The notes below the pieces were generated by a model. The model searched no databases. It worked only from the letters and a program-made list of their open reading frames with translations, and was not told where the DNA came from. Position numbers and translations under genes: made by a program. This document shows positions 1 to 64,000 of a DNA stretch of 64,000 nucleotides, in pieces. Source of the stretch: Procambarus clarkii (taxonomy: Eukaryota; Arthropoda; Malacostraca; Decapoda; Cambaridae). Every line of letters begins with the position of its first letter. Within the stretch, counting starts at the first letter, position 1. The stretch covers positions 26,842,023 through 26,906,022 of the forward strand of contig NC_091219.1 of NCBI RefSeq assembly GCF_040958095.1, written 5' to 3'.

Positions 1-228
1 ACAGATCTATAAAAATTATTCATATGTTGTGATCTACAGTATTTAAAATTAGCTATTATAATGAATATCTAGAAGAAAATGTCTGTATCTGTCTGAGGTT
101 GGAGGAGAGATGCATGGGGTTAGCCTCACGGATATTTACATGGTGATTTATGGTATAGCGTATCAAAGGGTAACTGGGGTCATGCCATCCTCATACCCCT
201 AGCCCCCTCTTTAACATGGATTGACTCC

Positions 229-350
229 TGAACAAACCCACAAGGGCCATGACGAGGCCCGTCGTAGCTCAGTCAATTAAGGCAGCGTCTGGGACGCTCC
301 TGGACGCAGGTTCGAATCCTCGTCACGGCCCTTGTGGATTTGTTCATTTG
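229..350 (+). repeat. tRNA-derived SINE, family A, with foldback end
   Basis: The segment at about 259-334 looks like a tRNA: an A-box-like GTAGCTCAGTCAATTAAGG and a B-box GGTTCGAATCC. It is followed by CACGGCCCTTGTGGATTTGT. The sequence just before it (231-257) is the reverse complement of that end (318-344), so the copy folds back on itself. A close copy lies at 58077-58160 and an inverted one at 61955-62035. The flanks and copy number argue for a SINE and against a working tRNA gene. Confidence 0.75.
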
Positions 351-507
351 ATGCATCACTTTACTGTGATTTCTGTGTGTAATGGACTGACTCCTGTTCC
401 AAATCCCAATAAATCCTATGAAGTATGAAATGTAGGATTGATTGTTCATAGTGTTAAAACTAATTTTATGCTGTTATTGTCATTGAATCAATGAGAAATT
501 CAGTAGG

Positions 508-724
508 AGCCATGAGGAGGATTCGAATCCATTCTCTTGGTATTGGCAACTAAATGCCCTAGACCACTAAACAATGACATGGTCAGAGGCAATGCAACCT
601 GGAATTCCACTTAATCCTCTAGGGGTCTTGTGGCTTCCAACTGAAGACCAGTCAGGATTTTACACATTGCCCGTATGCACTCGTGCCTTATTGTCCAGTA
701 GTTCTACCTTCAACGCTTCTTGTC
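508..724 (-). repeat. tRNA-derived SINE with unrelated body, minus strand
   Basis: On the minus strand there is an A-box-like TAGTGGTCTAGG and a B-box GGATTCGAATCC at about 515-575. The adjoining body (575-724) matches the body next to the SINE at 62036-62180, with shared words such as AGGGTTTTACACAATTCCCC-like and the same order. It is an old, diverged copy. Confidence 0.55.
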
Positions 725-3251
725 AAATGCACAATGAAAAGGTGGGAGGGAGAGGCAGAGGGAACGGGTGCAGGAGAAGTGACAGAATGCATTACTATTA
801 TAAATTTACATTCCAGCCTAACTTCCTAACCTTTATTGTAGAGGACACGAGGCTGCTCCACCAATGGTTGGCTGCAGTGGTCACCATATAGGTGTGCTAT
901 TATCTGTTATAGTTATAATCTTCATGGTTTTCTGATCAAGTGCCACCAGTAACCATTGATCCATTTTCTTTTTTTTAAATAATTTTTTTCCAGCAATTGA
1001 AGACAACTAAGGAGCATGTGATAAATGTTTAAGGCAAAGATTCAAATTATTTTAAATAAATGAAAAACTTAAGAAACACATGCTGTGTACAGTTTATTTG
1101 TGAATGGTGTTAACATTGAGGTGAAGCTATATATTTCATAAAAGTTTGAGATTTCTGCTAATTTTTCAAAATTGACAAATAATAAGTGTATACAGCTTTA
1201 CCTAGAGATTTACACAAAATGATTCAATGTGATTCATAAAAAAAAATAGTTTACCCATAATTAAATAGGGTTGATCTACTAATTATAACTTAATTTAGAA
1301 ACTTTCCAGAGTGGCCAGTGAAAAACTGTCATGCATTGGCAAGTGAATGATATTCATAATTCCACTTGAATGAACCGGATTTACCAGTGAAATAAAGGAG
1401 CTTCTCATAAGGGTCTTCTCTATTTGTTACCTTAAAATAACTAGTTAAAATGAAAGTTTATTCTCCTGAATTTCTGACAAATATCTTATTGAAAAGGTAT
1501 ACAAGCTAAATATTGCTATTATTTTCTTTGCAAATATAAATGTTTATATTGATAAATACCAAGCATAAGCAGCGTGCAGTATTACCATAAAATCTATATG
1601 ACTAAAAATTTAATTTAAAGTTTGTTGCTCTCAATACTTCAGAACAGATACAGTAACTCCATTCATATAAAATACAAGGAATACAGTCTTCCAAAGATAT
1701 GAACAGTAAATTGTTCTTAATCTTTCATTCCAGATGCAGGTAACCAGGCTCACAATTCAAGCAAGAATGAATAAACATGAAACTCCTCCAAAAAGATCCA
1801 GCAACGAACACTGCAAGTCAACAGGGTAAAACACTCCTAACTGCACCAAAGATTCTCTGGTTATATAACTGTTCACATATACCTACAGTTGTTGCATTAA
1901 AGAACTAGTAACGTTATATTTAAAAATTGGTTCCTATGGATACGATTTAATGTACAGTACAGTTAGTTACCCGTTTTCCAAATATACTCGACTCTCTTTT
2001 ATCTTGTAATTGCATTGAAAAACGTGAAATCACAATTTGACTCAAAAGTCAACGCTTTGTCCTTCATTCAGCCAAGGGCTTAGAGTAATCTGCCTTTCTT
2101 ACTTCGTGATAGCACTCTCTGGAATATATTATACAGCTACAATTTTATCTGAAGATAGTGTAAATAATGCTCCTCTAGGATCTAATTTCAACAGATTCAA
2201 TGTTTTAAGCTACAATTCAGTGTCTAAAAAGGAAATAAAAATTTTTGTATATATGGTATATATATATAATTAACTATTACAAGTTCTCATGCATTGAGGA
2301 ATATTAATATAGCTAACTGCCAGGCTGAAAACTTCTATAATGTCAAATTCCAAGACTTCCCAGCTCCATCTCAGTCAGGCTATTTTAGTACTTTAACTAC
2401 TCTTGTGTATATCAATCATCTGTGCAGCTAGTACACGTCCCTGTAGGGAGGTTCACCCTTAGAACCCCCTATCAGTGTCACTGCTTTGATACCTGCAGCC
2501 CAGGTATTGACAATGCAATCTCTTCTGAATACAACTACAGTATAAAAGCCAAAAGTTAAAAAAAAAATACCCCTTTGCCCTAAGCAGTATGCCATCAAGG
2601 CTGGTCAAAAATTGCACATAACTAACAGCTTGTAAATCAACATGCTATGTACACAGAGCTATGTACGTATTCCCAACGGAGAATAAAGGCGAGACATGAT
2701 ATTCGAAGTGAATACTGAAGATTACCATAAATGACTGATATTCCTTGCATACAAAATGACTGATCCAGACTGTCGCTCAACACATTAACAACATGCATCA
2801 GTTCTTAAAAACCAATTACATTAGTTAAGCTAATTTTTAATGATGTATCTAGGAGAGGTCATACAATTTCTTTCAATTCAGTAGATATAGATGCTTATAT
2901 ATTCTGAAAATTATAACTTCAATGCAACTACATACATCTCCTTTTAATAAGTTCCTAAAATTTATCTAGACAATTTTAAATAGATTAAATAATTTAACTG
3001 AAAATTATACAAAACTAAATTGCAGGATAAATAATAAAATAAAAAGGGTATATTGCAAAACATAGCTCCATTTCCAAAATGGCCTCAGCAACGAAATATG
3101 TTAATATCTTGAATATAATTTATATCATAATATTCTACAAAAAGGGGAATTAGTTCAGTTTATGTGCATTAAATAAAGGGTTGCAGGTGCACCTGTCAAT
3201 GTACACACTGTCATTACAAACAATAGTAAAGCAACACCCATGAGTGGACAA
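725..3251. other. 3' flank of NCBP1, no gene seen
   Basis: AT-rich sequence with no convincing ORF or RNA gene. It should include the NCBP1 3' UTR. One minus-strand ATTAAA (plus-strand 2943-2948) lies about 300 bp after the stop and is a possible poly(A) signal. Short AT repeats occur near 2250-2275. Confidence 0.5.
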
Positions 3252-6200
3252 TTATGAACGAAGAGCAACAAACTGATTGAAGGCATCAAGAATATGGGGG
3301 TCAAGATCTTGAGTGAAGAGCAGGGTACTCAGGGTCTGGCTGTAGCGCTCCACTTGGGTGTTGTGCTGAAAGAAAAATACACAACACCCGCATTAGTAAC
3401 TAATAGCTAGGTCAAACATGATTATATTGTAATTTACGCTGGCACAACAGGCATATATGTGGTAGGGGGCACTGAAAGGTAGTTTTCCAAAGGATAATTC
3501 GACAAGCAAAACATATTTATTTAAGAAGTTTAAAAAAGTCTGCTGTAACTATGTAGTCTAGTAATTCTGCCACCCAATACTATATGATGCAATCAGCTGT
3601 GCTTCTCCTGTAATAAAAGGTTTAAGTAATTGTGCTGGGAACCCACCTACCAAAATGTGTCCCTACAATGTGAAAAAATTGTCCTGAACCAGACTAGAAC
3701 CCCCCCCCCCCCGAAAAAAAGTCACATTGGAATTAATGACAGACAGAAGAAAGTGTAACAGTTTTCAAAGAAAGTAAGCATTAGGATTGGAATAGTCAAA
3801 GGAACCTAGATGAGTAAGGAAGGAGTAGACTAGTTAATGCTTTGAATGAACTTTGATATGCAAAGTAATGAATGACTTCTTGAGTCAGAAATCAAGGTAG
3901 TGGTGCATGATGCAGTACTGAAGGGAGGAAAAAAAAAAAAGTTTTGGGTGAAGAGTTTTGTTGCTTATGCTCCATGTGATGATTAAAGCAAGAATGAAAA
4001 ATATATTTTTAGGATATTTTAAAAAATAAATTCAGTATGATGCCAAGGAATTCAAGAATTTTGACAAATAATTTGGATGGTTAAATGTGAACTGACCCAA
4101 GATGTAAATGTTTAAATGATAAGGCAGTAGATAGCCTTATACACTGAAAGTTAACATATTACTAATGCACATTTGAAGTACAGAGATATACATAAGGACA
4201 CACAGTAGAGGAAGAGAGTAAACAGGTACACAAGTAAACAGGGCAAATTGACTACTTGTGGAGAGACGGACGATAACAAAGCAGTATGAGCAATATTTAA
4301 AGGTTAGTCTGATATCACAATAAGTGCTATAAACAACACAGTGGTAAAGCACATTATCTAAAACATCAATTGGATGTGAAAAAATTCTAGGCCTATGAAG
4401 TGTATTCTAGGCTTATAAAAATTGTCTTTAGGCCTATATTATATTTGAGATTATTCATTATGTTGTGTACTATTAGGAATTCGTCTCTTTGACAATACAA
4501 AGATCTCCATAAGTCCTGATCACAAGAAAGCTTTGCATTATCTTTACAGTACAAGGACAATAAAAAATTATTGTATATTGTCCTTATTCAAAATCATATA
4601 AGGACAATAACACAGTGGACAATAACAAATTTGATACACAAACAGAATCAAGGACTGCTCTAAACTTTCATTTCTCAGAGAAAACAAATATAAATAAACA
4701 GAAAACTGCCCCCCCCCCATAAAAACTGGTATCAAAGACCACAGACATAGGTATTTCATGGAGGTAATCCATAAGGAACTCATGCTCATGGCATTTAAAA
4801 TGACATTCAAGTTATTATCCAATTGGCACACAACATAAAACAAGATATATTTACCATCATGAAGATTTGATGGAGCCTGCCAATAGTCCAACGGTACCAG
4901 TGTGTGTTAAAGTCGCGGCCGTCTGTATCACAGCGCACAAGGTGCTCTGACAGAATCATGATAAAGCGCTGTGGAAACAAAGAGCAAGTGAGCAAGAACT
5001 GACAAATTTAGTAGTCAATTTTTCTTCTCCCTCTTCTATTGTTTATCACCACTTTCACTTCAGTAATTATATTACATGAATAGGATACAACAAATATGTT
5101 AAGTTAAACAGGGAATAAAGACAAATACCATTCTGTAATTACAAAATATATCATCCTTAATAATTATCTTTGTAACATTATTCTATTAAAATGTTAGCAT
5201 TCTGATGATGGCATCTAATCTCAGAAATTCTGAAAATCAATTTTTATTAACCAAGACTATGTTCAATATGAAAATGACCGAGGCTTTTAAAGAAGCTGCA
5301 TGCTTAACGATGTTATCCTACATCAGCTTGTCTGAAGCCTGACCCCAGGAACTCGTCTATTTAATGGGATAATTATTTGTTTCCATTAGGAATGAACTTT
5401 AGAGCTAAGTTATTTTATTAACTTGTAGTCATATCAGTAACAGAATGAAGTTCAAGCCAACTGCATATCAGAGCTTTAATATGGTAGGGTGACTAAATTA
5501 ACCCTCGAGACCAAATATAAGCCCCATAACATTAATATAAACAACATGCCTGAAATATGATAAGAAAAAGATTCTTTTGATCAGCCTGAGCAGCTTCAAG
5601 TTTTTCTTCCATTCTTTCTATTTCCTCTTCAGTGGGTCGTGGTCGCTGCTCTTCGTCATCCGATGAGGAATCGTCAGAATCATTCCCTGCTCGACGTTCG
5701 CGTGCATCGCTTACTTCCCGCTGTAATCGTCCCACATGCTTGTTCATCTTTCGAATAGTGGCATGAATGATTTCCCATATGTAATTCCTGAAAAAATGCA
5801 TTATTCTTGTTCACAAATAACATATAGAGCAAGACATTCTCTTAGTGTTCATCATTCATCACAACTATCCAAGATGAACCAACAAATATTCTGGATGAAA
5901 TTTACAACCACGTGTAAAGAAAGAAATACAGGCAATTCTCTTTGACACTTTACTCTTTGGTAAACACAAATGATGAAAGCTTGATACAACCCAGAATTTA
6001 ACATTGTAAAGAAAGGCTATTAAAGTATATATGCCATATAATTTAAAGTTGTCTTTGACTTGTTAGATCTGACCATATCACCTTAAATATTGAATTGTAT
6101 CAATTAAACTTTTGATTTACAAGACATAGATTTACACTGTGTAATAAAGTTATTGGTCCAGGAAGATGTATATTTCTTAAACAGAAATCTTGTGGTCAAA

Positions 6201-9200
6201 ATGTATGCAGGGTTCATAAAAAAGAAATAACTATATCAACAGAGTGAGAGCTAATGCTGGGGAACATCTCTCAGGTACACCAAATGTGCATCACATTCAC
6301 ACCTCCAGGTGTTCTAATATTGTCATACGTGCAAATGATTTCTGTGCACGGAGGTGGCTACCACACACACGAAACATACTTTGTAAACTCCGGCAACATT
6401 TCCTTGCTGAACATCCAGTTTGCAACGGAGGCACAGGAGACTATCTGGGTGCGGAGGAACTTGTCAGTAAGCATAACCATCATCTGTTGGTGGTGGACCC
6501 AAACTTCATGCATCTCACGCAACACCAAGATTTGAGCTTCCTCATTACTTCCAACTACTGATTCAAAAACCTGTTGGCAGTGTAAGAAATCAGATTATTT
6601 TTAAATATCTCAATATCCAATTATTGCTAAACATGTTAGTAAGACTACTTATAATTACGAGCACATTTCATCTAGTTTATAACTATACTATACACTCAAA
6701 TTACAATAGTTACACGACATATTTAATAACAGTAAAAAATTATCCAAGTTCATGATGCCTGTAAAAAATTATCTAAGTTTATGATGCCTACATGTGCAAA
6801 CTTTTTTCTCACATACTACTCTTTTCATGAAGAAATGTTTAAGCTTCAATTTGATTCCCACTGGGGACTTTGCCTACTTGAAGGTTAGCCCCATGTACAA
6901 TCTAGAGACTATTCACATGCCATCCAAGTGGTCGAGAATTTGGAATGCTCCTCCCAAGTGGAAGGAGCATTCAAAACAAGTCAAAGTATGCTACATGTTG
7001 GCTTTTGTTATTGAATAAAATAGTGCTTGCCATGTGTGCGCTCTAAGAAACTGTTGTTTAAAGGACACAAAAGTATAGTGTATTCACTACCCTTTGTGTT
7101 CTGATCTATTGTTTTCCCTCCATACTATAAGAATAAAGAACAGTAGTTCAAGAGTTTATCTTTAAGTTTCCACATAACAATTAAACTGGACTACATCTTG
7201 ACATGTGCTCACAACATGGCTAACAACTACAAATTACCTTGAGAAACTTGGAAATTCCAGCAAAAGCATGAGAGAAACTTTTCGACCCAAGATGAAGTAG
7301 TGTCTGAACAAAGACTTGAATCTGAATAGGATTATATGGTGGGTCTGTCTCATCATTTTCACGAAGTGGATTTGGAAGCTCATTGAGCGTTTGTATAACC
7401 TCAGTTGAAGTTCCTTTTGCTCGAACCACAGCTTCAAGGCGATGGGCAGCATCAGCACCAGGTATATCACCTGCAAATGTAGAAAAAACTTTGTATTATG
7501 AAGTTTTAATTATTTCCATGTTTGGTATGGTATATAACAAAGCACACAGTATCATAATGAAAAAAATATTAACTAGATATTTTTTATTGCACAAGATAAA
7601 GAGATATCACCTGGCTTTCATATACTGGACCTGGATATGAACAGAGTAGTGCAATGATCACAGGGTACAGCAGTGGAATAATAATAACGAGATCAGGAGT
7701 ATTAAATACATGGCTAATGTAATGAGCACAGGCTAATGGATGAGCAGAAGCTGCTCACAGACTTTGTGAGCAGCTTTTGTGAGCAGTCAAGCTGAGCAAA
7801 ATGAATTGGAAAGCAAGACCAAAATGGTCTTGCTTTCCAATTCATTTTGGTCAGCTTGACTTGCTTCAGATGCTGCTCTAAGCCATAGTCATGCACCAGT
7901 TCAGGTTCCTTCACTTTTTTTCTGAGGTTCTGGCATTTCAGTCCCTGGTCTCAGGGGTTTCTGGGATCCCTGCCAGAAACCCAGAAAATCATGCCAGTCC
8001 CTGGCATTTCCCTTTCCATGCCAGGTTTAGCTTCCTTCTCTCATTCTGCTCAGGGTCTGTGGTCCTGTTTCTGGTCTGATACCTTTGGGGGGTGGAATGT
8101 GGTGCCCCACTGAGTACTCAGGTCATCTTATACCATATATATCAGGAGGCAGCCTTCAAAGGCTCCTTTAGGATGGATGGAGAGGGAGCTGTTCTGACTT
8201 TCCTGCTTGCCCCCATAGGAGTCATGAATGTTGATTCCTGTGAATGGTGTTCTTACTGGCTCTTTTTCCAAAATGATTTGTCCATCCCAAAGAAATCTAG
8301 GGACCATACCAACCACATTTCACTGATAATGTAGAGGGGAGGGGAAGGGGTAATCATTCTAGGGCCCAACTCTCACACTCAATAAGGCTGACACCAACTA
8401 GCTTATGACTGTTCTCCATCCAAGGCCATTCATTGTGCAAAGTTGGGTGAAGCTAGCTCCATGTGTTTGGCCTCTGACCCTCATACAACCATACATAAAC
8501 ATAATATATAGACAATGATCCATACAAAAATGAATTAAACAAGAGCTAATTATACTGTCATACATTCATGTAAGGCAAAAATATGATTACTCACTAGCAT
8601 CAGCATTTGCATATTTGTATATTGGTTCTGGTTTGTGTGGTACAAAACAGTCAAACTGTTCAGGGACAACTTCTGCAATTCTCTGGCGATATGATAACCT
8701 GAAAACATTTCCAAGTATTAATTTTAGGTGCTAACTGAACACATTACAAAAATTACTTACTCTTATGTATAGAAAATTGAATACTAATAGCAATGCATGC
8801 AGTGCTACAAGGCAAGTAATACAGCAATATTTCAAGATTACATGGCTAAAATATATATAAATTATGGAATTCCTAGCCAAAATTAAATGAAAATCCAACT
8901 AGTACAAGAACCAAATGACGTAAAACAAGGGCTTGTGGCCAGCAGCAGAAGTGTGGAGTGAAAAGCTTATTAAACCTTAAACTGAACTACAGTATCACCA
9001 TGTGCGGACCACAACTGTCATGGTGGTAACCGTTATGTAAAGATTGGAGTTGTCAAACCAGTGTTTACATGCAAAGAGTACCCATATGGTTCAATTAGCT
9101 CTCTATAGAAGTCATTGCAATACCCAGGAGCCAAATTGGGCACCTTTAATAAAGTAGGCTCCTTTAAACAATGACTGCCTGAAATAAGACTGTTAACCTG

Positions 9201-12200
9201 GATTGATTCACACTATACATGGTTGACCACAGTGGCAACTCTCCAACCGCACACTTTTATGCACAGAAAGATGGACACGAGATAAAATCGCTAACAAAAA
9301 TTCCCCTAGAACAAAAGGAATGCAGACAAAGATTACTAAATTATAAAGTTTTTTAACGAGACATGCTGGAAAGCTAAAAATAGTTATAGAAAGGTAAGGA
9401 TAAAGTGCAGTTAATAGTAATGCACAAAACGAGCTAGAAATTAATGCAAATTACATGAATTAGCATAAGAAACTGTTAAAAGATGACACACTAGCAACAA
9501 AATGCCAAATATGTACCCAAGTTGCTGAACAGTCTTATAAAGATAATGATCAATGACCAGGCAAACAGTCTGAGGAATGCAAAGAATTAACTGTGTGGAA
9601 AAAGAGAAGTGTGCATAGAGCTGAAGAGAATTTAAGAATTATCCAAAATATAATCAGAAGACATACCATATGTGGAAACATTACCATCTGGTTACCCATA
9701 AAAACTGTGGCAGGAACATGTTAGGCCTTGCCAGGAAAAGGTTAATTCAACCTAAAAGTAGACAAGGGCTATATAACTTGTGTAGAGTTGCAGCACCAAG
9801 ACTGACTCACCTCATGGCTCTCTGGAGCACCTCGATGATGAACTTGGCTCTCGGATGCATGCCGTCCAGCTGTGATGCCTCCAGCCATTCATCCCATGAC
9901 CACTTAAACTGAAAGTTACTCAAGTGGTACGAAAACCAATTTACAAACCTAGGGAGAAAAAGTTATTAAATGCTTACTATAAATAGATAAATCAACTATA
10001 ATTAGTTAATATCCACTATTGTTCCTACTGTGATCATGATGTCACATATTTATGTTTCAAAACAAAAGTTAGGAAAGTGCAGCCTCAAAACAGTTATAAA
10101 ATTAATTCAACTTTATACAGGTTGTACATTATACAACGGTACGGGGGAACACGAGAAAATGTTTGCATGGACGTGTTTGTACACCAAATGTTCATAAAAC
10201 AAAGACTGCCTGTACTAGTATACACCTTATCTAAATCCCAAAAAAGTTGTAAGAAATCCAACCTGTCAAAACAGCATACGTTCATTGTGTCAATGCGGTC
10301 AAAAAGGAGTTCTACAGCTTGGGCCAGCACCTGCGGTGAACATAACAACATTAATAAGTAGGTGATGGGTCACAATAACATGGCTGGAAGATATGATACC
10401 GAACCTCACATCAGAAAATTAAGAAAGTGCAGATTTGAAACCCGTCCCTCAAATATTTTTCAAGTTAAAATTATGTACTATATGTTTCCCTCCTCTGTGC
10501 ACTCCACACACAGTCCTGTCCCTTCAGTCCTACCAAGCTCTGTGCACTCCACACACACAATCTTGTCTATTCAGTCCTACTTTTTGACAGAGGAGAGCTC
10601 CTTGCTAATCTCTTATCAACCATTTGTTGAGTCTTGTTTTTCACCCATCTCATACCTCCTATTTGATGCATCATTATTTACTTAGTTGTTCTTAGCTCTA
10701 CATAAGTTATATACAGTACATAACATCTCTTCAAATCTCTCCCCATCAGCACCTCAGTGCTCCCACAAGCTACCAACACCACCTGGTCTATTATTTTACA
10801 TAACAGAAATACTGAGCCCAAATAGTTCCTTACCTGAGGCATGGTGGCAGGTTGCAGTTTACAGAGCTCAATCAGGAGTGAGCCGTAGCAGATTTCAATG
10901 TAACGAGGCCCAGGCAGGTGGAAGAGCTCAGCCAGCACTACTTCAACAATCATGTACTCTAGAGGAATCTTGTGCTTCAGAGGAAAGTCCAGCAAAAAGG
11001 CAGCACTTCACACAAGACAGAATATGCACATATTATTTAATTGCCTTGACACCTAACAATAACATTTCTGCATATGAAGCTCCAATATATGCTTGCGTGT
11101 TTTCTCCCGAGCTGCCATTAAATTTGGCAGCTTAGCTGCCAAATTTAATGGCATTATACCATTTAATGGCATTATAATGGCATTATACCATGATTAAATT
11201 TAATCATTATACCAGCAAATGATTCTACTGTATATATAAATACATTACATACTGTAAGTTACATACATAACATATGTTACATATATATTGCAGTAACATA
11301 CAAGCACAAACCATCTCTCAATGAAGTGGACCTAAATTTATTTCTGTGCATGGTAAGACATTTTTCTAAATATCCTTAAGCCCAATGTAGGTGTTCACCA
11401 AGCAGTAAATAGACACCAAAGCTAGACATCCATTCCATTTTATCCTAGGGAAGGTCCGTTGTTGGCTTAGGTCATATGGGGATCTTGGCAAGTTGACCAA
11501 ATAGTGACATAATAGCTGGCTTTTTAAGTGGACTACAAGAAGCTACAAGAAGTGGGCTACTTGTAGCCCACTCTGGCAACCTTACAAACACTACCACACT
11601 CCAGCACCAACTGCATCAGAAGACCAGGTGTATATTCAATCCTAGCTAACAATCTGCTCCAATCCATTCTTGCCCTTTAACGTGTCCATGGTTATTCACA
11701 CTCGTTCACCGCTGTTTCACACTCGTGCACCACATTCCCTGTGTCACTGACCAGTAAAAGGTGAATAGCTCTCCCATTTCATTCAGTTTGTTCATCACTC
11801 ATAACAACCAATGTTTTTTTCTCCAAGAGATACTCCTGATAAGATTATTTACTCATACCAACCATTGTTTCCTTTCCAGGTGGTACTCTTTGATGATGTT
11901 GTGCAAGTGCTCCTCAATCAAGTAACGCTCAATGGAGTGGGCACCAGGCAAGACAGGACCTTCAGGACAGTCGGTGTAATCAAACAACCTGCAAGATAAT
12001 TTCAGATGTAACATTAAGATATTGTCTGTTTATCTATGCAAAATAACATATTGTCCATAAACACACCACACCACATAACACACACTATTCTTATCACACT
12101 CGGGCAGATTAGCGACCATAGTACTGTATACTATTTTTTGATCTACTGGGTAGTGCAATTGATATAGCATCTACTTCTCATGTTGGAGGTCTGGTGTTCG

Positions 12201-15200
12201 AGGCTCCAAGTACATGAGGCGAGTGAAATGTTACATCTATGGTAGTATGAGCTGCCTCGAATATGTCAATAGTTCTCTTGTTTTAGCAGGTAATGTAGCA
12301 CGATTGTCCATGTGCTCAGCTCAAATTTGAGGGACCCAGGTTCAATCCCCGGGCAGACATGAACAATTGAGCAGCTGCTTTGTTTACTTTTCTTTCTTTC
12401 AGGAGGATACTTTCAGGAGCGTATGCGACGCTTTCTAACTTCAGACTCGCTTTTAACTACACTGATGGCGAAATACACTGTTTATAACTTTTGAGACCAA
12501 AATTGGAATATGTCGCAGTTGTATGGTGACTATATCTCAAGACGCACATCAGTAAACTGGAAAAGGTGCAGCAGTATGTTATAAATTGCCTTTCATAACT
12601 GAAAAAACAAGAATTATGAAGAGAGGCTATAGGTGCTAAATATGCAAAAGCTAGAAGATGGAAGAAAAAGAGGCAATATGATCACCACTCACAAAATAAT
12701 AACAGGAACTGACCGAATTCCTGAAACTGCCAACCTCAAGAACAAGAGGTCACAGATTCAAGCTAAAGAAATAACAAAATATTAGGAAGTTTTCTTTTGC
12801 AAACAAGAGTGGTAGATGGCTGGAACAAGTTAAGGTGGTGGATGCAACTTCACCATCCAAGGTAAACAAAACCAGTGTTTCATCCTCATCACTATTTCTT
12901 CCTTGTAGAACTACATGATGACTCACAAAAAACATTTGGCTTTGATGATAGTATTCTATAATATTCACAATATACTGAAACATATAAACAAATTATATAT
13001 ATATGTATATATATACCTGAAAACCACCCATGGGAAGGGGTATGTGTTGTCAACATGATGAGGAGGAAGTGTGAGAGGAGGAATGTTGTGCTGCAAGGCT
13101 TCACACAGGATAGAGTCAAATGCAACGTAGGGTCGAGCTATGTGCTTCTCTTGCCACATGTCTGAACGTAACTTGCAGATCTACAGGATAAGAGTGGTTG
13201 TATTCTGTTATTTTTCATACGTAAAAATAATAAGATATTAATAGTAAATTTTATCCTTCATACAGACTCTAGAATAAAAAATATTTAATTTTACTTTAAC
13301 TTATTTGCATTCTTAAAATACTATACTGTATTAGATTTAATCCTAATCCTTATGATGTACTAACTGAATGACAAACTCATTACGTCAAACTGGTAATGCT
13401 AGATAACTCAACTTTGGCACTTTAAATTATCGTTTTCTAAATACCAGCAGCATACAATGCACACAATAGCCACCCTCCACCCACTCTAAACAAATACAAT
13501 AAAATAAGTTACAAATACGTAGTATACTTATATACATCTTATTAAACATTTATGATATTTTACAAATAATTATCATTACCTTTTTTCCTCTATCAAGGGT
13601 TGGGGAGAAATCAGCCCAGAGAAAAATGGGAAACATTTTATCACACATGCTATAAAATATCATGACTAAACAATCACCAACACACAGTAGCAACCCACTA
13701 AACAAAGAAAAAAAATCATACCTGGGCCCATAAACAATCTAAGTACTCTTCTTGTGGATGAGGTCGGTCTGAACGCCACACCCTGAGGCCGGGGACATGC
13801 TTGCGACTGCGTTTTCTAACATAGATCTCAATGTGCTTTAATAAGCGTTCTAGATCTTGTTCTTTCTTTTCATATAACTCCCGCCCAACCCATGGCAGAC
13901 AGCTCAGTACAGCATACACATATGTATCACTACGGACTGAAGAGAAAAAGGGATGAGATAATTCTCCTCACTCTAAAACACATGTAGTGTTTTAAGAACT
14001 ATAGGTAAAAATGCATGCAAGCAAACAAAAGCATACAGGCAATGAAACAGATCCTATACATCCTTATACAGAATGTTTGTATTTTTTCAAATTGTGTATC
14101 AATTAAGTTTCCTACCTTGGGGAGAGTTGTCATCTCGTGCTGTGTCCAAGAAAGTGTGTAGCAGCTGCAGAAGTGAGTTGGTGGATATGACGTGACAGTT
14201 GACCAGGTCAGAGAAGAATCGCAGTACATACCGAGCTGTTTTCCACATACAAGCTTTCAGAGCTTCTTTTAGCTTTCGTGCCATCATATCTACAAACTAA
14301 AAGAAACCATTTGGTTAAAACACAATTTTGTTACAAATGTGGCAATGTAATTAACCCCATAAGAGTAAGGTTATTGTCACAATTCCGGGGTAATGCGATT
14401 GATCATCATATGTTGATTTTAGTTATTACCCGGTTTTTATACAATGATGTAAATACAGTATAGTTATAATACATCTATATGGATGTAATGGAGTTAACAT
14501 AAATCCATTAAAAAATTATATAACTTTTAATTGCTTACTGTCAATAAGGCTATTGTGTACCACAAGACTTTCATTTACAGTATTGTCACAATTTGATATT
14601 TCCAGCTGTTTTTTTTAATCTATTTCTAGACAACATTACCAGACAGAATAGGAGTAAAGGAGTGGGCTGCTTTGAGTTAAGCCTGAAACTCAAAACAAGT
14701 GTCTTGCAACTTACTGACTTGGTTATGTTAGGTCAGGTTTGACTAAATTTCTGTTAGTTCTGAATTAAAACTTTTTTTAATCATTTGTAATGTAATGAAA
14801 GTTGTATCATTCTACAAGAAAATGTACTTGAAAAAATATAATATTTCAAGAAAATTTGGTTTCTTAGGCAACTTGACCTATTATGTACAACATTACATTT
14901 ATTTACTTTGTGTGAGTGAAGGCAGGGACACCTGTGATGATAGCCACATTTTAGGAATTAAAATAAAATGAACATATATAAATATAAATAGCAAAACATT
15001 ATTTACCTCTCCACCAAAGTTGTAGTTCTTAGCATTTAAAAGGCCAACCAGAGTAGTGTATATGGTAGTCTTCTCTGGCATCTTAACAGCACAATCACTA
15101 AGAATCTTGAGAATCTTGCTCTTATAATTATTGATGTCAGCCTCCAGAACACTTGCCAAACCTTCCAGATTGCTCTCCAGGGATGATGTACTCTAAGGAT

Positions 15201-17658
15201 AACAACATTAACATGAAATGCATCTTCAACCGTCACATGTCCATGCTGGGTATTATAAAACACAAGCTTCTTTCCAAATAATTCAATGATCTAATACATT
15301 CAGTAAAAATTATTGGGCAACCATCACAAATTATTGTACAGTACATTAATAAATAAAGTACTGTATCACAATACAGTAATTAGCAAAAAGGTTTCACAAT
15401 ACAGAAATTTACTACTTACTCTGTCCATCACACTTTCAACACATACTGCAACAGATATGGTGATTACACAAGACTACAATCGTGAAGAATATCTTAGTTA
15501 CCTGTTTCTGCATACATTTTATCAGGTGCATATATAGTCCAAGGGCCATGCTGAGGTTTACCCATCTACTGATTAATATTAATACATACTACGTACCGTA
15601 ATTGAAAACCCATCCCAACATTACAACTCGTGCAAGAGAAAGCACGATCTCTTTAGATCCATCATACAAATAATTTGATGAAATTAACTGAAAACAAATT
15701 CTCAATGCAATTAAAAATTTAATTAATGTAATTAAATATATCCCCAATATACTGTGAAAGAAAATATTGTTTCAAGAACAAAAGATCATGCAGTATTCTA
15801 AATTGATATATAGCAGCAGCAAGAGAGACACTCAGTGAAGCACTGCAATCATCATTATAGCCATAAGAAGGGATACCAACTGGTATGTCCCTGTGCATTA
15901 CGTAACGAGACTAATGCACAAACAACCATGCACAAACTCTAGCATGGCATGTAGGAATATGACTAGGGACAAACCATCTTTATGATCATCTACTGAGATG
16001 CAGAACTTATATTTTATTACACTGTATTGTATTAATAACTGACCTTTTCTCCTACACGAATAATTAAGGACTCAAGACGATCCTCAATCTCTACAGCATC
16101 AGTACGCCGCCTCTTCCGATCACGACCCGAGTCTGTGCACACACAATATAAGAAATGGTAAATGAATTTAAAGTAATAACTGCAGTATACTAAATATTCA
16201 ATAAAATGACAAGGTCATAAACATTTAAAAACTATTCAGCACTACAACAGAAAAGCAAATACAGTGGTATACCTGTACGTGCAGGTCATCAACTAAACAT
16301 TTGTATACTAAACTATTACAATCCGTGCAGCTGTCCAGGATGGGATAAAGGAAGCCTTTGTATGGTCTTTGATAATAACAAAATGTTGTCAATCCACACC
16401 ATCAAATTTCTTAATGACAGTAAAGTTTTTAAAAAGGTGGCACGTGAGTACAGTATAATGAAATGTCCATTTAGATTGGCAAAAAATTGCAATTTAAATT
16501 TTGTGTTTACGTAAGTATAGTACATATACACAATTTTATAAAGTTGCCAATTAATATTATGTGAGTAATTACAATTTAACAAAAAAATGTACTCATGTAT
16601 ATTCAACAATTTTAGATTTATGATTCTTGCTTCTATTTCATTTCAGGTATGTGCTGTTTTGATTTGTTAAATTTATATGATTATGAGTAAATTAACATAA
16701 GAAATATGCTGCACAAAGAAATCACATTAATGTAATGTATCAGAGAATATCAGTAGAAGCCATAAAGAACTGGACTTACATGATGAGTACTCCCATGTGC
16801 AGGTTCATAGATCAAAACATCACTTTCCAGAGGAACAAACTGAACATGTGGTGGAAAATGAGGAGGAATTATTCTCAAATGGAGAAAGAGGAAATGGAAA
16901 AATTTCTCCAAGCCTGAAAGAAGTACCTATCAACCTGGAAACGAAAACCCATGAAGAAGAATGTGAAAACCAGGACCCCTCAAGCCATGCCTTCTGAAGA
17001 GCCCCATTCATCATCAGATAAAAAAAAAGGGACCAGATGATGAGTCCGGCCAAGAAAAAAAAAAAAAAATCATCTCAGATCAAGTGACAAGAGCTCACTC
17101 CAAGGACACCTAATATCTATATCTCTCTATTGGCCATAAGTGCCAATTTTACCTAGTCTAAAGTAAGAGTGTAGCTGGGAGAGGCCTCCACCACGACACA
17201 GAACTGCCTACCCACACCTGCTGCTTGGACAGCAGGTGTGGTAGGCAGCCCACTCCCACTTCCCAAGACAAAAATCTGTCGCTGTTAACTGGGCCCTGAT
17301 CTGCCGTCCTCCTCCTTCCCATTGCCCATACCAACACCACATCTGAGCTGAGGCAAAAATGCTTGCCACTCCATACTGACATTTCTGCTTGGACTCAAAA
17401 CACCCAACCCCCCACTCCTCCCATTGGGTCAAAATACCCACCACCCACAAATGGAGCCCAAACAACCCGTCGCCACCAGAAGAGAAGTCAATAATTATGG
17501 AAAGAAGGCAGGAAGCCGGGGAGGCCAAGCAAAGTTCCCAGTACCATACCCTCAAACACCGCTTCTCACACCCACCTCTCGACCAGCCCGCGCATCACAG
17601 CATTACTCTGACACTTCTTACCGTAATCGGACATTTCGTCGAACTTGCGGCGACTCAT
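3252..17658 (-). CDS. NCBP1: Nuclear cap-binding protein subunit 1 (CBP80), 16 coding exons
   Basis: Large subunit of the nuclear cap-binding complex; with CBP20 it holds the m7G cap of Pol II transcripts and links it to splicing, export and decay. Coding exons, 5' to 3': 17658-17622, 16132-16044, 15192-15007, 14296-14116, 13936-13722, 13180-13017, 11988-11863, 11005-10834, 10330-10263, 9948-9811, 8698-8595, 7470-7238, 6570-6380, 5787-5550, 4968-4855, 3365-3252. Every phase matches; they total 2370 nt, giving 789 residues, about the size of human CBP80 (790). Start [13 protein letters not shown]; basic NLS-like RKRRR near residue 20; diagnostic segments include [15 protein letters not shown]-type (here [15 protein letters not shown]), [32 protein letters not shown] and [15 protein letters not shown]. 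Three MIF4G-like helical domains are expected. An acidic Ser/Asp linker lies at about residues 669-681. Introns carry hairpins and old repeats. Confidence 0.97.
5548..5552 (-). other. NCBP1: GC-AG intron donor in NCBP1 (after coding exon 14)
   Basis: Read on the minus strand, exon 14 ends in ...TTT CAG and the intron begins GCATGT, not GT. Joining this CAG to the next exon (CGC TTT ATC at 4968) keeps the conserved reading [20 protein letters not shown], as in the human protein. The nearest GT would break the frame. GC-AG introns are a known minor class spliced by the major spliceosome, and a CAG before GC is typical. Confidence 0.85.
7750..7774. repeat. Perfect 10-bp hairpin in an NCBP1 intron
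   Basis: GCTGCTCACA at 7750-7759 pairs exactly with TGTGAGCAGC at 7765-7774 across a 5-nt loop. It sits 12 bp before a much larger inverted repeat, and both lie in the intron between exons 7470-7238 and 8698-8595. Confidence 0.8.
7786..7860. repeat. Near-perfect 75-bp hairpin in an NCBP1 intron
   Basis: The two halves (about 7786-7821 and 7825-7860) are reverse complements with a single mismatch and almost no loop. A transcript of either strand would form a ~36-bp stem. The NCBP1 pre-mRNA would contain it. It could be a recent foldback insertion, a snap-back duplication or a small-RNA precursor; the sequence does not decide between these. Confidence 0.85.
10364..10460 (-). repeat. Diverged copy of the hammerhead-like repeat family
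   Basis: GGTCACAATAACATGGCTGG near 10368 corresponds to the inverted end GTCACAATAACGTGGCTGAA seen at 59783-59805. It is followed, at a similar distance, by GAAACCCGTCC, which resembles the reverse complement of the GGACGGACCGAAAC core. It is an old, degraded copy in an NCBP1 intron. Confidence 0.4.
11113..11153. repeat. Perfect 20-bp inverted repeat with 1-nt loop
   Basis: TGCCATTAAATTTGGCAGCT (11113-11132) and its exact reverse complement (11134-11153) are separated by one base. It lies in the NCBP1 intron between exons 11988-11863 and 11005-10834. Short pieces of one arm (ATTTAATGGCATTAT) repeat just downstream to about 11195. Confidence 0.85.
12145..12370 (+). repeat. Two tRNA-like SINE remnants
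   Basis: At about 12145-12225 a tRNA-like segment carries TAGTGCAATTGA and the B-box-like GGTGTTCGAGGCTCC. A second at about 12285-12360 carries the B-box-like CAGGTTCAATCCCCGGGC. Both lie in the NCBP1 intron between exons 13180-13017 and 11988-11863. Confidence 0.5.
12420..12870 (+). mobile_element. Degenerate non-LTR retrotransposon 3' end
   Basis: Broken plus-strand frames read like the end of a LINE reverse transcriptase polyprotein: a piece resembling [18 protein letters not shown], then [13 protein letters not shown] and a WWMAGTS-type end. The same module is much better kept at 31861-32181 and 45648-45896. Several frameshifts and stops make it a fossil. It lies in an NCBP1 intron. Confidence 0.6.
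14700..14890 (+). repeat. Diverged copy of the telomere-like foldback element
   Basis: GGTTATGTTAGGTCAGG is followed by AT-rich sequence, then TAATGAAAGTTGTATCATT and AAAATTTGGTTTCTTAGGC. These match, in order, pieces of the right half of the 50326-50718 foldback element. It is old, inside the NCBP1 intron between exons 15192-15007 and 14296-14116. Confidence 0.5.
17204..17248. repeat. 19-20-bp hairpin in NCBP1 intron 1
   Basis: CTGCCTACCCACACCTGCTG (17204-17223) pairs with CAGCAGGTGTGGTAGGCAG (17230-17248), with one unpaired base and a 6-nt loop. Confidence 0.8.
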
Positions 17659-17766
17659 TTTGTGTAGTATATGTGTGGCGAGAGCGGTAAGTAAGGGCGT
17701 CAGCTGCCAGGTCCTCGCCTCCTCCAGCCACACCGACCCGTCGATGTTGTTTCTCCGCCGGGCCTA
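17659..17766 (-). promoter_or_regulatory. Probable 5' UTR / promoter-proximal region of NCBP1
   Basis: The roughly 100 bp upstream of the NCBP1 start codon are clearly more GC-rich than the AT-rich surroundings, and the sequence returns to AT-rich beyond about 17770. I see no TATA box at a convincing distance. The extent of the 5' UTR cannot be fixed from sequence alone. Confidence 0.4.
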
Positions 17767-17769
17767 AAC

Positions 17770-18103
17770 TTATTTATACTCCCATACATCTCACCTCTCA
17801 CCTCTTGAAACATACACCATTTTCTTTATTGTCAACCAAAATATAACTCAAAATATATTTCCTGAGCTTTTAACTATTATAGTTAATTACTTTAAAATGG
17901 TCAATAAATAGTACGAGCTTAAAATGTTTGCTCTACTCTTTGGAGACAAATTGGGGCAATTATTTATACGAAACTAAATCGTTATTTTTTAATTAATATC
18001 GGTATTAAAAATTAAAAACAATTAACTAAATGTATAATGATAAGGCTGGACGCTGGAGGAGCGTCGACTTCCCGGAGGTTCAGCGACGCTCTCATGCGCA
18101 GAC
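17770..18103. other. Intergenic AT-rich sequence
   Basis: No ORF or RNA gene is recognisable between the NCBP1 5' region and the (TTTA)n tract. Confidence 0.5.

Positions 18104-18186
<83 letters not shown>
18104..18186. repeat. (TTTA)n microsatellite
   Basis: About 20 uninterrupted TTTA units. It abuts the 3' end of a dispersed repeat (18190-18290), where such A/T-rich tails are usual for retroposons. Confidence 0.95.
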
Positions 18187-18300
18187 TATATACAAGAAGG
18201 TACAGTGGGATTGTGAGGATACATAGTATAGTAATTATAATCTTGTAAAGCCAATAGTACGCGTAGCGTTTCGGGCAGAAAAATTTCTGCCCGAAATTCG
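18187..18300 (-). repeat. 3' tail of a dispersed retroposon family (GAAACGCT tail)
   Basis: Contains, on the minus strand, CCCGAAACGCTACGCGTACT followed by TTGGCTTTACAAG. The same tail occurs at 23200-23290, 46755-46855 and 60812-60870 (minus) and 48268-48395 and 23690-23745 (plus). At 23690 it forms the end of a complete tRNA-derived SINE. Confidence 0.75.
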
Positions 18301-18371
18301 CCCAAGTCACAACCGTTCGGAAAACGTTGGTTGTACGAACATGGGGCACTGCATTAATTTTATTAGTATAT

Positions 18372-18675
18372 AGACTCATGGGGTGTTGCATTATTAGTAT
18401 ACTGACTCATGGAGGCACTGCATTATTAGTATACTGACTCATGGGGCAATGCATTATTAGTATACTGACTCATGGGGCAATGCATTATTAGTATACTGAC
18501 TCATGGGGCACTGTATTATTAGTATACTGACTCATGGGGCACTGTATTATTAGTATACTGACTCATGGGGCACTGTATTATTAGTATACAGACTCATGGG
18601 GCACTGTATTATTAGTATACTGACTCATGGGGCACTGTATTATTAGTATACAGACTCATGGGGCACTGTATTATT
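18372..18675. repeat. Minisatellite, 31-bp unit, about 10 copies
   Basis: The unit is ACTGACTCATGGGGCACTGT followed by ATTATTAGTAT, in tandem. Variants alternate AATGC / ACTGT / ACTGC within the unit, and copies closest to each other are most alike. Confidence 0.95.
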
Positions 18676-18689
18676 ATTTTTTTGTGCCT

Positions 18690-18955
18690 CGGGTGAAATA
18701 AAACACCATAGGCGACATAACTTTTTATTAATTTTAAATATTAATAATACAATATTTGCAATTGCAAATAGCATAGAATTGATGCAACTGCAGTTGCTAA
18801 TAATTTTCAACTGAAGCTGCTGGAATTTTTTGCAGCTTAGCGGTTGCTAGTAAGTTGCAACTGCAGTTCCTAGAATTTTGCAACTGCGAGTTGTAGCTAA
18901 TGATGTGCATGTGCAGGGATACATGTTAAGTAACCTTAATAACTGAATCTGAAGA
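18690..18955 (+). repeat. Dispersed repeat with TTGCAACTG motifs, copy 1
   Basis: Shares its order of words with 44475-44705: AACACCATA-GCGA-ATAACTT, AATATTAATAATAC, several TTGCAACTGAAGCTGCTA-like submotifs, GCGGTTGCTAGTAAGTTGCA, TGTGCATGTGCAGG and CCTTAATAACT. No ORF. The internal motif TGCAACTGCAGTTGC is nearly palindromic. Confidence 0.75.
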
Positions 18956-19084
18956 TGAGGTCTGCATGCTTGGATGCAATAATGCAAGTGGGGTTGTTTA
19001 CTGCACTTGTTATGCAACATTAAGTGAATGATGGGTTCTGACTCCAAGGTCATTTTGTTCGTCTATCTGCTGTAAGGTAGCTTA

Positions 19085-19395
19085 GTTTAGTTCATTTATT
19101 ATGCATCCCATACCCATCTTGTGGGCGGTAGTGGAAAGGGTTACAGAGACACATAATGGGCTCAGGGACTGAACTCAAAATTCATTTAGCTAAGCAAGTT
19201 ACAATCTTGAGGAGCTAGTTACAAAATTCAATACACATCGTCACATCATCAATGGGTTCGAGATCGACTACAAGTACAGTATCTAAATTAAGTTATTGGC
19301 ATATGTAGAGAGCTAGAGTCACAACTGATATGTTTGTCCTGCACACCGCCCCCCCATCCAGTGGGCAGTGATGGATAGGTTACAATCACTCAGTT
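19085..19395 (-). repeat. Dispersed repeat bearing the CCCACAAGATGGGTATGG motif
   Basis: Read on the minus strand it contains GCCCATTATG, a CTGTAACC run, CCGCCCACAAGATGGGTATG and TGCATAATAAATGAAC. The same order appears on the plus strand at 33795-33910. The motif reappears in several minisatellites of this window. Confidence 0.65.
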
Positions 19396-19396
19396 A

Positions 19397-20830
19397 CTAC
19401 CTACAGTTAGCAAACTGGGGATATTTGGCTAAGATTTCTGGTGGCAGATCATTTTCAATTAAATATTTACACATGTAGGATAGTGCTGTCAATTTGGTAG
19501 TTGTGACGGGGATTGTTATGCCCCACATGCAAGGTCTTGCATTTATCGACATTAAAAAGCATTTGCCAGTCATCTGACCATTTGTGGAGTTCATGTAGAT
19601 CTCTTTATAAGGTCTCAATGTCACTTTCACTTCCCACTTAACCATAGATCTTAGTGTCATCAGCAAATTTTATGATGTGGTTTGTAATAATCTCATCTAT
19701 GTCATTGATGTATATTACAAAAAGGGTTGGCCCCAAAATGGACCCCTGTGGCACCCCCACTTAGCACATTTCTCCAGTCAGATTCATTCCCATTTAGCAC
19801 GACCCTTTGTTTTCTACGTTTTAACCATTGTTTTATCCATTTCAGTATTCTCCCATTTATTTCGTGTGCCTATAATTTCCTTGCCAGTCTCTCATGTGGT
19901 ACCTTGTCAAAAGCTTTAACAAAGTCCATGGAAGCTACATTTACAGGAAGTCCTTCGTCTGAATAGCCGGTTACCGTTCCCAGAAATGTGAGCAAGTTAG
20001 TAAGACAGGATCTATTTTGAACAAACCCATGTTATGTTGATTATACAAGATGTGAGATTTACTCTGTGAGATGTTGTATGATTCCCTCCCTTAGGATTCT
20101 CTCCATGAGCTTGCAGATGTGCGATGTCAAGCTGACTGGACGGTAATTTTCTACCAAGCTCTTTCTGTTTTTTCGAAAGTAGGGGAAACATTTGCATATT
20201 TCTAATCCAGGGGTCACTATCCCTTGGTCCAGAGTTTCCGAAAAAGAGTTTCAGTGGTATGCATAATGCATTTGCCAGTTCCTTTGCGACTTTTGATTGA
20301 AATCCATCACACCAGAGGCTTTTGAGTTTTTTAGTTTTTCAATACTCTTCGTGATTGTGTCGCATGTAATGGGTATATCCTTAATTCATTCTCTACCTCC
20401 TTCAAAAATTTGTGTGGGTGATGGGATATCGTTCAATCTTCCTAGTGTGAACACTGATGTAAAGTATTCATTCAGAGTGTTTGCTGCCCCTTTTATCATC
20501 CAATATAACTTGGTTAGTCTCATCTTTTGGGGTCTTACAAAGTCCTTTGTTTTGGTTTTAGTTCGTATACAAGTATATAAAGATTTTGGATCTTCCTTTA
20601 TGTTTTAGGCAAGTTTTCTTTCATAGAATCTTTTGGTTAATCTGATTTCCTGGGTAGCTGAGTTTAATGCCCTTTCATATATCTCATAATCCATGATGTT
20701 CATTATGGATTTATACCGTCTCCAGAGGTTCCGTTTAGTTATTAGCGCTCTTTTTACTACCAGTATCTTCCATCTTGTTCCCTTTCTTTCTTTCTTCTTT
20801 TGGGATGACATCCCAAACATCTCATAACAT
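19397..20830 (-). mobile_element. Non-LTR retrotransposon reverse transcriptase, degenerate
   Basis: Minus-strand frames, broken by stops and frameshifts, give reverse transcriptase hallmarks in the right order: a DFVKAFDKVPHERL-like block (about 19930-19890), a Gly-Val/Ala-x-x-Gly-x-x-x-Gly-Pro block (about 19740), and [10 protein letters not shown] (FADD, about 19670-19640), followed by DWQMLFNVDKCKTLHVG-like sequence. Upstream (20605-20820) is the basic connecting region before the RT. It resembles the CR1/jockey type found in arthropods. Not functional. Confidence 0.85.
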
Positions 20831-20844
20831 CCATTATAATCAAC

Positions 20845-21690
20845 ATTATTAATGCAAAGAGCAAAAGTTTCAGAGTCTCATTTGTATGGATACCATCTCA
20901 CACAGGTGTTGTCCTGCATGATGGCACAGACATTAAGTCAGCTAAATCTGCATGTGATAAGCCTGAAATTGAGTTGGATATGGGCATTTCAAACTCTGCT
21001 GTAAAAAACACAATATCTCAAAAAATTAGGAAAGTCATAAAAGCAATTACTGACACACACAAAGGCCAGAAAGCACGAGTATCAACAGCTATGACATATT
21101 TAGAACAGAGAATTATATGTACGGGCAGCATAAAACATCCACTAGACAGTGTGACATTGTAATTGCTAGAACTAGGCTGGGATATCGATATCTATGGCAG
21201 CTAGGTGGCTGCAGGTAATGAATCTCCCAAAGGTGAGCATTCTAATTTTAAACTATATGAACAAGAGCTGGGACATACTCACCAACACTATATCTGTGAT
21301 TGCCCTGTTATAAGTGACTTCAATGATATGAGGTACTTTGAGCTCTGTAATTACTTCATACACTCGGGAATATTGGAAGATATTCTTGTGCTGTACCCAG
21401 ATTTTGCTAGTGGAGGCTAATAGATCAGCCTTACACTTCATATGTTCTCTCCTGATTTTTTACTCAGAGTTGATTTGTTTTTGTATTGAGGCTGGTATAT
21501 TCTCCCCTGACTTCATGTTTGACTAACCATTCTGTGAGATGGGAATGTTAGATGAACTTATAGCTAGTTTTTTATCTACACTGTGTAATCTTTCATATAG
21601 AATAGCGTAACAGCACATTGCTGTGTATACCTAAGTTTGTTAATAAAAAACCCAATCCATTGTACCGTCTTGCAAATAAATTATTATTAT
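20845..21690 (+). mobile_element. Second non-LTR retrotransposon remnant with RNase H-like end, plus strand
   Basis: A plus-strand frame starts FVWIPSHTG, the WxPSHxGxxxN-type signature of the RNase H domain carried by I-type LINEs. After two stops it continues into ELGHTHQHYICDCPVISDF, the Cys/His end module (HxxxxCxxC type) of such elements, and ends LYPDFASGG. An ATT/TTA-rich tail follows (21640-21690). It is head-to-head with the RT remnant on the minus strand, so these are two separate insertions. Confidence 0.7.
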
Positions 21691-21829
21691 AAAGCTATGA
21701 CTGGTCTGGAGGTGTCGTAGCGCGAGGTGGTGTTCTTAGTAAGATCGACTTTCTTAAACGTCTTCCTGTCCCAACATAACTGCCACGACTGGTGGTAAGA
21801 ACGACAACTTTCTTAAGTACTTGCGTAAC

Positions 21830-21925
21830 CGCTTCATGAATCTGGCATAGTTGACTGACGGTTCCAAGGCGGGACCAAAGAGCCGAAGCTCACCCTCCCC
21901 CTGCAAGCACAATTAGGTGAACACA
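21830..21925 (+). repeat. Isolated LINE/SINE 3' tail (GCGGGACCAAAGAGC family)
   Basis: GGCGGGACCAAAGAGCC ... CCTGCAAGCACAATTAGGTG. The same tail closes the LINE at about 45925-45965 and the tRNA-derived SINE at about 44015-44072. Confidence 0.65.
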
Positions 21926-21929
21926 TTTA

Positions 21930-23195
21930 CATAAATATAAATATGAGTACATTTACATTAATTCAATAGTTATCAGACATATGACGGAACTATTATATGG
22001 TCCTTTTTCTCATATAAAGAAACTAGGATTCAAGTAATATATTGGCTAGGGAGAGAGGAGTGTAAGATACATAAAGGAGTGTGTTCAATGGGATTATTTT
22101 AACTGTCAGGAAGCCAAAATAAAACACATAATTAAATGTCTCCAAAGGGCGCGGGACTCGCCCCGGCGAGCAGCACCGCCTTACAACACTTATAACATTC
22201 CACCACCACCAACATTCTCCAAATAAAAATATACAAATACATACAATTACAAACTTGATCAATGCATATAAAATAACTATTTCGTCACAAGACACAACAT
22301 AAGAGACACAAGGCGAGCGTGGAACGACTGCCACAGGTCCTTACAGTTTCCGTTGTTCCAAGACGGTGATTTAGGAGCCTCAGTGTGAGCCTAGTGTGAG
22401 GCGGCGCCTGACCCTCACTCTAGCTGTGCTGCCAGGTCAGTCACTGTCTTGGGGGGTCAGTCACACTCCTGTGGAGGGGCAGGTACACTCTATTAGTGTT
22501 GTGGGGGTGTATGGTGAACATTCTTCAGGGCGTTGCTATGTGGGACAGGTGGAAGGGTGAGTGTATGAGTGTGTGACTGTATGAGGCTAGTATTAAACTC
22601 ACACTATACTTCACACATTGTATATATTGCAATGACATCAAATTGGCCCCTTTTGCAACTGGTCTTCATAATGTTTATTTAGGGAGAAAAGTACATACAT
22701 GCAAAATGAGCTACACACATAATGTTGAATTTCTAGATACAAGTGCAGTACAGTATATACTATTACTAAAACCACTAATACTCACAGCCATACTAATACT
22801 TATAAGCCATATTATTTGTCCATGCATTTTTTTTTTTTATACTTTTGAGTGGATTATAGGCTAGGCTAGACTAGGTATTTGCACTGTGTAGATTAAGATG
22901 GGGTAAGATAGGTTATTTGCAGATAGAGTTGAAAAAATGGAAAACCTAACTTAAAACCTGTTTATGAAGGGTTTGGTTAGGTCTGAGAAATTCATAGGTA
23001 AACTGTTTGTTGAATAAAATTCCCTATATCTGAGTGAGTCAATGAGTGTAGGAGCGGGAGAGTGAATGAGGATGACAGAGTGACGGGGGTTTCACTTGAC
23101 AGAAGTGCCATTACTATGGGGTTATTGTGATGTTGAAGGTGAGCGTGGGGTAGTGAATGAAAGGTTAGTATGTGTAAGTTTATTTTTTTATTTAA
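21930..23195. other. Intergenic stretch, no gene seen
   Basis: AT-rich with GT-rich patches. A TAGGCTAGGCTAG run at 22857-22880 and nearby GGTTAGG words are diverged telomere-like fragments. No supported ORF. Confidence 0.5.
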
Positions 23196-23484
23196 TTGCA
23201 AGAAGGTACAATGGGTTATGAGAGTACATAACACTGTGTTTTTACATTCTTGCAAAGCCACTAACGCGCATAGTGCTTTGGGCAGGTCCTTAACCTAACA
23301 GATAAAGTAAGAGTATTAATAGGTACATTGTAGCAGAATTTGATTTCAACATAACTACAATATAAATTAAAGTGTTGATTATTCTAAAGTTGCGAGTACT
23401 GTACAAAAATTGGGTGAGTGGGTAGCATCAGATACAGTGAGTGTTTGTGAGTGAGGGAATGACGGGGACACATGGCGTTTATTT

Positions 23485-23745
23485 CCTTGGCAGTCCCCCT
23501 GGTGTAGTGGTAAAGCACATGCCCGGCGCTTCGCAAGCTACTCAAGCCTGGGTTCGTATCCTGGCCGGCGAGGATTGACTGCGCTCCAATCCTTAACTGT
23601 TGTCTTTATTCACCCAAGAGTGAATGGGTCCATGGTTGTTAAACGATTTGCCGGGGTCGTATTCCGGGGAAAAAAATTGAATTAAGGATCTGCCTGAAAC
23701 GCTTTGCGTGCTAGTGGCTTTACAAGAATGTAAGAACTCTTGTAT
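23485..23745 (+). repeat. tRNA-derived SINE, family B, full length
   Basis: Head: CCTGGTGTAGTGGTAAAGCA with the B-box GGGTTCGTATCC, a tRNA-like fold. A body with TCACCCAAGAGTGAATGGGT follows, and the tail is TGAAACGCTTTGCGTGCTAG then TGGCTTTACAAG and a short A/T-rich end. A tail shared with other insertions suggests its amplification used a LINE partner with the same 3' end. Confidence 0.8.
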
Positions 23746-23749
23746 ATAT

Positions 23750-24985
23750 ATAAAAAAATAAGATTAAAATAGGTGTTAATTACCACTTGTTGAAAAGGGT
23801 AAAAATCATGTTGCTCACAGAATTCTGTGGAAACTAATCTTTTTCATTGTTTCATTGTGAAATTTATACTTATACTAAGATAACATTGTAAACACCAGAG
23901 GATTACCCAGCTGTCATTATATTTTACTTTTTTTGTTTGTTTAGCATCATGCACATTATTCAGACTAGTTTGGTTAAGTTAGGCAATGATAAGGTTTAGT
24001 TAAGTTTGGTTAGAGAAACACTTAAGATAAAAGTGGGCTTGATTTGTGGATGACATCATGCCAGTAAGGGCTATATCAAATCCAACAGATACATAGAGCT
24101 AATGCTTATAAAAAGGGGGAATTGGTAAAGATAACGTCAGAGAGGCAAAGGTGAGGATTGTGATTGTGTGTGCTTATATTTATGGTTTATTAATGTAGCA
24201 AGAGTAGTAGTCTTTATTTGTTATCCTGATGTTTACTTCTTAGATGATTAAGTTCATGAAATGTTGCTATTGATTCTCATGTGTGAAACATGCATAGTTG
24301 GTATTATCAACATAGCAAGTACTGTATACCATTGTTTGTTAATCCTTTCATCTGAATTTTGGAAAGTTTCATTGATGTGTATTTTGTCAATTATTACAGG
24401 GTATAATATACATCTCTAGTATGCACCTATTATTTGCCTCTTTATCATTATCAGCACTTTGTGTGTCTACTACCAGGTTTGGGAAGGTTTAATAAAGCTT
24501 GCATTGCTGACATGTCATTTCCATTTTTCCTTCCTCACAACAGAAAACAAGACGTGGTACAGTATTCTATACAATATTTATATGTAAGACAGTGGTGGCT
24601 AAACCATTAAACCCTAGGATTACTGCTTCAGTGGCTGTATAGTCAACCATGTAGTTGATAATTCAGGTATCTGGTGGCAATCCTATTGTTAAATGCTGTG
24701 CCCACTACTGTAATTAATTTAAATATAGAAAATCTCTCTGTTTTGAGGGAAAGAAAAATGATGGCGAGTCAGCTACTCGTGCACCACTTTACCTAACCTA
24801 ATCTAACTTTGCTAAACTTAGCCTATCATAGCTAAGCCCTGCCTAATCTATCCTTTCCTTACCTAATAAGAGTAAATGAACATCAGAAATGAAAACAAAA
24901 TAGTTTAGAAAATGGCAAAGTATACCTATCAATTTTGTATACAGCTTCCTCAGTAGCCATAATCATTTCGATACAATATAAAAAG
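23750..24985. other. Intergenic stretch, no gene seen
   Basis: AT-rich. Around 24785-24870 there are many CCTAA/CTAA words like decayed telomere-type repeats. A small open segment at 24082-24151 with a GTGAGG donor is too weak to call. Confidence 0.45.
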
Positions 24986-24989
24986 TTCA

Positions 24990-27097
24990 TCACAGCACAC
25001 AAGGGCCACTGCTGACTTTCTCCATGGGAACATATCCATCAGAATCTGGGAGCAGGAAGGATTTTACCATTAACAGTAGCCGTACAATTTTGCTGACTTG
25101 ATGATCAGTGGTTTGGTATAGCTTTTCAAATTCACATTGCCTAGATTATTTGTAATAATAATTCATTGTGTTGGGGGACAGGCAGCCAGTGTATATACAT
25201 GTATATGTGGGCTTATATCGAGGTCCCCCACAAAGTCTATATCAAATTGCTGACAATCCCTAGGTTGCAACCCCAAAATAGGGGAATGGAACTGTTAGGA
25301 GAAAGTGCCAAACCATTACGACTATATAGCACTTGGAAGGAATAAGGATTTGTGATGGGATGAGGGAAAGAAATGGTGCCCGACCACCTGTATGGTCGGG
25401 GATTGAACGTTGAGCTGCGTGAAGCAAGACCGTTCCTCTACCATCCAACCCAAGTGGTTGGGCAACCCCACAACAAGCTGACCAACTCCTGGGTACCTAT
25501 TTACTGAGAGGTGAACAAGGGTATTAGGTAATAGGAAACACACCCAACCATTTCTGTTCCACCTAGGATTTGAACCTGGAATTCTCGATTGCGAGTCTAG
25601 AACGAACCCCAACTGTACTAATAGCTGCAAAATATTTGCAATGCTTAGTATGCTAATTCAAGTACCTGTACTGTACATGTAAGTAATACAGTATATACAC
25701 TTAAAGTGAAAGGGAAGTACTGAAGTAAAATTAAATGTTGGATACTACAGCATTTGGCTATAGGATAACACAACAGATAAAGTATTCGATCCAAAACCCA
25801 AAGAAAACTGTGTTGGTATGCAGCGTGATGTCACTCACTTGACCCACAATTGCTTTTACTGACAGGTTCTGAATACAGTTGTCGTTGGCCTCTGAGGACA
25901 ACGATGTGCATTGCTTAGAAATTAGTTGAAGATAATTCATTGTGTACTGAATTTAAAAAACAAAAAAAAACTTATCTGGTTTGGAGATATTGTTCCCCAG
26001 GAGATAATGAGAATGAATAACTAATAAAGTTGCTCGGGAATACTTGTAGGTGGTAAGGTCCCAGATCAGATCACATCGACTGTTTTTGTAGCAACAATTT
26101 TGAGTCGCCTGTCTTTTAAGATTATTTCACTTTGACACCATTACATGAAGTTTATTCCACATATGAACTCATTACATGAAGTTTATCATACATTTATGCC
26201 AATTACATTAACATATACACACATACTATATTTAAAAACTGCCAGTATAATCTACTGTAGTGTGGTGGTCAGCAGAGTTCGTTCACTATATTTAAAAAGT
26301 GCCAGTGTAATCTACTGTAGTGTGGTGGTCAACAGAGTTCGTTCACAGCTGAAAGATCCTAGGTTCAGTTCCATGCAGGGTAATATATTTATGGATGTTG
26401 CATTGCACTTGATACCTCTGTTCACCCAGCGGTAAATAGCCGACTAGGAGGAGGTAGGTAACTGTCGCGTTGAATCTTGGAGAAGGTCCATCGTTGGTAT
26501 ATGAGGCTCCTGTCCTCAACCGTGGAAACCATACAAGACACAACATAGAAAAGAGTTTGTATTTAAGTGTATTTTGTATTAATTTTGTATTTAATAGTTT
26601 TGCACATTTATTTTGCTTTTGTGATGTATTAGGTTCTCATGCTGTTTTTTAGAATTTTTAATCACTTTTGCATATATATTTGTATGTTTATTTTTTGATG
26701 TTCTTAGAACAGAAGATCTGCCATTGCTGAAGTTCTGTATGATAGACAGTGTCACTGTATTGTAAGGATCACCTGGAATGTCTTATCATAAGGTAACAAG
26801 ACGTTGGTATTTACCTTAAATTTGCAGATGTTTAAATTGGCTTTGAGTGTACCGTATATGAAATAAACATTTCTGAATGAGTCCCTTGGTTGTTCTCTTT
26901 GTATGTATCCACTGACTTTGTAGGAATTATCAGTCAAGCAGGGTGGCAGTTGTACCAGCACAGCAGGAAACTTCTCAAAAGGCAGGTAATATAATGGACC
27001 CTTGGTCATACACAAGGTAAGGAAACTGCCAAGTGTACTCAACACCAATTGCATGTGTCCCTGAACAAAGTGGTAAAGCAAATGTTGGGCACTGTGG
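24990..27097 (-). CDS. Unidentified gene, three coding-like blocks
   Basis: Candidate exons on the minus strand: 27097-26815 (after TTATAG, open 94 codons, donor AAG|GTAAAT), 25946-25839 (after a long pyrimidine run and CAG, 36 codons, donor CAA|GTGAGT), and 25140-24990 (after AATCTAG, ends in TGA). The first two join in phase (frame 0). The third is in phase only if its acceptor is the AAAAG at 25122-25126, or if another exon intervenes. Readable pieces: YHFVQGHMQLVLSTLGSFL and YKVSGYIQREQPRDSF in the first, and KIVRLLLMVKSFLLPDSDG near the end. I do not recognise the family. It could also be a pseudogene. SINEs fill the intron between the last two blocks. Confidence 0.4.
25190..25470 (-). 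repeat. tRNA-derived SINE, family E, minus strand
   Basis: Contains, inverted, ACCACTTGGGTTGGATGGTA, the tRNA-like head, then GGTCTTGC..., and the body with GGTGCCCGACCACC-like words, ATCCTTATTCC, and TGCTATATAGTCGTAATGGT. Other copies: 27680-27862 and 51627-51808 (plus), 53036-53187 (minus). Confidence 0.8.
25485..25625 (-). repeat. Second tRNA-derived SINE, minus strand
   Basis: Inverted B-box-like GGTTCAAATCCTAGG near 25560-25575 with the CACCTCTCAGTAAATAGGTA body typical of these SINEs. It directly follows the family E copy. Confidence 0.6.
26226..26545 (+). repeat. tRNA-derived SINE with a 60-bp tandem duplication
   Basis: 26226-26285 and 26286-26345 are the same 60 bp with four or so differences. 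Each contains TAGTGTGGTGGTCAACAGAG, the tRNA-like A-box region. The second copy runs on through the B-box-like TAGGTTCAGTTCC and a SINE body (CACCCAGCGGTAAATAGCCG, TCTTGGAGAAGGTCCATCG). Confidence 0.7.
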
Positions 27098-27477
27098 CTA
27101 TAAGCAAATCAGAAAATTATACACACAAAAACATATAAACCACAACACATTTCATAATTTTGGAATGGGGGAGTAACAAGCTTTCTAAACTACCTGACAT
27201 GCATGCAATGCCACTGTTTATATGTTAGGAGAGAGGTGGGGCAGTTCGTCGATTCAGGGTACACGATGTGCTGTTCTGCACACTACCTAAAGTATACACA
27301 GTATAGGTGTGCAAATTCCTGATCTACCTTCTCTTGTCCAACATTTCATGCCCTAACTTCTTTTAACCCACATGACTTTATTTTAGGTTACCCTTCCTAG
27401 TTTTTATGGTTTTCTTGATAAACAGGGAACTTTTTTTTTTCTCTTGAGGCCTCCCTACCCCATTCTTGGTCACTTCA

Positions 27478-27534
27478 CCTTCAGAGGAATCCCCACCTTC
27501 AGAGGAATCCCCATCTTCAGAGGAATCCCCCACT
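27478..27534. repeat. Short tandem repeat, 19-bp unit, three copies
   Basis: CTTCAGAGGAATCCCCACC and two variants in a row. Confidence 0.85.
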
Positions 27535-27679
27535 TGTTTGGCAGAAATCTTGGTAATCTGAACTCCTATTTGAGTTTAAAGGTCAAAAACTCGATGTGAA
27601 TTCATTCAAATTACTAGGAGATTCGAATTACAAAAGTAATTCTTCAGAAGTCTCATGTTATGTCTATATTTATTATGCT

Positions 27680-27862
27680 TAGCCCAACCACTTGGGCTGG
27701 ACGGTAGAGCGACGGTCTCGCTTCACGCAGGTCGACATTCAATCCTAGACCATCCAGGTGGTTGGGCACCATTCCTTTCACTAGCCCCATCCCAAATCCT
27801 TATCCTGACCCCTTTCAAGTACTATATAGTCATAATTGCTTGGCACATTCTCCTGATAATTT
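27680..27862 (+). repeat. tRNA-derived SINE, family E, plus strand
   Basis: CCACTTGGGCTGGACGGTAG, GCGACGGTCTCGCTTCACG, B-box-like TCGACATTCAATCC, GGTTGGGCACCATTCC, CCCAAATCCTTATCCTGACC and CTATATAGTCATAATTGCTT appear in the family order. Confidence 0.85.
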
Positions 27863-28068
27863 CCTTCCCTTAGTCATTGGATTTACAGTACATGCTATAT
27901 AAATTTCCTTCATAATATTTACCCTATATACATTCTGTATGCTGGCAATTTGATAGTTCCAGCCCTATCCCCAATTTATTTAGTTGAACATTTACTATTT
28001 TTTGTTATTATACTTTATTATACATAACTAATTTTATGTATGGCTAGATTTTAAAACTAGATTTGTAG

Positions 28069-29515
28069 TCAGAAAGAATGTGAGGTGAGACTGGAAGGAA
28101 CTGTTATTCTAGGGAGCCACACACGAATGGCATCCAGTGTAAGTGGCGAGAGTGGCCAGTTGGTTGTTAGAGCACTCGCTGGTGTTAAGGAGGGCTTTAA
28201 TTTATGTGAATTGGATCTTCTGGTGGCTATTCTAGTCTGATGATAACTTCTGCTGCTCCCTTGTACCATTGTGATTGCAGGGATGGCTTGTAAAGTTCCC
28301 CTATAGCATTGGTACTAGAATGTTCCCTTACCTAATTGCATAATGAAGTGCCTATAAGGACAGTAGAAACTTACCTTAGCAACTGAGATAGCTCAGGAAC
28401 ATAATGGTCTTTCATTCAGCTTTTAGAAGATTTCAAATGTTCAGTAATTTAACTAAAAAAATCATATTAAATGCTCCTTTGTTCATTCATTGTGTACAAT
28501 ATCAAATTTTTCTTATTGCCTTAAAACTGAAATAATCAATCATATCTGAGCTTTCTTATTCATAAATTCTTACAGAATTCTAAATTTGGTTTAAAGAATA
28601 CAAATATTACTAGTACAGTACTATATATTTACTTTCAGTGCTTTGGTAAACTCCTTCAAAGTAGACATCAATACTGGTGTTGGGACTTTAAGAGTACCAG
28701 GCTTTTTGATATATGGTATTTGTTATATTAAGAGAAAGGATAAACTGCAGACCAGTTGGCCTGATCTTTCAACTGTGTGTTTTCTTTGCCTTAAATCTTA
28801 TTTCAGCACTATTTACTTGTGTGTAGCACATTCCCCAACTTCATAAAGTCTTCCTCTCCTTAAAACCATTGTTTTGTTTTCTTTTGTTTCAGTTTGACAA
28901 CTTTTATCATTAATGATTTTTTTACTTTAATTTTCCTTTCTGTGGTCACTGGCTAAACATAGCCTTTGTTATTCTGTCGAGTGTACATGCAAATGACAGC
29001 TGTTTCACTGATGTACATATTTCCCCCAGCAGAGTGTTTTGGGAGTTGTTTCTGTATGGTTGTTTCTAATTGATAAATTTACTGAAGATTAGGTGTTTGG
29101 AATGATGGAAAAACTACACATGATATTGATTGATTGATTCACTGAAGTTATGCATTGACTTACACGATAGGTATTATTATACTTGAAAGTAGCTAATGAA
29201 CTTGTTTGAAAATATAAATAAATTCACATCATTGTTATTTCCTGTGGCAGGCATTGGAGCAAGCATTAAAATAAAAGGTGTACTGCAGTCACTGGACTCT
29301 GGACTCTTGGAGCAGTCTAGGACACACATCAGCATCTCTTCATTCACTCAGTCTGAGAAAGTGTCAGTTTCTGTCAGTCTGTGGGTCATGTCGTGCCTTG
29401 ATTGTCCGTGTGCGTGTTCCCGCATAGCCAATCTGGCCGTCTCCCCTGATGTGCGCGTAGATGTGCGCCTAGGTCATACTGACACTGCATACCAGCCCCT
29501 CGTAAGATACTGAGC
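28069..29515 (+). CDS. Unidentified gene, three plus-strand coding-like blocks
   Basis: Block 1 starts after TTTGTAG at 28069 and stays open to about 28238 (reads VRLEGTVILGSHTRMASSV, then GQLVVRALAGVKEGFNLCE). Block 2 is 28639-28715, after TTTACTTTCAG, reading ALVNSFKVDINTGVGTLRV. Block 3 starts at 29251 after CCTGTGGCAG and reads GASIKIKGVLQSLDSGLLEQ and onwards. It ends either at a GTAAGA donor (29502) or at TGA 29513-29515. Blocks 2 and 3 join in phase (one plus two bases make a glycine codon). Blocks 1 and 2 do not unless an exon lies between. I cannot name the family. The short hydrophobic-polar alternation suggests beta structure. Confidence 0.4.
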
Positions 29516-29519
29516 CAAT

Positions 29520-31190
29520 GTGTCTTGTGCTGCCCGGCTCCTGGGGTTTGCACTCTTTCATTTTGCATGGTTATTGTACGCAGCAATTTTATTTCTTGTT
29601 CTGTTTACGTGTTTGCAGTCTTCTGCTTGCTAAAAATTTGGTTTGGGTTAGTTTGTTTCCCTTTAAATATGGCTTGTGAACTTGTCCTTTGGTAAATTTT
29701 CTCAGTACTGTATAATTAAATTGTGCTTTGTCTCATTTATTTCTTAAATGCTGGTAATATTCAGGTTGTTATTTTTGTTTCTATGGGAGTAATGTTTTAC
29801 ATTTGATATTTGCTGTTTGATATTTTGATAATACTAAAAAAGAAAATTTTTCTGTCCTTGCAAGGAGGACAGTTGTGTAGTGGCACAGAAGAAAAATAGA
29901 TGGTAAAGTTAAGTTGTATTGTGCTAATTATTTAAGCTCATACTGGGTAATATCTTAATACCTGTATACTGTATTAATGAAAATTATACATTATTACATC
30001 GTTTAGATATTCATAATACTGTACAGTTTTGTCTAATGCTGGCTGGTCAGTATAGTATCTGTCAAATGATTTTCATTGGCATTCTTTCACATATGACAAT
30101 TTTTTTATGTTACTGTATTTAGTTTTTAATTTATTAAAGTTATCTTTTGCAATGTATGACATTTCCCTCATTATGTAATTAATTGTATTGTTTATTATTA
30201 TTATATGTGTGTTGTGGATAATTTAAGCATGTTATGTGGTTTTATTGTGTTTATGGTACAAAGTACTTGTACATGTAAAGCATGGAAATACAACACTTAA
30301 TGTGGAAAGCATTCTGCTACTTTTCAATCACCTTGCTGATAAGCTCATTTATGTTGTAATACATACTAATACAGTAATTTTATTTCAAGTTGGAAAGTGA
30401 CATAGATTCATTCAGGCATATATTATTCTATAATATAAAAAGTTTAGCTTGCACCCAAGATTAGTATTATACTGGAGTGGCTTATCCTTACACAGTGGAG
30501 CCTCTTCCTTACTCAGTAAATTTGGAATCAGCAGACTTCTTTATTTTCTTATTTTTTGAAGACACTTGCTAGGTGCCAGTTCCTAATTTTAACAACTTTC
30601 TCCATACAGTTGCATCCTCTACTACAGTATTCCCTTTTTTGTGACTGTCTTTCTACTTAGGACAGTGGGCCTTGTATTTTTTTTTCCAGTTACCAATTCA
30701 CCTCTCAAGTTCTAAGATTGCTTTACATCCCTGTCACGAAATGGGTATGGATGAAATTCAGTTGGTTAGGATAGAATGAGAGAGTTGAGTGAGTATACAT
30801 GCTAGAGGACAAAAGGTTGGGAGAGGATGCGTGATAAGTCTTGTACTACTGCGTGTTTAGGGGGATTTTTAAAGGTCCATTCCTTATGCAAAAATTCTCA
30901 ATGTTTTCAGATTTAATCTAACTTGGATAAATACTTTTGTTAGCAAAGCTGTGAGGTCACCCATGACTGACTTCCTTAAAATCCTTGGGAAGCATTTGAA
31001 TATGGTATACTATATATACTGTATATATATAGAATATACCAAACACAACTAGTTCCATAAATCATGATAATGAGTTGTCCTTTTCCTCCTCGATATATCA
31101 TATACGAAATGCTTTGTTATATGCAATAAAGCTCCAAGATCTTAAACCATTTATCAACATTTATTTGTTATTCTGGGAGGGTCCTTCTCA
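29520..31190. other. Intergenic AT-rich stretch, no gene seen
   Basis: Low-complexity T-rich sequence without a supported ORF. It may include the 3' UTR of the candidate plus-strand gene, if real. Confidence 0.45.
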
Positions 31191-31860
31191 GTAGTAGCAT
31201 CCCCCCCCCCCCGAGCTTAAGCATTGGTCCACGAAGCCATGGCAAATTGTACCAGACTCCGAGACCCACCCTTGCCTACTGGAAGCCAGGACCAAACTCT
31301 GGCTCACTCTTCAAGGCAAGAGGAATTTGGAAATGTAAATTAAATAAAACACTAGAAAGAATTTGGCAGAAATATTAAGTTCAATTACAGAAATACAGCT
31401 TGAAGGAAATAAACGATGTTGCAGGGTAAACCCCCTACCATTAATGTGTTCGATTGCAACCACATGGCTGCCCAGGTCACACGGGATCTCGGCCAGCCCG
31501 CTATCTCATTTACCTGATGCCGATCGTTATGCACAACCTCTGTGTGGTTGATGATCTCTCTCTCATTTTCAGCTAAGTGACAGGCTTTCCCTGGAACAAT
31601 TGTTTTGTCTGGCCATTGTTTTTATCATTTTCATATGCACTACAATATTTTTAGTTTTATGCCAACTGACTGCATTGTGTGTTCAAACTTGATATTTCAT
31701 TCCAACAGGGGCCAGGGTTCTCTACTGAGATGCCGTTGTGAAGCAACATTTTCTGGTGAGCCCCTCGGTTACTCCCTGTGCTGTTCCTCACTGTGGGGAC
31801 TATGGGGTTCAGTACTAGTAACTCATGAATAAGGGGGTTTTGGTAATTACCTAAGTGTAG

Positions 31861-32181
31861 TTACAGGATGAGAGCTACGCTTGTGGTGTCCCGTCTTCCC
31901 AGCACTCTGTCATATAATGCTTTGAAACTACTGACGGTCTTGGCCTCCTCCACCTTCTCCCCTAACTTGTTCCAACCGTCTACCACTCTGTTTGCGAAAG
32001 TGAATTTTCTTATATTTCTTCGGCATCTGTGTTTAGCTAGTTTATATCTATGACCTCTTGTTCTTAAAGTTCCAGGTCTCGGGAAATCTTCCCTATCGAT
32101 TTTATCAATTCCTGTTACTATTTTGTATGTAGTGATCATATGGTGGTTGAGACTGGGTGATATGGTGGCAGTCAGGCACAT
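31861..32181 (-). mobile_element. Non-LTR retrotransposon 3' end, C-terminal module
   Basis: Open minus-strand frame of 106 codons reads HHMITTYKIVTGIDKIDRED, then [20 protein letters not shown] and TVSSFKALYDRVLG. This is the conserved end of LINE polyproteins common in decapods (the GDMITTYK ... FF-NRVV--WN-L pattern). The short 3' sequence TAGTTACAGGATGAGAGCTA follows the stop. Only the last part of the element is present. Confidence 0.85.
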
Positions 32182-32185
32182 TTAC

Positions 32186-32526
32186 CCTGTGGCAGTGATT
32201 ATTTCCATCAAGAAGTCATTCATTTAGTAACACCTATCCTTTCTTGTGGATTTTTCCTTGATTGTGGGATGACCTCTGATCCTCAAACTCTCTTCTCATA
32301 GAGCAAGCCAGATTCTGGCCCTGGCTCCTGGTAAACAAGGTTGGATTTTAAAGGACTGGTGTGATTAACTAAGGCTTGGCAGAATCAGTGCTTCAGCTTA
32401 GGGAGCTCCCGAGTTGTCCACCAGAACAGGGCATTATTATTATATTCAGCCCCTTATTTTTTAATGATTCTTAAGGTATACTGTAGATGGAATGAGTGAG
32501 CTTTCTAATTACTAGAATAAATTGTT
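32186..32526. other. Upstream region of STRAD, no gene seen
   Basis: No coding block. An in-frame TAG at 32527-32529 lies 33 bp before the chosen STRAD start, and a possible 3' splice site (TTGTTTAG) coincides with it, so a separate 5' non-coding exon further upstream is possible. Confidence 0.45.
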
Positions 32527-32559
32527 TAGTTTAGTTCCATTTCGACCCTCTGTGGGAAC

Positions 32560-35500
32560 ATGATGGAAAATCAGATGCAGCTGGAAAAAAGTGTTGAGGT
32601 AATTACATACGATACTGAAATATCGTTACTTTGACAAAATAATCCTTCACAGCCTGTTAATTTTGCAAGTAATTGATCAGTATGTTGAAGAACTGTGTAG
32701 ATTATTCATACAAACTGATAATTCATCATAGCTGTTTTTCTTTAGAGCCGCATAAAGTCGGAGAGCTTTGCATTGGAATTACGGTCTCCCAGCATGGTGT
32801 CCTTTGAGGCATCAACTGAGAACTACGATGTGTGGAGCCCTCTTGGGTCTGTGTGCGGTGGTAAGGGCACAGTGTGGGTTGCCAGACACAAGCCATCAAA
32901 CAACCATGTTGCTCTTAAGATCTATGAGTTGGATAAATGTGAAGATGAGTTTGAGTTAATCCAAGTAGGTATACCTATTTCTCTATATATTTTATTGCGA
33001 TATATAATTGAGATTTCATGACTATAATTTATTTATTTAAAGTCATATTCATGAATGTAAATACTTAAATACTGTTTTTTACAGCATGAGATTCTGATGG
33101 TGAAGCAGCTCAGACATAGAAATATCATCCAGTATATGGCTTCCTTTATATATTCACAACAACTATGGATAGTAATGCCGTTATTAGGTTACACTTCGGC
33201 CTCACGTCTTGTCGCCACACACTTCTCAGACGGCCTACCTGAGCCTGCTCTTGCACTTGTTATAAAGGATGTCTTGCATGGTCTTTCCTATCTTCATTCC
33301 AAACGCATCATTCACAGGTAAATTTTATTATACTAGTTTTCATTGTACAGTATACATTAAGTTTATTTCATATTAATGTTCAAGATGCAAGTTCAGTGAA
33401 GTTTTTCTCAAGAGATGAATAATTAAAAGCATTCTGCTTAATTAAGGATGACCATGGTTTCTAGAATGTGAATTTAGATTGAAAGAAAGTTTTGAGTACT
33501 ATGTTGCTTCTCTTTTGCCTCACATTTGGTATATTATGCCTAAGGTACTAATGTTCTGGTTGAGACATGAACCATGCCTAAGACTTGATCTTTGGTCTGT
33601 TTAAGTTTGATTCTACTTCTGCTTCCTGGCTTCTATATCAGGATCCCTTCTCCTTTTACTTGGCAGGTCATTTCATATTTTGTGTGAAGTAAGTTGTATT
33701 GCAGAACCCTTGTGCTAGAGTAGAAAAATGTTGTAACATTTATTGTAGTATTAGTGGAGAATAGTTGTTATTCAATAAATAATTATTTTGATAATTACTT
33801 TATTCAATCAATAAGGCTGTATGGGGTTCAGTTCCTGAGCCCATTATATGCCTTTGTAACCTTTTCCACTACTGCCCATGGGATGGATATACAGTGCATA
33901 ATAAATGAACAAAATCAGTCAGTAAGGATCATTATGCTCATGTTTTGTCCCTAGAGGTTAATTTCTGGCAATTCTTATGTCCAGGTTTCCCCATCATTGC
34001 AGAAACTTGTTACAGCTGACTTTAAGACTCGTCTGCCTGGAGCACTTGTCTCGGCCTCGAGCAAATTGTGATCAGCTGGAGTGGTTGAGCTCTTGAGACA
34101 TAAGAGTGTCAGTGTCTGCAGCAGCTGGAGATTTGCCAAAAATATTCATGTTAATCCTTTGTGATTTAGTTGTCGACTTTTTCAATGTGTGTTTTGCCTC
34201 CAGGCAAGTGGTATCGGATACATTCCAGGAGTTTCTTGGACTTTTTTTTTTCTCTTTTCTGTCCTCTACTTCTCTGAGGAGGTGGTACAGTATGTTTTAA
34301 AGAACAAGCATTTCTTATTTCAGGCTTTGCACAGTGTGTTCTGGCTGAAACCTGCTCATCTTAAGCCTTGCACTATTAGTTTTCCCTGGAATATTCTCTT
34401 CCATTACTTTGCAACCAGGTCCCCTAATTACTGCTGGGCAAACAGGGATGAACAGTTAAGGAGCATTGCCCAGTCATTCTTCCTTCTTGAGGAGGGGTGT
34501 TGTGTATGTTTTCTTACTCTTGGGTTTGGTATAATGTCTATTGTGCCTGTTTCCCAAATAAGTGCAGCTCATTTGTATGCTGTCCCTTCTGGTTGGGACT
34601 GGCAGGCTCGGCTCACTTTTTGAAGGACTTTTTAGGGCTGTTGGCGGCCTCTTTTGATTGACGTTTTGTAATGGATCGTAGTGACAATGATGTCGAGGAT
34701 GTCTGGAGATTTTTTGGGAAGCTTGTGTCAGGGATGCCTTGGCTTATCATGGGCTGGCAACCTGTTCTAGGACAGGGTCCAGAGAAAGATGTGCCCCTTG
34801 GGTGTGGGGTTATGAGTTTCTTTTGGGAAAGTTTTTCTAAATCAGGTTCCAGGCTAGAGTAGGTGAGTTACCTACTACGTCACCTTGGTGTGAGTCTGTG
34901 TTTACTTACTTTAGTGTTCAACTTTGTGAATTTAATTTTTTTGCATGATCACCAAGTTGGATAAATCTGGGATTCAAAAACATATTTCTGGGAAAATTTA
35001 AAAAAGGAAAAAAGCCTGCATGAAATTTTGATTTTCACAAGTTCAGTGCTTTGGCGGTCACCTTGTGTGACCGAATGTCGGCAAAATGTAAAGAGAATCA
35101 AGTTCTAAGTACACATATAGCAGACATATTTTGAAGTGTCAGTGGGGTTATTCTCCTGCAGTATAGGAAAGTGTTTAAAGTTGAATTTTCAGGAGGCATT
35201 TGCGAAGTCAGAGCTTAAAAATTAAAATATTTTAATACCAGTATATAACAAGGGCATACTTATTTTGAATTTGTTGAAGGTAATGGCAGGCCAGGCAGAC
35301 TAGATCAGCTGGCCTTTTGTTTTTGACCCCTGGATTACTCGGTCACAGTCTTGGCTCCCCCGAGCAAGGTTCCCCTCATTTCCCTAGTGCTACTCCACCA
35401 TTCCACACCCAGATTTGAGAGATGTTGACAGAGAGGTGACCGAGCTGCCCTATTTATTGCAGGTCTAGTCTCTTCTGTTTTGTCGTGAAGATGGATTCTT

Positions 35501-38500
35501 CCAAAAGGAGAATGACGATCCTTGACTTGTTGAGGGTCACTGCTCACTTTGCCATTCAGTATTTTTGGATGATCACTATGTTTATTGTTTGCCAGATAGC
35601 AAATCATTCATGGCATGTTTCTTTGAATCTCTAGGACACATACTGACATTTCCATATCCATCTGTAATTTAGGGATTGGATGGTAAGCCTAGTTGGTCAC
35701 ATATACTGTACTACTATTTGGCGTTTTCCCTTCTGGCTGAATATTCTCAAGATTTACTGATAACCGGAGATTCTGTTTTTTTGTGCTTGGCAAATTAAGC
35801 TTCAGAATCCCGGCTTTAGCAGACACAACATCTCACATAGTTTTGGCTTGTCTGGAACACCAGCACAACCACAAGTTCACCAAACTGAATACATTCTTGA
35901 CAATTTCCTGTTCGAACATTATAGCTCATAGATTTTGAAAGTCTAACTGCATACTTGTAGATTGCTACTTCTCTAAGATTTCCCCTTTGTGATGCCAGTT
36001 TGTAACACTTTGTCAGCTATCAGTCAGATGATCATCTCCTCTGATGGGGATCTGGATGCTGTAATGTTTTGTCTTTCATGGCTGCCAGATGTTTCCTGAC
36101 CCTGATGCTTCATTACAGGTGAGTCCTGCCCATTTATTTAAATTTGTTCTGCCTTCTAATTCCACTCTTGCATTTAGGAGTGAGTGAGTGGTATAGCTCA
36201 GGACTAGGGCTTTGATTGCACAGTAATGTACTGTAAATGGAAAGCTTCATTATGAGCAGTGAACAAGGTTGCCCCTATTGCTTTCCACATTTTCCTGCTT
36301 CTTCTATCCATAGATTTTTCTCTTTGTCAGGAAGTACACTGGGAGGCTTTGGTCAATGACGTTTGTTTTGGTGTTGCCATCTAGTAGCTGCCAGGCAGGC
36401 CAACTTGGCAATTGAGTGCTACTGGGTTGTTCTTGTGATGCCAAGTAAGGCTTGGAAAAGCTTTGAATATTTATGGATGAACTTTCTAGAGGTTATCTCG
36501 GACTGAATTGAATAATTCTTCGTTGACTCCTTAGCACAGTACGTGACCTGCCAGGGACATTTGGAAAGATTCATACTGCATCCATGTGGTGGTGTCTTCA
36601 CTGACTGGGCATAATACTGCTTAATTCAGCCAGAATGTATTTTGCCTCCGGAAGAAATGGAGTGGCCTGCTGGGAAAGGTGCTTTACCTATACAGTATAA
36701 TGTCTTATTTTTGTCATATTTTAATATTATTTAATTTTTTAATTTTAATTTACTTTTACTTTTCAGGGCAGTGAGAGGGAGTCATATTTTAATAGATAGT
36801 ATAGGCCGTGTTGCCTTGAGTGGTTTGCGACACAGCACCTGCATTATGGACAGCACCAGATTGCAGAAATCCGTCCATTGTTATCCTCACCAAGCTCGCT
36901 ATAATCTTAACTGGGCCAGCCCTGAATTGCTTGCACAGGTGAGGATTCATTCATATGTACATGTGTGTGCTTATTGATGTGTGCTACAAAATTTACATTG
37001 TTCTTTTTTGGCATACTTGTGACAGTATTGGCAAGGTGGTGACTTTAGCAAAGCCTTTTATACTGTGCTTCATGAATGACTGATTAGATAGGCAGAGGCT
37101 GTGTATTGGAGTGCTTTCCTAAGTTGGATAAGAGCATGGTTGTTTCAAAGGAAACAGTTAAGAGCATAAACAAACTGAAATCCTAGCGTGAAACCTATTG
37201 TTTTTAATTTCCCAATATGAAAGTAAATGTTTTACGTTATTTTTTCTTTGCTACAACATTCCAGAGCAATTCACTATACTTACTACCACAGGAAGGAAGA
37301 CAAGTGATGCATATTTGTTACTTGTATAACATAAAATTTAATTCATTACCTTTCTGTAATTCATAGTACTGTACTCTATTTATTATGAGAAGGGATACAA
37401 AAGTACAGGAGTATATATTGTCTTGGCATTAGAATTATTGTGATGTTTTTACTGTTTGCAGGATCTATATGGTTACAGTGAGAAGAGTGATGTTTACAGT
37501 GTGGGCATTGTTGTTTGTGAACTAGGCAATGGAGAAGTACCATACAGAGGAATACCTTCAACTCTTATGCTGTTAGAGAAGCTGGAAGACCGAGTGCCCT
37601 ATCTTTATGATGCATCCACCTGTCCTCAGAATGCAGAAAATGGGCAAGGTAGGTTTTATTATATTGTTAAAAGGATTGATGTTTACGAGGGTTTTTGAAA
37701 TGCCCTCGTTTCAAAGTGAGGGAGGGAGGGGTCACTAATGTATTGAAGTTGCTTGAGAATTGTGTAACTTGTGCTTTAAGCTTAAAGTATTTGATTTACA
37801 CCATCCACCTTATCTTTCCATTCTGACATGAATCAGACAGACTTGTTGATTTTGATGTGAATAATGCTGCTTAATCTGACAGGCAGTTTGTTACCATTCC
37901 CATAAATATATTTTGATTTGTAGGTATGGCGACGGATTCAGGTGTCGGTGGTAGCGTTGGCGATAACCTCACCAGTATGGCTATTTCCCAACGCCTCTTC
38001 ACAGCTGCAGCCCACAACTTTGTTGCTCAAGCTTTAGAATGCATTCCAGAAAATCGACCCTCTGCTGAAGACCTCCTACACCATCAGTTTATTAGACACA
38101 CTCGCAAGCTCAATGGGACGTTGCCACAGTTCCTCCATCCCGTTGTACCATTAACCCAGCAGACAGAGATTGGTGAGGAGGAGGTTGTTTTACACAAGTT
38201 GCATATACAGTACATATTTATCGAGTATTCTTGTATGAGTTTCGTTTATAACACCCTTCAGTTATTTTGATTAATACACACGGTAGCTATTGTACCAGCA
38301 TCTTTTATGTTATTTTGAATAACTAAAGTACTCTACTAATGTTTTCAAACATTTTGGCTTACTATAGTCTTTTGTATGTCACATAGCATAGTGTATAAGA
38401 ACTTCTCATTTACCAAAACTAAAAATTAATTAAAAATATTGCTTGATTTATATACAGTATTCTGTAATTTTAAGTTTCTTTTTAAGAAAAAATGCAAATA

Positions 38501-41011
38501 TTTTTGAAAGAGTAAGTTGTTTGTAGTTTTAGTGGATATAAGATAAGCGAGAAGACGGGCTAAATTATTACAGTATGTAATATACTAGTACATGTATATA
38601 TATACACTGTATACACAAGCTGAGCTCTGGAACTTAGTTGCTTCCTAAGACAAAGGATCTACTGACTCTAGGACATGTCTGTTAAGGCTGAGCAGGTCAA
38701 CAATCTGTAACAATTGTTTTAATCTTTTCAAATTGGCCCTTCCTCAGTTTCCAGGAAGAGACTGGAAAATTCTGTTCATAGCTTGAGCCTGGACTCATGC
38801 TGGATTCGGGGAGTAGAAGAACTCTCGAAACCCTCTTTAGGTATGCTCCAGGTATGCCTGATATAACTGCGAGAGGGCACTTTACAGAACACTCAGGAAC
38901 CATTTTTTTTTTTCCATCATGCAAGTGGGTAGAGGAACAGATGACTGTTGACTCCTGACTCCTGTTAGTAGGCTGAGAGCTTTTCCTTTCCATACCTCAT
39001 AGTAAGCCGTGCCCTCTAGTTACCCTGGAATATGATCCACCAATCCTTTAAAAAGCAGGTACCCAGTCACTGCTGGGTAAACAGAGGCATATTGTTAAGG
39101 ATTGGTGCCTAGTTGAACCTTCCCGGCCAGGATACGAACCTAGGCCAAACCACTTGTGAAGCGCGGGGCGAGTGTGTTACCAATGTGCCATGCAAGAAAT
39201 GGATCACTAAATATTGTTAGAGCAAACTGTTGGCTTGCACCAATGTAACTGCTACACCTACCACCACACGGGAGGCAACCTGACAAACATGGTCTCGAGA
39301 CCTGAGCAACCTTACAGTTTACATGATTGCTCTTTGTATGCATTGATAACTTTGTTTTTAGTTCAACATCCAAAATCCAGATCATATCTTTCCAGAGCTG
39401 ATTCAAATTTCTGAAAAATTGCATTTTTAAGGGAGCCCCCTTGGTGACTTCCTGAAACTATCTTGCCAAGATGGCTCCATGCTGGAAGGTCACATCAGTC
39501 CCGGAAGTTCTGGTTGGCCTACTGGGGACAAGAGCCAGAACCTGGCCCCCTCAGAGGCACAGTGAGTGGGTAACAATTTGCCACTCCACCTTGAAGGCAT
39601 CCTGAAAGCCAACAAAGCTTTATGGACAACTGGAAGGTTCACAGAAAACAAAGCCTTGAAAGCTGCCAAGCAATTATGCAAACAGTTCACACAAACTTGC
39701 TTAAAATGCATTATTACTGATTGTCACCACCAGACTGCCCAGCCCCTTCTAGCAGCAAGCTCCTCTGGTCAATTCTGGAGCTAATGAACAACTCGCTGAT
39801 AAATCTGGAAGGGAGGGAGGGAGGAAATCAGGGCACCAGGGCTGTAGTAGAAAGAGGTGTTTCATTACATTCAAGACTGGATTTCTGGAGTACTTTGATG
39901 GCTACCTGAAAGCTCATGTAGCACAGAGAATGAGAATAGTACTTACCATTAAGACGGAGAGGTGCAGGCACTAGGAAGAGAAACCAGACCAGGAGATACA
40001 GTCCAAAGCAGCACAAGTCTGACTGGGACCGGGAATATTAACTGAATACCAGGCTGCCAGAACCCTGTTAGAATGCCAAAACTCCTGAGCCTGAATATCA
40101 GCCCAGGACATGTTGGAGAAGACTGTGGCTAAACAGCGTATTTGTGAACGTAATGTGCCCAATGGTAGACAGCAGGCTGACTAGACTTGGTGACACTGCA
40201 GGCGACCTGGGAAATGCAATCTTTGGATTGGCTGATTTTCTTGATGCTTTCCAAGTTGTGTGATGGACAGTCACTTTATCCCAGCACCTCTGTGAGGGGG
40301 GGGGGGGGGGGCAGGCTCTGGTCCCTTGTGGGCCAATCAGAACTTCCATGATTGATGTGATCCTTTAGCATGTAACAATCTCAGGAAGATAGCTTCAGGG
40401 AGCTCTACCAGAAAGAGGAGTTTCATTACATTCAATGCTATTTTCATATTATAACCAATTTTTTCATATTTTGTGACTGTAACAAAAAAAGAAAAAGAAC
40501 CATAAAATTTAATGTTAAATTTACTCTGTGGCTTTTCTAAGACAAGAAATTCTTTAAAAATGTGATCAGAACCATATTAAAGGATTGACTTTATCTTAAT
40601 TTTTCACACTCCTTTGGGTGAATTCCACTGAACAGAATTTAAATGTTGACATATCATATGATGGAGAACTACCAGGAGAACCTGACTGAAGATGTTTCAT
40701 CCTCATTCCAATGGTTTCTTGGTTATCTACATATCTGGAGGTACCAATTGGTCCCGATAGTTAGGGTCATATTGTATGGATATATCATGGCAGTCATGGC
40801 ATGTTTAGGTACTACAACATTTATATCATGTACATGTTATGTTATTTTAATACGCATTATATGTTTACAATTTAGTACAGTACTGCAGAACTAAGTATAA
40901 TTTAAGTGCTGTAATTATCTTCTCTCTTTTTCAGGGGACACTATTCCTGACCTACTAGAAAAAAGTATAGAACAAATGTGTATAAATGATGAAATAGCAT
41001 GGGACTTTTAA
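32560..41011 (+). CDS. STRAD: STE20-related kinase adaptor (STRAD) pseudokinase, 7 coding exons
   Basis: Pseudokinase that, with MO25, binds and switches on the tumour-suppressor kinase LKB1 in the cytoplasm. Exons: 32560-32598, 32746-32964, 33085-33317, 36767-36938, 37462-37648, 37924-38172, 40935-41011. All phases match; 391 residues (human STRADA 431). Start chosen at the first of two ATGs, with an in-frame TAG 33 bp upstream. Seen: glycine-loop region LGSVCGGKG (46-54); VALK with Lys71; alpha-C Glu88; the catalytic loop reads HRA (163-165), so the HRD aspartate is lost; DFG is replaced by GLR (183-185), as in vertebrate STRAD; SPE at 215-217; DVYSVG at 231-236; [10 protein letters not shown] near the lobe end; and C-terminal IAWDF, equivalent to the Trp-Glu-Phe MO25-binding tail. 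Retained Lys71 differs from the Arg in human STRADA. Introns 3 and 6 are long and hold repeats. Confidence 0.95.
33318..36766. other. STRAD intron 3: unclassified and repeat sequence
   Basis: Holds a copy of the GATGGGTATGG-type dispersed repeat at 33795-33910 and a SINE-body fragment near 34415-34485 (inverted ACCAGGTCCCCTAATTACTG with GGGCAAACAGGG). Open frames at 34189-34623 and 34671-34862 and a protein-like but heavily broken region at 35280-36660 have no homology I can name. They may come from an old transposon. Confidence 0.5.
37034..37200 (+). mobile_element. Short reverse-transcriptase fragment in STRAD intron 4
   Basis: A plus-strand frame reads [12 protein letters not shown], then, after a stop, [13 protein letters not shown]. 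This is the conserved DF-KAFD-V-H ... W----L--R-Q block of LINE reverse transcriptases. Isolated and degenerate. Confidence 0.6.
38690..38850 (+). repeat. LINE 3' tail fragment in STRAD intron 6
   Basis: GCTTGAGCCTGGACTCATGC, CGGGGAGTAGAAGAACTCTC and GAAACCC correspond to the tail that ends the LINE at 49930-49975 (GCTTGGGGAGTAGAAGAACT CCCAG...). Confidence 0.6.
39055..39190 (-). repeat. tRNA-derived SINE, family B-like, minus strand
   Basis: Inverted B-box GGTTCGTATCCTGGCCGGG near 39122-39141 and the CACAAGTGGTTTGGCC head follow a body with ACCCAGCAGTGACTGGGTAC inverted. It lies in STRAD intron 6. The rest of that intron (38173-40934) shows no gene. Confidence 0.7.
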
Positions 41012-41236
41012 TATTAGTTGCATAATACTTCTAGTACATTGGTTATGTGAATGGCATTGTATAATTTATGTATAGTATTTTATGAAATGCTAGTTGGCAA
41101 GGCTTTTTCATAATTTTTTAATATTGCAGGAAGTGGATGTTCCTTGCATATCTCGGGGATAAGTTGATTTTATACAAAAATTGTGTATAAATACAGTAGC
41201 AACAGTCATTAGGAGATAAGATTGAAATTCGCGATT

Positions 41237-41973
41237 AATAAACCGAGACGGCTTTATACAAAAGCAGTTTTATATAACTTTTGGGACTATTAAAACATTA
41301 CTAGTGTTTTTCCTATAATTTGTTTCCCAGTGAGTGGTACATTTATTTCTGCAGTGGATGGAAGAGAGGCAGGAGGCTTGATACACTAGTCGGCTTTAGA
41401 GAGAGAAGCTTAATATGGCTGATCTGGGGTTATAGCAGCAGCAGCTTGCCAAATTTAGAGGTTGTAGAAAGGTTAAACAATGTAAATGCTTTGTGAACAG
41501 ATTGCATAGTATATTTGCTATCTTTCCAATTAATTCTTTCATGTTTGCGTATTTTATTTGTTAGTAGTATATTGTTCAAATAATTTTTAAGTATGTTCAA
41601 ATCATTTCAGGGATATCAAAGCATGTTATATTTTTCTTTCAAATTTATTATGCCTAACAGACATACCATGAACATTTATTTCCTGAATACTGTACCAAGT
41701 TAATGAATAGGTTTATATTGGACATGTTACCTAATGATGTTCACTCTGTATTTTCACATCATTAGGGGTGGTACAAGCAAAGTATTTTAAATAAATGAAT
41801 TTGTACCTGATTGGTGCACCGAGTTTTATTGTAAATTAACTTCATTTACTTTGGATTATTGCATTATTTTTGTTTAAAACATTACTGCATTAAACAACTG
41901 TTATAACCAAGTGTGTTTGTAAGAGGTAAGTATTGTAGATACAACCATTATAGTGTGTTTTGGGTATAATAAA
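41237..41973 (+). terminator. Candidate poly(A) signals of STRAD
   Basis: AATAAA occurs at 41237-41242, 41790-41795 and 41968-41973, that is 226, 779 and 957 bp after the stop codon. Any could end the 3' UTR. Which is used cannot be told here. The rest of 41012-42487 shows no coding sequence. Confidence 0.45.
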
Positions 41974-42487
41974 GTAGATTTTGCTTTATATATTTTCACA
42001 TGGGAAATTATGAGGCAAGTCTTATACCTCGACTGCAAGTAGGACACCCAAAACTATGGGAAAGGTGGCATACTTGTCTTATTTTACAAGTTACCAGAAA
42101 TCGACATGATGGTGTTGAATGGGAAAGACGGTTATCTTAATAGGGATCTAAAGCCCCCCAAAATTAATGCATAAATGTTCAGAATAATGCAAATAGGATA
42201 CTGGGAGTCATTGGCAATAAAATGATGTTATTCTTCAGCCTTATCTTACTCTTGTCAGGCACTATTTTTATGCAATAAAAATTTTGTTTTACGATAATAG
42301 ACATAAATTCACTTGAACGGATTCAGCGAAGTATGACAAAGTTTCATATGAAAAGATATACAAAAACTTTACTCTTTGCCATTCTAGAGAATGTAAATAA
42401 AGGCTGACAAGATGAAGAATACAAATGGATAAAAGGGGTGTACAGTAATAAAAATAGGAGTATATAGTGAGTATATAGTATAGTACT

Positions 42488-42640
42488 GTATAGTTGGCTT
42501 TGTTCTGGACTCGTAAGTGCAGATTGTGGGTATGATTCCTGGGTTGGACAGAAATGATTGGCCATGTTTCCTTTTGCCTAATACTGTACCTATGTTTACC
42601 CAGGAGTTGGGCAACTGTTTAGGGATTGCACCCTGTGCAA
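42488..42640 (+). repeat. tRNA-like SINE ending in (AT)n
   Basis: Contains TAGTTGGCTTTGTTCTGGAC, the B-box-like GGTATGATTCCTGGG and a CCCAGGAGTTGGGCAACTG body; it runs straight into the long (AT)n tract. Confidence 0.55.
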
Positions 42641-42642
42641 TG

Positions 42643-42766
<124 letters not shown>

Positions 42767-42849
42767 CATACACAGGTACCTGTATATATAAAAACTTAAA
42801 ATATATACACTAAACTGTGTAACTAAGTTATGAAGAATAACTTGCTTAA

Positions 42850-43310
42850 ATTAAGTGAATTTGGGGGTTCTGTTCCCGAGCCTATATTTGCCTTTTAACA
42901 TATTCTGCTATCACCCACAGGATGGGTATGGGGGTACATTACCACTCGTAGAATGTGTACGTGGTTCATTATGCCACCCACAGGATAAGTATTGGGGGGG
43001 TTCATTATATTTACTGCCAACAGGATGGGATGGGGGGGGGGAAGGGTTCACTATACACTTACATAATTCGTAATATATATTAAATTGCTTAAAACACTAA
43101 ACTATTTTCCTTCATAGTATATTTACAAGTGTCTATACACCTACATAGTTTCCCCGGCCTGGTGCCTTCATTCAATAATTACTTATTATACTGCTCACAA
43201 GATGAGAATGAGGGAGAGGAGGTTCACTATACCGCCCACATGATGGGTATGGCGTCGACCACCGCCCATAAGGTGTGTATTGCGCCCACATGATGGGTAT
43301 GGGGTATGAA
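42850..43310. repeat. Cluster of degenerate CCCACAGGATGGGTATGGGG repeats
   Basis: At least six spaced, imperfect copies of CCCACAGGATGGGTATGGGG, many followed by TTCACTATA or TTCATTATA. Spacing is irregular (about 40-70 bp), so this is a decayed array. A G-run at 43033-43041 lies inside one copy. Confidence 0.7.
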
Positions 43311-43794
43311 CAATATCAAATCGACCGTCACTGGTGGTTTGGGCCATTAAGTATGCAGGAAGCCTAGCCAGAAATACCGGGAAACTGTATAATAGAACTG
43401 AACATCAATTAAGTGTCTCCTTAGCATATCTAGACATTTACCATTATTGTTGGCAATAGTCATCGATTTTTTTTATTGTCCACGGTCACTAATAGTATTT
43501 ATCTTGAAAACTTATTGATATGCCTTGCAGTTGAATAATAATAATTTGTAATTTTTTAAACCATTTAGGAATCTTGTTAGTCAATAAAAGTTGCAGAGTG
43601 CAGTGGGCTGACCGATTGTATTAAGAGTCCAAGGCGATCACTGATTAAATTGGACCACAGACGTCACTGGTGACGGGGAAGCAGCAGCCAATGACGTCAG
43701 TACTTAACGTGGGAGTCCTGCGTGACGGTGCTCGAGGGATACAATTACCCTGCTCAGGTAAAGTCATTACACCCCTTATACGCATTCGCGCGCG

Positions 43795-44075
43795 CGCAGA
43801 GGTTTGGTAGCTGAGTGGACAGCGCGCGGGACTCGTAATCCTGTGGCCCAGGTTCGATTTCCGGAGCCGTTATAGGGAAATGGGCAGTTTCTTTCACTGA
43901 TGCCCCTGTCACCCAGCAATAAATAGTTACCTGGGAGTTACACAGCGGTTACGGGCTGCTTCCTGGGAGTGGGGGTGTGAGAAAAAAATAGTAACAGTTG
44001 ATTGATTGACAGTCGAGAGGGGGGCCGAAAGAGCAGAGCTCAACCTCTGCAAGCACAACTAGGTGAACACAGAAG
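43795..44075 (+). repeat. tRNA-derived SINE, family C, with LINE-type tail
   Basis: Head GTTTGGTAGCTGAGTGGACA and B-box CCAGGTTCGATTTCC; body TTTCTTTCACTGATGCCCCT, ACCCAGCAATAAATAGTTAC and ACGGGCTGCTTCCTGGGAGT; tail GGGGCCGAAAGAGCAGAGCT and GCAAGCACAACTAGGTGAAC. The body resembles family D (56088-56345). Confidence 0.85.
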
Positions 44076-44081
44076 GGAAGA

Positions 44082-44405
44082 GGGTCCCTTAAGGCACTAG
44101 GTCACATCATCGGTTTGCAAACAAAGATTCCCATGTTCGATGCCCACGTAGGATAGAACGTTTCAGCAACGTTCCCTTTCACCTGATAACTTCGTTCAAT
44201 TAGTAGTAAAAAAGGTACTTTGGAGTTGGATAGCGTTGTGGTCTGCATTCTGGGGATGGTCATTATGGTTGACCAGCAGTGGGAGGTTACATATTATAGA
44301 GATAATAGGTCGGGAGTCATTTTATTGTTTAACAGGCCACTGGAAAGGCGGGTCTCAAGAGCTAAAAGCTCGATCATGAAGGCACAAATAGGTGAACAGA
44401 AAAAA
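44082..44405 (+). repeat. tRNA-derived SINE, diverged, following family C
   Basis: A tRNA-like head (TAAGGCACTAGGTCACATC, CCATGTTCGATGCCC) and a body with CCCTTTCACCTGATAACTTC end in a variant tail GCGGGTCTCAAGAGC ... CACAAATAGGTGAAC. Confidence 0.65.
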
Positions 44406-44474
44406 AAAGCATCGAACCCCACTCTTCTAAACTATTGATAATTAATGAATATTGTGGAATTCGTATTTTTGTCC

Positions 44475-44705
44475 ATATAGGTGTAATTAAACACCATATG
44501 CGATATAACTTCATTTGTTAAATATTAATAATACGATATGTTCAACTGCAAATTGCATGGAATTGTTGCAACTGAAGCTGCTAGTAATTTGCAACTGAAG
44601 CCGCTAGTAATTTCGTGCAGTTTCGCGGTTGCTAGTAAGTTGCACCTGCAAGTTTCAGGCTATTGTGTGCATGTGCAGGAATACATATTGAGTGACCTTA
44701 ATAAC
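44475..44705 (+). repeat. Dispersed repeat with TTGCAACTG motifs, copy 2
   Basis: Matches 18690-18955 in order and orientation, including the internal TTGCAACTGAAGCTGCTAGT duplication and the TGTGCATGTGCAGGAATACA end. Confidence 0.75.
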
Positions 44706-45245
44706 TATACCTGTATACCTATTTTACATAAGAAGGGACACGTGCACCCGAACATAGTAGTACGTAAATAAAGTACACAAGGTTACAGAATTCATCCCAA
44801 AATTATAAATGGTGCACTTTTACAATAATAACGACGGATGCATATCGCCTATGTACAAGTAATCCTAAATGATTACCAATAATTATCCACTTACATATGT
44901 GTCTAAACATTACATGTGTAAATGATGACATTCATATTTAGTGACATTAAAAACACGAATTAGAACAGTTTTTGTTTTCTTTATCAAATAATATACAATA
45001 TAAAGACCATATTTACATCAATTTGCAAGGGAAAATACTACATTATATAATTTTCAGCAAACCAGCTTTAGAAGATTAGTGAAAACATTTAGTGACCGAT
45101 GGAGCTAGCTAAAATATGCCATAAGACCACAGAATCTATATTGTTACATAGTTTAATGTGTCACGAAGCACAATGGGTTAAAAAAAAACTGAACACGACA
45201 TTTTCTAAGCTTAGCAATTTACATTTGTGGTGCCCTGATGACATT

Positions 45246-45970
45246 TTGATTTGATCATTATCAAAGAAAGGTCATGAAACTAGGCGGTGGAAACAGGAGG
45301 CCAGACACAGGATACCGAATGGCAGATGAACTACTTCATGAAACGGACAGAGAGAAAGATCTAGGAGTTGATATCACACCAAACCTGTCTCCTGAAACTC
45401 ACATAAAAAGAATTACAACTGCGGCATACGCGAGGCTGGGTAACATCAGAACAGCCTTCAGGAACCTGTGTAAGGAATCATTCAGAATCTTGTACACCAC
45501 ATATGTAAGACCAATCCTGGAGTATGCGGCCCCAGCATGGAGCCCGTATCTTGTTAAGCACAAGACGAAGCTGGAAAAAGTTCAGAGGTATGCCACTAGA
45601 CTAGTCCCAGAACTAAGAGGCATGAGTTACGAGGAAAGCTGCGTGAGATGCACCTCATGACACTGGAAGACAGAAGGGTAAGGGGAGACATGATCACTAC
45701 CTACAAAATTCTCAGAAGAATTGACAAGGTAGATAAGGATAAACTGTTTAACACGGGTGGTACGGTAACGTGGAGACTGAGTACCCAAATGAGCCACAGG
45801 GACGTTAGAAAGAACTTTTTCAGTGTCAGAGTAGTTAACAGATGGGATGCTGACTCCATACACAGTTTCAAATGTAGATATGACAGAGCCCAGTAGGCTC
45901 AGGAATCTGTACACCAGTTGATTGACGACTGAGACGCGGGACCAAAGAGTGAGTACTAGGTGAGTACAGC
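45246..45970 (+). mobile_element. Non-LTR retrotransposon 3' end with one frameshift
   Basis: First frame (45274-45640) gives DREKDLGVDITPNLSPETHI, FRILYTTYVRPILEYAAPAW and the connecting YEE. A one-base loss near 45637-45645 moves the reading to a second frame (to 45896): LMTLEDRRVRGDMITTYKIL ... DVRKNFFSVRVVNRWD. This is the post-RT connection and end module of a CR1/jockey-type element. The tail GGACCAAAGAGTGAGTACTAGGTGAG is the LINE counterpart of the family C SINE tail. Confidence 0.85.
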
Positions 45971-46039
45971 AATCTTTCTCGTTTGTTTGTGTGCGTCGTA
46001 GGTCTGGCCGCGCTGAGGCTGGGACAGTCAGGCACCACA

Positions 46040-46240
46040 GGTGTGGCACCTCACACGTCGCTCCACACGTGACCCACACCCTCTGGACCCACTATATACC
46101 CTAGCCACCCCCTCTGGACCCACCACACATGTGACCCACACCCTCTGGACCCCCACCACACATGTGACACACACCCTCTGGACCCACCACATACCCCAGC
46201 TACCCCCTCTGGACCCACCACATACCCCCTCCTGAAGGTA
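46040..46240. repeat. Minisatellite with CCCTCTGGACCCACCACA units
   Basis: About six imperfect ~30-bp units, each CCCTCTGGACCCACCACA plus either CATGTGACCCACA or TACCCCAGCTAC. Confidence 0.85.
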
Positions 46241-46374
46241 CCTACTATTAGCAAACCTGTGAAACTACTTACGCGGACTTATTTAAGTTCTGTAAATATT
46301 TAAAACCCATTACAGAATATACAACATCCTGTCAGTACCAATACTGTTCTTATCTTCAACCTAGTGACGGGTAT

Positions 46375-46730
46375 TGGGCAGCGTCACTCATCCTGTGAGT
46401 GAACACACCGCCATAGTGACAGTATTGGGCAGCGCCACACATCCTGTGAGTGGACACACCGCCATAGTGACAGTATTGGGCAGCGCCACACATCCTGTGA
46501 GTGGACACACCGCCATAGTGACAGTATTGGGCAGCGTCACACATCCTGTGAGTGGACACACCGCCATAGTGACAGTATTGGGCAGCGTCACTCATCCTGT
46601 GAGTGGACACACCGCCATAGTGACAGTATTGGTCAGCGTCACACATCCTGTGAGTGGACACACCGCCATAGTGACAGTATTGGGCAGCGTCACTCATCCT
46701 GTGAGTGGACACACCGCCATAGTGACAGTA
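46375..46730. repeat. Minisatellite, 51-bp unit, seven copies (array 1)
   Basis: Unit contains CACTCATCCTGTGAGTGGAC, ACACCGCCATAGTGACAGTA and TTGGGCAGCGT. Because 51 is a multiple of three, all frames stay open and yield 17-residue periodic peptides; these are not genes. The same unit forms array 2 at 62592-62834. Confidence 0.97.
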
Positions 46731-46860
46731 TTTATTTTTTTATTTTTTTTATTTATGCATATACAAGAATGTACATAAGGAATGTGAGGATACAATTATG
46801 GTAATTACAGTCTTGTAAAGCCACTAGTACGCGCAGCGTTTCGGGCAGGTCCTTAATCTA
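46731..46860 (-). repeat. GAAACGCT-tail retroposon end with T-rich tract
   Basis: A (TTTA)-like tract is followed by ATATACAAGAATGTACATAA and, inverted, CCCGAAACGCTGCGCGTACT with GGCTTTACAAG. It begins exactly where the 51-bp array stops. Confidence 0.75.
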
Positions 46861-47379
46861 AGAAAATTTTAAGGAGGTAAATACTTGCAAAATTTATAGA
46901 CCAGCATTGACCAGTATTGACCAGCCTCACTCATCCTGTGAGTGAACATGAGCAAATAAGCCATTACAGGGGTTACAGTGCATGCTGGTGTTTCACATAA
47001 AGGGGCAGCTCGGTGTCAACAGGTCTCACAGACAAAGCATTACCATCACTCCACCACATAACACTCTTCCACACTGTTAAATATATATATCTGAAAGACT
47101 TTCGTACATTACAGGGCCCAGAGTAGGCATCCCGTGATGTTCGTTATCATTTTCCATGATATTTTTAGTTTTCTAATTTTACTCTAAAATTTATACAAAA
47201 AATGGATCTTTGAAAAAGTGGTTAAAACCTTTGATCTAACGTGAAATGATGATGAAGTCATCTAGTGTGAGAATTGCAATCAGGTACAGTATACCTCTTC
47301 TGTTTGTTTTATGAGGGATACACCCCCCCCCGTCCTGCCTACAGCTGACATAACAAATGTGAAAAATTCATCGAGACAG

Positions 47380-47612
<233 letters not shown>

Positions 47613-47719
47613 TGAAAAGCCGCCCGTTTACCTTTTACATAACAATGAGCATAAATTTTATTCACCGCCTCTTACGGAGCGTTGGCTGGTTCCGGGTCCC
47701 GTATGAGTTGCAGGAGCCA

Positions 47720-48060
47720 GACCATCAACACCACCAACTCCACCACAAAGACCATCAACACCACCACCACCACCAACACCACACCCAACATCAACAGATG
47801 CACCACTACAATAGTTGTAAATAAGCAGCAGTACCAGTTTATTTACCTGAAGTACAGCAGCAGCAGCTGAACAACAGCCAAAGCAGCAGCAGGAGGAGGA
47901 GGAGGTGGCACTGCTGTGGGAGGAGAGTGGCAGAAGAGCAAAGGCAGCTCCTCTGAAGAAGCAGCAACAGCAGTTGAAACAGTAGGAGATGGTGGTGGGC
48001 AGAAAGAACACGACGAGAAACAAGGAGGCGGAGAATCAGAGCAAGTAAGCAAATGAGGAA
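47720..48060. repeat. Low-complexity trinucleotide region
   Basis: (CAC/CAT)-rich repeats at 47720-47815 and CAG/GAG-rich repeats at 47850-47990. Open frames in several phases come from this composition. I do not support a gene here. Confidence 0.75.
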
Positions 48061-48259
48061 TATGAGATCTGGACAACCCATGTCAATGTCAATGTCATTG
48101 TCAACCAAAATCTGGGTTTTTTTTTAATGACGCTGTTTGTCGACCGATTTGTATTTGTGCTGCTTTTTCAGCCATGTTCCCCCCTTCTTATCTCTCTTTT
48201 TTATTTGTTCTCAACTCATTTTATTCTTTATGCTCAATTAGTATTAAGCTTTAGTCATT

Positions 48260-48400
48260 TAAGTTTTTCATGCCCGAAACGCTTTGCGTAATAGTGGCTT
48301 TAGGCATTGTATGTACTAGCTCTATCTATAAATCCATCACTCTTTGTAAAATCTCTTGTATGTATGTACCTTACCTAAATAAACATTTGATTTGATTTGA
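48260..48400 (+). repeat. GAAACGCT-tail retroposon end, plus strand
   Basis: CATGCCCGAAACGCTTTGCG, TAGTGGCTTTAGGC, TTGTATGTATGTACCTTACC and TAAATAAACATTTGATTTGA, the same 3' end as in the minus-strand copies at 18.2, 23.2, 46.8 and 60.8 kb. Confidence 0.75.
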
Positions 48401-48600
48401 TTTGAAGATAGAGAAAACGAAATAGATAAAGGGGGAAACCGTGAAAGATTGACAGAGACCCGTGAAAAATATGGTGGGAAGACTTTATACAGTCTGCTAC
48501 ACATCCTACCCGGGCACTCTGAGAGGCAGTGGGGCAGGGGACAACTTTCAGAGGCAGGGGTGAGGGGCAGTGGACGCAAACTAAGAGGCAGCTATCTCCC

Positions 48601-48675
48601 ATCTGCATGGGAGGTATCTGCATGGGAGGCACCTGCATGGGAGGTACCTGCATGAAAGACATCTGCATGGGAGGC
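48601..48675. repeat. Tandem repeat, 15-bp unit, five copies
   Basis: ATCTGCATGGGAGGT and close variants. Confidence 0.95.
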
Positions 48676-48964
48676 ACTGGTGGGTGTTGGATGTCGAGAT
48701 CGATGAACGACAAAGCCGTGGTATTAAAAGCGGACCGTTGTGTCCTGTCCGTCACACACCTTGTCAATATCTGTCATCCATTTGTCGACACGATTAGCGG
48801 CAGATCTATATCCGTGGCTGTGGCTCGCCTGGAGGAAACCGGACCACTGACCTTGACTACGGAAAGCACTAGTATAACAACAAGCGATGATGTGTATGGA
48901 TCTGATGCCTGCGTGTCCAGTGTGAGGTAGCAATGGTTAGGATCAGGTTGGGTTACATGTAAAT

Positions 48965-49975
48965 AACATGATGTTTAACAGTGATAAATTCCAGGTACTC
49001 AGGTACGGTAAAAATGAGGACCTTAAACATAATACAGAGTACAAAACACAATCAAATGTACCCATAGTAGGAAAACAGCATGTAAAGGATTTGGGAATAA
49101 TAATGTCTGACGACCTAACGTTTAAGGAGCATAACCAAGCAAATATTGCGACAGCCAGAAAAATGATAGGATGGATTACGAGAACTTTCAAATCCAGGGA
49201 TCCCATCACAATGGTTGTACTCTTCAAGTCACTTGTGTTGTCCCGTCTTGAGTACTGTTCAGTACTCACTTCCCCCTTCAGAGCAGGAGAGATTGCTGAA
49301 ATAGAGGGAATACAGAGAACATATACGGCACGCATAGACGCAATAAAGCACCTAAATTATTGGGATCGTCTCAAAGCCCTCCAAATGTACTCACTAGAAA
49401 GAAGACGAGAGAGATATCAAATAATATACACGTGAAAGATACTGGAGGGCCAAGTACCAAATCTACACAGTAAAATAACAACGTACTGGAGTAAACGATA
49501 TGGAAGAAAATGTAGAATAGAACCAGTGAAGAGCAGAGGTGCCATAGGCACAATCAGAGAACACTATAAACATCAGAGGTCCGCGGTTGTTCAACAGTCA
49601 CGCAGGGTGCAGTCGCACCTCCACAGATCTCCAGTATCATCTATTGATACTGGTAATTGCTCAGAAAGGTCTCCACATACGGGCTATTCATGCCCGTGCC
49701 ACCTTTTAGGTGGCTTAATCTTCGTCAATTCGTCATTCATTCGTCGGTTGTTCAACGTCCTCCCAGCAAGCATAAGAAATATTGCCGGAACAACCGTGGA
49801 CATTTTCAAGAGGAAACTAGATTTATTCCTGCAAGGAGTGCCGGACCAACCGGGCTGTGGTGGGTATGTAGGCCTGCGGGCCGCTCCAACCAACAGCCTG
49901 GTGGACCAAACTCTCACAAGTCAAGCCTGGCCTCGGGCCGGGCTTGGGGAGTAGAAGAACTCCCAGAACCCCATC
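48965..49975 (+). mobile_element. Non-LTR retrotransposon 3' end, split by a short insertion
   Basis: Frame 48968-49435 reads NSDKFQVLRYGKNEDLKHNT, HVKDLGIIMSDDLTFKEHN and FKSLVLSRLEYCSVLTSPF, the post-RT region of a LINE. After a stop (49436) the reading resumes in pieces, is broken by an insertion at 49596-49744, and continues as LFNVLPASIRNIAGTTVDIF then FKRKLDLFLQGVPDQPGC. The tail GCTTGGGGAGTAGAAGAACT follows. Sequence on the two sides of the insertion joins cleanly once one target copy is removed. Not functional. Confidence 0.87.
49596..49744 (+). mobile_element. 149-bp hairpin-rich short element with 12-bp target duplication (family F)
   Basis: Flanked by CGGTTGTTCAAC at 49584-49595 and 49745-49756. 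Internal hairpins: CCAGTATC...GATACTGG, TACGGGCTATTCATGCCCGTG, and GCCACCTTTTAGGTGGC. The end is a simple ATTCGTC/TCATTCG tail. No ORF, no clear A/B boxes. Other copies: 52004-52165 (plus), 63178-63335 (minus), 51128-51178 (minus, partial). Confidence 0.85.
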
Positions 49976-50118
49976 AACCAGGGTTACCGTTCACTGTGGT
50001 ATAGGTGGCTGCAAGTGACGATTCTCGCAGTTCTGAGCTCGCCATATGGAAACTGTCAGCGGCCCTGACCTTAAGCGCTTCCTAGAGGGCTGTAACAGAA
50101 CACACGGGCATCTTTCGA

Positions 50119-50716
<598 letters not shown>

Positions 50717-50792
<76 letters not shown>
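50717..50792. repeat. (AT)n tract on the right of the foldback element
   Basis: About 75 bp of uninterrupted AT. Confidence 0.95.
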
Positions 50793-50795
<3 letters not shown>

Positions 50796-50844
50796 GAAAT
50801 AAAGGAATAAGTGACAACAACCTGGATGAAAACAAACAACCTAT

Positions 50845-50940
50845 CCCACACATGAAAGTAAGTCATCACGCCTGACAAGAGGTCCAGGATGGTCCGAAAC
50901 GTTGTCACTTTCAGGTCATGTGTGGCCGGGTTATTGTGTT
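50845..50940 (+). repeat. Repeat with hammerhead-like core, copy 1
   Basis: CTGACAAGA (50872-50880), GGTCC-AGGAT-GGTCC (50881-50895), GAAAC (50896-50900) and GTTGTC follow in hammerhead order. Outer sequences CCACACATG/AAAGT (50846-50859) and ACTTT/CATGTGTGG (50907-50925) are complementary and would form a long stem I-like helix. Confidence 0.5.
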
Positions 50941-50974
50941 AAGACACGAAGACTTATCTCTCTCTCTTTGTTGT

Positions 50975-51290
50975 TTTAGATTCAGCTACTTGGAATTCCA
51001 AGTAGCACGGGCTATGGTGAGCCCGTAGTGGACTTACCTGGCACAGGAGCGGGGCTCCGGTTCTAACCGGTTCAGTGTTATCGATGTGGGTAAGTGAGAT
51101 GACGGAGCTCTGCACTAGGAGATTGCTTGATGATGATTAAGCCACCCAAGAGGTGGCACGGGCATGAATAGCCCGTAATGCTGTAGGATGTTTGTGGTTT
51201 CAGATTTAGCTACTCAGAACGAAGTGTCCATGTAGCACGGGCTATGGTGAGCCCGTAAAACCCCACTTGCAGTAGGAGTGGGTCTGGTCC
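50975..51290 (-). repeat. Family G and family F short elements, minus strand cluster
   Basis: Two family G copies (about 50975-51065 and 51195-51290) carry inverted GGGCTCACCATAGCCCGTGC, and a partial family F copy (51128-51178) carries AAGCCACCCAAGAGGTGGC and ACGGGCATGAATAGCCCGTA. Confidence 0.7.
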
Positions 51291-51626
51291 TATATAAAAC
51301 TGGTGGCCACGTGACCATATAGTTCTTCCGGGGGCCGCCGCTAGCCCCGGGGCGCGCAGTCGTGACGTCAATCCCCACTTTTCCTCGATCCAGTAATTGG
51401 CTCTCAAAGTTGTTTCCTCATTTTACATGGTTTTGGTGTCGGCCTCGGTGGTGGGAACAGTTTCCTCACACCTGATGCCTCTGTTCCCCTACAACACTCC
51501 CTAACCTGGGCGTTATAGGGAGTGCTGTAGGCAAGTTGTATCTTGGGGAAGGTCAACCGTTGACCTAGAGACGTCTCTAAGCCTAACAAGCTTGATCTTC
51601 GACAATGGAAAATCCTCTAACTCTTG

Positions 51627-51808
51627 CCCAACCACTTGGGCTGGACGGTAGAGCGACGGTCTCGCTTCATGCTGGTCGGCGTTCAGTCCCCGACCGTCCA
51701 AGTGTTTGGGCACCATTCCTCCCGCCCCCCCCCCCCGTCCCTTCCCAAATCCTTATCCTGACCCCTTAAAAGTGCTATATAGCCATAATGGCTTGGCGCT
51801 TTCACCAT
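51627..51808 (+). repeat. tRNA-derived SINE, family E, plus strand
   Basis: CCACTTGGGCTGGACGGTAG, GTCTCGCTTCATGCTGGTCG, GGCACCATTCCTCCCGCCC, a C-run, CCCAAATCCTTATCCTGACC and TATATAGCCATAATGGCTTG. The best-preserved copy here. Confidence 0.9.
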
Positions 51809-51809
51809 C

Positions 51810-51915
51810 AAGCTACTGCCCCGCTCCTGTGCCAGGTAAGTCTCCAACGGGCTCACCATAGTCCGTGCTACTTGGAACATTTTGCGAATCTTAATCACCA
51901 AGAACAACAACGGTG
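51810..51915 (+). repeat. Family G short element
   Basis: CCCCGCTCCTGTGCCAGGTA, CGGGCTCACCATAGTCCGTG and CTACTTGGAACATTTTG, immediately after the family E SINE. A core fragment also lies at 52478-52505. Confidence 0.75.
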
Positions 51916-52003
51916 CTTTCCCTTGATAATTTCTTTCTTCGCTCATTGTCAACACAAGTCCAAGTAACTTTACTAAGACAATACATCCCACAAGGAGAGT
52001 GAC

Positions 52004-52165
52004 ACGAGAGACATCTCCCGTCACGCAGGGTGCAGTCGCACCTCCACAGATCTCCAGTATCAGCTCTTGATACTGGTAATGGCTCAAATGAGCCACCACT
52101 TACGGGCTATTCATGCCCGTGCCACCTTTTGGGTGGCTTAATCTCCATCAATCAATCATCAAGGA
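52004..52165 (+). repeat. Family F hairpin-rich element, longer copy
   Basis: Starts ACGAGAGACATCTCCCGTCA, then CGCAGGGTGCAGTCGCACC, GATCTCCAGTATCAGCTC, TACGGGCTATTCATGCCCGT and CCACCTTTTGGGTGGCTTAA, and ends in an ATCAATCAATCATCAA tail. Confidence 0.8.
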
Positions 52166-52311
52166 AAGTGATTTAGGGTATGTCTACCCTCCCCATGACA
52201 GGTCCTTCAAGGGGCCAATTACATTAATTCAATTACATTACACAATTACATTAATTCAATTACATTACACAATTACATTAATTCATCAGTTAACATATAG
52301 TGCACACACAC

Positions 52312-52315
<4 letters not shown>

Positions 52316-52384
<69 letters not shown>
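52316..52384. repeat. (AT)n microsatellite
   Basis: About 69 bp of AT. Confidence 0.97.
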
Positions 52385-52387
<3 letters not shown>

Positions 52388-52524
52388 CAATAATACATGT
52401 CTAGAAGAACACAATACACCACATGGGAGAGGAAATCCTCCTGGAATCGGACAGAGAAGAAGACCTTGGGGATAGTTTCACGGGCTCACCATAGCCCGTG
52501 CTACACGGACTTACACTCTCCTCT

Positions 52525-52650
52525 AATCCTGGCTCCTTAATAACTTTCCCATCCCTTTCCTTCACCCGGGCTCTAAGAGCCTCGAACCCCGGACCCCACG
52601 CGTGTGACGCCGAAGCCCTATCGACAGAGCTATTGAGTGGTCTTAATAAG
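52525..52650 (-). repeat. tRNA-derived SINE, minus strand
   Basis: On the minus strand: ATAGCTCTGTCGATAGGGCT (A-box region) and GGGGTTCGAGGCTC (B-box). A related diverged copy lies at 54090-54210. Confidence 0.65.
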
Positions 52651-52754
52651 GAAAGATTTTTATTTTCCAGAGAGACCAAACCCTGCCTGGCGCACGTTGT
52701 GTGGGACGGAGGAGACGCTAAGTATACCACGCCTTGAGGCACGCTTCTGGACCC

Positions 52755-53030
52755 CTTTGTCATGGACGGGGAGGAGGGGGGGGGGGGAGAGGGAGTGGTG
52801 GGGGGGGAGTGGTGGGGGGGGGGGAGTGGTGAGGGGAGAGGGAGTGGTGTGGGGGGGGAGAGGGAGAAGGATGGAGGAACGGTGGATAGGAGCTGGACAA
52901 GATGGGAGCGGATGAGAGGTGAGTAAATTACAGTATAATGATGGAGAGAGAGTGGAGGAGAGTGAGGGAGAGTGGAGAGAGTGAGGGATCCTTCTAACCA
53001 CTGAGGGAGAGGGGGAGAAAGGAAGGGAAC
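52755..53030. repeat. G/GA-rich low-complexity tract
   Basis: Runs of G and GGAGTGGTG units, then GAGAGTGAGGG units. The long minus-strand open frame over it is a composition effect. Confidence 0.85.
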
Positions 53031-53035
53031 TATCA

Positions 53036-53187
53036 GGGGAAAGTGCCAGACCATTACGACTATATAGCAGTGGGAAGGATTTGGGATGGAATGGTAAGGA
53101 ATGGTGCCCAACCACTTGAGACGGTCGGGGATTGAACGCTGACCTGCATAAAGCGAGACCGTCGCTCTACCGTCCAGCCCAAGTGGA
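53036..53187 (-). repeat. tRNA-derived SINE, family E, minus strand
   Basis: Inverted family E words: GTGCCAGACCATTACGACTA, TGGTGCCCAACCACTTGAGA, GCGAGACCGTCGCTCTACCG and TCCAGCCCAAGTGG. Confidence 0.88.
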
Positions 53188-53189
53188 GA

Positions 53190-54085
53190 GGGAGGAGAGT
53201 GGCGAGTAGTTAGTATGTCCCGCAGTACAGCATTATTCATTCATTCATTTCTATACATGTCCTGACAATTACCATCAATAACGACTGTCACAATGAACTT
53301 GGAGTAATTAGTATAGCCAATGAGTTACATGTAACACATACCAGAATGTAACCATTGTGACACATATTGGGAGACACATACGACTCATTATGTTTCATTT
53401 ATAATAGATGATCTACAATATGTAGCCAATATATCAGGTAAGACAGCCAGAGACACAAGCACAACTATAAACATGAAGTGTTTATAGAAACATTAAACAT
53501 TTCTATCATATAACACCGTCTTCGGGAACTACTAGGGTGGATCACACTCACTGAATTGAAATTGAAATAGAAATAAGTTTATTGAGGTATAAATACACAC
53601 AAAGGGATGAGGCAGCTCAAGCTATTCTCACCCCCGTCCAGTACAACGTGTTCATACATATATAGCCACACATCACAAACAATACACATATTACCGAACA
53701 TTCCGAGTGATAAACATATACATTCATTCCTTTATACTTGTTACCAGACGTACACAACTCACTATACACACCCATACATATCTTGTAGTCACATTCCAGT
53801 AACCATTTTCAAACCTTTCTTAACACGTGACGTTCCACAGCACACCTGGCCCCACGTGACCTTGGTGAGCCCAGCAATAGGCACGACTCTACATCAGCAG
53901 GTCCCAGAATAGGTCAATAATAGCCGCGTCACTCACCGCACTCCACCACACACACATTTTTTGCTCGGCCGAGAGATGGAAGCTATTTCCAGTCTCCTTC
54001 TGGAGGATATACTCTCTCTCTCTCTCTCTCTGCTTCTGCCGGCAGCTATTTCTTGTTTCTTCTCGATAACATTCCGCTTCCCGGC
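53190..54085. other. Stretch without a gene; one dispersed repeat end
   Basis: At 53548-53850 a sequence beginning AATAAGTTTATTGAGGTATA and AGCTCAAGCTATTCTCACCC looks like an inverted retroposon 3' end with its poly(A)-type signal. I see nothing else supportable here apart from a short (CT)n at 54013-54031. Confidence 0.45.
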
Positions 54086-54089
54086 ACGT

Positions 54090-54210
54090 GTATCACCACA
54101 TGCAGAGCATCTCCTTCAGTTCCACTCACCTAGGCTGTATATGGGTCTCGAACCCTGGACCCCCACGAATGTGACGACGAAGTTCCTTCAACCCGCTACC
54201 GTCTGTGAGC
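54090..54210 (-). repeat. tRNA-derived SINE, minus strand, diverged
   Basis: On the minus strand AGACGGTAGCGGGTTGAAGG and the B-box CCAGGGTTCGAGACCC. Confidence 0.6.
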
Positions 54211-54385
54211 TTGGAGGGGATGGAGGGTCTTCGTAGTGTTAAATGATATTAGAGAGAAGTAAAGCATCTGGATTGATAAACTCTAGCCAGGGATAGTTAA
54301 GAAAGTTAAACCCGTAATTGTACATCTCCCGACGGAAATTTCTGACGTCAATCAAGGCGGAAATTTCTTGGAATTTCTGAGCGTG

Positions 54386-55070
54386 GTGGCAGGTGTGTGT
54401 GGTGGGAGGTGTGTGGGGTGTGTGTGTGTGTGGCGGGAGGTGTGTGTGTGGTGGGAGGTGTGTGTGGTGGGAGGTGTGTGGGGTGTGTGTGTGTGTGTGG
54501 TGGGAGGTGTGTGTGGTGTGAGGTGTGTGTGTGGTGGGAGGTGTGTGGGGTGTGTGTGTATGTGGTGGGAGGTGTGAGGGGTGTGAGGTGTGTGTGTGGT
54601 GGGAGGTGTGTGTGGTGTGAGGTGTGTGTGTGGTGGGAGGTGTGTGTGTGGTGGGAGGTGTGTGGGGTGTGTGTGTATGTGGTGGGAGGTGTGTGTGTGT
54701 ATGTGGTGGGAGGTGTGTGTGTGTATGTGGTGGGAGGTGTGTGTGTGTGTGGTGGCAGGCGTGTGTGTGATGGGAGGTGTGTGTGTGGTGGGAGGTGTGT
54801 GTGTGTGTGTGTGTGGTGGGAGGTGTGTGTGTGGGGTGTGGCAGATGTGTGTGTGGTGGGAGGTGTGTGTGTGTGTGTGGTGGGAGGTGTGTGTGTGTGT
54901 GGTGGCAGGTGTGTGTGTGGTGGGAGGTGTGTGTGTGGTGGGAGGTGTGTGTGTGTGTGTGTGGTGGGAGGTGTGTGTGTGTGTGTGGTGGGAGGTGTGT
55001 GTGTGTGTGTGTGTGTGTGTGGTGGGAGGTATGTGTGTAGTGGCAGGCGTGTATGGTGGCAGGTGTGTGG
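54386..55070. repeat. GT-rich minisatellite, GTGTGTGTGGTGGGAGGT units
   Basis: Around 685 bp of (GT)n blocks of varying length, each followed by GGTGGGAGGT. Open frames in up to five phases (peptides such as CVCVVGGVC or HTHTPPTTH) are by-products. Confidence 0.97.
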
Positions 55071-55311
55071 GGTGGGAGTGACGCACAGAGCCACAACAAT
55101 GAGGCCCGCCACGCCTGACTGGTTACCCCGGCTATTGTACACCATTATCTGTGATCCTCTGACGTTAATCCGGTGTAACCTGACGCGAGCCTCGCGGGTC
55201 GCGGGTCGCGACCTTGTACGTTATTGGCTCTCCCGAACACCCGCGAGCGTGATCGCGGGTGCCCAACAACCCCGTATAGGACGGCGCGGGTAGTCGAGCT
55301 ATAGATCAATA

Positions 55312-55655
55312 AACTACCGCTCACAGGATGAGTATGGGGTGCACAATAAACAACCTCTCACAGGACGAGTATGGGGTGCACAATAAACAACCGCTCACAG
55401 GATGAGTATGGGGTGCACAAACTACCGCTCACAGGACGAGTATGGAGTGCACAAACTACCGCTCACAGGACGAGTATGGGGTGCACAAACTACCGCTCAC
55501 AGGACGAGTATGGGGTGCACAAACTACCGCTCACACGACGAGTATGGGGTGCACAAACCACCGCTCACAGGAGGAGTATGGGGTGCACAAACTACCGCTC
55601 ACAGGACGAGTATGGGGTGCACAAACTACCGCTCACAGGAGGAGTATGGGGTGCA
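55312..55655. repeat. Minisatellite, 34-bp unit, about ten copies
   Basis: Unit ACCGCTCACAGGACGAGTAT GGGGTGCACAAACT, first two units longer (AATAAACA insert). The core CTCACAGGATGAGTATGGGG is related to the dispersed CCCACAGGATGGGTATGGGG motif. Confidence 0.95.
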
Positions 55656-56087
55656 CAATAAAACAGTGCCCCGGGAAGGCCCTCCTGGCCATATAAGGCG
55701 TATATAACAATCACTTTCAAAGTGAACTTTGAACGTGCCAGTGACGGTGAACCTTCCCGGGGAGCGGCAAGGCCCAAGAATACAATTGGGTTAAAAATAC
55801 AAAAATAAACACATGATGAAATTAGAAAACGGTGTGAAAGTAGTGGAGCAGGGCTCGTTCCTGGACTACGGAGACTGAAGAAATAGGACAGACAGGCAAG
55901 TTACTGACGGGGGGGAACTAGACAGTTACGTCCCCTCATCCTGAAGAACAAGGGGGGCATAACGACAGGGAAGACATTAAGAGGGAACTTGACGGTACAG
56001 TAACTTCCCCTCGTCCAGAAGAACGAGGCTTATAATCTTTGTAGATACGAATGAGTCAAAGACGCCGGTCGATGATGCCAAAGATGA

Positions 56088-56345
56088 GTCAGGGAGCCGG
56101 TCGGCCGAGCAGACAGCACGCTGGATTTGTGATCCTGTGGTCCCGGGTTCAATTCCGGGCGCCGGCGAGAAACAATAGGCAGAGTTTCTTTCACCCTATG
56201 CCCCTATTACCTAGCAGTAAAATGGGTACCTGGGTGTTAGTCAGCTGTCACGGGCTGCTTCCTGGGGGGTGGAGGCCTGGTCGAGGACCGGGCCGCGGGG
56301 ACACTAAAGCCCCGAAATCATCTCAAGATAACCTCAAGATGTCAC
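56088..56345 (+). repeat. tRNA-derived SINE, family D, full length
   Basis: Head AGCCGGTCGGCCGAGCAGAC, B-box CGGGTTCAATTCCGGGCGCC, body TTTCTTTCACCCTATGCCCC, TACCTAGCAGTAAAATGGGT and ACGGGCTGCTTCCTGGGGGG, end CCGAAATCATCTCAAGATAA plus a direct repeat of CTCAAGATAAC. Opposite copy at 61605-61875. Confidence 0.92.
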
Positions 56346-56509
56346 AATAAACTTCTTCACCGTAAGGGGTCGTAAATAGATGCATTGCGTTACAACAGGA
56401 GGTTTGTTGCTGATATTTCAACACAGATTTATATGTAAATATGTTAAGAGAAAAGAGTAAAGAAATTCATGCAGATCGGAAGGCTGGGCTTAAGAACAGC
56501 TGCTGGACC

Positions 56510-56640
56510 CTACAAGCATATTTTGATCGACTTGAGAATGGTCCAGGACGGACCGAAACGTCGTCGTCCCTTCACCTTCTAGTGTGTGGTCTGGTCAACA
56601 GACTTCAGCCACGTTATTGTGACTCCTCGCCTGCCTACAA
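56510..56640 (+). repeat. Repeat with hammerhead-like core, copy 2
   Basis: CTTGAGA (56531-56537), stem II-like GGTCC-AGGAC-GGACC (56540-56554), GAAA (56555-56558), then ACG-TCGT-CGT as a 3-bp stem III with tetraloop (56558-56567) followed by C (56568). The right end CTTCAGCCACGTTATTGTGA (56603-56622) is the inverted form of the left end of copy 3. Confidence 0.6.
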
Positions 56641-56769
56641 GCATAGCTAGGCGCTCGGCGAGTCTATTTAGGCGAGTAGATCAAGACGAGTAGATCTAGA
56701 AGAGCCCATCATTTGGCAATAACTAAGGGGAGAGTATTGAGACGAGGCCATACAGCTTAGTGGCTTGCA

Positions 56770-57032
56770 AGGGCCAGATTCACGAAAGCCCTTACGCAAG
56801 CACTTACGACCGTGTACATCTTTCCTCAATCTTTGACGGCTTTGGTTACATTTATTAAACAGTTTACAAGCATGAAATCTTCCCATTCAACTGTTGTTAT
56901 TGTCATAAACAGCCTCCTGGTGCTTCGGAGCTCATTAACTATTTAATAATAGTAAACAAAGCCGCCAAAGATTTGAGAAAAGGTGTACAGGTTCGTAAGT
57001 GTTTGCGTAAGTGCTTTCGTGAATGTGGCCCC
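56770..57032. mobile_element. MITE with ~75-bp terminal inverted repeats
   Basis: Left end GGGCCAGATTCACGAAAGCC... and right end (read inverted) GGGGCCACATTCACGAAAGC run in parallel for about 75 bp, with shared CACTTACG, GTACA and TTTGGCGGCTTTG-type words. The ~110-bp centre has no ORF. Ends of the GGGCC-GATTCACGAA type are known from non-autonomous DNA transposons in many animals. Confidence 0.85.
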
Positions 57033-57039
57033 TGGGAGG

Positions 57040-58070
57040 CGGACGTCAGCAAGCCATCAGGACACACAGCCTTACACAACACCCACCTCAACACAGCAAG
57101 TGTGTCAAGGAGGCTGCGTCAGCAACCCGCGACCTACGCAGTCCTCCTAAGCCCTGACAGACACATCATCAAGATAAACCACCCAACAAGGATAGTGCGG
57201 AAAGAAAAAAGTATACAAGCCGAACAAATGTAAAGAAAAGGAGTGCGGCAAGCAAGGTTACCCAAGGCGACGGTATGGCAACTCCCAGACTTGCCAACCT
57301 CTAACAAGGGTGTTAGAGGTCTCCGGACGTTCATTGGTTACTCCATTTTGTGTCATCGTCGTGTCAAGAAAAACATTTCTCTTGCAAAAGTTGTGCACAT
57401 ATGAGAGAACTTTCAGAACTTTGCTATATTATAAATAATTGTTAATGCAATTTGTTTAAAATATTACGGGTGGAGCATTCTCAACAGGTCTTGTTTTGAT
57501 ATGTTTATTGTGATATACATAGAGAGAGAGCACAGTGTTGGTGACCTTTGCTACACGAAAGACCATTTTCTTTACCTAATATTAACCATCTGACCAACGC
57601 GTCCTCTTAAAAATAACGTCACTTTTCGCTCGTATGCGCGCTATGGCCAAATTTGGACGTAATTTGAAATGAAATCGACTCACAAAAGTGACGTACTGTC
57701 CCGTTTTCTGTTTGAGTCGTCCGGCCCACTCGGACAGGTTAGAACAGGAAACTTTCAATTCACGTTTTTCATAACGTTTTGAAACTTTATGAGAATTTCC
57801 TGCCCACCTAACCTATCAGAGGACCCTTAACTTACTGTTGTTGATAACAAAGTGTTGAGCATGACCAGGTGAGGGACCAGGTCGTGGAGGGAAACAAGCA
57901 ACACAGATGAACCGTATAGATGTAATAAAAAAAAACTTTATTCAGCATAAGATCAGTGAGCAAGTGGAATGAGCTGAGAAAGTGGGAGGTGTCTGCAGCT
58001 AACTCTTTACATATATTATGAAGCAAGAGGGTTCCAACTACACACAAAAATCACATTAACGTGATGCATC
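57040..58070. other. Stretch without a recognisable gene
   Basis: Mixed composition. 57236-57365 is relatively GC-rich with no convincing start codon context. No supported ORF. Confidence 0.45.
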
Positions 58071-58165
58071 AAATGATCGTAGCTCAGTCGATTAAGGCAG
58101 CGTCTGGGATGCTCTTGGACGCAGGTTCGAACCTCGTCACGGCCCTTGTGGATTTGTTCAGGGTT
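58040..58165 (+). repeat. tRNA-derived SINE, family A, plus strand
   Basis: ATCGTAGCTCAGTCGATTAA, GGCAGCGTCTGGGATGCTC, B-box GCAGGTTCGAACCTCGTCAC, and GGCCCTTGTGGATTTGTTCA. The ~35 bp before it (CACATTAACGTGATGCATCA) are the inverted 3' body of the same family. Confidence 0.85.
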
Positions 58166-58457
58166 CCAACTCATTGTCCGGCGACTGAAGAGCATCGCTC
58201 ACCCTGCACGCACATAAAGAGTGCATGTACGTACAGAGAAAAGTGACAGTAATAACAGAATAACATTAAACAATAAAGGTAAATACACAGTGACACGAGT
58301 GTGTGCCAACTGTGACGGATGCTGACCCCAGGAGAGGCGGTCGTCTCGCCACCAACATGGCGCCTCTACACTGCCATCTCTGCTCTTTTGTTTCGCATCA
58401 AGATGAATATGAAACCTCTGACTGCACAGTTTTTATATAGGGTTAACTTGGGATGTT

Positions 58458-58610
58458 CTTAGAGCCGTAGCGCAGTGGTCAGCGTAGTCGGCTCACAACC
58501 GAAAGGTCCCGGGCTGGATTTCTGCGGCAGAACAGAGACGTTTGTGCACTTTTCCTTTCACCTGACGTTTCTTTTCGCCTAGTAGTTACGAACAGATAAG
58601 CACTGATAGG
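58458..58610 (+). repeat. tRNA-derived SINE
   Basis: AGAGCCGTAGCGCAGTGGTC (A-box region), B-box-like GGTCCCGGGCTGGATTTCT, then TTCCTTTCACCTGACGTTTC and CGCCTAGTAGTTACGAACAG. Confidence 0.75.
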
Positions 58611-58958
58611 TAAACATTAAAGGGTTTGTTGACTTAATTTTGTGTGTACACGGGCGGGTCCCCGCCGTCGCTGGGGGGTCTGGATGACCTGCAGTAGTAC
58701 CCCCTCCACGCCACGCGCGGCGCTTGACTACACTACCCGCCCCTGGCCACTGCACTCATCACAAACTATCACCATGAGATATCATTATCGTGAGCACCCT
58801 TAACTCTCAGCTCCCAGCTTGTACGCAAACTGCCAGCTGAGAGTTAAGAGTAGGAATAACATGCCATAGGAGTAACAAGGACCAGTAGTCCTTGTTACCG
58901 GAGAGGCGCTCAGAGAACACTACAAAGTCGAGTACTGAGCTCTGTGCAGCGCAACACA

Positions 58959-58961
<3 letters not shown>

Positions 58962-59051
<90 letters not shown>
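58962..59051. repeat. (GT)n microsatellite
   Basis: About 90 bp of GT. Confidence 0.97.
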
Positions 59052-59052
<1 letters not shown>

Positions 59053-59054
59053 TG

Positions 59055-59695
59055 GTAGCCTGATCATAGCAAGCTTTCCCATTACCATATTTAAGGACCT
59101 CAACATGCCGTCACAAGACAATTGGCTTGAGTTAAGACTTGAAATATTCACGGAAAAATCAAGAGCTCTCTACTTAGCAAGATCTGACCTGTATACAACT
59201 TATCATCCATAATACAGAACTGAGACAGGTAGCAGATAACAAATATCCCGCAGTCAGATTTGACAAGAAGAGAATTGCCTTAACAAAACAAATACGATAC
59301 ACGATTGGAAGAACAGTCAGCATGATTAACATAACGGCAGTTTTGTCCGGACAGAAGTTAAGCGACGAACACAACATGTTCAGAACCTCTACCCCCCCCC
59401 CTCACAGTCGTGTCCAACCTAAAATATATATATCACTCAAAAATGGCTCAAAGGCCTTGAAACAGTACACAACAAGCCACGAAGAGCACTACCAGAACCC
59501 CTAAAGTGACATTACCGTAAAAAATCCCCATAAAATGGGGATTACATGGTATGAAACAGATCTTAAACCACTTGAAAAAGAAGAATAATCTACAGCCAAA
59601 CAACAGACGACATCTTTACAAGTGAAACACAGGACAGGTTCCAAAAGAGAGTCGCAGGTGTTGGTCCTCGTCAGAAAACCACCGGGAGATATTCA
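59055..59695 (+). other. Unclassified, possibly transposon-derived region
   Basis: Plus-strand pieces look protein-like (for example a frame around 59080-59210 and one at 59322-59504), but stops interrupt them and I recognise no family. Probably an old mobile element; left unnamed. Confidence 0.3.
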
Positions 59696-59700
59696 CGCGG

Positions 59701-59780
59701 CACGGTAGATGGCTAGTAATTTTACCAGTACGTGCAGGGGCACGGTAGATGGCTAGTAATATTACCAGTACGTGCAGGCG
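59701..59780. repeat. 40-bp tandem duplication
   Basis: CACGGTAGATGGCTAGTAAT plus 20 more bases at 59701-59740 are repeated at 59741-59780 with two differences. It directly precedes the hammerhead-like repeat copy 3. Confidence 0.95.
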
Positions 59781-59885
59781 ATGAGTCACAATAACGTGGC
59801 TGAAGTAACGACTTGTGAATGGTCCAGGACGGACCGAAACGTCGTCGTCCCTTCATCTTCTGGTGTGTGGTCTGGTCAACATAAC
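59781..59885 (+). repeat. Repeat with hammerhead-like core, copy 3
   Basis: Left end GTCACAATAACGTGGCTGAA; CTTGTGA (59812-59818); GGTCC-AGGAC-GGACC (59821-59835); GAAAC; GTCGTCGTC; then GTGTGTGGTCTGGTCAACAT, as in copy 2. Confidence 0.65.
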
Positions 59886-60135
59886 CCATACGTGTGATGA
59901 AGCCAATATTAAGAGTGGTGACCTTGGTCAGCAGTAACAAGGTGACCAGGGCCGGAGAGTATACTGGTGACCAATTATATGTACATGAAGTACATATAAT
60001 TATATACTGAAGCTCAAGTCAGGGACAATACTTCATAAAGACCATTATGTGGCAGTGTAGAGGCTGCGGTCCTCAGGCGCTACACCTCACTGAATCAAGA
60101 TTTATTACATATACAATCCAGTACAGATTCCCTCA

Positions 60136-60350
60136 CAGCCCCGATCCTGTGCCAGGCAAGTCCACTACGGGCTCACCATAACCCGTGCTACTTGGATCTT
60201 TTGTTCAGAGTAGCTGAATGTAAAACAACAACAGATTCCCTCACACAAAAGTTACAGCCCCGCTCCTGTGCCAGGTAAATCCACTACGGGCTTACCATAG
60301 CCCGTGCTACTTGGAACGTTTTGTTCCGAGTAGCGAATCTTAAACAGCAA
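60136..60350 (+). repeat. Family G short element, tandem pair
   Basis: Two successive copies of CCTGTGCCAGG, CCACTACGGGCTCACCATA and CCCGTGCTACTTGGA, each followed by TTTTGTTC-GAGTAGC and an AAACA-rich end, about 115 bp apart. Confidence 0.85.
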
Positions 60351-60814
60351 GATTCCCTCGTGTTACTCACCTCACTGTCAAACCCACTTAACCTCATTTC
60401 TGTGCAGGGGTGCCCCGTTATAACGACTATTCCTAGACATACCTGGTGAAGGTCAGGCGTAAATAGAGGCTAGACTCTCCTGGTGTTCCTCTACGTTGGT
60501 TCACCACTTTGTGTCCCTCTTTGCCAAAGTTACAGACGTGAAAGGTCACGAGTTTGTCATAAATATAACATCAGAGGCGACAGGTAATAATAGCATGAAA
60601 GGAGGACATTGTGTCAGGTGTTTGTACACCGCCACCCGAGGCTATATATATGTGACTGATGCCGCAAATGTGTTATTATTGTGGAAGTGATGGTGCGCCT
60701 CTCGGCTTCTCTCACAATAATACCTTAAAATAGATATACATCAATATTTGTATGGAGAATTGCTAAGGCCTTCTGGTAACTACGCCGCAGCGACGGCTAC
60801 ATCGCCACAATATT

Positions 60815-60870
60815 TATTTATTTATTTATATATATACAAGACGGTACATTGTGATTGTGAGGCTACATAA
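60815..60870 (-). repeat. GAAACGCT-family retroposon end, truncated
   Basis: A (TTTA)-like tract followed by TATATACAAGACGGTACATT and GTGATTGTGAGGCTACATA, as at 18187 and 46745. The GAAACGCT part is missing. Confidence 0.6.
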
Positions 60871-61176
60871 GACTTCCATAAGATACATAAGACATACAAT
60901 AGACTTCCTCTTCACAAGGGGTTTATAAGTATATATATTTAGTGTCGGTCGAGGTCCTTCTATCAGTATTACACCAATGTCACGCTTCAATTTCCTCAAA
61001 GTAATTATACCTGCATATATAGTGGGGGGGGGGGGAGGGAGGGAGGGGGATAAGCTCCTTATTGGAAAATAAGTCATTTTTATAATATAGTTGAAGGCGT
61101 TCGTGTGTGTGTCTCTCCCCTCCACCTTCCCCCTCTCTCTCTCTCCTCCACATATCCGTCTCCACGGGGGCATATA

Positions 61177-61340
61177 CTAGACAAGATTTTATGAAAGACT
61201 TGGGTAAATACAGGTCTGTGAATATTCTGCAATTTCCGTGCTGCTTATGCATCAAAAGTTTATTTCAGCAGTTTATTTCAGTCAGCGGGCCATAATTCGC
61301 TTAACATAGTTGGATATAAATAGATATACTGTATGACCGT
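61177..61340 (+). repeat. ~165-bp duplicated segment, copy 1
   Basis: ACAAGATTTTATGAAAGACT, TGGGTAAATACAGGTCTGTG, ATTCTGCAATTTCCGTGCTG, GCGGGCCATAATTCGCTTAA and ATACTGTATGACC also occur in order at 63765-63925. Confidence 0.9.
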
Positions 61341-61604
61341 CTCTCCCTCCTACATCACTAACAACACTACAACAACAACAACAACAACGTCACACTCGGC
61401 TACATCAACATACAAGCAACAAAGTCTCGGGGCAACACCCACATCGTCATAGTTTTTGTGGTGGTTAAAGGGCAAGAATTATAGATTTTTCATTAATTTT
61501 GTCGTAATATAGTTTCCGATATGACCAATAATGATAATCATGATACACAAGGAAATCACACTAACATAAGAAGGTCAATTGGAGCAATGCAGTGGATTCG
61601 AACC

Positions 61605-61875
61605 CTCGACCTGGGTTATCTTGAGGTTATCTTGAGATGATTTCGGGGCTTTTTAGTGTCCCCGCGGCCCGGTCCTCGACCTGACCTCCACCCCCAGGAA
61701 GCAGCCCGTGACAGCTGACTAACACCCAGGTACCTATTTTACTGCTAGGTAACAGGGGGCATAGGGTGAAAGAAACTCTGTTCATTGTTTCTCGCCGGCG
61801 CCCGGGATCGAACCCAGGACCACAGGATCACAAGTACAGCGTGCTGTCCGCTCGGCCGACTGGCTCCTTACTTCC
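61605..61875 (-). repeat. tRNA-derived SINE, family D, minus strand
   Basis: Inverted family D words in order: GAGATGATTTCGGGGC, AGGAAGCAGCCCGTGACAGC, ACCCAGGTACCTATTTTACT, GGCATAGGGTGAAAGAAAC, GGATCGAACCCAGGACCACA and GCGTGCTGTCCGCTCGGCCG. Confidence 0.92.
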
Positions 61876-61949
61876 AAGTAAGGGGAACTTACTTCTTGCT
61901 TGGGTACTTCCAAGCCGCACACCTTACCTCGGGACCACGATATACACCA

Positions 61950-62215
61950 TGGGCAAATCCACAAGGGCCGTGATGAGGGTTCGAACCTACGTCCGAGTGG
62001 CTCCCAGACGCGCCTTAATCGACTGTGCCACGACATGGTTAAAAGAATTGCAACCGGGAGTGCTACTGCCCTCACACGGATCCTGCAGCCTCTCCGAGAC
62101 ACAAACCAGGGTTTTACACAATTCCCCCCATGCACCCGGGCTCTGTCAACAAGCTGTTCTACCTCTTCGTCTTTAGTTCATTACACACACACACAGAAAT
62201 CACAATAGCGTGGTG
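61950..62215 (-). repeat. tRNA-derived SINE, family A, with long body, minus strand
   Basis: Inverted tRNA-like part at 61955-62035 (AATCCACAAGGGCCGTGATG, GGGTTCGAACC, CGCCTTAATCGACTGTGCC), body to about 62180, and the far end ATCACAATAGCGTGGTGCAT. The body is the same as in the minus-strand copy at 575-724. Confidence 0.75.
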
Positions 62216-62591
62216 CATCAAATGAACAAATGACAACCCGACGCCCCGATCCTTTCAGACCGAGTCTGATTATATTTAGGGTTGAAGGTGTGACATGAAG
62301 TGTTTTATCAGGAGTGAAGAGGCGCCCTTAGCAGCAGGGACCACCGCGCGTGACCTCAACCCGGCATAATAGAATTCCCGGCATGAGAAGGGTTTCTCCG
62401 TCATGGGCGCCGGACCACACCCCAGCCAGTCTTCTGTACCCTGGCCGCTGGAGGCTGCTGCAACTGTCACTTTCATACCAACGATGTATCCATCACTGTT
62501 CTGCAATTCTATTTTGCCTGCAAATCTTGACTGTCTTAAAATAACGTGTGATCTTTAGTTTAAGTTTTACCCAGAGGGACGAGTTTATTAG

Positions 62592-62834
62592 GCAGCGCCA
62601 CTCATCCTGTGAGTGGACACACCGCCATAGTGACAGTATTGGGCAGCGCAACTCATCCTGTGAGTGGACACACCGCCATAGTGACAGTATTAGGCAGCGC
62701 AACTCATCCTGTGAGTGGACACACCGCCATAGTGACAGTATTAGGCAGCGCAACTCATCCTGTGAGTGGACACACCGCCATAGTGACAGTATTAGGCAGC
62801 GCAACTCATCCTGTGAGTGGACACACCGCCATAG
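62592..62834. repeat. Minisatellite, 51-bp unit, five copies (array 2)
   Basis: Same unit as array 1 at 46375-46730 (CACTCATCCTGTGAGTGGAC, ACACCGCCATAGTGACAGTA, TTAGGCAGCG). Four units here share the variants CGCAACTC and TTAGGC, which array 1 lacks. Confidence 0.97.
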
Positions 62835-63177
62835 AAGCATGTACAACACTCCCCAATAGGAAGAAAACCCGCTGGGTTGTTCATATTTTTAATTGTACCC
62901 AGACACAGCTGGGACTTGCTTAAGTTATCATATAACACAGAGCCAGCAGAGGTATTCAGGCAAAGTTGCTTCTTCCTGTGTTTCACGGCCCCCCTCGGTC
63001 GTGTTGGGTTCAGGGGCGAGGGGCAGTCAACACCCCGGCCGCGGAACCATTAAATATACACTTCTTCCTCTTCCCTACAAGCCTCTACACAACACAAGAG
63101 GCGGGCGGGGGGGAAGGGGAAAGCTCTGCAGGGGCTAGGATGCCGCCAACACAACCGGATGGTGCAGGAGGTACTCT

Positions 63178-63335
63178 GATTGATGAAGATTAAGCCACCC
63201 AAAAGGTGGCACGGGCATGAATAGCCCGTAAGTGGTGTCTCTTTTGAGCCATTACCAGTATCATTAGCTGATACTGGAGATCTGTGGAGGTGCACCTGCA
63301 CCCAGCGTGACGGGAGATGTCTCCCGTGGAGGTAC
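63178..63335 (-). repeat. Family F hairpin-rich element, minus strand
   Basis: Inverted: GATTAAGCCACCCAAAAGGT, GGCACGGGCATGAATAGCCC, CCAGTATCATTAGCTGATAC, GGAGATCTGTGGAGGTGCAC and GTGACGGGAGATGTCTCCCG. Confidence 0.85.
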
Positions 63336-63759
63336 TCTACTGTTGGGTAAGTTAAATTTTGTTAGATTTAGTTATTTAGGGTCAGTTAGGATAAGATTAG
63401 TTGGTCTTAGCAGCTAATTCGCATATGGGTGTGTATGTGTGAGAGTAAAGAGAGAGAGAGAGAGAGTGTGTCTGCGCCTGTTGTACACTTGTGAATATAT
63501 GTGTAATTGAGTGTATGCTAAATTATTTCCTAACCTTGCATTTTGTATTAAAAAGATGAAAACATGTGTTTGCTAAACGATTTGGCTAACTTGATATGGG
63601 TATGATGACATGGTACAGCATATAGACAATTTAACCAATTAGACTGCCGGACGGTTAGTCTAAGAACGTCCTTATGGGTGACATGATTGCAGTGGATGAA
63701 TGGGTATAACAAGGTGGGGGGGGGGGGCAATACAAGGGTATTTAATATATTAAAATAAT

Positions 63760-63925
63760 ATACAAGACAAGATTTTATGAAAGACTTGGGTAAATACAGG
63801 TCTGTGCATATTCTGCAATTTCCGTGCTGCTTATGTATAGACCTTCAGCAGTATATTTCATTGTTAGCAGCGGGCCATGATTCGCTTAACATGGCTAGGT
63901 ATAAATAGGAGATACTGTATGACCC
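63760..63925 (+). repeat. ~165-bp duplicated segment, copy 2
   Basis: Second copy of the segment at 61177-61340, same orientation, with small substitutions and a changed middle (TATAGACCTTCAGCAG). A G-run (63717-63728) precedes it, as a G-run (61023-61035) precedes copy 1. Confidence 0.9.
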
Positions 63926-64000
63926 AATAATCCTTTATTAATTCTTATGTTTAATTTACAATCTGTTAACCGACTGTTTGGTAGAAATAAGCAATCTTTG

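What the first reader, a model, noticed from the sequence alone, without database searches (positions are those of the whole stretch)
50845..59885. Hammerhead-ribozyme-like core in a dispersed repeat (three copies, plus a diverged one in NCBP1)
At 56531-56568 and 59812-59849 the order CU---GA, GGTCC/GGACC stem II, GAAA, ACG-TCGT-CGT stem III, then C is that of a type I hammerhead with a tiny stem III, the form known from Penelope-like retroelements. The copy at 50872 keeps CUGA better and has long complementary outer arms (stem I-like), though its stem II is imperfect. None has a fully intact CUGANGA box here. Established: hammerheads occur in Penelope-like elements. Inferred: that this family is one of them; its inverted ends could also fit a DNA element.
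Basis: partly seen in the sequence, partly recalled or inferred. Interest (0 to 1): 0.75.

Follow-up and report, generated by a model that had tools for sequence, protein, structure and literature searches.

The report
Penelope retroelement fragments with hammerhead-like ribozyme
The repeat is a short, very common fragment of Penelope-type jumping genes that carries a small RNA-cutting motif of the hammerhead kind in a slightly altered form; this kind of element is already known, but the fragments show unusually clearly how such elements insert.

Summary
The core is exact at 56540 and 59821 and has 3 mismatches at 50881; a worn fragment lies in an NCBP1 intron.

The 27-base core occurs 41,652 times in the 4.03-Gb genome. 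In three longer copies it lies 260-275 nt behind an RT/GIY-YIG reading frame, so the family is a Penelope-like element (PLE), not a DNA transposon. Inserts have target duplications of varying length, head-to-head inverted pairs, and usually a tail on one arm only.

Five PLE families here carry the same motif behind GIY-YIG frames. Stems I and II differ between families yet still pair. The box is UUGANAA, not CUGANGA: core pair C3-G8 is replaced by U3-A8, a known natural hammerhead variant (PMC3088659). Palindromic ACGU or AGUACU in stem III suggests cleavage as dimers.

Against: no Rfam hammerhead hit; shuffles fold as well; single changes at 3/8 inside the family do not favour the pair; activity untested.

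New inference: 5' ends cluster within about 10 nt of the ribozyme start, so most copies look like copies of the PLE mRNA leader.

Verdict: a new member of a known kind.

The parts
56526..56634 (+). W-family PLE insert, single unit: 5' end at ATCGAC, hammerhead-like motif, tail, 3' end CGCCTGC
56528..56566 (+). hammerhead-like motif: stem I 56528-56531/56563-56566 (CGAC/GTCG), box TTGAGAA 56532-56538, extra T 56539, stem II 56540-56544/56550-56554, GAAA 56555-56558, U16.1 56561, C17 56562; predicted cleavage after 56562
   Evidence: sequence; fold of 56524-56570 gives stems I and II
56509..56520 (.). left copy of 12-bp target site duplication CCTACAAGCATA
56634..56645 (.). right copy of the target site duplication CCTACAAGCATA (shares its first base with the insert end)
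59774..59807 (-). left inverted arm of the second insert, reduced to the 34-nt tail
   Evidence: inverted repeat I2 with 56602-56634
59808..59881 (+). right arm of the second insert: motif with box TTGTGAA (A6 changed), ends at the short end GGTCAACA
59764..59774 (.). probable target site duplication (ACCAGTACGTG), 9 of 11 identical to 59884-59894
   Evidence: read by eye; letters confirmed
50846..50925 (+). older, decayed relative: outer arms 50846-50859 and 50907-50925, box CTGACAA 50872-50878, imperfect stem II 50881-50885/50891-50895
   Evidence: with 50800-51000 as query the genome gave 5 further matches, not all of them over the core
10358..10464 (-). heavily decayed W-like unit (tail best kept) in an NCBP1 intron
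   Evidence: neighbouring exon CBP80 E 0.003

Best explanation
The repeats are short inserts of a Penelope-like retroelement (family W). Behind its RT/GIY-YIG frame, in what should be its pseudo-LTR, the PLE carries a minimal type I hammerhead-like motif, followed by a leader that ends just ahead of the next unit's start codon. RNA layout: 5'-(ACA)AU-CGAC-UUGAGAA-U-GGUCC(AGGAC)GGACC-GAA-ACGU-C|GUCG...-GGUCAAC-34-nt tail-CGCCUGC-AU-AUG(ORF). SHOWN: linkage to the PLE frame, target duplications, head-to-head pairs with a tail mostly on one arm only, tightly clustered 5' ends, and stem exchange between families. INFERRED: (1) tandem PLE transcripts are cut after C17, probably as dimers through the self-complementary ACGU (AGUACU in family A), perhaps helped by the PLE protein; U3-A8 replaces the C3-G8 core pair. 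(2) The PLE protein cuts both target strands and primes reverse transcription inside the RNA at two sites, CGCCUGC at one DNA end and GGUCAAC at the other. (3) When the template is the 5' end of a PLE mRNA, synthesis runs off at the transcription start just before stem I, leaving a promoterless leader copy of about 110 bp. The window copies are such dead copies or relatives; none is expected to do anything for the host.
For: PLE: L105 has a 797-aa frame with RVT_1 (E 7e-8) and GIY-YIG (E 0.0012; 0.00017 for its C-terminal piece), motif 275 nt behind the frame; L107 and L109 have shorter frames with both domains. In L105 the frame is preceded by TTTTGTGACTCATCGCCTGC-AT-ATG, the same bases as the 3' end of the tailed inserts. 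Motif: 15 of 30 GIY-YIG loci carry it in sense downstream, none in the reversed control, 0.05 per shuffled set; families B and C lie behind GIY-YIG-like frames of their own, read by eye. Stem I: own arms give the highest sum in 120 (five families) and 5040 (seven rows) permutations, reached only by the identity, with the best legal register allowed to every pairing. Position 3-8 is C-G in family A and U-A in B, C, D and W. RNAfold finds stems I and II unaided in W, C, D, A. Insertion: target duplications of 8 or more in 18 of 27 pairs and 6 of 24 singles, against 14 of 5201 and 0 of 4605 permuted; one tailed and one short arm in 20 of 21 simple pairs of the best-match set, 18 of 19 with three duplicate loci counted once. 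5' ends in a zone of about 10 nt: 66 of 71 units (best-match set) and 18 of 26 (first 20 loci of contig 1). Literature: two RT start sites bounding the tail, cutting and extension of both strands, ORF start at stem II (PMC11167929); tail on one inverted pLTR, head-to-head (PMC3846280); U3-A8 natural and active (PMC3088659).
Against: No Rfam hammerhead model matches any motif tested, even at E 10. The family consensus is not CUGANGA, and one unpaired base (U, or A/C in family D) sits between A9 and stem II. Fold energies do not differ from shuffles (z -0.6 to +0.1; only L116 stands out at -2.85, and its lowest-energy fold pairs core bases); for family B the lowest-energy fold is not the hammerhead. 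Inside family W single changes at positions 3 and 8 do not protect the pair: C-A 461 copies, U-G 161. The predicted cut does not define insert ends: they start about 30-40 nt upstream of it, so the templates were uncut. Each stem I alone is weak (chance 0.01 to 0.22). GIY-YIG scores in W are just under Pfam's cut-off. The transcription start is only inferred, from a TATTTA 38-40 nt before the box in 4 of 4 full W copies; the 2 Wt copies looked at lack it. No W copy with pLTRs on both sides was fetched.
Confidence: 0.72

Rival explanations
1. The PLE part is right, but the motif is no longer a ribozyme: it is kept as a protein-binding or RT-initiation hairpin (stem I plus stem II) of PLE RNA.
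For: No Rfam hit; U3-A8 plus an inserted base; stem III of 1-2 bp in W, C, D and A; PLE insertion in vitro does not need cleavage (PMC11167929).
Against: Family B has a full stem III (ACGCG/CGCGU) and a legal GUC site; unpaired positions U4, G5, A6, A9, G12, A13, A14 and pair A15.1-U16.1 recur in all families while paired bases are exchanged between them (in part demanded by the search descriptor), which a plain hairpin does not require.
Confidence: 0.25
2. A non-autonomous DNA transposon: the inverted arms are terminal inverted repeats.
For: Head-to-head inverted pairs are common.
Against: The two outer ends differ (tail versus no tail), target duplications vary from 8 to 17 nt, many inserts are single units, and longer copies carry RT and GIY-YIG.
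Confidence: 0.02
3. A retrozyme: small circular RNAs with a canonical type I hammerhead, copied by a PLE.
For: Tandem arrays of core units exist at L012 (32-bp unit, 11.6 copies) and L031 (68 bp, 4 copies).
Against: The copies examined are mostly single or inverted, about 110 bp rather than 170-400, with a non-canonical core and few distinct 3' ends; the source is itself a PLE with its own frame.
Confidence: 0.05
4. Clustered 5' ends reflect an RT block or strand-switch site at the motif, not the mRNA start.
For: Junctions in inverted pairs are scrambled and use pieces of the CGAC/GTCG stem; PMC3846280 explains head-to-head junctions by self-priming.
Against: A structural block should stop RT on entering stem I from the 3' side, not after leaving it; single inserts with target duplications show the same 5' end.
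Confidence: 0.35

Closest known systems
Penelope-like elements with minimal type I hammerheads in pLTRs (Cervera and de la Pena 2014, Lunse et al. 2017: neither is held; known here through passages of PMC6155905, PMC7761336 and the reference list of PMC10085705)
   Same: Motif in the pLTR region of an RT+GIY-YIG element, tiny stem III, thousands of dispersed copies, likely dimeric cleavage
   Different: Here four of five families carry U3-A8 instead of C3-G8, plus one unpaired base before stem II; whether those two papers already list such cores could not be checked
Poseidon of Anolis carolinensis, PAc (PMC11167929, main text section read)
   Same: Start codon at the start of stem II, cut site 26 bp downstream of it (25 here), two internal RT start sites bounding the tail, both strands cut and extended
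   Different: In W the AUG at stem II opens only a short frame and the long frame starts about 100 nt further down; RT seems to start just before the long frame instead of 111-118 nt inside it; PAc showed no difference in start site between strands in vitro, while W inserts do differ between ends
Adineta vaga Penelope elements (PMC3846280, passages read)
   Same: Head-to-head inverted pLTRs, 31-bp tail on one of them, TSDs of 8-10 bp
   Different: W inserts are mostly leader-only and number tens of thousands
U3-A8 hammerhead variants (Perreault et al. 2011, PMC3088659, section 8 read)
   Same: C3-G8 covaries to U3-A8 in natural hammerheads; active in vitro
   Different: Those were 'several' examples; here the exchange characterises several PLE families of one genome

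Membership tests
Penelope-like element | Reverse transcriptase domain | tested here: met
   L105 RVT_1 E 7.2e-8, 32.8 bits over cut-off 29.6; L107 and L109 26 bits, below cut-off, frames truncated
Penelope-like element | GIY-YIG endonuclease behind the RT | tested here: inconclusive
   PF01541 at the right place in three W copies (E 0.001-0.002; C-terminal piece of L105 22.2 bits against cut-off 22.6); in the genome at large 150 of 150 scored of 4843 candidates are over the cut-off
Penelope-like element | pLTR sequence on both sides of the frame (tandem or partial tandem) | tested here: inconclusive
   The last 20 nt of the 3' end also precede the L105 start codon; no complete two-pLTR copy was fetched
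Penelope-like element | Head-to-head inverted pairs, one-sided tail, TSDs of varying length | tested here: met
Type I hammerhead ribozyme | CUGANGA box | tested here: not met
   W: UUGANAA in 44,131 copies, CUGANGA in 15; met in family A
Type I hammerhead ribozyme | Watson-Crick pair between positions 3 and 8 | tested here: met
   C-G in A, U-A in B, C, D, W; but not protected within W
Type I hammerhead ribozyme | Stem II then GAAA, A15.1-U16.1, H17 | tested here: met
   A15.1-U16.1 in 48 of 50 distinct rows, H17 in 48 of 50; the finder demanded GAAA, a stem II and, for B/F, a CGTCA site, so part of this is by construction; one extra unpaired base before stem II
Type I hammerhead ribozyme | Stem I with compensatory change | tested here: met
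Type I hammerhead ribozyme | Matches a curated covariance model | tested here: not met
   (W and B motifs; A, C, D not scanned)
Type I hammerhead ribozyme | Self-cleavage | not testable with these tools
   needs transcripts
Metazoan retrozyme | Tandem units of about 170-400 nt with a canonical type I hammerhead | tested here: not met
   mostly single or inverted units of about 110 bp, box not CUGANGA; definition from passages of PMC7229834
TIR DNA transposon | Identical inverted ends and TSD of fixed length | tested here: not met

The most novel reading that the evidence does not exclude
Tens of thousands of dispersed hammerhead motifs in this genome are run-off copies of PLE mRNA leaders. Reverse transcription starts inside the RNA at two sites, one for each DNA end, just ahead of the frame, and ends at the mRNA start, which lies at the first stem of a ribozyme whose core has switched from C3-G8 to U3-A8. 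This would explain why many minimal hammerheads of animal genomes are solo and dispersed, and it makes the priming rule (tail at one DNA end, none at the other) readable from inserts.
Probability: 0.4. Interest if true: 0.55.

Novelty: new member of a known kind. Interest (0 to 1): 0.38.

Why it matters
The activity and role of hammerheads in Penelope-like elements are called 'still a mystery' in PMC7761336 (passage). This genome offers at least five PLE families with exchanged stems, a natural comparison of C3-G8 and U3-A8 cores, and tens of thousands of inserts whose ends record where reverse transcription started at each DNA end and where the template ended. That makes the PLE insertion mechanism testable from sequence. 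It also shows that searches demanding CUGANGA would miss the W, B, C and D motifs; Rfam's hammerhead models missed the W and B motifs scanned here.

Tried and rejected
Rfam scans of the whole window at E 10 and of slices or short loci with W, B and CUGANGA-type motifs gave other families (mostly miRNA-type hairpins) and no hammerhead; the L105 slice gave nothing at all. Rejected: a DNA transposon with TIRs (ends differ, TSD length varies); a retrozyme (unit too short, mostly not tandem, core not canonical); chance (shuffles and reversed controls near zero). A MAFFT alignment of 12 motifs misaligned families A and B, so I counted pairs in scripts with explicit registers and did not use the count of structure pairs or build a covariance model. 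The first stem I test used a register fixed per family; one search repeats it with the best legal register for every pairing. Rows W_L114m and W_L116 come from inverted junctions that are scrambled, so the five-family test (1 of 120) is the cleaner one. No structure prediction was made. Paper searches used; 'hammerhead ribozyme' with 'crayfish' gave no paper. I make no wider claim that something is unpublished, because Cervera 2014 and Lunse 2017 are not held.
Full report
WHAT IS THERE. The window belongs to a 4.03-Gb genome in 2308 contigs. From its size, its many large contigs and TTAGG-type repeats I take it for a decapod such as a crayfish; that is recall and was not tested. A worn fourth unit lies at about 10358-10464 on the minus strand beside an exon matching CBP80 (E 0.003). 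The 27-base core occurs 41,652 times exactly in the genome (20,890 + 20,762; reversed-pattern control 0).

WHAT ELEMENT IT IS. The 40 best-matching loci, plus 20 loci taken in map order from the first places on contig 1, show a unit of about 110 bp that begins near AATCGACTTGAGAAT and, where tailed, ends GTGACTCNTCGCCTGC. Seven of 26 distinct units of the contig 1 set match a shared upstream 3' UTR further than the rest. Fetching 4.3-6.0 kb for five of these loci gave frames. L105 has an unbroken 797-aa frame with RVT_1 (E 7e-8) and GIY-YIG (E 0.0012, 19.5 bits, below Pfam's 22.6; 22.2 bits for the C-terminal piece); L107 and L109 have shorter frames with both domains, below cut-off; L106 keeps only a C-terminal piece, and L108 shows the UTR beside simple repeats without a clear frame. 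The motif starts 275 nt (L105, L107) or 261 nt (L109) behind the frame. The L105 frame is itself preceded by TTTTGTGACTCATCGCCTGC-AT-ATG, the same bases that end the tailed inserts. The source is therefore a Penelope-like element.

HOW IT INSERTS. Target duplications of 8 or more bases (8-17) next to both ends were found in 18 of 27 inverted-pair inserts and 6 of 24 single inserts, against 14 of 5201 and 0 of 4605 permuted flank pairs. The single-insert figure is a lower bound: filler bases and longer PLE copies were scored as misses. All 27 simple two-unit pairs with both ends scored (21 in the best-match set, 6 in the contig 1 set) are head-to-head; the one opposite arrangement, L039, looks like one insert inside an older copy. 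In the best-match set 20 of 21 simple pairs have one arm with the 34-nt tail and one ending at GGTCAAC, and one pair (L016) has two tails; three of the loci are duplicates of one insert, which leaves 18 of 19. The query contained the tail, so one tailed arm is expected by selection, but the other arm was not selected. In the contig 1 set there are three tailed/short pairs, three short/short (which look like copies of one insert whose second arm ends inside the tail), one pair with a lost end and one three-unit cluster. PMC11167929 (main text section read) reports two RT start sites that bound the tail, and cutting and extension of both strands, but no difference in start site between strands in vitro. 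PMC3846280 (passages) reports a 31-bp tail on one of the inverted pLTRs.

WHERE INSERTS BEGIN. 5' homology starts within about 10 nt just before stem I in 66 of 71 units (best-match set; 5 lack the core context) and 18 of 26 units (contig 1 set; 7 run on into the UTR, 1 lacks the context). The best-match set is biased towards copies like the window copy; exact matching can misplace an end by a base or two. A TATTTA lies 38-40 nt before the box in 4 of 4 full W copies, about 30 nt before the clustered ends. I infer that most inserts are run-off copies of the PLE mRNA leader. They start about 30-40 nt before the predicted cut, so they do not come from cleaved RNA; PMC11167929 likewise found cleavage unnecessary for insertion.

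THE MOTIF. A search with the GIY-YIG profile gave 4843 candidates, 150 scored, all over the cut-off. In 15 of the 30 loci fetched a box + hairpin + GAAA motif lies in sense downstream of GIY-YIG; there are 2 upstream and 10 antisense (several belonging to neighbouring PLEs in the other direction), 0 in reversed sequences and 0.05 per shuffled set. Families: A (CUGAAGA, GUAU/AUAC), B (UUGAAAA, GUAAU/AUUAC), C (UUGAGAA, GAACC/GGUUC), D (UUGACAA, GGCC/GGCC), F (a relative of B, without a linked frame), W (UUGAGAA, GGUCC/GGACC). B and C lie behind GIY-YIG-like frames, read by eye. Stem I: A CCUU/AAGG, B AGUCU/AGACU, C CAC/GUG, D GGUG/CAUC, W CGAC/GUCG; each family's own arm pairs best, with only the identity reaching the observed sum in 120 permutations, and likewise in 5040 with two further W rows. 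Single stems are not significant alone (chance 0.01 to 0.22). Stem III: B has ACGCG/CGCGU; W, C and D have ACGU and A has AGUACU, which are self-complementary and suit a dimer.

THE BOX. Genome counts with the W stem II: UUGANAA 44,131, CUGANAA 461, UUGANGA 161, CUGANGA 15. The double change is more frequent than independence gives (about 1.7), probably because a small older subfamily is C-G; but C-A exceeds U-G, so decay inside W does not protect the pair. A pattern for other stem II sequences gave 17,130 matches (control 7), and 98 of the first 100 listed are U3-A8, 2 are C-A. PMC3088659 (section 8 read) states that C3-G8 covaries to U3-A8 in several hammerheads and that such ribozymes are active in vitro. 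All families have one unpaired base between A9 and stem II; in A, B, C, F and W it makes an AUG, and PAc is described as having its start codon at the start of stem II, with the cut 26 bp further on (after nucleotide 25 here).

AGAINST. Rfam finds no hammerhead in the window or in the slices and loci of W, B and CUGANGA-type copies; families A, C and D were not scanned. Fold energies equal those of shuffles except L116, whose best fold also pairs core bases, and the lowest-energy fold of B is not the hammerhead. I therefore file the element as a PLE and say that the motif works like a minimal hammerhead, without filing W as a canonical hammerhead.

THE WINDOW COPIES. 56526-56634 is a single unit with a 12-bp target duplication and an unbroken U3-A8 core. 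59774-59881 is an inverted insert whose left arm is only the tail and whose right arm ends short; its box has position 6 changed. 50846-50925 is an older relative, too decayed to judge. None is expected to be active alone. Coordinates were checked letter by letter.

Noticed in passing
L012 1093-1463: Tandem array of the older core: 32-bp unit ACTTGATAATGGTCCAGGACCGAAACGTCGTC, 11.6 copies, 95% matches: a hammerhead-like satellite in the making.
   Followed up: partly
L031 1402-1672: Four identical 68-bp tandem units of the W core inside an inverted insert, suggesting template jumping during insertion.
   Followed up: partly
window 7785-7861: Near-perfect hairpin of about 35-bp arms with a short loop; scores E 8.5e-5 with a miRNA model but far below its gathering score; perhaps a small palindromic transposon.
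   Followed up: no
window 50426-50527: (AACCT)n telomere-like blocks beside AT repeats; a similar composite repeat is seen in the sense strand of L060 at about 2500-2640 and 2940-3060.
   Followed up: no
window 43801-43869, 58464-58528, also about 56100-56170: tRNA-like stretches (Rfam tRNA 24.7 and 23.4 bits, below cut-off; the third read by eye), probably tRNA-derived SINEs.
   Followed up: no
window 59699-59778: Two head-to-tail 40-bp copies (98% alike) that end at the left end of the second PLE insert, overlapping it by a few bases.
   Followed up: no
G000 C94 10.71-10.75 Mb: Three inverted inserts with the same flanks about 20 kb apart (L018, L019, L020, the middle one inverted): a segmental duplication.
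   Followed up: no
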